A stretch of 34,745 nucleotides of DNA from a virus. Shown piece by piece: positions 1-34,745 of this stretch. The DNA lies in the IMG/VR virus record IMGVR_UViG_3300048672_000954, positions 1-34,745 of that record; one strand, given 5' to 3'. The translations under genes were made by a program, and so were the position numbers. Each line of letters begins with the position of its first letter. Position 1 is the stretch's first letter. The notes below the pieces were generated by a model. The model was not told the origin of the DNA, searched no databases, and worked only from the letters and a program-made list of their open reading frames with translations.

Positions 1-26
1 GATAAAAAGTTGATTATTCGATATAT
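1..26 (+). pseudogene. Host HNH endonuclease gene, left fragment interrupted by the prophage
   Basis: Only 26 bp of left host flank are present. Frame 1 reads DKKLIIRY and stays in frame with the HNH coding sequence at 34577 when the atatat repeat (21-26 and 34576-34581) is counted once, giving LIIRYIIPFSVSKDD across the junction. That continuity supports both the insertion boundary and the identity of the interrupted gene. The usual catalytic His of HNH families just before IIPFS is a Tyr here, whichever way the duplication is assigned. The fragment is too short to be recognised alone. Confidence 0.5.
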
Positions 27-33
27 GGGCAGA

Positions 34-50
34 AAAACAAAATGTACAAG
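34..50 (+). repeat. Putative transposase end site L1
   Basis: The sequence aaacaaaatgtacaag has TGTACA at 43-48, 16 bp from the inferred left terminus. The equivalent site R1 has TGTACA at the same distance from the right terminus in inverted orientation. Shared positions include AAAAC five to nine bases before the core. Transposase binding is inferred from symmetry and from the Mu model. Confidence 0.65.
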
Positions 51-137
51 AGTAGTGATTATTTTTTGCCGAATTTTTAGGGTTTAAGATGTTGATATGT
101 AGTGAGTTATAGTTAAATTTGATGATTTTTGATTTTT

Positions 138-156
138 AAAACGAAATGTACATAAA
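138..156 (+). repeat. Putative transposase end site L2
   Basis: The 19-mer aaaacgaaatgtacataaa is the exact reverse complement of the right-end sequence at 34550-34568. It lies 104 bp inside L1, similar to the wide L1-L2 spacing of phage Mu. It is the clearest proof of inverted terminal symmetry in this element. Confidence 0.75.
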
Positions 157-245
157 GTAAAGATATTACTTAGTATGTATATGTACGGTATGACCTTTGG
201 GAGGTATTTGTTTGGATAGTATATATTAGTGGTGATATATGGGAC

Positions 246-292
246 AAAAACCCCTTAAAATGGCTTATTTTGGGCTGTTTTGAGGGGTTTTT
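246..292. terminator. Bidirectional terminator-like hairpin near the left end
   Basis: AAAAACCCCTTAAAA (246-260) pairs with TTTTGAGGGGTTTTT (278-292), a 15-bp stem with one U-G pair and a 17-nt loop. Both strands end in a T-run, so it can stop the leftward repressor transcript or transcription entering from the host. Confidence 0.65.
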
Positions 293-402
293 AGCGTTTG
301 GTGGCCTTGGTGTTTTGTGGGTGATTTTAAGGGCTTTTATACTGGATTTAAAAGTGATCTAAAAAGCCTTGAAAATGCCTTAAAATAGGTGCTTTTTGTG
401 TT

Positions 403-435
403 GGATTGCCATTTGCATTGCCAGTTGGATTGCCA
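403..435. repeat. Three tandem 12-bp repeats, ggattgcca type
   Basis: ggattgcca (403-411), gcattgcca (415-423) and ggattgcca (427-435) recur with an exact 12-bp period. No open frame with a plausible start covers them. The regular spacing near the transposon end suggests a protein-binding array, but nothing in the sequence says for which protein. Confidence 0.7.
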
Positions 436-496
436 AACTAATGTAAAAAATGATGCTGAAATGGCTATAAACTGGCATAAATAAAGGCTTAAATGC

Positions 497-629
497 GGTG
501 TTTTTGCGTGAAACACCCCACCAAAAGAGGATTTTTATTCGTGAAACACTATGTGTTTTTGGTTGATATACAATTAGTTAGCTATGGAAAATGAAAAAAG
601 TAATGTATATTTTTTTGTGCGTGGGACAC
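497..629. repeat. Dispersed CGTGAAACAC dyads
   Basis: CGTGAAACAC occurs at 507-516 and 540-549, with a related CGTGGGACAC at 620-629. Each has a GTG-nnn-CAC dyad. The first is part of the inverted repeat GGTGTTT (497-503) / AAACACC (511-517), and the second starts the hairpin AAACAC (544-549) / GTGTTT (553-558). They may be regulator sites between the lysogenic genes and the left end. Confidence 0.5.
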
Positions 630-630
630 A

Positions 631-650
631 AAACATGTACACTACTTTTT
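631..650 (-). repeat. Putative transposase end site L3 (degenerate)
   Basis: TGTACA occurs at 636-641. On the minus strand it is preceded by AAAAAGTAG, which matches 6 of 9 positions of the L2/R1 pattern AAAACGAAA. It would correspond to the third, more internal left site of Mu, but the match is weak. Confidence 0.35.
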
Positions 651-669
651 ATATGAAAAATAGATAAAA

Positions 670-1323
670 CTACAATGTATAATGTAAATCAGCGAATTGA
701 AGTAGGTAATTGATACGATTGGTTAGCTCTATGGCATTAACAATGTTTTTACCTTGTGTTTCTCCTAGTATTTCGGTATTACGTAATTTGACAGCAGTAC
801 CAGACATACAAACCATTAACATTGCTTTTGAGCCTCCTACTTCTGAATAATCGACATCTACTGCTATAATGGCATTGGCTCCTAGTTGTAGGGCTTCTTT
901 ACGTAGCATATCTAAACAAAAGTTTTCTCCATTTTTGAGTTTTGAGGTAAGTGTTTGGGAATTGGTTCCAAACAGGTCTGAAAATCCTGATGAGATTTCT
1001 GATACTAAGCCAGTGCCAAGGACACTTTGAGCAGTGACTAAAGATATAGTATCATACTGCCAGTTTTGGGGAGATTGAGCTGTAACTACAGGAATAGAAG
1101 GCATTAACTCACGAAGCTGTTTTCTTTTGGTCGAAAATTCATCTTTGAATAACGCATAGGATGTAGAATAGGGTAAACGTCCACACTTTTCACAATATCC
1201 AGAAGCTTGGTGTTCTTGGTATTCGTTAATAAGCATTACTTGTAGATAGTTGGCCACAGTAAGACTTGAAAACCTATTTGGGCGAAGAACGGCATTACAA
1301 TTTGGGCAATGGGTGTTTTCCAT
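670..1323 (-). CDS. Zinc-ribbon protein with YbjQ/UPF0145-like domain
   Basis: The 217-residue protein starts with a zinc ribbon (Cys6, Cys9, Cys44, Cys47). From about residue 90 to 185 it has a domain resembling the YbjQ/UPF0145 (DUF74) family, with the features LGTGLVSEI, LRKEALQLGANAIIAVDVDY and a hydrophobic strand before GTAVKL. YbjQ-type proteins are small oligomeric proteins of unclear function, and the Gly-Ala-Asn-Ala-Ile core is typical. The gene lies 11 bp downstream of the repressor on the same strand, so it is probably expressed in the lysogen. It is not a known Mu function and looks like a cargo (moron) gene. The domain call is from motif recognition only. Confidence 0.7.
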   Translation of the reverse strand: MENTHCPNCNAVLRPNRFSSLTVANYLQVMLINEYQEHQASGYCEKCGRLPYSTSYALFKDEFSTKRKQLRELMPSIPVVTAQSPQNWQYDTISLVTAQSVLGTGLVSEISSGFSDLFGTNSQTLTSKLKNGENFCLDMLRKEALQLGANAIIAVDVDYSEVGGSKAMLMVCMSGTAVKLRNTEILGETQGKNIVNAIELTNRINYLLQFADLHYTL

Positions 1324-1334
1324 GATGGTAGGGT

Positions 1335-2144
1335 TTAATATGAACGTATGGTTTGCACTATGTTATAGAGTTCGTAGACCTTTGAAAGGTCCATTTTGTA
1401 GTCGGGGTAATAATCTTTGTTTGGGTTGAGGCTTCGGCAGGTAATTGTGCCTTTTTCTACATCGTGATCTATTATTGATTTGATAACTATGCCGTCTTCG
1501 TGGACAATAATAAAGTTTGGCCATGTATTGTAATGAATTTTGTAACGCCATAGGTCCTTTTCTACACGACGACCTACTACTATATCGCCTGGGCAAATAG
1601 CATTTCGTGAATTGTCGTCCATACTGTCGCCTCTTACTCTTATACTTCTGTAATTGCCTCGGTGTTGTTTTTGAACTATGATAGGATAACGAGGAAGTTC
1701 GCCTAAATACTTTTCGTCTGAATAGCCAGATAAATATCCTGCGTATGCGTAATCTTCTATAAATGGCACTAACATTTGATAGTATCCATTACCAATATCT
1801 GTAAATTCATTTTTTCCTACCTGAAATACAGGAGCATCTTCATTGAGATATGCAATGTGTTCGCCATTCGCTTGGAATTGAGTGAACGGTACTTGATTTT
1901 GAGTATTCGGTATATCATGTTTCAACATTTCACCATCTCCATACATCAACCAATTAGGATTTAGATCAGGATGAAGGGATAAAATTTTTACCATAGAGTC
2001 GGCACTTAAAGCAGATTCCAAGGCTTTTCCTTTAAAATTTTGTACACTCAAACCTAAAGGTGTAAAAAATTTATCCCTTGTAACTTTCTTGTAATCAATA
2101 AATTGCAAAATTCTTTGCTTTATATCGTTTAAATTTTTATCCAT
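1335..2144 (-). CDS. Prophage repressor: N-terminal DNA-binding region plus S24 (LexA/CI-type) peptidase
   Basis: Starting at the ATG at 2144 gives 269 residues. The frame stays open upstream to 2330 but would run through the promoter region, so that longer form is rejected. The N-terminal 70 residues resemble phage helix-turn-helix repressors of Bacteroidota (RILQFIDYKKVTRDKF, then PNWLMYGDGEML). The C-terminal half has the S24 peptidase signature with Ser174 in RGDSMDD and candidate Lys222 in GIVIKS. Ala135-Gly136 is a plausible self-cleavage site, which would make the prophage SOS-inducible. It is transcribed leftward, divergent from the transposition genes. Confidence 0.88.
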   Translation of the reverse strand: MDKNLNDIKQRILQFIDYKKVTRDKFFTPLGLSVQNFKGKALESALSADSMVKILSLHPDLNPNWLMYGDGEMLKHDIPNTQNQVPFTQFQANGEHIAYLNEDAPVFQVGKNEFTDIGNGYYQMLVPFIEDYAYAGYLSGYSDEKYLGELPRYPIIVQKQHRGNYRSIRVRGDSMDDNSRNAICPGDIVVGRRVEKDLWRYKIHYNTWPNFIIVHEDGIVIKSIIDHDVEKGTITCRSLNPNKDYYPDYKMDLSKVYELYNIVQTIRSY

Positions 2145-2148
2145 TCTC

Positions 2149-2179
2149 TTGGTTGAGTATAAAATTTTATCTAATATTG
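2149..2179 (+). promoter_or_regulatory. Candidate early promoter for the transposition operon
   Basis: TTGG (2149-2152), a 19-nt spacer and TAATATTG (2172-2179) approximate the -33/-7 pattern with one mismatch in each box. Its start would lie about 50 nt before the gene at 2237. It faces the repressor promoter, so the two transcripts would overlap and could interfere. Confidence 0.35.
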
Positions 2180-2183
2180 TATC

Positions 2184-2203
2184 GTAGTGAGTGAAACGAC
2201 TAC
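2184..2203. promoter_or_regulatory. Possible operator dyad between repressor and early genes
   Basis: GTAGT (2184-2188) and ACTAC (2199-2203) form a short inverted repeat with a 10-bp centre, between the two facing promoters. This is where a repressor would be expected to bind, but the arms are only 5 bp. Confidence 0.3.
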
Positions 2204-2234
2204 AAAAGTACAAACAAATAAGCCAAATAACAAA
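2203..2234 (-). promoter_or_regulatory. Repressor promoter (Bacteroidota type)
   Basis: On the minus strand TTTG (2231-2234) is followed after 20 nt by TACTTTTG (2203-2210), matching the -33 TTTG / -7 TAnnTTTG consensus. Transcription would begin near 2196 and give a leader of about 50 nt before the ATG at 2144. The same -7 octamer occurs in the promoter at 11750. Confidence 0.65.
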
Positions 2235-2236
2235 GT

Positions 2237-2482
2237 ATGACAAAAGCAGTAATGAATGAGGACTTTGCAAAAACGGAAGAGTTTGAAGGCAAAGAATACC
2301 TGAAAAAAGGCGATTTGACAGATATTGCAACCGTCTTGAATGTTCATCCTAGAACAGTTCAGCAGGTTTACCAGGGGAAGATGAAAAGCGAGTTTATAGC
2401 TGTGGCTATCAAGGAGTTGATTTCTCAAAGAAAGATTTTTCTTTCTCAAAAAATGAAACAATTAGCTGAAAATGGTGCTTAG
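2237..2482 (+). CDS. Small DNA-binding protein, Ner-like position
   Basis: The 81-residue protein has a helix-turn-helix-like stretch at about residues 27-50 (GDLTDIATVLNVHPRTVQQV) followed by a basic helix. It is the first gene of the early operon, directly divergent from the repressor and 2 bp before the transposase, which is the position of ner in phage Mu. Ner down-regulates early and repressor transcription, and a similar job is inferred from position and size only. A second ATG at 2255 is possible. Confidence 0.6.
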   Translation: MTKAVMNEDFAKTEEFEGKEYLKKGDLTDIATVLNVHPRTVQQVYQGKMKSEFIAVAIKELISQRKIFLSQKMKQLAENGA

Positions 2483-2484
2483 TT

Positions 2485-4491
2485 ATGCCGATAGAGTGGG
2501 ACAACAAGATAGCTGTAAGGACGTGGGAACTTGTTCCAAAGTATTTTAGTTCGGTTAAAATTTTAACCGAGAAAATTTCTAAGAGCAAAAATAAAGCCAA
2601 CGGCATAAGAAAGCTTCAATCAGGAGGCAACGGGAGAGAGCTTTTGATTGATTTTGATTCGCTAGAGTTGAGTATCAAAGAGGAACTTGGTGATCCTCGT
2701 AAGGTGGAAAGCTGGATGGATACTTTTTATGACATGGACGAAAAAGCTTTGAGCTTTTATGGGAGTTACAGATTTGAGTCGGGCAATGGCATGGAAGAAC
2801 GGTATGTATTGGAGTATGCAATAAATGCCAGCACACTAAATGCCTCGATTAAACTACGGAATGCTAGAGTTACCGAACGAAAAAGTAAAAGGATTACGCT
2901 TAGGGGTGTGCCTAGTACGATTTGGAAGGATACGATGAACTACAGAAAGTTGCAAATGATGAAGTATGGCTATGAACATACTTTGCCGAGTAACGAAAGG
3001 CGTTTTTTGGAGGCCTTGAAGCTGTATGAAGAGTATGGGTATGAGGTTCTGATTTCGAAGAAACACGAAAATAAGAATGCGATGCGATTGACGGCCGATG
3101 TGGTGAATGTACTAAGCAACTTGTTTGCTGGACAACACTGGAAGCCGACAATGACAGAAGTAAAGCGACAGTATAAGCTTTTTCAGATACGAGACTTAGA
3201 AGTGGTAGATAACGAAACTGGTGAAATAATAAATCCAGAGGGATACCCTGACCTTAGCGAGCGAACGATATTGGGGTATTTGGCCAAATGGGATAGTGCG
3301 GTATCGACCACCAGAAAACGAGCAGGCAACCGACAACTACAAATGGGCAAATATAAGCCAGCACACCGATACGACAGACCAGAGTTTGCAAACAGTACGA
3401 TTTCGATAGATGACCGAGAGCCTCCTTTTGCTTATACCAAAAACGGTAAGAGATTGGCCTACTACATAGGCATTGATCTAATGAGTGAAGTTTGGGTAAG
3501 CTGGGTAAACTCGAAGGATAAAGACGAAGCTTTGCTAGTGGCCTTTTATAGGCAGTTGATTCGGAACTATGTGGAATGGGGTGTAAATATGCCTCGTGAG
3601 TTAGAATGTGAGTCGAGTTTGAATAGTTTGTTTAAAAATACGCTATTGATGAACGGAGTAATGTTTGAGCGGGTAAATATATTGCCCAACTCGGCACGAT
3701 CTAAAAAGATAGAGCGATATATACAAGAACTACGCTACCGAGAAGAAAAGGAGCTAGAAGGCTGGAAAGCCCGACCACATGCACTAAGCGAAGCTAACCA
3801 AGTACAGAGCGATAAAGCCGTAGTAGTTGATTATGCGCAGATTGTACAACAGTGCGACGAAGTACTGGCCAATTGGAACCAAAAACCACACCCACAGTAC
3901 AAAGATAAGACTCGTATGCAGGTGTTTTTGGAGAATCAGAACCCCGATTGTAAGCCTATCAAATGGCAAATGGTACTGAAGTACATAGGCAAGGAAACCA
4001 AAACGAGCTGTAGGGTTGGAATTGTGGAGCTGAACGGTGAGGAGTTTGTATTAGGGCATGAAGGTAAAGTAGCAACAGGCGACACGCTGATAAACCTAAT
4101 GCGAAATGCAGAAGGTAAAAAGCTTAGAGTAATGTGGCTAGATGGAAACGATGGAAAGGTATTGAAAGCTTTTGCGTATGTGGGCGACCGTATGGTATGC
4201 GAGCTAGTGCCAGTGCCGAGATATAACAGAGCGTTTTTTGAGCGTAACGATAAAGACAGAGAGGCACAAACGCTGATGAACGCATACGTTGGGACGATTG
4301 ATAATTATGCGAAAAGAAAGGCGAAAGAGATTAAGAGCATAACAGTAATCGACAGAAGTAAAGAACGTGCCTTAGAACGAAAAGGATTAGCGCCAGAGCC
4401 AATGCCAGAAGTAGAAGTATTGGAATGGCCAGAAGAAGAACCAGTAGATTTGACACCAAGACCGCTAAAGTCCCTTTTGGACTCGTGGTAA
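2485..4491 (+). CDS. MuA-type DDE transposase (integrase-core)
   Basis: At 668 residues it is close to MuA (663). The RNase-H-like core begins at YYIGIDL, with Asp331 as first acidic residue. The second lies in ELECESSLNSLF (Glu374 and Glu376; no Asp at this point) and the third is Glu410 in SKKIERY. The following stretch LEGWKARPHA and a C-terminal beta-barrel region (about 500-575, including FVLGHEGKVATGD) fit the Mu transposase C-terminal domain. It would bind the TGTACA end sites and carry out strand transfer together with the MuB-type ATPase encoded at 5235. The last 40 residues are rich in Pro and Glu, a likely partner-contact tail. The apparent Asp-to-Glu change may be normal for this lineage. 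Confidence 0.92.
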   Translation: MPIEWDNKIAVRTWELVPKYFSSVKILTEKISKSKNKANGIRKLQSGGNGRELLIDFDSLELSIKEELGDPRKVESWMDTFYDMDEKALSFYGSYRFESGNGMEERYVLEYAINASTLNASIKLRNARVTERKSKRITLRGVPSTIWKDTMNYRKLQMMKYGYEHTLPSNERRFLEALKLYEEYGYEVLISKKHENKNAMRLTADVVNVLSNLFAGQHWKPTMTEVKRQYKLFQIRDLEVVDNETGEIINPEGYPDLSERTILGYLAKWDSAVSTTRKRAGNRQLQMGKYKPAHRYDRPEFANSTISIDDREPPFAYTKNGKRLAYYIGIDLMSEVWVSWVNSKDKDEALLVAFYRQLIRNYVEWGVNMPRELECESSLNSLFKNTLLMNGVMFERVNILPNSARSKKIERYIQELRYREEKELEGWKARPHALSEANQVQSDKAVVVDYAQIVQQCDEVLANWNQKPHPQYKDKTRMQVFLENQNPDCKPIKWQMVLKYIGKETKTSCRVGIVELNGEEFVLGHEGKVATGDTLINLMRNAEGKKLRVMWLDGNDGKVLKAFAYVGDRMVCELVPVPRYNRAFFERNDKDREAQTLMNAYVGTIDNYAKRKAKEIKSITVIDRSKERALERKGLAPEPMPEVEVLEWPEEEPVDLTPRPLKSLLDSW

Positions 4492-4507
4492 AACCCCAAA
4501 AAGCACA

Positions 4508-4747
4508 ATGACACTAAACAAAAATAGTTGTGTGAGCGATGTACTACGCTTGCATAGCCTAGGCAAACTATTGCCTGAGCAAAAGGATTTGGCCAAAACT
4601 ATCCTTGAAAAGAAAATCGACAAGCTGGAGCATGAGCGACGCAATGCGAAGACCAAAGAGGAGAAAACGTACTATGTAGAGTACATGGATAGCCTCCAGT
4701 TCAAAATAGACCGAATAATGACAACTGAACCCCGATATCAGTACTAA
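4508..4747 (+). CDS. Small hypothetical protein with charged helix
   Basis: The 79-residue product is not recognised. Its C-terminal two thirds are a highly charged, probably helical segment (LEKKIDKLEHERRNAKTKEE). It sits 16 bp after the transposase gene and 1 bp before the next small gene, in a tightly packed early operon, so it is likely translated. A role in replication or its control is only positional inference. Confidence 0.6.
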   Translation: MTLNKNSCVSDVLRLHSLGKLLPEQKDLAKTILEKKIDKLEHERRNAKTKEEKTYYVEYMDSLQFKIDRIMTTEPRYQY

Positions 4748-4748
4748 G

Positions 4749-4958
4749 ATGAACGAATTTGAATTATACACAAGCTATGGCAAGAGTCTAGGCGAGTTTG
4801 AATCGTGGGATTTTAGTCCCGAATTGTCGCCATGTGGCGAATATGCGGTGCAAAGGATTAGTGAAGAAGGAGCAGATATAGTAAAAGTAGTAAGAGACCC
4901 ACATACTGACTATTACTACGACAAAGATGGTGAATTAGTAAGCTATAACGATGACTAA
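4749..4958 (+). CDS. Small acidic hypothetical protein
   Basis: The 69-residue acidic protein ends in DPHTDYYYDKDGELVSYNDD and has no recognised domain. Its final 8 bases overlap the next start (ATGACTAA), typical of translational coupling in this operon. No function can be assigned. Confidence 0.6.
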   Translation: MNEFELYTSYGKSLGEFESWDFSPELSPCGEYAVQRISEEGADIVKVVRDPHTDYYYDKDGELVSYNDD

Positions 4959-5238
4959 TAAGATGATCACATTCGCAAAATCCTTTATTCTGAATAACGA
5001 GCAACAGGTAGTTTTCAGAATCGAAAAGTACAATGACTCGAACACCTACGACATTGTATCGGAAACTTACTTAGGTGAAGAGTTTTGTCAGATTGCTACG
5101 CAGATGGATAGCAAAGAGCATGCGCAAGAGGTATTTGCAGGACTGACAGACTTGAATGCAGCCGAGTTTTACAACGCCATGTATGAGACGTTGGAAGCTG
5201 AAACAGAAGAACCCACCACTAACCTAGATAGGCTATGA
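4951..5238 (+). CDS. Hypothetical early protein
   Basis: The 95-residue soluble-looking protein (FRIEKYNDSNTYDIVSETYL near the middle) has no recognised domain. An in-frame ATG at 4963 is an alternative start. Its stop codon overlaps the MuB-type gene (ATGA at 5235), so the two are probably translationally coupled. Confidence 0.6.
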   Translation: MTNKMITFAKSFILNNEQQVVFRIEKYNDSNTYDIVSETYLGEEFCQIATQMDSKEHAQEVFAGLTDLNAAEFYNAMYETLEAETEEPTTNLDRL

Positions 5239-6137
5239 TCAATATCACAAACGAGTTTAAGGGCGCAGTAGTAGAGGCGCTATTGAAGGCAAGAGACAAC
5301 TTTTCGGGAACGGACTCGACTTTTGCGAAAAGATTTGGCATTAACAACTCGGTGTATAGCCGATTGAAAAGCGGGGAGATTGAAAAGCTTTTGAGCGATG
5401 CACAATGGCTTACAATAGGCAGAGAGTTGGACGTACAGCTACACAACAGAAAGTGGAAAATGGCAAGAACGGAGGTGTTTACAGTGATAGAACGAGATAT
5501 AGATTTTTGTCAGGCGTATTCGAAGAGCCGTATTTGTGTAGATGACTGTGGAATAGGCAAAACGTACACGGCAAAATATATGGCTCGGACACGCAAGAAC
5601 TGTTTCTATGTGGATGCCAGTCAGGCGAAGACCAAACAGCTTTTCATTAAGCTAATCGCCAAAACGCTGGGTGTGCCTTCGGGCAAGTATGCCGACATGA
5701 AGGAAAATATTAAGTACTACTTGAAAAACTTGCCTACTCCCCTAATGATTATAGACGAGGCTGGAGACTTGGAATATACGGCATTTTTGGAGTTGAAAGA
5801 GCTGTGGAACGCAACAGAAAACTGTACAGGCTGGTACTTGATTGGAGCAGATGGATTGAGAGAGAAAATTAAGCGAGGAATCAACTCGAAAAAAGTAGGC
5901 TATAGAGAGCTTTTTTCGAGGTATTCGGAAAACTATACAAGCGCAGTGCCTTATGGTACACAAGATAGACTTAAGTTCTATGAAAAGCTTGTAAGGGATG
6001 TACTGAGCGTAAACATGCAAGATAAGAGCAATATGGGCATGATTGTAAATAAGTGTATTGTGGTGGACGAGCTTGGGAATATTGGAGGTTTGAGACGAGC
6101 AGAGAGTATGTTAATGATTTTGGAAGCGAATGATTAG
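5235..6137 (+). CDS. MuB-type AAA+ ATPase, transposition target-selection protein
   Basis: The 300-residue protein has an N-terminal helix-turn-helix region (about 18-50, FAKRFGINNSVYSRLKSGE) followed by an AAA ATPase domain. Walker A is at 103-110 (DDCGIGKT, with Asp where a Gly is usual), Walker B at 170-175 (LMIIDE), and a sensor-like strand WYLIGAD at 200-206. This matches MuB and IstB-like helpers, which bind target DNA and activate the transposase. It is about 750 bp from the transposase gene rather than adjacent as in Mu. Confidence 0.88.
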   Translation: MINITNEFKGAVVEALLKARDNFSGTDSTFAKRFGINNSVYSRLKSGEIEKLLSDAQWLTIGRELDVQLHNRKWKMARTEVFTVIERDIDFCQAYSKSRICVDDCGIGKTYTAKYMARTRKNCFYVDASQAKTKQLFIKLIAKTLGVPSGKYADMKENIKYYLKNLPTPLMIIDEAGDLEYTAFLELKELWNATENCTGWYLIGADGLREKIKRGINSKKVGYRELFSRYSENYTSAVPYGTQDRLKFYEKLVRDVLSVNMQDKSNMGMIVNKCIVVDELGNIGGLRRAESMLMILEAND

Positions 6138-6756
6138 ACCGATGTCTGTTAGTAACATGCTGAAAATAAAGCACACGGCCTTTGATTTTGAAGCGCCTTG
6201 GAGTTTTGCCTACGGAAGTGACCCCTCGGATGTAGGCTACTGGTTGATTTGGGGAAAAGAAAAAAACGGCAAAACATGGAAAGCGTTGCTACTGGCTAAG
6301 TATCTGGCAACGAAAAAGAAGGTTTTGTACGTGTCGGGCGAAGAAGGCGTAGGAAAAGAGTTTACGGCCTCGTGTATTAGGGCTGGGATAACGGATAGTA
6401 AGAATATCAGCTTTTACGATTTTGTTCCGCTGAGTTTTATAGAGAAAGAGATTTCGAGGCGGAATGGTTACAAGGTAGTATTTGTGGATAATGTGACGGT
6501 GTACAAAGAGGAACTAAAGCAAAAAAAGCTTTTGGAGCTAAAGGAAAAGTACCCCGATGTATTGTTTGTGTTTTTGGCACACGAAGAACGGGGCGAACCC
6601 TATACCAGTGCAGCCAAATTGATTAGGAGATTAGCGAAAATTATTGTGTATGTAGAAGGCTTACAAGCAACGGTGTCGGGGCGATGTGTAGGCGGAACCT
6701 ACACGATAAACGAGGACAAAGCAAAACTATGCTGGGGCGATGGAGATGCAGACTAA
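6130..6756 (+). CDS. RecA-like P-loop ATPase
   Basis: The 208-residue protein has Walker A at 42-49 (GKEKNGKT), a strand ending in conserved acidic residues (KVLYVSGEEG, 64-73), Walker B at 116-121 (VVFVDN), and a strand DVLFVFLAHEE followed by a Gly-rich stretch. This order fits small RadA/DnaB-like (AAA_25-type) phage ATPases. It overlaps the MuB-type gene by 8 bp and may act as a helicase loader or recombination helper, but its substrate cannot be told from sequence. Mu itself has no such gene next to B. Confidence 0.72.
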   Translation: MIRPMSVSNMLKIKHTAFDFEAPWSFAYGSDPSDVGYWLIWGKEKNGKTWKALLLAKYLATKKKVLYVSGEEGVGKEFTASCIRAGITDSKNISFYDFVPLSFIEKEISRRNGYKVVFVDNVTVYKEELKQKKLLELKEKYPDVLFVFLAHEERGEPYTSAAKLIRRLAKIIVYVEGLQATVSGRCVGGTYTINEDKAKLCWGDGDAD

Positions 6757-7108
6757 ACACGGACAGCAAATAGTAGAGCAAAGCCGTGAGCTAATGCAGA
6801 TAGTAGGTATTAGCAAAGAAGAACTATTCTGGTTTAGAATTGAAATGGGATGTAGTTTTTTGGAGCGATACTTTGACAGGGATGAAGTGCTAAAGATAGT
6901 AACCAAAACGAACTTTTGGGACCTATATATAAGAGAATGGATATTAGGCGATGCCGAAATAACGCCTTTTGATTTGGACGTAAACAGGCATTATTACGAA
7001 AATGGCGAGTGGCACGAGCAGTCGAAAGTAGACCGCTATAAAAAGCTGAAAGTACAGTTTTGGGACGAAGAAAAGTTTTTGTGGACGTTTGAACAGTTTT
7101 GCGAATGA
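6740..7108 (+). CDS. Hypothetical early protein
   Basis: The 122-residue protein is rich in Trp, Phe and Tyr (WILGDAEITPFDLDVNRHYYENGEW) and has no recognised domain. It overlaps the preceding ATPase by 17 bp and the next gene by 4 bp (ATGA), so it belongs to the same translationally coupled run. A start at the second Met is also possible. Confidence 0.6.
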   Translation: MEMQTKHGQQIVEQSRELMQIVGISKEELFWFRIEMGCSFLERYFDRDEVLKIVTKTNFWDLYIREWILGDAEITPFDLDVNRHYYENGEWHEQSKVDRYKKLKVQFWDEEKFLWTFEQFCE

Positions 7109-7563
7109 AAGAAAGCACACGTAGACAACTATTTGCCCTAATGAACAAAGCGGGCATAAAAAGTACTGAAGATAGGCAAGCGCTGATATACAGCTTTTCG
7201 GAAGGAATTACGACCAGTACAAAGGATCTAAAAGAACATGCTGCTATAGACCTAATAAGACACCTGCAAAAACAGGTAGGACAACAAGTACAGGAACAAC
7301 AGCAGAAACAGGAAGGCGAGCGAGACAAAGCCGACAGTATGCGAAAGGGCATAATATCGGTATGGTACAAGATAGAAAATGCTAGTACACCCGATGAAAG
7401 GAAAAACGCAGTACAGAAATGTAAAGCGTGGGTTGAAAAGCATTTTAAGGGCGAATTAAACAGCTTTTCAACGCAAAAGCTGTATCAGATACGAGATGCG
7501 GCCGACAAGGTACTGAAAGATCAGGCAAAGGCCATAAGACGACGTGACAATGAAAATGCCTAG
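7105..7563 (+). CDS. GemA-like (Mu gp16-type) early regulatory protein
   Basis: The ATG at 7105 overlaps the previous stop and gives 152 residues; a TTG two codons upstream is less likely. The N-terminus (TRRQLFALMNKAGIKSTEDRQALIYSFSEG) resembles the start of GemA/DUF1018 proteins of Mu-like phages, and the middle is a Gln/Lys-rich coiled coil (about 55-78). GemA modulates host gene expression and supercoiling in Mu, while here the name rests on position and a short N-terminal likeness. The C-terminal part is unmatched. Confidence 0.5.
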   Translation: MKESTRRQLFALMNKAGIKSTEDRQALIYSFSEGITTSTKDLKEHAAIDLIRHLQKQVGQQVQEQQQKQEGERDKADSMRKGIISVWYKIENASTPDERKNAVQKCKAWVEKHFKGELNSFSTQKLYQIRDAADKVLKDQAKAIRRRDNENA

Positions 7564-7747
7564 GAAAGTAGGCACTGCTGCAAAGAGGGAGATACAGGAG
7601 CACTATGAGCACGAAAAAGCAGTGTATTGGGAAGGAATAAGGGTTATATACACGGAGTACGAAATAGTAGAAAGTAGACTGCTACAAGAGGGGGAGCAAA
7701 GTAATGTGAAGGTAGCGAAAGACAACCTCATTAATATTAGAATCTAA
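7550..7747 (+). CDS. Small basic hypothetical protein
   Basis: The protein of about 65 residues (MKMPRKVGTAAKREIQEHYE at the start) has no recognised domain. The start could be the GTG at 7544 or the ATGs at 7550 or 7556, all inside the end of the preceding gene. A following gene with 3 bp between them supports translation. Confidence 0.5.
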   Translation: MKMPRKVGTAAKREIQEHYEHEKAVYWEGIRVIYTEYEIVESRLLQEGEQSNVKVAKDNLINIRI

Positions 7748-7750
7748 GCT

Positions 7751-7852
7751 ATGAATAATTTGCAAAATAAGGCTCAGGCATGGGCTATGCGGGTAATCAT
7801 CATCCTTACGGTGATTATCTGGACTGGAATCGTTTTATATTTTTTCTATTAA
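7751..7852 (+). CDS. 33-residue single-span membrane peptide
   Basis: This short frame has an ATG at 7751 and TAA at 7850-7852. Residues 14-33 form one hydrophobic helix (RVIIILTVIIWTGIVLYFFY) after a short polar N-terminus, so a membrane protein with the N-terminus inside is likely. It begins 3 bp after the previous stop, consistent with coupling. Small membrane peptides in phage early regions can affect superinfection or host membranes, but no role is shown. Confidence 0.5.
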   Translation: MNNLQNKAQAWAMRVIIILTVIIWTGIVLYFFY

Positions 7853-7932
7853 TAAATCGCAAGGTGTAGGCCTTGGATAAGCGGGCAAGTGAGGAGGGGA
7901 TAATTCAATAACTTTTTTTCACAACAATAACA

Positions 7933-8613
7933 ATGATTGATATTTCACAATTAACAGCAGAAGAAAAAGCGCAATTAATCGCAACAGCAAAGCAGATTGA
8001 GGAGCAGGAGAAAGCACAGGCAGTCGAGCGTAAAAAGTCCTACGAGGAGATTAGACACGCAACCGTTACCGACTGCCTTAAGAAGGTAAGAGGTTTGGCA
8101 TCGCAAATGAGAGAATACCATAGTTCTATGATGCCTAATGTGATGGCGTTTGGTGAGCTAATGCGAGAGTTTGGCGATATGCCAAAGAAAAGTAAAGGAG
8201 GTTTTTCTATTATGAACGATGCACAAACAGAGCGTGTAACGTTGCACCTTAGAAAGATTGGCGAGTTCAATGAGCTAGCAGATATGGCAGAGCAACATAT
8301 TAAGGATTTCTTGGAGCGTGAAATCAAGTCTTCGAGTCCTGATGCCTACGAGCTTATTATTACCCTGTTGGAGCGCAAGAAAGGCAAAATTGAGTATAGC
8401 AGAGCTATGCAGATTTTGCAGTATGAGAGCAAGTTCAATGATCCCGATTGGAAAAAGGGCTGTGAGCTTTTGAAACAGTCTTTTAACATTACTAGCTCAA
8501 AGTTTTATCTGGAGTTTGAGCAAAAGAATGAGAATGGAAGCTGGGAGCGTATTGATTTGAACTTTGCTAGTTTGGTGTATGCGCCTGTAAACCCTGTAGG
8601 TACGAATGCGTAA
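7933..8613 (+). CDS. DUF3164-like Mu-phage protein
   Basis: The 226-residue protein begins with a charged coiled coil (about 5-40). Its C-terminal part KKGKIEYSRAMQILQYESKFNDPDWKKG has the pattern typical of DUF3164, a family of unknown biochemical role common in the early regions of Mu-like prophages. An 80-bp gap without strong promoter signals precedes it. Its stop overlaps the next start (ATGCGTAA). The family name rests on pattern recognition. Confidence 0.68.
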   Translation: MIDISQLTAEEKAQLIATAKQIEEQEKAQAVERKKSYEEIRHATVTDCLKKVRGLASQMREYHSSMMPNVMAFGELMREFGDMPKKSKGGFSIMNDAQTERVTLHLRKIGEFNELADMAEQHIKDFLEREIKSSSPDAYELIITLLERKKGKIEYSRAMQILQYESKFNDPDWKKGCELLKQSFNITSSKFYLEFEQKNENGSWERIDLNFASLVYAPVNPVGTNA

Positions 8614-9034
8614 GTTTATTTACACTAGCCAGCACATCACAGGCGATGTGCTGGCTGGCTTTGACGAAAAGAGCGGGTTGTTACTCCTTATAGACCTTTC
8701 GAAGAGTGAAATGAGCTACGACCAGCACTATAATTTCATGCTGAAGTTTCCAAGGACTTTGAAAGAGTTTTTGGAGCTTGAAAAAGAAAAGCCAAACGAG
8801 CGCAAAATTACGGAGGTATTTGATACGATAACCTTTGATGATTTTTGGAACCGATATGACCACAAAGCCTTATCAAGCAAGAAAAAAGCAAAAGCTATTT
8901 GGGATAAGATGCCGAGTGTTGAACAACAAAGAGCCTACAACCATATAGCTAAGTACAGCAAGTTAGTAGCTCAACAGGGGATTCAGAAAAAACATGCAGA
9001 AACGTATTTGAATAGCTACTTATGGGACAATTGA
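8606..9034 (+). CDS. Phage replication-type protein, DnaT/primosome-like C-terminus
   Basis: The 142-residue protein ends with a module at about 75-142 (FDDFWNRYDHKALSSKKKAKAIW ... HAETYLNSYLWDN) that resembles the C-terminal repeat of phage replication and primosomal proteins, which often ends in a Tyr-Leu-Asn-x-x-x-Trp motif. The N-terminal half is unrecognised. A perfect 12-bp hairpin lies 21 bases after the start codon. It overlaps the next gene by 13 bp. Confidence 0.5.
   Translation: MRKFIYTSQHITGDVLAGFDEKSGLLLLIDLSKSEMSYDQHYNFMLKFPRTLKEFLELEKEKPNERKITEVFDTITFDDFWNRYDHKALSSKKKAKAIWDKMPSVEQQRAYNHIAKYSKLVAQQGIQKKHAETYLNSYLWDN
8627..8656 (+). promoter_or_regulatory. Strong hairpin inside the start of a coding region
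   Basis: AGCCAGCACATC (8627-8638) and GATGTGCTGGCT (8645-8656) form a perfect 12-bp, G+C-rich stem with a 6-nt loop in otherwise A+T-rich DNA. It lies 21 nt after the ATG at 8606 and has no T-run, so control of translation or mRNA stability is more likely than termination. Confidence 0.6.
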
Positions 9035-9279
9035 TAAGATATATTAGCAGGCTTGATATTGAAAAAAAGCTGACAATTAAGGATTATAATACAGAGGACT
9101 TATTGAATATATCTGTAGAGTTCATTGAGGGTGTGGATAAAGGTCAGACACAGACTTTTCAGGTGCATATTTACGATTTAGTATATAGGAGCTTAAGAGA
9201 GCTGGTAATGAGGGCGGGATATAAAGATAAGTTTAACGTTAAGACAATTCAATACGCTTTTGCAAAGGAGGAGCAATAA
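9022..9279 (+). CDS. Small hypothetical protein
   Basis: The 85-residue protein contains two beta-rich segments (LLNISVEFIEGV, TQTFQVHIYDLVYRSL) and no recognised domain. It overlaps the preceding gene by 13 bp, and the next start follows by 2 bp. Its position suggests an accessory early function only. Confidence 0.55.
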   Translation: MGQLIRYISRLDIEKKLTIKDYNTEDLLNISVEFIEGVDKGQTQTFQVHIYDLVYRSLRELVMRAGYKDKFNVKTIQYAFAKEEQ

Positions 9280-9281
9280 CT

Positions 9282-9488
9282 ATGACACGTAAACAAATTC
9301 AAATCTGTGCTGATATTCTAATCTACGCACATGTTTGCCAGCTTGAAAATTTGATGACTGAAAGTGAAGAGGAACGTGATGTAGTAGCAAAGGCAATCGA
9401 AATAGCTGAAGCAAAAGTAAATAACTATCCTTTGGTTCCTGTACAAGAGTTATCCACAATTATAAACTATGTTAAGGATAACTATTGA
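9282..9488 (+). CDS. Small acidic hypothetical protein
   Basis: The 68-residue, mainly helical protein (LMTESEEERDVVAKAIEIAEAK) has no recognised domain. It ends 20 bp inside the following gene, so the pair is overlapped and probably co-translated. Confidence 0.55.
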   Translation: MTRKQIQICADILIYAHVCQLENLMTESEEERDVVAKAIEIAEAKVNNYPLVPVQELSTIINYVKDNY

Positions 9489-9906
9489 GCGATTGTACAA
9501 GCTCGGTGCTGAGGCTAAAAACTACAGTACCGAGCATGTTAGGAAGAAAGCATTAGCCGAATTGCAGGCTAAGGCTGGAGCATCGGGATATAGCTACAAT
9601 CATTGGCTTGCTACAGGGATTTGGGTATTAGAAGAGGATTTTGAAACGCTAAGACCTGAAACGCTAACGCAGATTGAAACGCTAAAACCTGAAACGGTAA
9701 CGCAGATTGAAACGGTAAGGAAAGTTGAAACGCTAAGACAAAAACAGCCTACACAGCACAAGAAAGAAGTAATTGAAACGCTAAAGCCTGAAACGCTAAG
9801 GAGTAAAGCTTGCGAGCAGTGCGGGAATCTGTTTGAGTTTAAGCGAGAATCAAAACGGTTTTGTAATAACGAATGTAAGAACACTTATAACAATCTGAAA
9901 AGATGA
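9469..9906 (+). CDS. Repeat-containing protein with C-terminal zinc ribbon
   Basis: The 145-residue protein has an N-terminal region of about 60 residues, a low-complexity middle made of repeated ETL(R/K)PET and TQIET units (about 59-112), and a C-terminal zinc-ribbon-like motif C-x2-C-x13-C-x3-C (ACEQCGNLF ... FCNNEC). Similar small ribbons occur in many phage proteins and may bind nucleic acid. The repeats are also visible in the DNA. No function is known to me. Confidence 0.6.
   Translation: MLRITIERLYKLGAEAKNYSTEHVRKKALAELQAKAGASGYSYNHWLATGIWVLEEDFETLRPETLTQIETLKPETVTQIETVRKVETLRQKQPTQHKKEVIETLKPETLRSKACEQCGNLFEFKRESKRFCNNECKNTYNNLKR
9643..9799 (+). repeat. Eight coding copies of gaaacg(c/g)taa
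   Basis: The decamer gaaacgctaa occurs from 9643 to 9799 in eight copies, two of them as gaaacggtaa, in 15- to 20-bp spacing for most. The repeats keep the frame and encode Glu-Thr-Leu/Val. Such arrays change copy number easily by slippage, so linker length may differ between related phages. Confidence 0.8.
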
Positions 9907-9907
9907 A

Positions 9908-10129
9908 ATGGCTTACAATGTTAGAAACTTCGAAAAGCGGGTTGCATTTATTATGCGACAATATAAAGCTTGGAAGAGCAAAAATGAGGACATTCCCGAC
10001 ACATATTTTGTCAGGGTGATTCTTAGAGATTTGGGGCATGAGATGACCTATGGAAACTTCATGCGGTGCTATAAGCATCGTTCGAAAACTAGAAAAATTA
10101 GTAGTAGTAAACAGTTAAACTTATTTTGA
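9908..10129 (+). CDS. Small basic hypothetical protein
   Basis: The 73-residue basic protein (VAFIMRQYKAWKSKNEDIP; ending KTRKISSSKQLNLF) has no recognised domain. It follows the zinc-ribbon gene by 1 bp and precedes the next by 1 bp. Basic charge could mean nucleic-acid binding, which is only a guess. Confidence 0.55.
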   Translation: MAYNVRNFEKRVAFIMRQYKAWKSKNEDIPDTYFVRVILRDLGHEMTYGNFMRCYKHRSKTRKISSSKQLNLF

Positions 10130-10130
10130 T

Positions 10131-10499
10131 ATGATTAGTATAAGACAAGTCGAGCGAGACTATAAAGCATTAATGGAAAGAGTAAAGACTGATCAATATT
10201 ACCAAATTGATTTGAGCAATAGAGTAAACTGCTATATATGCACGAATAAAAAGTGTGGACACATTACAAAGACAAGAGATGTAGACGCAGGTACAACGCC
10301 AATGTATTTTTTTTGTGAAAAGTGTTATGATAGAGCAAGAAGTTCTTTTTATCAGGATATTATCCCAGACCAAAATCCAACTTTTGAGTTTTATAGACCA
10401 GACTTAGAAAGGTTAAAAAAATTGAGAGGTAATCTAGGATTATATAACCATATAACAGCTGGAGGGTTAGAGTATCGTCGAATTGATGGAGCGGCTTAG
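10131..10499 (+). CDS. Zinc-ribbon hypothetical protein
   Basis: In this 122-residue protein a Cys-rich segment (CYICTNKKCGHITKT ... FFCEKC, about residues 34-65) looks like a zinc ribbon that reads as a short knuckle pair. The C-terminal half is unrecognised. Its 3' end overlaps the following gene by 14 bp. A nucleic-acid-linked role is plausible but unproven. Confidence 0.55.
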   Translation: MISIRQVERDYKALMERVKTDQYYQIDLSNRVNCYICTNKKCGHITKTRDVDAGTTPMYFFCEKCYDRARSSFYQDIIPDQNPTFEFYRPDLERLKKLRGNLGLYNHITAGGLEYRRIDGAA

Positions 10500-10815
10500 T
10501 TTTTCTACTAACTGGAACGGCAAACTTTGGGCGGATTGTTTTACGACAATCCGTCTTTACAACCCTAACAAGTATAAAACTGGGGCAAAGTTTGAAATAT
10601 GGCTTAAAAAAGACTTTATGCACAAAGCTATAGTGCTAGATGTGAAAAAGTTGAAAATGAGCCAACTAAACGAATGGATTTGTGCCCTGGACACGGGGTA
10701 CAATTTGGCAGAAACTCAAAACGTCCTGAAGACTATGTATAAGGATAATGAGGAGCTGAAGAAGACAGGTGATTTAACGCTTAGTTATGTTTTACTTAAA
10801 AAGCTGAAGGGATGA
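10486..10815 (+). CDS. ASCH-domain-like protein
   Basis: Using the ATG at 10486 gives 109 residues. The pattern LSFSTNW ... TTIRLYNPNKYKTGAKFEIW ... KAIVLDVKKLKMSQL ... resembles small ASCH (PUA-like) proteins: a Thr-x-Arg start, a Lys-Tyr-x-x-Gly turn, a Trp-containing strand and a final helix. ASCH domains are thought to bind RNA or modified nucleosides. It overlaps both neighbours, and its stop is shared with the next start (ATGA). The family likeness is moderate. Confidence 0.5.
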   Translation: MERLSFSTNWNGKLWADCFTTIRLYNPNKYKTGAKFEIWLKKDFMHKAIVLDVKKLKMSQLNEWICALDTGYNLAETQNVLKTMYKDNEELKKTGDLTLSYVLLKKLKG

Positions 10816-11105
10816 AATATGTAATTTTTAAACGTGGAGAACTTGTAGTTCCAGTTGTTTCTTCAGAGGACTCTATACATGCTTTACTAGGTATTGGAGA
10901 CGGTTTTAAGGCTGTTAGTGCTGGTTTTTTTTATATTGATGAGCTTGGTGAGGTTGTAATTGATGAAAGTCGTATAGCAACATCATTCAGAATTAAGCAA
11001 TACAAGCAACACGATAAACGATACTTGAATTACCTTATTAAAGGTTATACTGGGCACTTCTTTTACGATTTTGAACATACTTGTTATCCAGAGGTACATG
11101 AATAA
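10812..11105 (+). CDS. Hypothetical early protein
   Basis: The 97-residue protein has alternating beta segments (YVIFKRGELVVPVV, FFYIDELGEVVIDES) and a Tyr-rich end. No domain is recognised. Its stop overlaps the next ATG by 8 bp, consistent with coupling. Confidence 0.55.
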   Translation: MKYVIFKRGELVVPVVSSEDSIHALLGIGDGFKAVSAGFFYIDELGEVVIDESRIATSFRIKQYKQHDKRYLNYLIKGYTGHFFYDFEHTCYPEVHE

Positions 11106-11400
11106 GACAGACAAAAAGTTTAGAGAATGGCTTTTTCGAGATTTTGGGCAAAACGAATATTATAATAGAATAGTCTATAGAATGCTTAGATGTAGGGCTA
11201 TTTTATCGCAAAATAAAGTTTGTGCAAGGTTGAGTGAAGAAGATTTATATGATGTTTGTACAGATGTGTCTTTAATTGCATCACACAGCGAAAATCATGC
11301 AGTTAGGCAGATACCCAGCATATTTAATAAGCCTAAAAAAGACGTATTGGAATATGCTTTAATGGAAGGATATATTGAAGTTGAACCAATTTTAATTTAG
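11098..11400 (+). CDS. Hypothetical early protein
   Basis: The ATG at 11098, overlapping the preceding stop, gives 100 residues; a TTG start at 11071 is less likely. The product is helical and charged (REWLFRDFGQNEYYNRIVYRM) and not recognised. It is the second-last gene before the RNA-containing gap. Confidence 0.55.
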   Translation: MNKTDKKFREWLFRDFGQNEYYNRIVYRMLRCRAILSQNKVCARLSEEDLYDVCTDVSLIASHSENHAVRQIPSIFNKPKKDVLEYALMEGYIEVEPILI

Positions 11401-11405
11401 AAATA

Positions 11406-11687
11406 ATGGAAGCACAGTTTAAAGATTTAAAGTTTAATAACTATAAGCGCTGGCATACTTGGAGAGAAAAAAATACAAAATATATGATTGATTTTGTAGA
11501 TAAAGGGCACGATTTAAGCCGATTTTGGGTGCATGAAACTGGAGAAATTTTGGACTCAGATTCTAATAAAGATATTTATATCGGAAAGTTTGTAGACGTT
11601 AACAGAATTGTGAAAAATGAACCAATTTACATTTTTGATAACAATACTTGGATTCCATATATGAATTTAGTAGTTGAAGAGTTTTGA
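11406..11687 (+). CDS. Hypothetical protein, last gene before the non-coding RNA
   Basis: The 93-residue protein is rich in aromatic and Asp residues (KRWHTWREKNTKYMIDFVDK) with no recognised domain. It closes the early operon. No terminator separates it from the RNA promoter, so early transcripts probably run into the RNA region. Confidence 0.55.
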   Translation: MEAQFKDLKFNNYKRWHTWREKNTKYMIDFVDKGHDLSRFWVHETGEILDSDSNKDIYIGKFVDVNRIVKNEPIYIFDNNTWIPYMNLVVEEF

Positions 11688-11712
11688 AAGTTTTAAAATT
11701 CACTCAAAAAAA

Positions 11713-11780
11713 ATGTCTAGGTAAATTTTGGAGTATTTCAGATTTGTACTACTTTTGAAATGCCCAAAATTTACAGACAT
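11713..11780 (+). repeat. 17-bp inverted repeat around the RNA promoter
   Basis: ATGTCT (11713-11718) plus GTAAATTTTGG (11721-11731) are matched by CCAAAATTTAC (11764-11774) plus AGACAT (11775-11780), with a 2-nt AG bulge. ATTTCA (11735-11740) and TGAAAT (11756-11761) extend the stem. The left arm contains the -33 box and the right arm is the first part of the transcript. The dyad could be an operator in DNA or a hairpin in read-through RNA. Confidence 0.8.
11727..11757 (+). promoter_or_regulatory. Promoter of the structured RNA
   Basis: TTTG (11727-11730), a 19-nt spacer and TACTTTTG (11750-11757) match the Bacteroidota -33/-7 consensus without mismatch. Transcription would start near 11763-11766. 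It is the best promoter match I noticed in the window and has no coding sequence directly behind it. Confidence 0.75.
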
Positions 11781-11946
11781 AGGTCGTAAGACCAATACAT
11801 TACAGCAGACTTTTACCATAGTACAAAGGCGTAGACCTTGTATTATCCAAATAAAAGAAAGCGGTGCTTGTATTACCGTCATTGTTTGAACACAATGGTC
11901 TTTTGTCTGAAAGATTGGGCGCGGGAAATACAACACCGCTTTTTTT
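11764..11946 (+). ncRNA. Candidate pseudoknotted non-coding RNA, about 180 nt
   Basis: This stretch has a promoter at its start, a helix with a U-tract at its end, and no plausible reading frame. Pairings seen on the plus strand are: (a) 5' CCCAAAATTTACAGACA (11763-11779) with TGTCTGAAAGATTGGG (11904-11919), 14 pairs interrupted by an AA/GA mismatch and one bulged A; (b) GGTC-GTAA-GACC (11782-11793), a GNRA-loop hairpin; (c) AATACA (11794-11799) with TGTATT (11839-11844), enclosing AAGG (11826-11829) / CCTT (11836-11839), which share one base; (d) CATTGT (11880-11885) with ACAATG (11892-11897); (e) AAAGCGGTGcTTGTATT (11858-11874) with AATACAACACCGCTTT (11927-11942), 16 pairs with one bulged C. 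Helices (a) and (e) cross, making a pseudoknot. No known RNA family was recognised. It lies just upstream of an antirepressor-like gene. Confidence 0.75.
11858..11946 (+). terminator. 3' helix and U-tract ending the structured RNA
   Basis: The 16-bp helix (e) of the RNA ends in cTTTTTTT at 11940-11946, the form of an intrinsic terminator with an unusually long 52-nt loop. That loop holds both the CATTGT/ACAATG hairpin and the segment that pairs with the RNA 5' end. Whether it stops all transcription, or lets some pass into the gene at 11986, is not visible. Confidence 0.6.
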
Positions 11947-11985
11947 GTTGTACAATGATTAACATTTAAACGCCCAAAAATTCAG

Positions 11986-12489
11986 ATGTTAGTACAAAAC
12001 AATCAGCAAGTATTAAACTTGCAAGTTACCGAAGGTTTGACGGTAGCGGTTCTTCAAGATTCAAATCATGAGTTCTTAATGACTACAGAAGATGTAGCTT
12101 GTGGCTATGGTGTTGCACCAAACAGCATTAGAAGCCACAAAAGTAGAAACAAGGAAGAACTCACAGAAAATGTACATTTCATAAGCGTCGCAATTTGCGA
12201 CACCCCTCTTGGAAGCCCTAGAACATTATGGACTAAAGCAGGTGTAATTCGATTAGGAATGTTCCTGAAAAGCGAAAGAGCTAAGGTATTTCGAGACTGG
12301 GCAGAAAAGGTGATTTTGTCCGTTACTGCTCCAGCAGTCAAGTTGCCTGAAGCACCGAAAAGAAAACATAATCGCTTATCGGAGGCAAGACTAATAGATA
12401 TATTGGTAGATGTAGCCCAAATCCAAGATGATGAGCTAAGAGTAAGAATCGTAAACAAGCTTACAGGAAAGGAGGCATACAATGGCTAA
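11986..12489 (+). CDS. Antirepressor-like phage protein
   Basis: The 167-residue protein has an N-terminal part resembling BRO/antirepressor-type DNA-binding modules of Bacteroidota phages: FLMTTEDVACGYGVAPNSIRSHKSRN, then LWTKAGVIRLGMFLKSERAKVFRDWAE. A C-terminal helical tail (about 125-167) may mediate dimerisation. It could modulate the repressor or late expression. No good promoter lies between the RNA terminator and its start, so read-through from the RNA or early operon is likely. Half-sites GCAAGT/ACTTGC at 12006-12026 lie in its first codons. Confidence 0.55.
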   Translation: MLVQNNQQVLNLQVTEGLTVAVLQDSNHEFLMTTEDVACGYGVAPNSIRSHKSRNKEELTENVHFISVAICDTPLGSPRTLWTKAGVIRLGMFLKSERAKVFRDWAEKVILSVTAPAVKLPEAPKRKHNRLSEARLIDILVDVAQIQDDELRVRIVNKLTGKEAYNG

Positions 12490-12697
12490 TCATCAAAACC
12501 TTCAGGAGCTATCAAAAGCCTTTTTTCAAGGAGGCGTTTGGACAACAAAGGAAATAGAAGAACGCCTTTGGGAAATGCTAGAGTCGGCAGTAGGAGACGA
12601 AATAACGTGCTCATTAGGACAAAACAAAACCTATATGTGCCTATACAAAGACCTAGTATCGTTATTGACAGAATTAGAGAAACATCAAAATACCTAA
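12482..12697 (+). CDS. Small hypothetical protein paired with the antirepressor-like gene
   Basis: The 71-residue helical protein (WTTKEIEERLWEMLESAVGD) is not recognised. Its ATG overlaps the preceding stop by 8 bp, so it is likely co-translated with that gene. It ends just before a strong bidirectional terminator. With this position a regulatory partner role is conceivable. Confidence 0.55.
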   Translation: MANHQNLQELSKAFFQGGVWTTKEIEERLWEMLESAVGDEITCSLGQNKTYMCLYKDLVSLLTELEKHQNT

Positions 12698-12701
12698 AAA
12701 C

Positions 12702-12734
12702 AAAGCACCGCAAAAGTAGTTTTTGCGGTGCTTT
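12702..12734. terminator. Bidirectional terminator between convergent operons
   Basis: AAAGCACCGCAAAA (12702-12715) and TTTTGCGGTGCTTT (12721-12734) form a perfect 14-bp stem with a 5-nt loop, followed by T-rich sequence on both strands. It separates the rightward early/middle genes from the leftward packaging operon. Confidence 0.9.
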
Positions 12735-12740
12735 TGTTTT

Positions 12741-13169
12741 TTAGGCAATTCCCTTCCTGAAAAAGGTTTTGAATGTAAGGTTGACAACTCGGATACCTGT
12801 AAGGTCTTGCTCGGACTGAGATTGAAACTCGTAGGGTCTACCTTGGTGGTTTACCTTACCGTTTACAGCCTCATAGATTTCTTCAATCTGATCGAGATAC
12901 TCTAAACTAATGTTTCGCTCGGCTTCGGGCGTTGCTAGTGCTGTAAGCCCTACGTATGTAAATCCTACACGTAGGGTAATGTTTGCGGTAATGATTTGAT
13001 ACTCCTCGTTGACAGTTTGAGCCGTAACATTGGATATTTTGATTATACAACATGGAAAAGAGACCTCTGGGCGTTGCTGTACTGCAAATTGCCCTTTGTC
13101 GAGGTCTACCCACTGGAGCCAGCCTAGTGGCTCCAGCTTGGAAAGGAGGTTAAGATATATCTCTTTCAT
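12741..13169 (-). CDS. Putative tail-terminator or gp37-like tail completion protein
   Basis: The 142-residue protein is the last gene of the leftward packaging operon and overlaps the gpG-like gene by 4 bp. Its alternating beta strands (PCCIIKISNV, YQIITANITLRVGF) and central segment resemble tail-terminator and Mu gp37/DUF1834-type proteins, which cap the tail tube at the head connection. The family link is weak and mainly positional. Confidence 0.5.
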   Translation of the reverse strand: MKEIYLNLLSKLEPLGWLQWVDLDKGQFAVQQRPEVSFPCCIIKISNVTAQTVNEEYQIITANITLRVGFTYVGLTALATPEAERNISLEYLDQIEEIYEAVNGKVNHQGRPYEFQSQSEQDLTGIRVVNLTFKTFFRKGIA

Positions 13170-13681
13170 CGGCTTTTAAAATGTTTTTCAATTCTGTTTA
13201 AAATTACCTGACCTATATAGGGCGTTACGCCCATGAACTGGCGCTGGGGCATAAAAATTCTAGTTTCTCTATAACTAAATCCTTCTCCCTCTAATTTGCC
13301 TTTTCTGAATCTCCCCTTCTGTTTACCAGATTTAAACCTTTTTCTTACAAAATTATCTTTCCTTGGAGGAATAATAATTTGCCCACCTTCATTATGGATT
13401 TTTGCGTAAGGGACATCACTAGAACCTGCCGAAATAGTAACTCTTTCTGGACTTACATGAGAGGGTTTAATACTACGCATCAAATTAGAAGATGTAATCA
13501 TTAAAGACCCTTTTGACTTTTTTCTTTTTGCAGGTTTCCAAGGCTTTTTGTCCCATGCTTTGTCCCTAAAAGAATCTTTGAACAGCTCTGTAGCAGTTTC
13601 GGCAACGATGTGTGGCACATCGTCGTCAACAAACTGCGAGAGCTGAAGGAAGAACTCCTCTATTTTAGATTGATTGCTCAT
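13166..13681 (-). CDS. Phage virion morphogenesis protein (Mu gpG-like)
   Basis: The 171-residue protein shows the gpG-family pattern: SGSLMITSSNLMRSI-like central stretch (here KGSLMITSSNLMRSI), VPYAKIHNEGG at about 91-101, a basic segment, and MPQRQFMG at about 144-151. The family is needed for head-tail completion in Mu-like phages. It lies 2 bp after the portal fusion, in the normal Mu neighbourhood although on the minus strand. Confidence 0.8.
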   Translation of the reverse strand: MSNQSKIEEFFLQLSQFVDDDVPHIVAETATELFKDSFRDKAWDKKPWKPAKRKKSKGSLMITSSNLMRSIKPSHVSPERVTISAGSSDVPYAKIHNEGGQIIIPPRKDNFVRKRFKSGKQKGRFRKGKLEGEGFSYRETRIFMPQRQFMGVTPYIGQVILNRIEKHFKSR

Positions 13682-13683
13682 AG

Positions 13684-16113
13684 CTACTTAATTAATAAGC
13701 CCCATCTTAGAAGCAAGTCTAAGAGTTTGAAAAATTTAACAATCTGCAATCCATCACCTTTTTGGTATTCTGCAATAACAGCTACAGGAGTATCCTCGTA
13801 ATACTTTACATATAGGTATCTGTTGAAAGTCTGGTTTTTGGCTTCTGCCTGATACCACACTTCATCGGGCTTATTCAATACGTTTTGAAGCTCCTGCAAA
13901 AGTTCGGGTTCGGCGCTGGTCAAGACTTCGGCAATGCCTTTAATTTTGCGTTTGTTGTAGTCGCTATAATCTAAGCCGTTTTTTCTTAGGAACTCCTCGG
14001 CAGTACCGCTGTACAATTCTCTTGCAGGCTTGTTGGTTACTTCTTTGATTTTGTAATCATCGGGGCCCAAATTACTGAGTAACTTATTAGCTTCGGTTAC
14101 TCTGCTAATGTATTGCTGATTAGCGGTGAATACCTGCTCCTGCTCGGCTCGGTTGATGCCCCAGCCCGATTTGCTAGCTTTTTGAAACTCATCTGAACCA
14201 ATAAACTCCTCAAATGCCTGAATATTCGCTGCTATATCTTGACCTTCAATTTCGGACGCTAACCGAGGTACTATGTAACAGCGACAGTTCCAGCCATTTG
14301 GAGGGTATATTTTTTGCCAAAGTGGATGATTAGCTGGCAAAATAAGTCCGTCGAGAAGGCGGTGCTCTGGTCTTACTCGGTTGTCGTCTACAGTACGATA
14401 CTCCCAGTATGGGAACAAATCGATTTTTGCTTTGAGCCTTTGATACGTTGCTGACGTTTCGCCAACCGCCAGCGCAGTATTATACTCTGTACGCAACCAT
14501 TCGACATTGTGTATTTTGGTAATAAGCGATGCCCTAACACGAAAATCCTCAAAACTTGTAGACTCACGAAATGCCTTGTTGAGCAATTGTGATTCGGCAA
14601 GGGTTTTGATACCTCCAAAACGAAATAGGTTCATTTCGTAGGCGGTCAAAGCATTAGGGTCATCGAACCCGTAATCGATACCCAAAGCAGACAATTTTGC
14701 CTCTTTGGCTTTTGTCCAACCTTGGGAAAATGCTTCCGTTAAATTTTGTACAGTGTACTGGAAAAGGTCAGCATCAAAAGACTTTTTCCCTTTTGCTTCC
14801 CAATACTTTTGTATTAGTTTGTCGTCGTTGAGTGACCCCGATAGATTAAAGGTGTGGGCTTGTCCACAACAGTTCGGTTGAGTCATTGCCCCGATCTTTG
14901 TCGGGGCTTCGAGAAAAAAAGTTTTTGCGGATAAGCCTGTACCTGTGTTATTAGATTTTTGGATTACCTCTATACCAAATTTATCCTTCAACCATGTAGG
15001 GTCAAAGTCGTAAAATGGCATCGCTTGACTGGTGAAAGTCCATAGCTGAGCAATATCCTCGGCTGGCTCAAACTCGAAATGTAGGCCATCTGGTATGATG
15101 CCATGCTTAACCAAAGCAGGAAGCGTAATTTGATTATACATTTGTTCTACCATCTTCATATCGCTTTGCACGCGATACCACAGCAAATCTTGTGAAGCTA
15201 CTTCCTTCGCATTTGAACCTACCTTAGTATCCTGACCTACTACAGCACCCGACAAAATAAGCGATAGTTCGTTTTGACAGGCTTTCATAAGCTCCTGATA
15301 GATTTCGCCTTTGGTTTGAATCTGGTTTGCAAACTCGAAGTTTTCGGCATTGTCGATGATAAAGTATGCCGAACGTCCATAATCTTCCATCATCTTTTTT
15401 GCACGTGCCATCATCTTGGTATCTCGTGTATTAGTCTTAACAACACGAGGTGGAGTAGAAAATATTTCGGCGTGTTCTGACCAATAGATTTGAGCAAAAC
15501 GCTTAATAACAACCTGAGGCACACATTTTTTCAATAAACCTAAAGGCTCTTGTGTATTACGATATTCTAAATACCAAGTGCCAAACTCTGGCATATCTCT
15601 GTAACTAATCCCATTTTGCTGAGTGTAATCCTTAAAAAATAGACCCTCGATAGGATTGATATTTGTACGAGGCATCAAAACACCTGCGATATTTCCTAGT
15701 GTATCGTAGTCTATTTTGACCAAGGAATTACCCCAAAGGATAGAATCTAGTTTTTGTTGTACTAGAAATTTGTGGATAGGGCTATACTCCAAAGCTTCTG
15801 TAGCTTTTTCGTCTACAGTCCCGTCAGATTTCTTAAGGTTAAATTTTGCCGAAAGAGTTTGGGTGAAACGGTTTTCTATTTGCGAGCTTAGAAAGGTATC
15901 GACCAATGTTTTTTCGTAGACATCCATCAATAGGTAAAACGTTGGATTGAGGCTTTGAGCAACACGCAAAGCTTTACGATATTTTTCTATATTTAATACA
16001 AAATCACTTACAGGGCGTGGGTCCCACTCCAAAGGATTTTTTTCTTTAGGCAGAGCCGAAAGCTCTTGTTTTTGATAGCCTAAATAGGCCATTGCTCTGT
16101 TTAAAAGTTCCAT
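13684..16113 (-). CDS. Portal (DUF935) fused to Mu F-like head protein and C-terminal nuclease-like domain
   Basis: The ATG at 16113 gives 809 residues; the frame is open to 16293, but that part overlaps the preceding gene in another frame. Residues 1-400 match DUF935 portals (EWDPRPVSDF, NPTFYLLMDVY, WGNSLVKIDYD, VASQDLLWYRVQSD, PTWLKDKFG). Residues 430-625 match the Mu F/gp30 minor head protein (RVRPEHRLLDG, HPLWQKIYPPNGWNCRC). The end (about 748-809: KPDEVWYQ ... RYLYVKYYEDTPVAVIAEYQ ... RWGLLI) resembles the PBECR-type nuclease-like domains on some F proteins. In Mu, portal and F are separate genes. Overlaps its upstream neighbour by 13 bp. Confidence 0.85.
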   Translation of the reverse strand: MELLNRAMAYLGYQKQELSALPKEKNPLEWDPRPVSDFVLNIEKYRKALRVAQSLNPTFYLLMDVYEKTLVDTFLSSQIENRFTQTLSAKFNLKKSDGTVDEKATEALEYSPIHKFLVQQKLDSILWGNSLVKIDYDTLGNIAGVLMPRTNINPIEGLFFKDYTQQNGISYRDMPEFGTWYLEYRNTQEPLGLLKKCVPQVVIKRFAQIYWSEHAEIFSTPPRVVKTNTRDTKMMARAKKMMEDYGRSAYFIIDNAENFEFANQIQTKGEIYQELMKACQNELSLILSGAVVGQDTKVGSNAKEVASQDLLWYRVQSDMKMVEQMYNQITLPALVKHGIIPDGLHFEFEPAEDIAQLWTFTSQAMPFYDFDPTWLKDKFGIEVIQKSNNTGTGLSAKTFFLEAPTKIGAMTQPNCCGQAHTFNLSGSLNDDKLIQKYWEAKGKKSFDADLFQYTVQNLTEAFSQGWTKAKEAKLSALGIDYGFDDPNALTAYEMNLFRFGGIKTLAESQLLNKAFRESTSFEDFRVRASLITKIHNVEWLRTEYNTALAVGETSATYQRLKAKIDLFPYWEYRTVDDNRVRPEHRLLDGLILPANHPLWQKIYPPNGWNCRCYIVPRLASEIEGQDIAANIQAFEEFIGSDEFQKASKSGWGINRAEQEQVFTANQQYISRVTEANKLLSNLGPDDYKIKEVTNKPARELYSGTAEEFLRKNGLDYSDYNKRKIKGIAEVLTSAEPELLQELQNVLNKPDEVWYQAEAKNQTFNRYLYVKYYEDTPVAVIAEYQKGDGLQIVKFFKLLDLLLRWGLLIK

Positions 16114-16514
16114 GATTTTCTTGGTTGAGAGCCAACAACAAAAGGCGCTGGAGCAGTGTTGTCCTGCGCCAGTGGCCACGTTGGGATAATGAAAGATTTT
16201 TGAATGTCTTTGAGGGCACTGATAGCGTTGTCGTATCGGGTTTGGGCTAATTCCAAATCTACGGATACGTTGGCAACGGCTATGAAATGCCATTTGGCAA
16301 TATCCTTAATATATAAGGTTAGCTCGCCATAGGGCGCACGGTCGTTGCCCTCAGTGGCAAAGATTGTAGCAGTATCGTAGGCAGTCAGATAGCGTGCTAC
16401 GATTTGCTGGGCGGTTAGCAAAGCCTGTGTGACCTTTGCTTCATCGTTTCGAGAAATCTTGTTTTGGATTTCTTCGTACAGATGCGTTTCAAATTCTTCT
16501 TTGGTTACAAACAT
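16101..16514 (-). CDS. Mu gp36-like head-tail adaptor (DUF1320)
   Basis: The 137-residue helical protein begins VTKEEFETHLYEEI and has QALLTAQQIVARYLTAYDTAT and KDIAKWHFI, the typical pattern of DUF1320/gp36 proteins, which are connector-type factors in Mu-like heads. It is 2 bp after the large terminase gene. Normally it follows the capsid gene in Mu, so its place in the packaging operon is a rearrangement. Confidence 0.7.
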   Translation of the reverse strand: MFVTKEEFETHLYEEIQNKISRNDEAKVTQALLTAQQIVARYLTAYDTATIFATEGNDRAPYGELTLYIKDIAKWHFIAVANVSVDLELAQTRYDNAISALKDIQKSFIIPTWPLAQDNTAPAPFVVGSQPRKSWNF

Positions 16515-16516
16515 GA

Positions 16517-18076
16517 TTAGTATCGTTGGTTTGTACGTTCTGCAAAAGCGTATTCTGCATCACGGGAGTGAGTTGCTCTGTTAAGATAGGCTATAGCAGA
16601 CTGTAGGGCATCGGGGCCGTCGTCGTGCGATTGAGAGCCTTTTTCAAATGCTAAGATTTGGTCTATCAGTGTGGTTTGGTCAGCACCAGCATCATATTTT
16701 GAGAAATACACTAGATTTTTTTGAAAAAAACCTGACATACTTTCTATTCTATCATACTTGTCACTTTTGCTTTTTTTGTCTGCAAGTACAGGTATGATAT
16801 AGCCCCGCTCTTGCCCTTCTATATCAAAATCACTTACAAAATCATCCATCGCAAAAAGTCCCTCGATCATGTAAGTGATGTTGAATCTTTCGAGTCCTTT
16901 TTCTTCGTACAAATCATATAGCCATTTGGCTGCATCTGTACGGCTCAACTGTCTGACATAAGAATGAAGTACATGAAATTGATTACCTTTTTTACCTACC
17001 ATTACCAAAGCTTTATAGTCGGCATTGACTTTGTATGACATATCGCCATAAACTATCAATTCATCGTAGTACTGCTTTTTCTTGGGGATGATATATTGAA
17101 TATTTTCATGCTTGAAAATTGCGCCATCCTCAATATGCGTGTGCATGTATTCACGCATAAACGACCTGTATGGGGTATCTGCAAATTTTTCTTGCCAATA
17201 TTTAGCACTTGTTTTTTCAGGCCATTCAGGCTCGAAGGTTGTAAGGCTTTTTACTGCACAAACTTTCAAGATTTCAAAGCGAGTAGTTTTATTCTTTTGC
17301 CCCTTTTTGATAACCTCATTAAAATATTTGTCCAGCCTATTGGTCACAGAGTTTTTGTGAATGTTGTTGTTTGCAAAAATGAATCTTTCAATACTGTTAT
17401 CATCAGAATCAAAAGTGCCCATAATGTCTTCAATCACGATATCAACAGACTCACGCATAATACGGTCATTGTTGAAGTGCTTTTTGGTATCAATATCATC
17501 GACTACGATATAGTCAGGTCGATTACCTTCTTCTCGAACACCCCTTGCATCTTGCTCAAATCCAAGCGCCATAAATCTTACACCATCGGTTGTAAGGAAG
17601 TCTCCTTCCTTCCAGTCTCCAGCTTGAAATTTATTTCCATAATCATTTTTAAGCCTATTATTAAATCGAAGTTGAGCCTCTAAACCTGAAAGCAGTTTTT
17701 TTGCCTTTGGCTCGGTTCGACCAACTAAAAGCATAAAAAATAATTCATTTTTGACTAGGTACAAGTACAAAGGAATACCCATGCAAACGTGAACAGATTT
17801 GCCCGCACTTCGGAAAAGCTCTAGTAATAATCTTAAACGAGGGTACTTGATTACTAAAAACGCTAGTCGAAGATGAAACCAAGCACATTTTCTTTTTGCG
17901 AAGTTTGGAAAGTAATACTCAAACCATTTTGCATAGTCTTTTTCTAGCTCTCGAATACGCTTGATTTTTTGATCTGCTGATTCGTGTATGTCTATTGTTG
18001 TGGCTTGCTGGATGCGACTACAAAATTTGTCGAAGTCTTTTAACAGCTTGACATACTTACTGTTTTGTTCTTCCAT
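16517..18076 (-). CDS. Terminase large subunit (Mu gp28-type)
   Basis: The 519-residue protein has a Walker A-like loop RSAGKS (89-94), Walker B at 189-194 (YIVVDD), and nuclease-domain acidic residues Asp345 (VYGDMSY), Glu405 (MIEG) and Asp485-Asp489 (HDDGPDA). This order is that of ATPase-nuclease packaging motors. It would package phage DNA together with flanking host DNA, as headful Mu-like phages do. It follows the small subunit by 1 bp. Confidence 0.88.
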   Translation of the reverse strand: MEEQNSKYVKLLKDFDKFCSRIQQATTIDIHESADQKIKRIRELEKDYAKWFEYYFPNFAKRKCAWFHLRLAFLVIKYPRLRLLLELFRSAGKSVHVCMGIPLYLYLVKNELFFMLLVGRTEPKAKKLLSGLEAQLRFNNRLKNDYGNKFQAGDWKEGDFLTTDGVRFMALGFEQDARGVREEGNRPDYIVVDDIDTKKHFNNDRIMRESVDIVIEDIMGTFDSDDNSIERFIFANNNIHKNSVTNRLDKYFNEVIKKGQKNKTTRFEILKVCAVKSLTTFEPEWPEKTSAKYWQEKFADTPYRSFMREYMHTHIEDGAIFKHENIQYIIPKKKQYYDELIVYGDMSYKVNADYKALVMVGKKGNQFHVLHSYVRQLSRTDAAKWLYDLYEEKGLERFNITYMIEGLFAMDDFVSDFDIEGQERGYIIPVLADKKSKSDKYDRIESMSGFFQKNLVYFSKYDAGADQTTLIDQILAFEKGSQSHDDGPDALQSAIAYLNRATHSRDAEYAFAERTNQRY

Positions 18077-18077
18077 A

Positions 18078-18503
18078 TTATTCTTGGTTTATGCGATGTT
18101 GAAGGAATTTTTTCATCCAGTCGGTCAATTTGACTGCAAAATGAGCGTCTGACTCAGATACGAACGATGCAAAGTCTTTCATCACACGAGCCACTACAAT
18201 AGGGTCGGCTTTTTTGTCGCACTTGTCAAGTGCAGACATAAGCTTACTAATAGAATCCGCATTGAGTTTTGCAGCTTGTCCAGATGCTACATTAAGCAAT
18301 TCTTGTTGTAGAAGTTGCTTAATCTTAATTGGGGAAGCGTGTAAGTTGATACGCTTTTCGTTCCAGTCGCCCGATGTTGCCCAGCTCGATACTGTTTTTT
18401 GTGTTACGCCAAACAGCTCTGCTACTTGTTGCTGGGTAGCTTCGATATTATCTAAGTAATACTCCTCTGCTTGCTGTCTGATTTTGTCTTTTTTTGCTCC
18501 CAT
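18078..18503 (-). CDS. Terminase small subunit, helix-turn-helix (DUF1804-like)
   Basis: The 141-residue protein has a helix-turn-helix at about 22-50 (ATQQQVAELFGVTQKTVSSWATSGDWNEKR), the hallmark of Mu-type small terminase subunits, followed by helices that probably oligomerise. It is the first gene of the leftward packaging operon and is followed at once by the large subunit. Confidence 0.75.
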   Translation of the reverse strand: MGAKKDKIRQQAEEYYLDNIEATQQQVAELFGVTQKTVSSWATSGDWNEKRINLHASPIKIKQLLQQELLNVASGQAAKLNADSISKLMSALDKCDKKADPIVVARVMKDFASFVSESDAHFAVKLTDWMKKFLQHRINQE

Positions 18504-18637
18504 TTCTTCTTTTTTTATGTCAAAATTGCCCGTTTCTGAGGCTGAATGAAAAAAAATAGTGCATGCTTATACAGTTATTTTCAGGGAGTTATGCTATGTA
18601 GAATATTTGTCACAACGAAACGCAGACGACAAACGAA
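18504..18637. promoter_or_regulatory. Divergent late control region
   Basis: These 134 bp separate the leftward packaging operon and the rightward capsid/tail operon, so both late promoters should lie here. On the plus strand AATATTTG (18602-18609) is one mismatch from the -7 box. Two direct AGTTAT repeats (18573-18578 and 18587-18592, 14 bp apart) lie just before it and may be activator half-sites. On the minus strand TTTC, 19 nt, CAATTTTG (18523-18530) is a weaker match. Poor promoters would fit control by a phage activator. Confidence 0.5.
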
Positions 18638-19582
18638 ATGGCAAAGAAGAGATTCATTTTTAATGACGAGAGGGTAACTAATAGCTACAATTTCAAAATC
18701 AAAACATCGGGGATTAACCTTGAAAGATTTCTGAAAAACCCTGTAATGTTGGCAGATCATTGGAACGACACTAGCAATGTTATTGGGCTTTGGGAAAATA
18801 CTTCGGTAGATGGTTTTACGCTTGGTGGTGACTCGTTGTTTGACAGTGAGGACGAATACGCAAAGAATATCGAAGGCAAAGTAGATAGAGGGTTTATTAA
18901 GGGTTGCTCTATGGGTATTTTCTATAATAGAGAGGATATGGAACAGCAACCAGATGGCAGTTGGGTTTTGCTCAAATGTACACTGGCTGAGGTAAGTATC
19001 TGTGCGATTCCTTCTAATGCAAATTCACTTCGTTTGTACGATGCCAGCACTCAAAAGTTATTAACGGATGACGAGATTAAAGCAAATCTGTCATTCATGA
19101 CTAATCAACCAAATCCAACTCCAACAATGGAAAAAATCGAATTATCTGTTGCAACGCTGGTTGCACTAGGGCTTAATACACAGCCCAAAAATGCGCAGGA
19201 GATTGAAACGCATGTGGAAAAACTTGCAGGTAAGTTAAAAGACGAGCAGGACGCACATGCAGAGACAAAAAAGCAGTTGTCAGCTATTGCCGAAGGTCCC
19301 GCAAAGGAGTTGGTGAAGCAAGCCAAGTTGTCGGGCAAAATCACCGAGTCGGAAGTAGCCGAGTGGGAAAAGATGGCGAAAGAAAACTATGCGCTTGCAA
19401 GCTCTGCACTAGCAAAAATCCCTGCAAAAATCGACCTCAGCAAAGGGGCTAAAGTACCTGTAGGAGATGGTACTGAGGATGATCTTCCAAAAAATCAGGA
19501 TGAATTTGAAAAGCTTTCTTTAGATGCCCAATTGGCATTTAAGAAAGAGCATCCTGAAGCTTATAAGGCACTATGGAAATAG
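18638..19582 (+). CDS. Head maturation protease fused to scaffold domain
   Basis: The 314-residue protein has an HK97/S78-type protease domain in the first 140 residues with His41 (LADHWND), Ser91 (GCSMGIF) and Glu118 (LAEVSI). The C-terminal half resembles Mu gpI/Z scaffolds: charged coiled coil at about 184-230, then KITESEVAEWEKMAKENYALASSALAKIPA. Internal Met154 and Met164 stand exactly at the domain border, so a separate scaffold may also be made. It is the first gene of the rightward late operon, directly before the capsid gene. Confidence 0.82.
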   Translation: MAKKRFIFNDERVTNSYNFKIKTSGINLERFLKNPVMLADHWNDTSNVIGLWENTSVDGFTLGGDSLFDSEDEYAKNIEGKVDRGFIKGCSMGIFYNREDMEQQPDGSWVLLKCTLAEVSICAIPSNANSLRLYDASTQKLLTDDEIKANLSFMTNQPNPTPTMEKIELSVATLVALGLNTQPKNAQEIETHVEKLAGKLKDEQDAHAETKKQLSAIAEGPAKELVKQAKLSGKITESEVAEWEKMAKENYALASSALAKIPAKIDLSKGAKVPVGDGTEDDLPKNQDEFEKLSLDAQLAFKKEHPEAYKALWK

Positions 19583-19628
19583 GCTTTAGGTAAAATAAAT
19601 TGTATCACTTTTAAATTTTTAGAGCAAT

Positions 19629-20552
19629 ATGCCTGCAAATTTTCCCGAACAGTGGCTTAATCGAGTGATTAATAACATTGTTCAAAACACACAAGCCCCT
19701 TGGCTGAGAGGTATCGCCGAACTTGATACTTCTATTATTGAAGTTGCAAGTGGTGAAGTTGGAGAAAAAAACGTGATTCACGTAAGTACTTCAGATTTTG
19801 CACCAACAGTATTTCTTAATAATACTACTTATCCGATTTCAGTTGAAAACTATTCGGATGGAGAAGTATTAATCTCTCTTGATAAGTATAACACCGCTGC
19901 AACATCGGTTAGCGATGATAAAATAATCGGTGGTGCATACAGCATTATTGACAATGTTACGAGAAAGCACACAGATGCAATCTTGAAAACGAAGTACATG
20001 AAGGCTGCACATGCTATTGCTCCTAGTAACTCGGCAAGTACGCCTGTTACAATTTGTTTGGGAGATGGGACTGAAGCTACAGGCGAACGTTTGAAATTTA
20101 CGTACAAAACCCTATTGAAGCACAAAGATGATTGTGATAAGGCAGGAATGCCACAGATGGGACGAAGATTAGTTCTTTGCTCAGATCACTGGAACGACCT
20201 GCTTGCAGATAGAGGCTATTTTGCTAATGCCTTCATCGACTATCAAAATGGTAAGGTATTGAATGTATTAGGATTTGAAGTATATGAATACTTAGGTAAT
20301 CCATACTACAATACAGCAGGTACAACAAAACTTGCGTGGGGAGCAACTCCAACAGCGGGTCAGTATCAGGCTTCGTTCTCGTTTGTGCCTGAAAACATTG
20401 CCATCAAGACAGGGATGACAAAGCAATATTTCAAACAAGCAAGTCATGACCCTGAAAATCAGGCTAATTTGTTGAACTATCGTCATTATTTCATTGTGAT
20501 ACCATTCCAGACTCGTTATCTGGGCGCTATCACATCGAAAAACAAAGCATAA
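19629..20552 (+). CDS. Major capsid protein
   Basis: The 307-residue protein follows the protease-scaffold gene. It has the layout of Mu-like/Bacteroidota capsid proteins: an N-terminal helix with APWLRGIAELDTSI, a long beta-rich middle, RRLVLCSDHWNDLLADRGYF, and a hydrophobic C-terminal region HYFIVIPFQTRYLGAI. An HK97 fold is inferred. The A/T-rich leader AAATTTTTAG (19613-19622) is shared with the tail-tube gene. Confidence 0.82.
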   Translation: MPANFPEQWLNRVINNIVQNTQAPWLRGIAELDTSIIEVASGEVGEKNVIHVSTSDFAPTVFLNNTTYPISVENYSDGEVLISLDKYNTAATSVSDDKIIGGAYSIIDNVTRKHTDAILKTKYMKAAHAIAPSNSASTPVTICLGDGTEATGERLKFTYKTLLKHKDDCDKAGMPQMGRRLVLCSDHWNDLLADRGYFANAFIDYQNGKVLNVLGFEVYEYLGNPYYNTAGTTKLAWGATPTAGQYQASFSFVPENIAIKTGMTKQYFKQASHDPENQANLLNYRHYFIVIPFQTRYLGAITSKNKA

Positions 20553-20562
20553 AATACCCTAG

Positions 20563-20592
20563 AGGGAGGTGAGCAATTCGGTTGCCCTCCCT
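20563..20592 (+). terminator. Hairpin after the capsid gene
   Basis: AGGGAGG (20563-20569) pairs with CCTCCCT (20586-20592), and GCAA (20572-20575) with TTGC (20582-20585). A T-tract follows about 9 nt later (20601-20605). It may partly stop transcription so that capsid mRNA exceeds tail mRNA, or protect the 3' end. Confidence 0.5.
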
Positions 20593-20630
20593 GCACAAAA
20601 TTTTTATCGTATAATCAAACCTTACTTTGT

Positions 20631-20663
20631 AGTAGTGGGGTTGATTTTGACCCCACTACTTTT
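20631..20663 (+). terminator. Hairpin abutting the lysozyme start codon
   Basis: AGTAGTGGGGT (20631-20641) and ACCCCACTACT (20650-20660) form a perfect 11-bp stem, with U-rich sequence to 20663 and the ATG at 20664. It has terminator form but leaves no room for a ribosome site, so it could terminate, or hold back translation of the lysis gene. Confidence 0.65.
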
Positions 20664-21287
20664 ATGAAACGTATCCTTATTGCTCTATTTCTAATCCTTA
20701 GTAGTTACCGAGCCAGTTCGGGAAGCTTAGATAAGTACTTCCCGCACTTAATGAAAGCCGAGGGAATAATCTTTACGGTCACGCAATTTGATCTTGGAGG
20801 CCCCACAAAATTCGGTGTAGCTTGGAAAACCTTTGTTACTGCCTGTCAGCAAGCTATTGCGAAGGACTGCGACAAAAACAGAGACAAGAAACTAACCCCC
20901 AGTGATCTTGCTCTTACAACTCAAACAGATGCCAAGGTGATATACAATAAGATGTACTGGGAAAAGAACTACGGACATCTTATTACAAATCAAGGTATTG
21001 CGGAGCTGATTGTAGATCAGGCTATCAACTGCGGGAACGGACGAGGCAATAGGCATATTAAGGCTATACAGAAGTTTGTTAATGTTCGACAGGATGGAAA
21101 GCTAGGCGCAAAAACGGTAGAGGCGATTAACAAAGCCGATGCCAAGAAATTGTATAGTAAGATTTTTAAGTATAGGACTAACTTTTACAAGGCCATTGGT
21201 AAGGGTAGTCAGCGGAAATTCCTCAAAGGATGGCTTAACCGAATTAATAACCTTAAACAAATTCATCAAAATGAAGGGTACATTTAA
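20664..21287 (+). CDS. Endolysin: GH108-type muramidase with peptidoglycan-binding domain
   Basis: The 207-residue protein has an N-terminal hydrophobic segment (4-13, LIALFLIL part) that may be a signal or signal-anchor. The catalytic motif is KAEGIIF with Glu33, followed by DLGGPTKFGV, and a GH108-like IYNKMYWEKNYGHL at about 93-107. The C-terminal part QAINCGNGRGNRHIKAIQKF fits the PG-binding-3 module. It would cleave cell-wall glycan. EGI replaces the more usual EGG. A strong hairpin directly precedes the ATG. Confidence 0.85.
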   Translation: MKRILIALFLILSSYRASSGSLDKYFPHLMKAEGIIFTVTQFDLGGPTKFGVAWKTFVTACQQAIAKDCDKNRDKKLTPSDLALTTQTDAKVIYNKMYWEKNYGHLITNQGIAELIVDQAINCGNGRGNRHIKAIQKFVNVRQDGKLGAKTVEAINKADAKKLYSKIFKYRTNFYKAIGKGSQRKFLKGWLNRINNLKQIHQNEGYI

Positions 21288-21672
21288 GTTGCTTATTCTT
21301 AGTCTTTTGGTGCTTGCAGGGTTTCAGTTGTACTCTTGTACAGAGGCAACCGCTACAAATAAACCGCTTGTATCAGAACAAGACTCAATCATCTTCACAA
21401 AGGCAAAAATCCAGCAGATTCAGGACATTAGAGAAGAAGTACAGCAGGACACAGCGAGTTTTGGGCTATGTGATACCTGCGTTACATCGTATCAGGCTGT
21501 TATTGTAGAGAATCGCTTACTTGCCGAAAAAGTTGCTACTCAGAATGCACGATTAATGGAGCTAATTAGTAGAAACGAAGATGATATACGGGTAATGGAT
21601 TCGCTGAGCTCTATATCCAAGAAGGTAAGGCGAAAGTTTGAGTTTCGGTACAGTCTGGCAAAGTCTAAGTAA
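21271..21672 (+). CDS. Probable lipoprotein, lysis-associated (o-spanin candidate)
   Basis: Using the ATG at 21271, which overlaps the lysozyme end by 17 bp, gives 133 residues. The N-terminus has a hydrophobic segment and a lipobox-like LYSC (Cys23). The rest is charged, with a coiled-coil-prone stretch RLLAEKVATQNARLMELISR. A lipid-anchored protein behind a lysozyme gene suits a spanin component. The function is inferred from position and topology. Confidence 0.6.
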   Translation: MKGTFKLLILSLLVLAGFQLYSCTEATATNKPLVSEQDSIIFTKAKIQQIQDIREEVQQDTASFGLCDTCVTSYQAVIVENRLLAEKVATQNARLMELISRNEDDIRVMDSLSSISKKVRRKFEFRYSLAKSK

Positions 21673-22331
21673 TGGACAAAAGACTATTCCTAATAACTGC
21701 ATTAGTAATTCTACTACTTGCCAGCTTATACAAAAATTATCAACAGTATGTGGATAACTCGCAGGCAAAAAGTAGACTAGCAACGATTACAGAAAAGGGC
21801 AATAACGCTATTGCTCAGGTAATCAAAACGGATAGCTCAGACCGCACCGTATATACTAATGTGTTAGCAAGTACGCAGGACGAAAAACGCCTTGCTACTG
21901 GTAAGTTTGTTGATACTCTAAGTAACTTTTTAAAAGTGCCAGTTGGGCAAATTGAAGAAGTAACCAGAGTAAAAGTAATTAAGTACGACACTGTAAAAGT
22001 TACAGTTGTACAAGACTCAGCCCAAAACAGGATATACAGATACGCAAATCGCTGGCTTACTGCTAAGCTTACTACAAAGGATTCGACGCTACAATATAGC
22101 TACAGCGTCGAGCTTGCAGACTACCAGTACTCAAAAGGCATCCTATTCTGGAAGAAAACCTACAGGGAAATTACCCTAGCAGATCCTTCTGCCAAAATCA
22201 TAGGTGTTCAACGATTTACGATGCCAGTCACTTCGCCCAGTAGGTTGGGTTTAGGGGTAATTGGTGGGGTGGATATGCAAGGAAGGTTCCTTGTTGGGCT
22301 GGGGATTAGTTATCAATTAATTCGTTTTTAA
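21672..22331 (+). CDS. Membrane-anchored lysis-region protein with C-terminal beta-rich end (i-spanin candidate)
   Basis: The 219-residue protein has one N-terminal transmembrane segment (LFLITALVILLLASLY, about 5-20), a long periplasmic domain, and a C-terminal RLGLGVIGGVDMQGRFLVGLGISYQLIRF-like end whose alternating hydrophobic strands and final Phe resemble outer-membrane strands. The start overlaps the preceding stop. It could join inner and outer membrane at lysis. Similar proteins of Bacteroidota prophages are of unknown function. Confidence 0.55.
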   Translation: MDKRLFLITALVILLLASLYKNYQQYVDNSQAKSRLATITEKGNNAIAQVIKTDSSDRTVYTNVLASTQDEKRLATGKFVDTLSNFLKVPVGQIEEVTRVKVIKYDTVKVTVVQDSAQNRIYRYANRWLTAKLTTKDSTLQYSYSVELADYQYSKGILFWKKTYREITLADPSAKIIGVQRFTMPVTSPSRLGLGVIGGVDMQGRFLVGLGISYQLIRF

Positions 22332-22353
22332 AACACTTTTATAATCTAATTTA

Positions 22354-22662
22354 ATGACAGAAGAACGTAAGAAGGTACTCGATTTGCTTTGGCAAACATA
22401 CCCACAGGATAAAGTATTTTATCTCACATCAGACGATCAGGCTTTCAGGCTTGAAAACGACGCTAAAAACCATGCAAAGAGTCTATCTGATGATTCTGTA
22501 GACAAATGCGAACGGACTCCCAGTACAACAGGTCAAAAGCCTGCTAAGAAGTCTAGTAAAAAGAAAGAAGTAGAGCCAGTAGAGCCAACACCTCCAGCAG
22601 AGCAGGAAGCTGACGAAAGCGAGGACGAGGACGAAGAAGCAGAGGACGAAGGCGAAGAGTAG
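22354..22662 (+). CDS. Small acidic-tail virion-region protein
   Basis: The 102-residue protein has an N-terminal helical part with the pattern VFYLTSDDQAFRLENDAKNHAKSL, seen near capsid genes in Bacteroidota phages. Then come a Lys-rich stretch (KPAKKSSKKKE) and a strongly acidic tail (DESEDEDEEAEDEGEE). No enzymatic domain is recognised. It may be a minor structural or assembly protein. Confidence 0.55.
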   Translation: MTEERKKVLDLLWQTYPQDKVFYLTSDDQAFRLENDAKNHAKSLSDDSVDKCERTPSTTGQKPAKKSSKKKEVEPVEPTPPAEQEADESEDEDEEAEDEGEE

Positions 22663-22737
22663 TATTAGTTCTCAACAAGCGAAGTAAAAGTCTAGTAAAT
22701 AGCTCAGCAATTTTTCAAAAATCAAATTTTTAGCAAC

Positions 22738-23244
22738 ATGCCCCAATATACTTTGGATTGCAAAAAAGTTGAAGTCGGAGACTTTAGCTTAGTTGATGGG
22801 ACGATATCGAACTGGACAGAGGTAAAGGTTTTGAAAAACTCTGTTAATATTCAATTATCCCTCCCAACCCGAACGAAATTCCATGAGGCTGGCAAAAAGT
22901 TCCCTTTCATTACTGCCCTACAAGAAGGTACATTGACTGGCAATTTTTCAGCTACTAGCTTAGCACCTGATGCTCTTGCAAAGTTTATCGATGGTACTGT
23001 TTCGACTGCTGATGGTGTCAAAACCTTCGGTATGGGTGATACACAGGTTAAAGAAAAGTTTCAAGCGCTCAGATTTACGACTAGAGACAATTTTGTAATG
23101 GTCGTTTCAAAAGCTTCGATTATTGCAGGTTTGAACTTCCAGTTTATGGATAATCAAGTTCCGCTTTTGCCGATTGAATTTGAGCCAGCGGATACAGGGT
23201 TTAGCAATATTAAGCCAGTTACTTGGACGGAGCCAGCAGCATAA
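22738..23244 (+). CDS. Tail tube (major tail) protein
   Basis: The 168-residue beta-rich protein directly precedes the tail chaperone genes and the tape measure, the standard site for the tube protein of siphoviruses. Typical features are the early VDGTISNWTEVKVLKNSV, ALQEGTLTGNFSATSL, and the C-terminal strand PIEFEPADTG. Its leader shares AAATTTTTAG (22724-22733) with the capsid gene. No sheath gene is present. Confidence 0.65.
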   Translation: MPQYTLDCKKVEVGDFSLVDGTISNWTEVKVLKNSVNIQLSLPTRTKFHEAGKKFPFITALQEGTLTGNFSATSLAPDALAKFIDGTVSTADGVKTFGMGDTQVKEKFQALRFTTRDNFVMVVSKASIIAGLNFQFMDNQVPLLPIEFEPADTGFSNIKPVTWTEPAA

Positions 23245-23245
23245 T

Positions 23246-23692
23246 ATGGAAATACAAGTAAAAGCGGCCAAAACACTTTTACGGGAAGGGGTGGCTCTGA
23301 ATGCAAAGCCACCCCTTTGGTTGTTTTGGCTAAGACCCAAACTATACCAACCCTCAGGGGCACAACTCGTAAAAATATGCCAGTACTATGCCAGTACTGG
23401 GCTTGACAAAAAGGACTTATTTAATATTAATAGTTCGGAAGCGCTTGTTTTGCTATCGCTCAATCTCGAAACTTTTGCTAGGATGTTGGCTATCTGTATG
23501 TTTAAAAACTACCGATTAGCTATGTTTTTTCATAAGCCTTTAGCGAGGTGGATTCTTAGAAATAAGTCGGCTGAGGATATTTTAGGAATGTGGGAAATAG
23601 TAGCCCACTTTTCGGGTTTGTCGGATTTTCTGAGTACTACCAGATTGTTGAAACAACTCAACATGCTGGGTCAAGTGGAGAAGAGGAGTTAA
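23246..23692 (+). CDS. Tail assembly chaperone, zero-frame product (gpG-like)
   Basis: The ATG at 23246 gives 148 residues of mostly helical sequence (DLFNINSSEALVLLSLNLETF), just after the tube gene. A second frame overlaps its end, and GGGTTTG at 23614-23620 lies in phase, so about 125 residues would be shared with a longer -1 frameshift product. This is the usual genetics of siphovirus tail chaperones that coat the tape measure. Confidence 0.65.
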   Translation: MEIQVKAAKTLLREGVALNAKPPLWLFWLRPKLYQPSGAQLVKICQYYASTGLDKKDLFNINSSEALVLLSLNLETFARMLAICMFKNYRLAMFFHKPLARWILRNKSAEDILGMWEIVAHFSGLSDFLSTTRLLKQLNMLGQVEKRS

Positions 23693-23895
23693 TACCTATC
23701 GGGATGAATAGCCTCTTTGGTATTGTGGCATATAGTCAAAAAGAACTAGGCTTAAGTTACCATGAAATCATGTATGAAATGTCGTGGGCGTGCGTGCAAA
23801 TGATGCTCACTGATATGCCTAGAGTAGTGAAAAAAGACCAAATTATTCAAAAAGTTACTGGACGTGAATTATTCAACCTTTTCCCGAACCATTAA
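23590..23895 (+). CDS. Frameshifted C-terminal part of the tail chaperone (gpT-like)
   Basis: This frame, -1 relative to the gene at 23246, is entered at 23614-23620 and ends at 23895. The fused product would be 216 residues, with the extra 91 beginning VGFSEYYQIVE and containing ELGLSYHEIMYEMSWACVQMM, a pattern seen in chaperone C-terminal parts. The GTG at 23590 has no clear ribosome site, so independent translation is less likely. Confidence 0.65.
   Translation: MGNSSPLFGFVGFSEYYQIVETTQHAGSSGEEELIPIGMNSLFGIVAYSQKELGLSYHEIMYEMSWACVQMMLTDMPRVVKKDQIIQKVTGRELFNLFPNH
23614..23620 (+). other. -1 programmed frameshift site GGGTTTG
   Basis: The heptamer fits X XXY YYZ read as G GGT TTG in the zero frame (codons ...TCG GGT TTG). 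The -1 frame then reads GGG TTT GTC and stays open for 91 codons. Only a small GTTG-AAA-CAAC stem lies about 28 nt downstream. Confidence 0.7.
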
Positions 23896-24103
23896 AACCC
23901 TAAAAAATAGACTGAAATCTATTTGGATTGTTATTGCTTCAAAAAACTTTATCATAATCTATGATATTGAAGAGTTTGAGCATGATGGGGCAAAAGGAAG
24001 AAGATTTAAGTTAGGTCGTAGAACAAATTATGATGACCAATCAGATTTATTAACCTTGAAAGGTGCGGTAAAAACACTTACTGAAAAAAACAACCCTCAT
24101 TAA
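23864..24103 (+). CDS. Small basic tail-region protein
   Basis: The 79-residue protein starts with GTG inside the end of the preceding frame. Its hydrophobic strand WIVIASKNFIIIYDIEEFE followed by GAKGRRFKLGRRTNYDDQSD resembles small proteins found before tape-measure genes in Bacteroidota prophages. It lies 2 bp before the tape measure gene. Function unknown. Confidence 0.55.
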   Translation: MNYSTFSRTIKTLKNRLKSIWIVIASKNFIIIYDIEEFEHDGAKGRRFKLGRRTNYDDQSDLLTLKGAVKTLTEKNNPH

Positions 24104-24105
24104 AT

Positions 24106-27100
24106 ATGCAAAATGACTTAGAAATTAATGTTGATTTCATGATTAACAGCCCCGATGCTAAGCGTGCGCTTAATGAGGTTAAAAATGAGATTAACGGTGT
24201 TGCCAATCAGGCTGATACAGCAGGAAAAAGGCTTAATGAAAATATTAATAATATAATTGACCCCAACAAATCAAAAGGGTTGATTAATGACCTTAAAAGC
24301 AAAATAGCTGAAGCAAAAAAAGTAGCTGAATCTGCTACCAGTGAATTGACGATTGAGCTTGCTAATGCGAAAATACAGCAGTATGAAAGAGAGCTTTCTC
24401 GCCTAGCTGTAATCGGAAAGCAAGGATTTGACGACCTAGGAAATAAGATAGCGGATGAAATAGAAAAGCCAGTAGGCAAGTTGCAACGCCTACAAAAAGC
24501 TGCTGAAATGTATGCAAACATGGCAGCAACTTCCAACAATCAACAAACTATCGAAAAGTATAACCGTAAGCTTCAGGAGACGCAGTTACTTATTACACAA
24601 ACCCAAAACGTTGGAAAAGTTGGGTTCGACAAAATGGGTAATGCTGTAGAAAACTCTGGCAGTTTGGTTTCTAAGCTTTGGAGTGGCTTGTACAAAGTTG
24701 CTAATATTCTTCCTGGGCTTGGAGTAGCTGGGATTTTGGCATTTGCATTAGATCCACTTATAGCCTACTTGTCTAAGTTAGATATTTTCAAAACTAAGCT
24801 TACTGAAACACAAGCTACAGCAGATGCTTTTGCTGCATCGCTTTCGAGTGGTGGAGAATATGCAAGTGCAATAGCGAATATAGAAGGGCTTAAAAATAAA
24901 ATTGCTCTAGCTAAAACTGGACATTATGATGGAAAGGCTGCAATTGATGAATACAATAAAAGTATTGGAGCTGTTGCAGGACAAGTAAAAACACTCGACG
25001 AAGCAGAACAAGGTATTGCGAAAAATGCTGACCATTTTATTAAAATGACCTTGTATAAAGCGGCTGCATTAGAAACCCTAAAAAAGATGGGTGAAAAGCA
25101 GGCTTTAATTGCACAAGAAAATGCAAAAACAGATGTAGAGTCGCTTAACTATCTTGAAAGATTCGGGAAATGGGTTGCTGAAAAAACAGAAAATCTACCT
25201 ATAGCTAAATCATCTATCAATTGGAAAGATTTAGCACAGGCAAGAAAAAATAAGGCAATCAAACAAATTCAAGATGAAATCCCTGCACTGGATAAGGTTG
25301 CGAATGATTTGATGGCTAAAGCTTCGGAAGAAGCAAAGAAAATGGGTGGTACTCTTGGGCTTGATAAAAGTAAGCCAACTACTATAAAATCTGAGGCATA
25401 TATCCAAGCAGCCGAAAGCCTACAAAGACGAGTGTATGAAATTCAGCAGGAATACACTCGTAAACGAATGTCGAAAGACGACGAGGAACTACAAGCAGTT
25501 AGGGACAAATTTGCTAAGCTTGCTGAAGAGGTTACAAAGTTTAATAAGAACCCTAAAAATAAAATAAAGGTGGACGGCTCTAGTCTCGATGCCACAAGAG
25601 ACAAGGCAATAGAAGACCTTACTTTCAAGCAAAATACCGAAAAACTTAAGATAGAATTAGAACGCCAAAAAGGCTTATATGCCGAGTATGAAGCATATAA
25701 GAAAGACTTTGGCGAAAAGTCGGCAAACGAAAGATATGCTAAAGAGCTTGCTACCAACAAAACCTATATAGACTTAGTACAATCCGAGTATGAAAAGCTA
25801 AGTACTAAGCAAGCAGATACTTTGACTGGAGGCGAAAAAGAACGGTTGGACTACCTAAAAAAGACCTTAGAGGTCGCAAAAAAAGAACGCCAAAAGACGG
25901 ATGATGAGCAGTATAAGCAAGCCTTGGAGGCTGCACAAACATACACGGATAAGCTTGTTAATATCGAAAAAGATTATCAAACAAAGCTAAAGGCTCTGCG
26001 AGATAATGGCGGTCTGACATCGGAAAGGCTTAAGGTACTGGAGGATGAAAAGAACAAAAGTATTGAAAGTGCTAAGGATGAAGCTTTGCAGAAGTTGAGC
26101 ATCTACAAGAAGCTTAACGAAGATGTAATCCAGCTTACAAGCAAGCAAATCAAAACGCAAATAGAGGTAATTAGAGAATTGCTAAAAATCTCGAATATCC
26201 CAACGGAGTTAAGGGCAAAGCTAGAGACACAGTTGCAAAGCTTGTCGGGAAAAGTATCTATAGGTGTAGACCAGAGCTATCTGAACGACCTTGAAAATAG
26301 ATACAAAGAACTTGTGAAGTTGATAGGCTCAACGGATAGTCTGGGTAATAGTTTGCTAAGCGAAGCAGAGAGAAAAAGAATTGTAACGTCTCTAATTGAA
26401 ATCAAGGGCAAAATTAAGGAAATAGACCTTAATGGAGATGGACGTATTACAGCTTTCGATAAGCTTGCAAAGCGCTTTGATTATCTGAAAGGTTCGTCGA
26501 AAGAGCTTGCAGAAGGTCTTAACCGAGACCTACAGATTACGGTTGGAATCTTCGACCAGTTGGGCAGTGCAGTAAGCCAGTTTGATGCCGACATAGGAAA
26601 CGGTATCAAAACGATTGGACAGATGGTTAACGCCTTGGGCAAAGCAGCAGAGGCCAAACAGCAAATCAAAGACGGAAACTTACTGGAAGGTATTACCTCG
26701 GCTGTAGGTGCTGCGAACTTTGTTTTTAATGTTTTTGGCGAGCTGGCAAAGGCTGCCAAAAGCGTAGATGATTTCTATGCAAATGCCATCAAAGGCGAAC
26801 GAGCATATCAGGATTTACTAAAGCAACGAGCCTTGGATAACATTAAGGCTAATCAGACGAACTATAATGGTATTTTGTCGGAATTTGAGCTAAGGAAGCA
26901 ACAGCTTGCAGACTATCAGAAAGAATTTAAAGCCATCATGGCAGATTTGCAAGATAAGTCTTATGTGCTAGAGCAATACGTTTCGAAACTCTTATTTATA
27001 CCGACAGGTACATATAAGATTTACGACACCTTGGCAGGAAAGTCGTTTGAACAGCTACAGCAGTTGCTTATGCAGGGCAAACTGGAAGGAGAAGTCAAAA

Positions 27101-27801
27101 CCCTTGTAGAAAGATTGGTAGAGTTGGAGCAAAAGGGATACGATACGCAAAAGGCAATGGCAGAACTTGCCCAGCAAATGGCTGAGATATTCACAGGTAC
27201 GACGGTGGATGGATTAGCAGATAGTTTGTTGGAGATGTTCAAAGCTGGGAAAACTGGAGTCCAGGACTTAGCGGATTTTTTCCAAGAGACCATGCAAAAC
27301 GCTGCTCTAAGTATCTTCAAAAACAAGGTACTTGCTGAGGCCATGGATAAGTTTTATACTGAGTTCAGCAAAGCTACGATGGATGGTGGACTAGATCAGT
27401 CCAAAATAGCTAACCTCAAATTGCTTTTTGATTCGCTTGTGCAGGGAGCTAATACGCAGTTCAACGCACTTCAGCAGGTAACAGGTTTGAATTTGGTTAC
27501 TGGAGCAGGCACAACAGGAAGTAATAGTAATAGTCTATCGGGTCAAATACAGCGAAATATCACAGAGGCTACAGGCTCGGAGCTGGCGGGATTAGCGAGG
27601 AGCTATTACGATATAAGCAAAAAGAACTACGGGGTTGGTGTAGATAGCTTAGCAGTAATTCGCCAAAATGCCACCTATCTACTAGCTATTCAAAATAACA
27701 CTGCAAAAACAGTAGACAAGCTAGAAGACGTAGTAACAGAGCTTAAGACAGTTTCGAAAAATACAAAATCTACAAACTCAGCATACGACAACGGATGGTA
27801 A
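24106..27801 (+). CDS. Tail tape measure protein
   Basis: The 1231-residue protein is predominantly helical, with long charged coiled coils, and one hydrophobic segment (about 199-222, PGLGVAGILAFALDPLIAYL) that may act in membrane passage. An EF-hand-like loop DLNGDGRITAFD is at 774-785. It ends in a region with SNSLSGQIQRNI repeats of small residues. It sets tail length in siphoviruses; at about 1.5 angstrom per residue a tail near 185 nm is expected, which is an inference. It overlaps the next gene by 7 bp. Confidence 0.88.
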   Translation: MQNDLEINVDFMINSPDAKRALNEVKNEINGVANQADTAGKRLNENINNIIDPNKSKGLINDLKSKIAEAKKVAESATSELTIELANAKIQQYERELSRLAVIGKQGFDDLGNKIADEIEKPVGKLQRLQKAAEMYANMAATSNNQQTIEKYNRKLQETQLLITQTQNVGKVGFDKMGNAVENSGSLVSKLWSGLYKVANILPGLGVAGILAFALDPLIAYLSKLDIFKTKLTETQATADAFAASLSSGGEYASAIANIEGLKNKIALAKTGHYDGKAAIDEYNKSIGAVAGQVKTLDEAEQGIAKNADHFIKMTLYKAAALETLKKMGEKQALIAQENAKTDVESLNYLERFGKWVAEKTENLPIAKSSINWKDLAQARKNKAIKQIQDEIPALDKVANDLMAKASEEAKKMGGTLGLDKSKPTTIKSEAYIQAAESLQRRVYEIQQEYTRKRMSKDDEELQAVRDKFAKLAEEVTKFNKNPKNKIKVDGSSLDATRDKAIEDLTFKQNTEKLKIELERQKGLYAEYEAYKKDFGEKSANERYAKELATNKTYIDLVQSEYEKLSTKQADTLTGGEKERLDYLKKTLEVAKKERQKTDDEQYKQALEAAQTYTDKLVNIEKDYQTKLKALRDNGGLTSERLKVLEDEKNKSIESAKDEALQKLSIYKKLNEDVIQLTSKQIKTQIEVIRELLKISNIPTELRAKLETQLQSLSGKVSIGVDQSYLNDLENRYKELVKLIGSTDSLGNSLLSEAERKRIVTSLIEIKGKIKEIDLNGDGRITAFDKLAKRFDYLKGSSKELAEGLNRDLQITVGIFDQLGSAVSQFDADIGNGIKTIGQMVNALGKAAEAKQQIKDGNLLEGITSAVGAANFVFNVFGELAKAAKSVDDFYANAIKGERAYQDLLKQRALDNIKANQTNYNGILSEFELRKQQLADYQKEFKAIMADLQDKSYVLEQYVSKLLFIPTGTYKIYDTLAGKSFEQLQQLLMQGKLEGEVKTLVERLVELEQKGYDTQKAMAELAQQMAEIFTGTTVDGLADSLLEMFKAGKTGVQDLADFFQETMQNAALSIFKNKVLAEAMDKFYTEFSKATMDGGLDQSKIANLKLLFDSLVQGANTQFNALQQVTGLNLVTGAGTTGSNSNSLSGQIQRNITEATGSELAGLARSYYDISKKNYGVGVDSLAVIRQNATYLLAIQNNTAKTVDKLEDVVTELKTVSKNTKSTNSAYDNGW

Positions 27802-28787
27802 CACTTGGAGGAGTAGACTTAGGAAATTTTGGTATAGTTCCCGTACAAAATGGCAACGGGAACATACCAATATCAGGATGTTGGGATTTACCTAGTCGTA
27901 TCGGAAAGACCTTTCACGACTGGGGAGATCAGGACGGAGTACAGCCCTATGTAAGGGCGGACGAGATCAGATTTGGCGGACGAGATATTACACTTAGTGC
28001 AGTTATCGCAGGAGAATATGAAAATCAAGCATTAAGAAAGCTGTATAGCTTTTATGATTTTCTGGGCACACTGACGGGATTAGCTACACTTTCGACCGAT
28101 TATGGAAGCTTTCAGGTACTACAAAAGGACGAGATTAAGGCAGAGTATTACCATCAAGGTATCATCAAATTACAAATGTCTTTTCGTGAGCCAGAAATTA
28201 CTTTTTCAGGTACTATTCCCGCTCAGGACAATGCGAATTTCGGCATTGATGGCATAAGCTTTCAGACCTTAGGGCTTAAAGTATTAGATGTAGAAGGAAG
28301 GCACAATCTACCATCTACCAAGCAACAACAGTTCACGGCCTACAGCAAAGAAGGCTACCAAATCACCAAACGCAACGCAAGAGAAATCGGGCTGAAATGT
28401 ATTATCCTGGGCACGAGTTTAAGCGACTTTGAAACCAAGATAAAAAGCCTTCAAAAACTCTTTTCAAAAGAAGGACTTAGGACGATCACGTACAGGCACG
28501 ATGCCTTAAGAGAGTTCTTTGTTAAAGATGGTTTTCAGGTTTCGGATGTGTACGTAGAGTCGGGTAGAGTGTTTGGGGTACTGAATGTGCGGTGCGTGCA
28601 GGTTGGGCAAACGCTAGACTGGGACTTCCTAACCACAAACTCAGGCGAACCGATTTTGACAGCTTCAGGAGCTTATATCTATGTGGATAACTCGCAAAGT
28701 AACAGAGACTACAATTATTTAACGGATTCAAATAATAACTTCTTCACAACAAGCAATGGCATGTTGATAAGAGCAAACGACTTATAA
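27795..28787 (+). CDS. Distal tail protein, Dit-like
   Basis: The 330-residue beta-rich protein begins MVTLGGVDLGNFGIVPVQ and includes FHDWGDQDGVQPYVRADEIRFGG, then ITLSAVIAGEYE. Its place between tape measure and spike/hub is that of the distal tail protein joining the tail tube to the receptor-binding baseplate. It resembles Dit-like proteins of Bacteroidota prophages. The overlap with the tape measure gene suggests coupled translation. Confidence 0.6.
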   Translation: MVTLGGVDLGNFGIVPVQNGNGNIPISGCWDLPSRIGKTFHDWGDQDGVQPYVRADEIRFGGRDITLSAVIAGEYENQALRKLYSFYDFLGTLTGLATLSTDYGSFQVLQKDEIKAEYYHQGIIKLQMSFREPEITFSGTIPAQDNANFGIDGISFQTLGLKVLDVEGRHNLPSTKQQQFTAYSKEGYQITKRNAREIGLKCIILGTSLSDFETKIKSLQKLFSKEGLRTITYRHDALREFFVKDGFQVSDVYVESGRVFGVLNVRCVQVGQTLDWDFLTTNSGEPILTASGAYIYVDNSQSNRDYNYLTDSNNNFFTTSNGMLIRANDL

Positions 28788-28789
28788 TA

Positions 28790-31333
28790 ATGGCTAAATT
28801 TTGGCAAGATTTGGGGTTTCTCGATTCCCTTAACCTAACAGACAAGCTTCTTGTTGGTAAGAATACTGATGGAACAACAATGTATACTGACTTACAGTCA
28901 ATATACAGCAAGATTTCAGAAGATTATTTTAGTGATACCAAACCTAACTTAATTGCAGCAGGGTCAGTGCTTACTACACCCAGCAAACTGTCATGTTACA
29001 TTGCTCCACAAGGTAATTATACCTTGCCAACGGGGTCTATTAGCCTAACAGGTAATATTAATTTCATTTTTTATGATTTGTCAGGATGGAGTACGCAAAG
29101 TTTAGTAACTACAACACAAAGAGTAATTACATCATCAGGAGTCAACCCAACGGAAACACCATACGGTCTTTCTGAGATAGGAGTTTTTACGGACTCTAAT
29201 TTTAATCAGGTCTTTTTTATCAGCAGGTCTACAAATCCTTCAACAGCAAAAAAATGGGAGACACTTATTACACCATTTTCATATTATCAGACTCTTACGT
29301 CACTTTCACAAGTACCTAGATTTGTTGGCCAGAGTGGTTTGTTTGAGGGGCGATGGATGAAAGCAAGGTCTATCAATGTAGAGCCGTACTGGATTGCAGA
29401 TTTGACGGAAGAAAACAGTTATCTTCCTATCACCTCATCGCCCTCAAACCCTACCGAGGTTCCGCACTATCTTGGACAGGAAGGTATATATACAGATTCG
29501 AATTTTGAGCAGATTTTCTATATAGCTCGATCAAAAACAGCGACACAAAAATGGGTAATCGTACTTACTCCTGCTTTAATGAGTAGAAATCTTACATCTC
29601 TTAATGATGTGCCGATTTTTGTAGGACAAACAGCTAGGTTTTCAAACTATTGGTATAGGGCTATTGCCACTGTTTCGCCCCCCTACTGGCAATTGTTAGT
29701 GGATGCGGGCAATACATTCAAAGCTCTTTCATCATCAGCCTCAGCGCCTACGGAAACCCCTGATTATTTGTATCAAGCAGGAGTTTTCACTGATGCAAGT
29801 TTTAACCAAACCCTTTTTTTGGGTCGCTCTCAGACCGCAGCCCAAAAATGGATGAGAGTTATTAATGATTATGTCCTGAACTTGATACTAGCAAGCTATG
29901 TATTGAAGAGTGCATTCGCAAAAACAATAAGTACAATAGCTAGTACAGTTCCAGACTTCAAGTTGCAGTTAGGTTTCTTAGGAGAAAAATTTTATTTAGG
30001 ACGAAGTGTTTTTGGAGATTATTGGCGAGAGATTATGCACGAAGGGAACTTATTGAATTACATTGCGCCTGAAGCGATATCTAGTAATTCAAAAGTTGTT
30101 TCGAATTACAGGCTTGAAAAGTACGCTCATAGCGCATATACTGAATTTATGGGCAATGGAGAGTTTGGTATCACTGTATATATGTGCAATGATTTAAACA
30201 ATTATGAGGGTGCATCGGGTCAGAAAATTAGAATCACAAGATTCTATACTGCAAATCCCAATGACCAAACTTCTATCCTTGTTGCCGAACAAGGTCAGAC
30301 ATACGGTGATATAACACTAGATAACGTTGCACTACAAGTTCCCAACTTGCTGAAGATAGACGAAAGTAACCTTAGGATATTTTTTAGAGGAACTCAATTA
30401 GGAGTCAACAAGATATTCTATCGTGACTATAATATCAACTCAGGACTTTCAGCAAGCGTACAAGTTGTGCAGTGTAGAATCAAGAATGAATCTACACTTT
30501 TTGATATGAGCCTGACAAAAACAATAGAGCATTACGACTACCTTAGAGGCGCAACAAATGCTCTTGCGCTTACTGACCCTGAGATTTTCATTACTTCAGA
30601 TATTAGAAAATTCACTGATGGAAAATGGTATTCTGGTCTTAGCTTAGGGTCAGGCAATGATACAAGAGCAACAACAATCTTAATTCAGTCCGTGGATAAC
30701 GGTGCAACTTGGACGTTATTAGCTTCTCCTGACCCTCTACTAATGCCAGGTGCCACGGGCACTGACTCTAAGTTTTTCTGGGAGGCTACTGTGGCAGAGG
30801 ATACTAGTAATATATACATGTTTGGTAGGGGTTCGTCGAAAGGTTCAAGCAGCTCTAACGGTGCTGCATTCGGTGTCTGGATTACAGTCATAGCAAAAAC
30901 AAATCTGTATTCTTGCACTCCTCTTAATTCGACAAGCCCACTCCCTGGCCTTTCTTCTGCGCGAGTGTATAATATTTCAGACCAAAAGCCTGCAATATTG
31001 GACCTTGGTAATGATGGCCTATTTCTTGTGACACAGGGCTCATATTACGCAGGGCTTGCAGGAACCCTGAACTCCAATAGAGTCACACTTGATTTTGTAA
31101 GGATTTCATCAAATTTTTCTGTCTATGAAAAGAAATTTACTGTCAAAGACAGTAATGGGGTTCATTCAGTTTCTTTTGCAAAAAATCTTGATGTGCCTTA
31201 CATAACTTTTTCTACATCAAAAAGGAGGCAACCACAAAATCCACCACCAAGCCTTTCTGCTCAATACAAAAACACTACAGAAATTGCAATTTCAGAACTT
31301 AACAAAAGATACTTTTTAACAACCGTAAACTAA
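28790..31333 (+). CDS. Tail spike or fibre with internal repeats and sialidase-like Asp box
   Basis: The 847-residue protein carries three repeats of a 45-50-residue unit at about 104-152, 205-253 and 304-349 (NPTE.P, G.(F/Y)TD..F(N/E)Q, RS...A.KW), alternating with a second unit (TSL..VP.FVGQ...). The C-terminal half has an Asp box SVDNGATW (624-631) and DRATTILIQ-type strands, suggesting a sialidase-like beta-propeller. It is likely a receptor- or glycan-binding (possibly glycan-cleaving) spike. Catalytic residues were not identified. Confidence 0.72.
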   Translation: MAKFWQDLGFLDSLNLTDKLLVGKNTDGTTMYTDLQSIYSKISEDYFSDTKPNLIAAGSVLTTPSKLSCYIAPQGNYTLPTGSISLTGNINFIFYDLSGWSTQSLVTTTQRVITSSGVNPTETPYGLSEIGVFTDSNFNQVFFISRSTNPSTAKKWETLITPFSYYQTLTSLSQVPRFVGQSGLFEGRWMKARSINVEPYWIADLTEENSYLPITSSPSNPTEVPHYLGQEGIYTDSNFEQIFYIARSKTATQKWVIVLTPALMSRNLTSLNDVPIFVGQTARFSNYWYRAIATVSPPYWQLLVDAGNTFKALSSSASAPTETPDYLYQAGVFTDASFNQTLFLGRSQTAAQKWMRVINDYVLNLILASYVLKSAFAKTISTIASTVPDFKLQLGFLGEKFYLGRSVFGDYWREIMHEGNLLNYIAPEAISSNSKVVSNYRLEKYAHSAYTEFMGNGEFGITVYMCNDLNNYEGASGQKIRITRFYTANPNDQTSILVAEQGQTYGDITLDNVALQVPNLLKIDESNLRIFFRGTQLGVNKIFYRDYNINSGLSASVQVVQCRIKNESTLFDMSLTKTIEHYDYLRGATNALALTDPEIFITSDIRKFTDGKWYSGLSLGSGNDTRATTILIQSVDNGATWTLLASPDPLLMPGATGTDSKFFWEATVAEDTSNIYMFGRGSSKGSSSSNGAAFGVWITVIAKTNLYSCTPLNSTSPLPGLSSARVYNISDQKPAILDLGNDGLFLVTQGSYYAGLAGTLNSNRVTLDFVRISSNFSVYEKKFTVKDSNGVHSVSFAKNLDVPYITFSTSKRRQPQNPPPSLSAQYKNTTEIAISELNKRYFLTTVN

Positions 31334-31340
31334 TAAAAAA

Positions 31341-31526
31341 ATGGAAGAACAAGATTTGAATTATGTGCTTCAGGAAGATAATGTAGAAGATTTCATTGAT
31401 GCTTGCAATAGAGTTATGCTATCAAACTTCGGTAAAGAAGACTATTTTGAAAAATCAGATATAGCAAAACAAAATTGCTTAGAAAAATTTGAGGGTCATA
31501 GAGTCCGAGATGTAATAGGTCTATGA
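31341..31526 (+). CDS. Small acidic hypothetical protein between spike and hub
   Basis: The 61-residue protein is rich in Asp/Glu (LQEDNVEDFIDACNRVM) and starts 7 bp after the spike gene. Its stop overlaps the hub start by 4 bp. It may be a chaperone for the spike or hub, as small genes beside fibre genes often are, but no family was recognised. Confidence 0.5.
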   Translation: MEEQDLNYVLQEDNVEDFIDACNRVMLSNFGKEDYFEKSDIAKQNCLEKFEGHRVRDVIGL

Positions 31527-34465
31527 TTAATATATATCGTGCAGGCTCGTCTATCTTCGAAACGGAGGTAGACGAGCAAACTATTTTTTCTCAGACCCTT
31601 ATGGGAGAAGAAAAAATAGTTTCGAGCTTTATATCTCCTGTAGATTTTAGTTTTACTATAGCAGATTATATTCTTCTTAACGGGAAGAAATTCGAGATTG
31701 TAGGCGAGATTAATAAGCAACAAATTCAAAATTCTCTATTCAAATACGATATAGAATTTTACAGTGAGGTTTACAAGCTTTACAATGCTTTAATTAAGCA
31801 TTTAGGGCGGACAAAATTTAGCTATGTTGCAACACCTTCGGAGATGCTTAGCTTAATAGTTTCCAATATGGGAGAAGGCTGGTATGTAGGCGGTGCACCT
31901 TCTTTAGAGCCTCAGCTATTCGAGTTTAAGGATATGTCTTGCCGTGTGGCTCTTTCAGATATTGCAAGTAAGTTTCAGTTAGAATACTATGTAGATAGCC
32001 AAAATATTTACTTAGTAGAGTCTGTAGGCTCAACTAAGGGCGTGAGTTTGGGCTACGGCAAAAACCAAGGAGCCTACGATATTACTCGTCAATCTGTTTC
32101 TAATAGTTATGCAACGGTTTGGTATGCGTTTGGAGGTTCGCAAAACCTCCCAGCAGGATACAGAGATGGGCAAGACCGCCTTACGCTTAATAGTCCTATA
32201 GAAGTTAATACGGGTCTGTACGGACGAAAAGAAGGCGTGGTAGAGTACGAGTATATTTACCCTCATCGTACAGGTACAATATCTAGCGTAGTAAGCGCAA
32301 CAGTTGTAATAGATAGTTCATTAGATTTTAACCTGAATGAGCAAAATATCACAGATGCTCAGGCAAAAATTGTATTTCAGTCAGGAGAACTCAACGGGCA
32401 GGAGTTCTTTATTACAAAATACGATTCAGTTTCTAAGCAAATAACCTTTCAACCTAACAAGGATGAAACAGGTTACGAAACACCAAACTCAACGTTTTCC
32501 GTTGCTGTAGGTGATCGTTATACGCTAGTAGGCATCACAATGCCAAACAGCTATATTGTATCGGCAGAAACAGAGCTTTATAATACAGCTCTGGAGTATG
32601 CTACTCAAAATAGCCGTCCACAGTTTTCTATTAACGTCAATGTGGACGAAAAGTATATCCGTGAGAACGGTTATGCTTATGCCTTATCAGCAGGCGATAA
32701 GATAACTATTTCAGCTGCAAAGCTGAACTACTCTGGGCTTATCCGTATTCAAAGCATTAGTTACCCTCTTATTAATCCTAACAAGCTAATACTTACACTT
32801 TCGAATACTGTTAATTACTCAGTTTCAGAGCAGTTAGTTAAGGATTCGAAAGAGCAGAAAAAGACTATTATAAATCTCAGAAAGGGATATAATGGATTGA
32901 AAGTTAAACTAGGCTGGAAAACGACTCAGGAGTTATTGAACATGACATTTGACCCAGACGGGTACTTCGATGCTGAAAAAATCAAGCCTCTAAGTATCGA
33001 AACAGGAATGCTTGTTGTTGGGGCTAAGTCACAGCAATTTCTTTTACAGGTCATTATGCAGCCTAATTTCGAAGGTAATGCTAATGTCTTCAAAGTTAGT
33101 GATGGTGTGCTGGTGCATGGTACGATAGAGGAAACAATTAGAACGTGGCAAATCACAGGTCAAACAATTACTGTAGAAGATAATAACGCTCGTTATATCT
33201 ATGCCAAATGTAATAAGGTAGACTATAACGATGCACATATTGTACTTTCCACAGAGCAAAAAAAGCCAAACGACGATAGTGTATATTATTATTTTTGGGT
33301 TGGGGTCCTTCACTCTGTCATGGAAGGTGTACGCTGGATTAGTCTTAGCTATGGAACAACCAGTATCAACGGGAGATTCATTAAGACAGGACGTATTCAG
33401 GACTTTTCTGGAGATACTTACTTCGACTTAGACGAAGGAGTCATTAAAGGGAAAATATCTTTCGTTAATAGCGATAATGAGTATGAAGACATGGCAGACT
33501 TAGCTGATAAGTCAGCCACACATTTCACCACTCCGCCAACACCACCATACAAAGTCGGTGATATTTGGACGAATGGAAGTTTCTTCTATCGTTGTATTAC
33601 CAAGCGTCTAGTAGGTGACGACTTCCATACTGAAGACTGGGAGGATGCAACTGAGTACGACAGTACTCAAACAACGATAGATGGGGGGTTAGTTACTTCA
33701 GGTACTATACAGGTAGCTGGAGATGCCACTATTAAGGCAGGAATGACGGGAAATGGCACGGATGAGACTAGTGTAAGGTTTTGGGCAGGAGATACCTTTT
33801 TGAATCGAGCCATAGCCAAATGGCGAGTATTACAAAACGGTGTAATGTATGCAGCCGATGCCATCATATCAGGTACGATATTCGCAGATGCAGGGCGCTT
33901 TGGAGTACTAAGTATCTTGGGGAATAGCTTAATTAATAACTTTAGTTCTTTGGCACAGATAGTGCTCAGGAACGACCATGAAGCCCAATTTGGTGCGTTT
34001 GGTACCAACGTTAAGCCAGCTACCTCACCAGATCGGGCAGGGCTTATCATAGAGCAAAAGAAGAATGATGGAGGGTGGAATATCGGTGCAGAGCTAAGAG
34101 CAGCTAACAGTACTGATAGAAACGTAGCGTTATGGGTTCCAGAGGGCGAAGCTTTACTCAATCAAGCGACCATCAATGGACGGACAAAGATTGAAGCTAC
34201 GCTTAATAATCAAAACTTACAAGTAGATTGTTCTAAGTATAGCCAAATATGTATCAATCCAATTGGTGCGGGAGATTCAGGCGTTACCCTGCTTACAGAT
34301 AATATTTATGCAGGGAAACAAGTAACAATAATTAATCTGAATATGGGAAAGGCTATGTTTGTTTACAATTCCATTAGAGACCTATCTAGTGTAATTATTA
34401 ACGCTGGAGGCGGAATGATATGCGAATATACTGGAACATATTGGTACGTTGTAGGGTCAAATTAA
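31523..34465 (+). CDS. Tail hub / tail-associated fibre protein (Tal-like)
   Basis: The 980-residue protein has an N-terminal part of about 380 residues resembling prophage tail-hub (Tal-type) proteins: FTIADYILLNGKKFEIVGEI, then SEMLSLIVSNMGEGW and SLGYGKNQGAYDITRQ. The C-terminal half (from about 460) is fibre-like with short repeats and Gly-rich strands, ending AGGGMICEYTGTYWYVVGSN. It would form the tail tip and contact the host. Two strong hairpins overlap its first codons. It is the last gene of the late operon and precedes a strong terminator. Confidence 0.72.
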   Translation: MINIYRAGSSIFETEVDEQTIFSQTLMGEEKIVSSFISPVDFSFTIADYILLNGKKFEIVGEINKQQIQNSLFKYDIEFYSEVYKLYNALIKHLGRTKFSYVATPSEMLSLIVSNMGEGWYVGGAPSLEPQLFEFKDMSCRVALSDIASKFQLEYYVDSQNIYLVESVGSTKGVSLGYGKNQGAYDITRQSVSNSYATVWYAFGGSQNLPAGYRDGQDRLTLNSPIEVNTGLYGRKEGVVEYEYIYPHRTGTISSVVSATVVIDSSLDFNLNEQNITDAQAKIVFQSGELNGQEFFITKYDSVSKQITFQPNKDETGYETPNSTFSVAVGDRYTLVGITMPNSYIVSAETELYNTALEYATQNSRPQFSINVNVDEKYIRENGYAYALSAGDKITISAAKLNYSGLIRIQSISYPLINPNKLILTLSNTVNYSVSEQLVKDSKEQKKTIINLRKGYNGLKVKLGWKTTQELLNMTFDPDGYFDAEKIKPLSIETGMLVVGAKSQQFLLQVIMQPNFEGNANVFKVSDGVLVHGTIEETIRTWQITGQTITVEDNNARYIYAKCNKVDYNDAHIVLSTEQKKPNDDSVYYYFWVGVLHSVMEGVRWISLSYGTTSINGRFIKTGRIQDFSGDTYFDLDEGVIKGKISFVNSDNEYEDMADLADKSATHFTTPPTPPYKVGDIWTNGSFFYRCITKRLVGDDFHTEDWEDATEYDSTQTTIDGGLVTSGTIQVAGDATIKAGMTGNGTDETSVRFWAGDTFLNRAIAKWRVLQNGVMYAADAIISGTIFADAGRFGVLSILGNSLINNFSSLAQIVLRNDHEAQFGAFGTNVKPATSPDRAGLIIEQKKNDGGWNIGAELRAANSTDRNVALWVPEGEALLNQATINGRTKIEATLNNQNLQVDCSKYSQICINPIGAGDSGVTLLTDNIYAGKQVTIINLNMGKAMFVYNSIRDLSSVIINAGGGMICEYTGTYWYVVGSN
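31545..31622 (+). promoter_or_regulatory. Two adjacent hairpins inside the start of the hub gene
   Basis: GCTCGTCTATCT (31545-31556) pairs with AGGTAGACGAGC (31566-31577), 12 pairs including one U-G. The very next base begins AAACTATTTTTTC (31578-31590), which pairs perfectly over 13 bp with GAAAAAATAGTTT (31610-31622). Stems can stack end to end. They could limit translation or, with the T6 run, transcription of the hub gene. Confidence 0.7.
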
Positions 34466-34485
34466 ACCTATTTTAAACTATATTT

Positions 34486-34517
34486 AAAGCCTAGTCACTT
34501 AACTAGGCTTTTTTATT
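34486..34517 (+). terminator. Terminator of the late operon
   Basis: AAAGCCTAG (34486-34494) and CTAGGCTTT (34503-34511) form a perfect 9-bp stem with an 8-nt loop, followed by T-rich TTTATTTTT. It lies just before the right-end transposase sites and would keep late transcripts out of host DNA. Confidence 0.9.
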
Positions 34518-34522
34518 TTTGT

Positions 34523-34549
34523 GCGCAAAATGTACAAGTCGTTTTAAGG
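34523..34549 (-). repeat. Putative transposase end site R2
   Basis: TGTACA is at 34531-34536. On the minus strand it is preceded by TTAAAACGACT, close to the L2/R1 pattern TTAAAACGAAA. Its core is 23 bp from that of R1, the close right-end spacing seen in Mu. Confidence 0.6.
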
Positions 34550-34575
34550 TTTATGTACATTTCGTTTTGCGGTTT
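34550..34575 (-). repeat. Putative transposase end site R1 and right terminus
   Basis: TTTATGTACATTTCGTTTT (34550-34568) is the exact reverse complement of L2, and its TGTACA (34554-34559) is 16 bp from the inferred end, as in L1. The last prophage base is 34575 or 34576 depending on how atatat is assigned. Confidence 0.75.
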
Positions 34576-34745
34576 ATATATCATCCCGTTTAGTGTTTCA
34601 AAAGATGATAAAGTCACGAATGGATTAGCCCTTTGTCCAAACTTACATACAGCGTTTGATAAAGGTCTTGTAAGTATTGATGACCATTTTAGGATTTTGG
34701 TTTCTTCACAAATTAGTGAAAACACAGAACACCCTTACAGTCTGG
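34576..34745 (+). pseudogene. Host HNH endonuclease gene, right fragment
   Basis: From 34577 the frame reads YIIPFSVSKDD, VTNGLALCPNLHTAFDKGL, then SIDDHFRILVS and ENTEHPYSL, continuing past the window end. This is the characteristic C-terminal half of HNH_2-type endonucleases, often restriction or defence nucleases, with the Asn-Gly-Leu-x-Leu-Cys-x-x-Leu-His core. The frame joins the left flank at 1-26 through the target duplication. The gene is split by the prophage. The position usually held by the first His of HNH is Tyr, so the enzyme may have been inactive or variant before insertion. Confidence 0.82.

Follow-up and report, generated by a model that had tools for sequence, protein, structure and literature searches.

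The DNA analysed here, referred to as the window, is a 34,745-nt stretch of viral DNA (IMG/VR record IMGVR_UViG_3300048672_000954, positions 1 to 34,745), which comes from a Mu-like phage, most likely of a Bacteroidota host. The gene at 11986..12489 on the plus strand, with its ATG at 11986, encodes an antirepressor-like protein of the Bro-N type with 167 amino acids. This product gave several PHROG anti-repressor matches, and its Pfam Bro-N match was below the cut-off. The gene at 1335..2330 on the minus strand encodes a transcriptional repressor-like protein (phrog_4 transcriptional repressor, E 1.7e-9), which may be the object of the antirepressor. In addition to these regulators, the phage encodes a Mu-type transposase and a transposition protein, both found in the PHROG search, and a Mu-type portal. 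The portal protein is a fusion (13684-16293, minus strand) that also includes a Mu F-like domain together with a PBECR2 nuclease-like one, and a YbjQ-like putative heavy-metal-binding protein, perhaps host DNA or cargo, was encoded near the left end (670-1323, minus strand). No DNA similarity to the window was found in phage records, and a single-sequence search of viral contigs returned no close relatives of its Bro-N or MuB-like protein. Among other Mu-like phages, that of Porphyromonas and two of Flavobacterium were examined, and none had an antirepressor annotated at the matching place.

Ahead of the antirepressor gene, a promoter of the Bacteroidota type was read from the sequence on the plus strand at 11727..11757, consisting of TTTG (11727-11730), 19 nt, and TACTTTTG (11750-11757). 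Bacteroidota promoters have the form TTTG-N19-TAnnTTTG, and transcription of the window RNA is predicted to start near 11761-11763. No plausible gene lay in the next 190 nt or so, after which came a hairpin and a U-tract (window 11750-11946). The ORFs overlapping this gap were short and started with TTG or GTG only, and the 78-aa ORF among them, on the minus strand, had no PHROG match; a protein-coding reading of the gap was rejected. Identity of the gap RNA as a tRNA or tmRNA was also rejected. The original prediction, which placed here a consensus promoter driving a stretch that lacks a plausible reading frame and ends in a U-tract, was borne out in all three respects.

Folded core and its complementary segments

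The RNA contains a C4-like core with a three-way junction (11858..11942, plus strand), made up of an outer stem (11858-11874/11927-11942), an inner stem (11876-11879/11921-11924), and a hairpin (11880-11885/11892-11897), after which the antisense segment comes next. The stretch 11858-11945 folded with -32.2 kcal/mol (z = -4.55), and none of 200 shuffles was as stable; for the entire 201-nt RNA the z value was -3.63, with 1 of 200 shuffles as stable. The 3′ arm of the outer stem runs into a U-tract (both within 11934..11946, plus strand), relatives also had a U-tract after the core, and the outer stem is predicted to double as an intrinsic terminator. The inner stem of the window reads ACCGU/GCGGG, in contrast to CCCGU/ACGGG in the group of related cores. 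A small GNRA hairpin, GGUC-GUAA-GACC (11782..11793, plus strand), located between the mimic described below and the core, was present in the sequence and the fold as originally predicted. Another hairpin, GCACCGCAAAAGTAGTTTTTGCGGTGC, was observed at 12702-12731 between the convergent early and late genes, where it is probably a two-way terminator; it contains GCGGTGC, as does the outer stem of the core.

The first nucleotides after the promoter represent a target mimic, GCCCAAAATTTACAGACA (11762..11779, plus strand), equivalent to the a1/b1 site of phage P1. The mimic and the start region of the antirepressor gene, CGCCCAAAAATTCAGATG (11971..11988, plus strand), form an imperfect direct repeat. 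This start region includes the start codon and is the equivalent of P1 a2. The 18-nt antisense segment TGTCTGAAAGATTGGGCG (11904..11921, plus strand; P1 a′ equivalent) can therefore pair with either copy. The duplex energies were -22.1 kcal/mol for antisense:mimic and -20.6 kcal/mol for antisense:target, and in each case 0 of 1000 shuffles was as strong. When position was constrained, P was 2e-4 to 5e-4 for the mimic at the first nucleotides after the promoter and 0.006 to 0.009 for the target in the start-codon region, and of all 62 start-codon regions, taken from both strands, the antirepressor start was the best target in the window. Duplex energy alone was not specific, because a few other 50-nt stretches in the phage reached similar or lower energies, and in an initial unconstrained pairing test, which was position-free and too permissive, the window alone was marginal (27/600). 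One continuous complementary stretch was convincing in the window. The hairpin loop (11886-11891), as read from the sequence, had only short AT-rich matches near the target, and a second site pairing with this loop was not convincing.

The original prediction had described the RNA as pseudoknotted, with two long crossing helices. Both helices stood, and they do cross: helix 1 (11762-11779 with 11904-11921) is the mimic:antisense pairing with the duplex energy given above, and helix 2 (11858-11874 with 11927-11942) is the outer stem of the core. In the minimum-energy fold of the full-length RNA, the mimic:antisense pairing took the place of the outer stem, which was present in the centroid. The pseudoknot as such is better read as two pairings that may alternate or coexist. 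A further partner for the 3′ strand of helix 1 had been overlooked: the start region of the next gene (11971-11988) is complementary to it. The regulatory role suggested for the RNA beside the antirepressor-like gene is probable.

Related cores and co-variation in other phages

Relatives of the core were collected with covariance models. The exact 17-nt pattern of the outer stem gave chance matches only. Because a MAFFT alignment of all cores including the window misplaced the stems, the model was started from three sequences and extended through successive searches. The first model, R1, built from three loci, recovered eight further loci. R1 contained no window sequence, and its best window match was at 11861-11948 (23.2 bits, E = 9e-4). 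All of the models R1 to R3, none of which included the window sequence, placed their best match in the 34.7 kb window at the core, weakly (E 9e-4, 0.0065, and 0.029), and the score of the window fell from 23.2 to 19.8 and 16.7 bits as the model grew and the main subgroup dominated. A DNA pattern of the core, chosen regardless of mimic or target, was found in 71 stretches of viral contigs, and these stretches together with the earlier loci yielded 76 aligned cores with model R2, 70 of them distinct. In the 70 distinct cores, 96% of the cells were paired and 17 of 22 pairs had changed on both sides, and the covariation score was 0.674, compared with 0.164 for shuffles and no more than 0.113 for the slid structure. 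Fitting of the alignment to the structure favours such counts. The covariation check was thus positive in the relatives, with compensatory changes in the outer helix and with the mimic co-varying with the antisense segment. The closest relative of the window protein, L180 (47% identity over 178 columns), had a canonical core directly upstream of its antirepressor gene (77-166 of L180, 66.4 bits). Among 395 scanned genomes from a single Bacteroidota class, two contained the core, and beyond these two genomes a Bacteroidota host range of the group is suggested by promoters and phage relatives. Two C4-type cores per contig were observed in L153, L140, and L188, which suggests tandem or repeated units. 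In contigs of relatives, Rfam also matched an RT-17 RNA at L180 2985-3075 (minus strand, 44.6 bits) and a group II intron at L065 886-977 (plus strand, 43 bits).

The complementarity of mimic, antisense segment, and target was then compared among relatives, with cores found independently of complementarity and with mismatched pairs as controls. Mismatched pairs are a fair control because the upstream and downstream regions were picked by best match. For 19 non-redundant loci, the antisense segment scored a mean of 15.7 against its own upstream mimic and 8.1 against the mimics of other loci, and 9.0 against its own downstream region compared with 7.4 against those of other loci (P = 1.5e-4); the target signal was weaker than the mimic signal across relatives. 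An exact 8-mer of the mimic recurred downstream in 31 of 61 loci (2.3 expected) and in 7 of 19 in the non-redundant set (0.8 expected). Relative to the recurring 8-mer, the start codon was at +11 or +12 in 19 loci and at -1 in 5, and in the window the offset was about +12 to +13. The promoters of the relatives were of the same kind as that of the window and lay 2-4 nt ahead of the mimic, so that the mimic sits at the presumed transcription start. Of 61 relatives, 46 carried an intrinsic terminator, a hairpin with a U-run, that separates the mimic from the core (1.8 expected in shuffles), L150, L180, L027, L039, and L137 among them. P1 had it too (L119, about 381-411), whereas the window had none at this place. 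Structure, layout, and complementarity in the window, together with their conservation and co-variation in relatives, were all obtained by computation.

The genes after the cores encoded Bro-N, KilA-N, AntA, Rha, or ANT-domain proteins, or were short ORFs, which in some loci stood directly ahead of antirepressor-type genes like icd in P1. The C-terminal motif PKRKHNRL... of the window Bro-N protein (12368-12450) was common to the KilA-N proteins of L026, L027, and L028, and it was also found in the KilA-N protein of Winogradskyella phage Peternella_1; a search of 397 genomes gave no match to the motif, with a model that was weak and without positive control. The different N-terminal domains before this common motif may be read as a domain swap in which the RNA unit was kept. 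In Peternella_1, the gap upstream of this gene contained a promoter, TGTACGATAATAAATATT, a terminator-like stem around AATATTTATTGTCGTACA, and the gene start ATGTACGACAACAAA, and thus the same design in unrelated letters. Other KilA-N loci also had this design, and L068 and L069 differed jointly in mimic, antisense segment, and target.

A probable C4-type unit compared with known antirepressor RNAs

Taken as a whole, the element is very probably a C4-type antisense RNA unit controlling the antirepressor, and the window RNA itself is predicted to be a divergent antisense RNA of the C4 type, belonging to a large group outside the reach of the Rfam models. The sequence score contributes less to this placement than do layout, complementarity, core shape, and gene neighbourhood, because the model score was weak, the inner stem deviates, and the mimic is not followed by a terminator. 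The original prediction had taken the RNA for an unrecognised kind. Rfam gave no family in the window at the gathering thresholds and no C4-clan family on the element at E <= 10, and the weak matches in the window (miRNA, snoRNA and similar) were dismissed as chance; in the control, C4 and the a1/b1 element of P1 were found by Rfam with 68.8 and 51.0 bits. The claim of an unrecognised kind was not upheld, since the layout, the core shape, and the target gene are those of the C4 antisense RNA of P1/P7 (clan CL00128).

What follows on transcription, translation block, regulatory direction, and the function of the mimic is inferred. The promoter at 11727-11757 would produce an RNA that starts with the mimic of the antirepressor start region and ends at the intrinsic terminator formed by the outer stem. 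The antisense segment (11904-11921) would bind the antirepressor mRNA at its start region and so block translation, which would help to maintain lysogeny, and the window RNA thus probably restrains antirepressor synthesis in the lysogenic state. No promoter-like site was found between core and gene in 61 relatives, which makes it probable that this one promoter also serves the gene, as in P1; the antirepressor mRNA could then come from read-through of the terminator, or from another copy of the phage. Antirepressor freed from this block would inactivate the repressor and probably cause the lytic switch. The mimic can hide the antisense segment, and by competing for it would tune the amount of free antisense RNA; it may serve as a decoy or may affect termination. 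A tentative extension, possible rather than probable, is that the locus is a built-in pair of antisense and decoy in which the mimic is a self-made sponge and the ratio of decoy to C4 sets the threshold for leaving lysogeny. In P1 and most of the relatives, the terminator after the mimic could release a separate short decoy RNA, while the window mimic, which would remain attached, could be a cis switch on the core.

The same features might also be explained by a cis-acting leader or attenuator at the 5′ end of the antirepressor mRNA, in which the mimic:antisense pairing decides the fate of the terminator at 11934-11946 and no trans-acting antisense RNA is needed. The folds agree with such a leader, the minimum-energy fold having this pairing and the centroid the outer stem, and so does the probable read-through into the gene, but the match of the antisense segment to the gene start region in the window and its relatives is left unexplained, and the homologous arrangement in P1 acts as an antisense RNA (PMC12197685, PMC5320573). 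We consider this leader unlikely. Another reading takes the repeats as operator sites in the DNA for a regulatory protein: a direct copy at the promoter, a second at the gene start, and a third that is inverted. It would fit the overlap of the first copy with the presumed transcription start and of the second with the gene start, but is highly improbable given that the inverted copy has a fixed place within a covarying RNA core and that the letters vary from phage to phage while complementarity is kept. The lack of an Rfam match and the crossing of the two helices would suit a pseudoknotted RNA of a new kind with no relation to C4, yet the core shape, gene neighbourhood, and trio of mimic, antisense segment, and target are those of P1 C4 and its relatives, which leaves very little room for this idea.

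As a C4-type unit, the locus indicates that RNA control of antirepressors on the C4 principle occurs in Mu-like and other phages with promoters of the Bacteroidota type, where dozens of divergent C4-type versions, missed by the tested Rfam models, lie ahead of KilA-N, Bro-N, AntA, and Rha genes. Since antisense segment, mimic, and target have to fit one another, immunity specificity might be predictable from the sequence of the RNA. With the mimic conserved and a terminator behind it, the role of the P1 a1/b1 site becomes testable by comparison.

The closest known system is the C4 RNA of phages P1 and P7 (RF01695; a1/b1, RF03163). C4 acts as an antisense RNA on the antirepressor operon, where its loops a′ and b′ pair around the ribosome binding site (PMC5320573, PMC8546580, PMC12197685, PMC11143913). 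In P1/P7, C4 is a substrate of RNase P, which matures its 5′ end, and it represses the antirepressor in trans (PMC11143913, PMC5320573). C4 has been described in Proteobacteria and phages, and c4-a1b1 in Gammaproteobacteria and phages (Weinberg et al. 2010, PMC2864571). The P1 record lists in order the promoter P1c4, the putative C4 target sites a1 and b1, the C4 RNA, a2 and b2, icd, and ant1, and the window likewise has promoter, mimic, core, target, and antirepressor. P1 C4 folds as the same three-way core with the antisense segment ahead of the closing strand, and its target is likewise an antirepressor. In contrast to the two sites a and b of P1/P7, the window shows one continuous complementary stretch, and the outer stem of its core is followed by a U-tract. 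Moreover, icd lies between C4 and ant1 in P1, whereas the antirepressor gene of the window comes directly next, with no icd-like gene, and the terminator found between mimic and core in P1 and most relatives is missing. The window matched neither the RF01695 nor the RF03163 model.

The c4-2 RNA (RF02944, clan CL00128) was matched by two of the looser relatives, L026 (45.1 bits) and L038 (44.3 bits), which have the same trio ahead of KilA-N genes. The window and the checked members of the main Bacteroidota-type group matched neither c4-2 nor C4 (RF01695). The sar RNA of phage P22, by comparison, presumably has neither the C4 core nor a mimic. It is a small phage RNA that represses translation of the antirepressor by pairing with the ant mRNA (PMC12197685).
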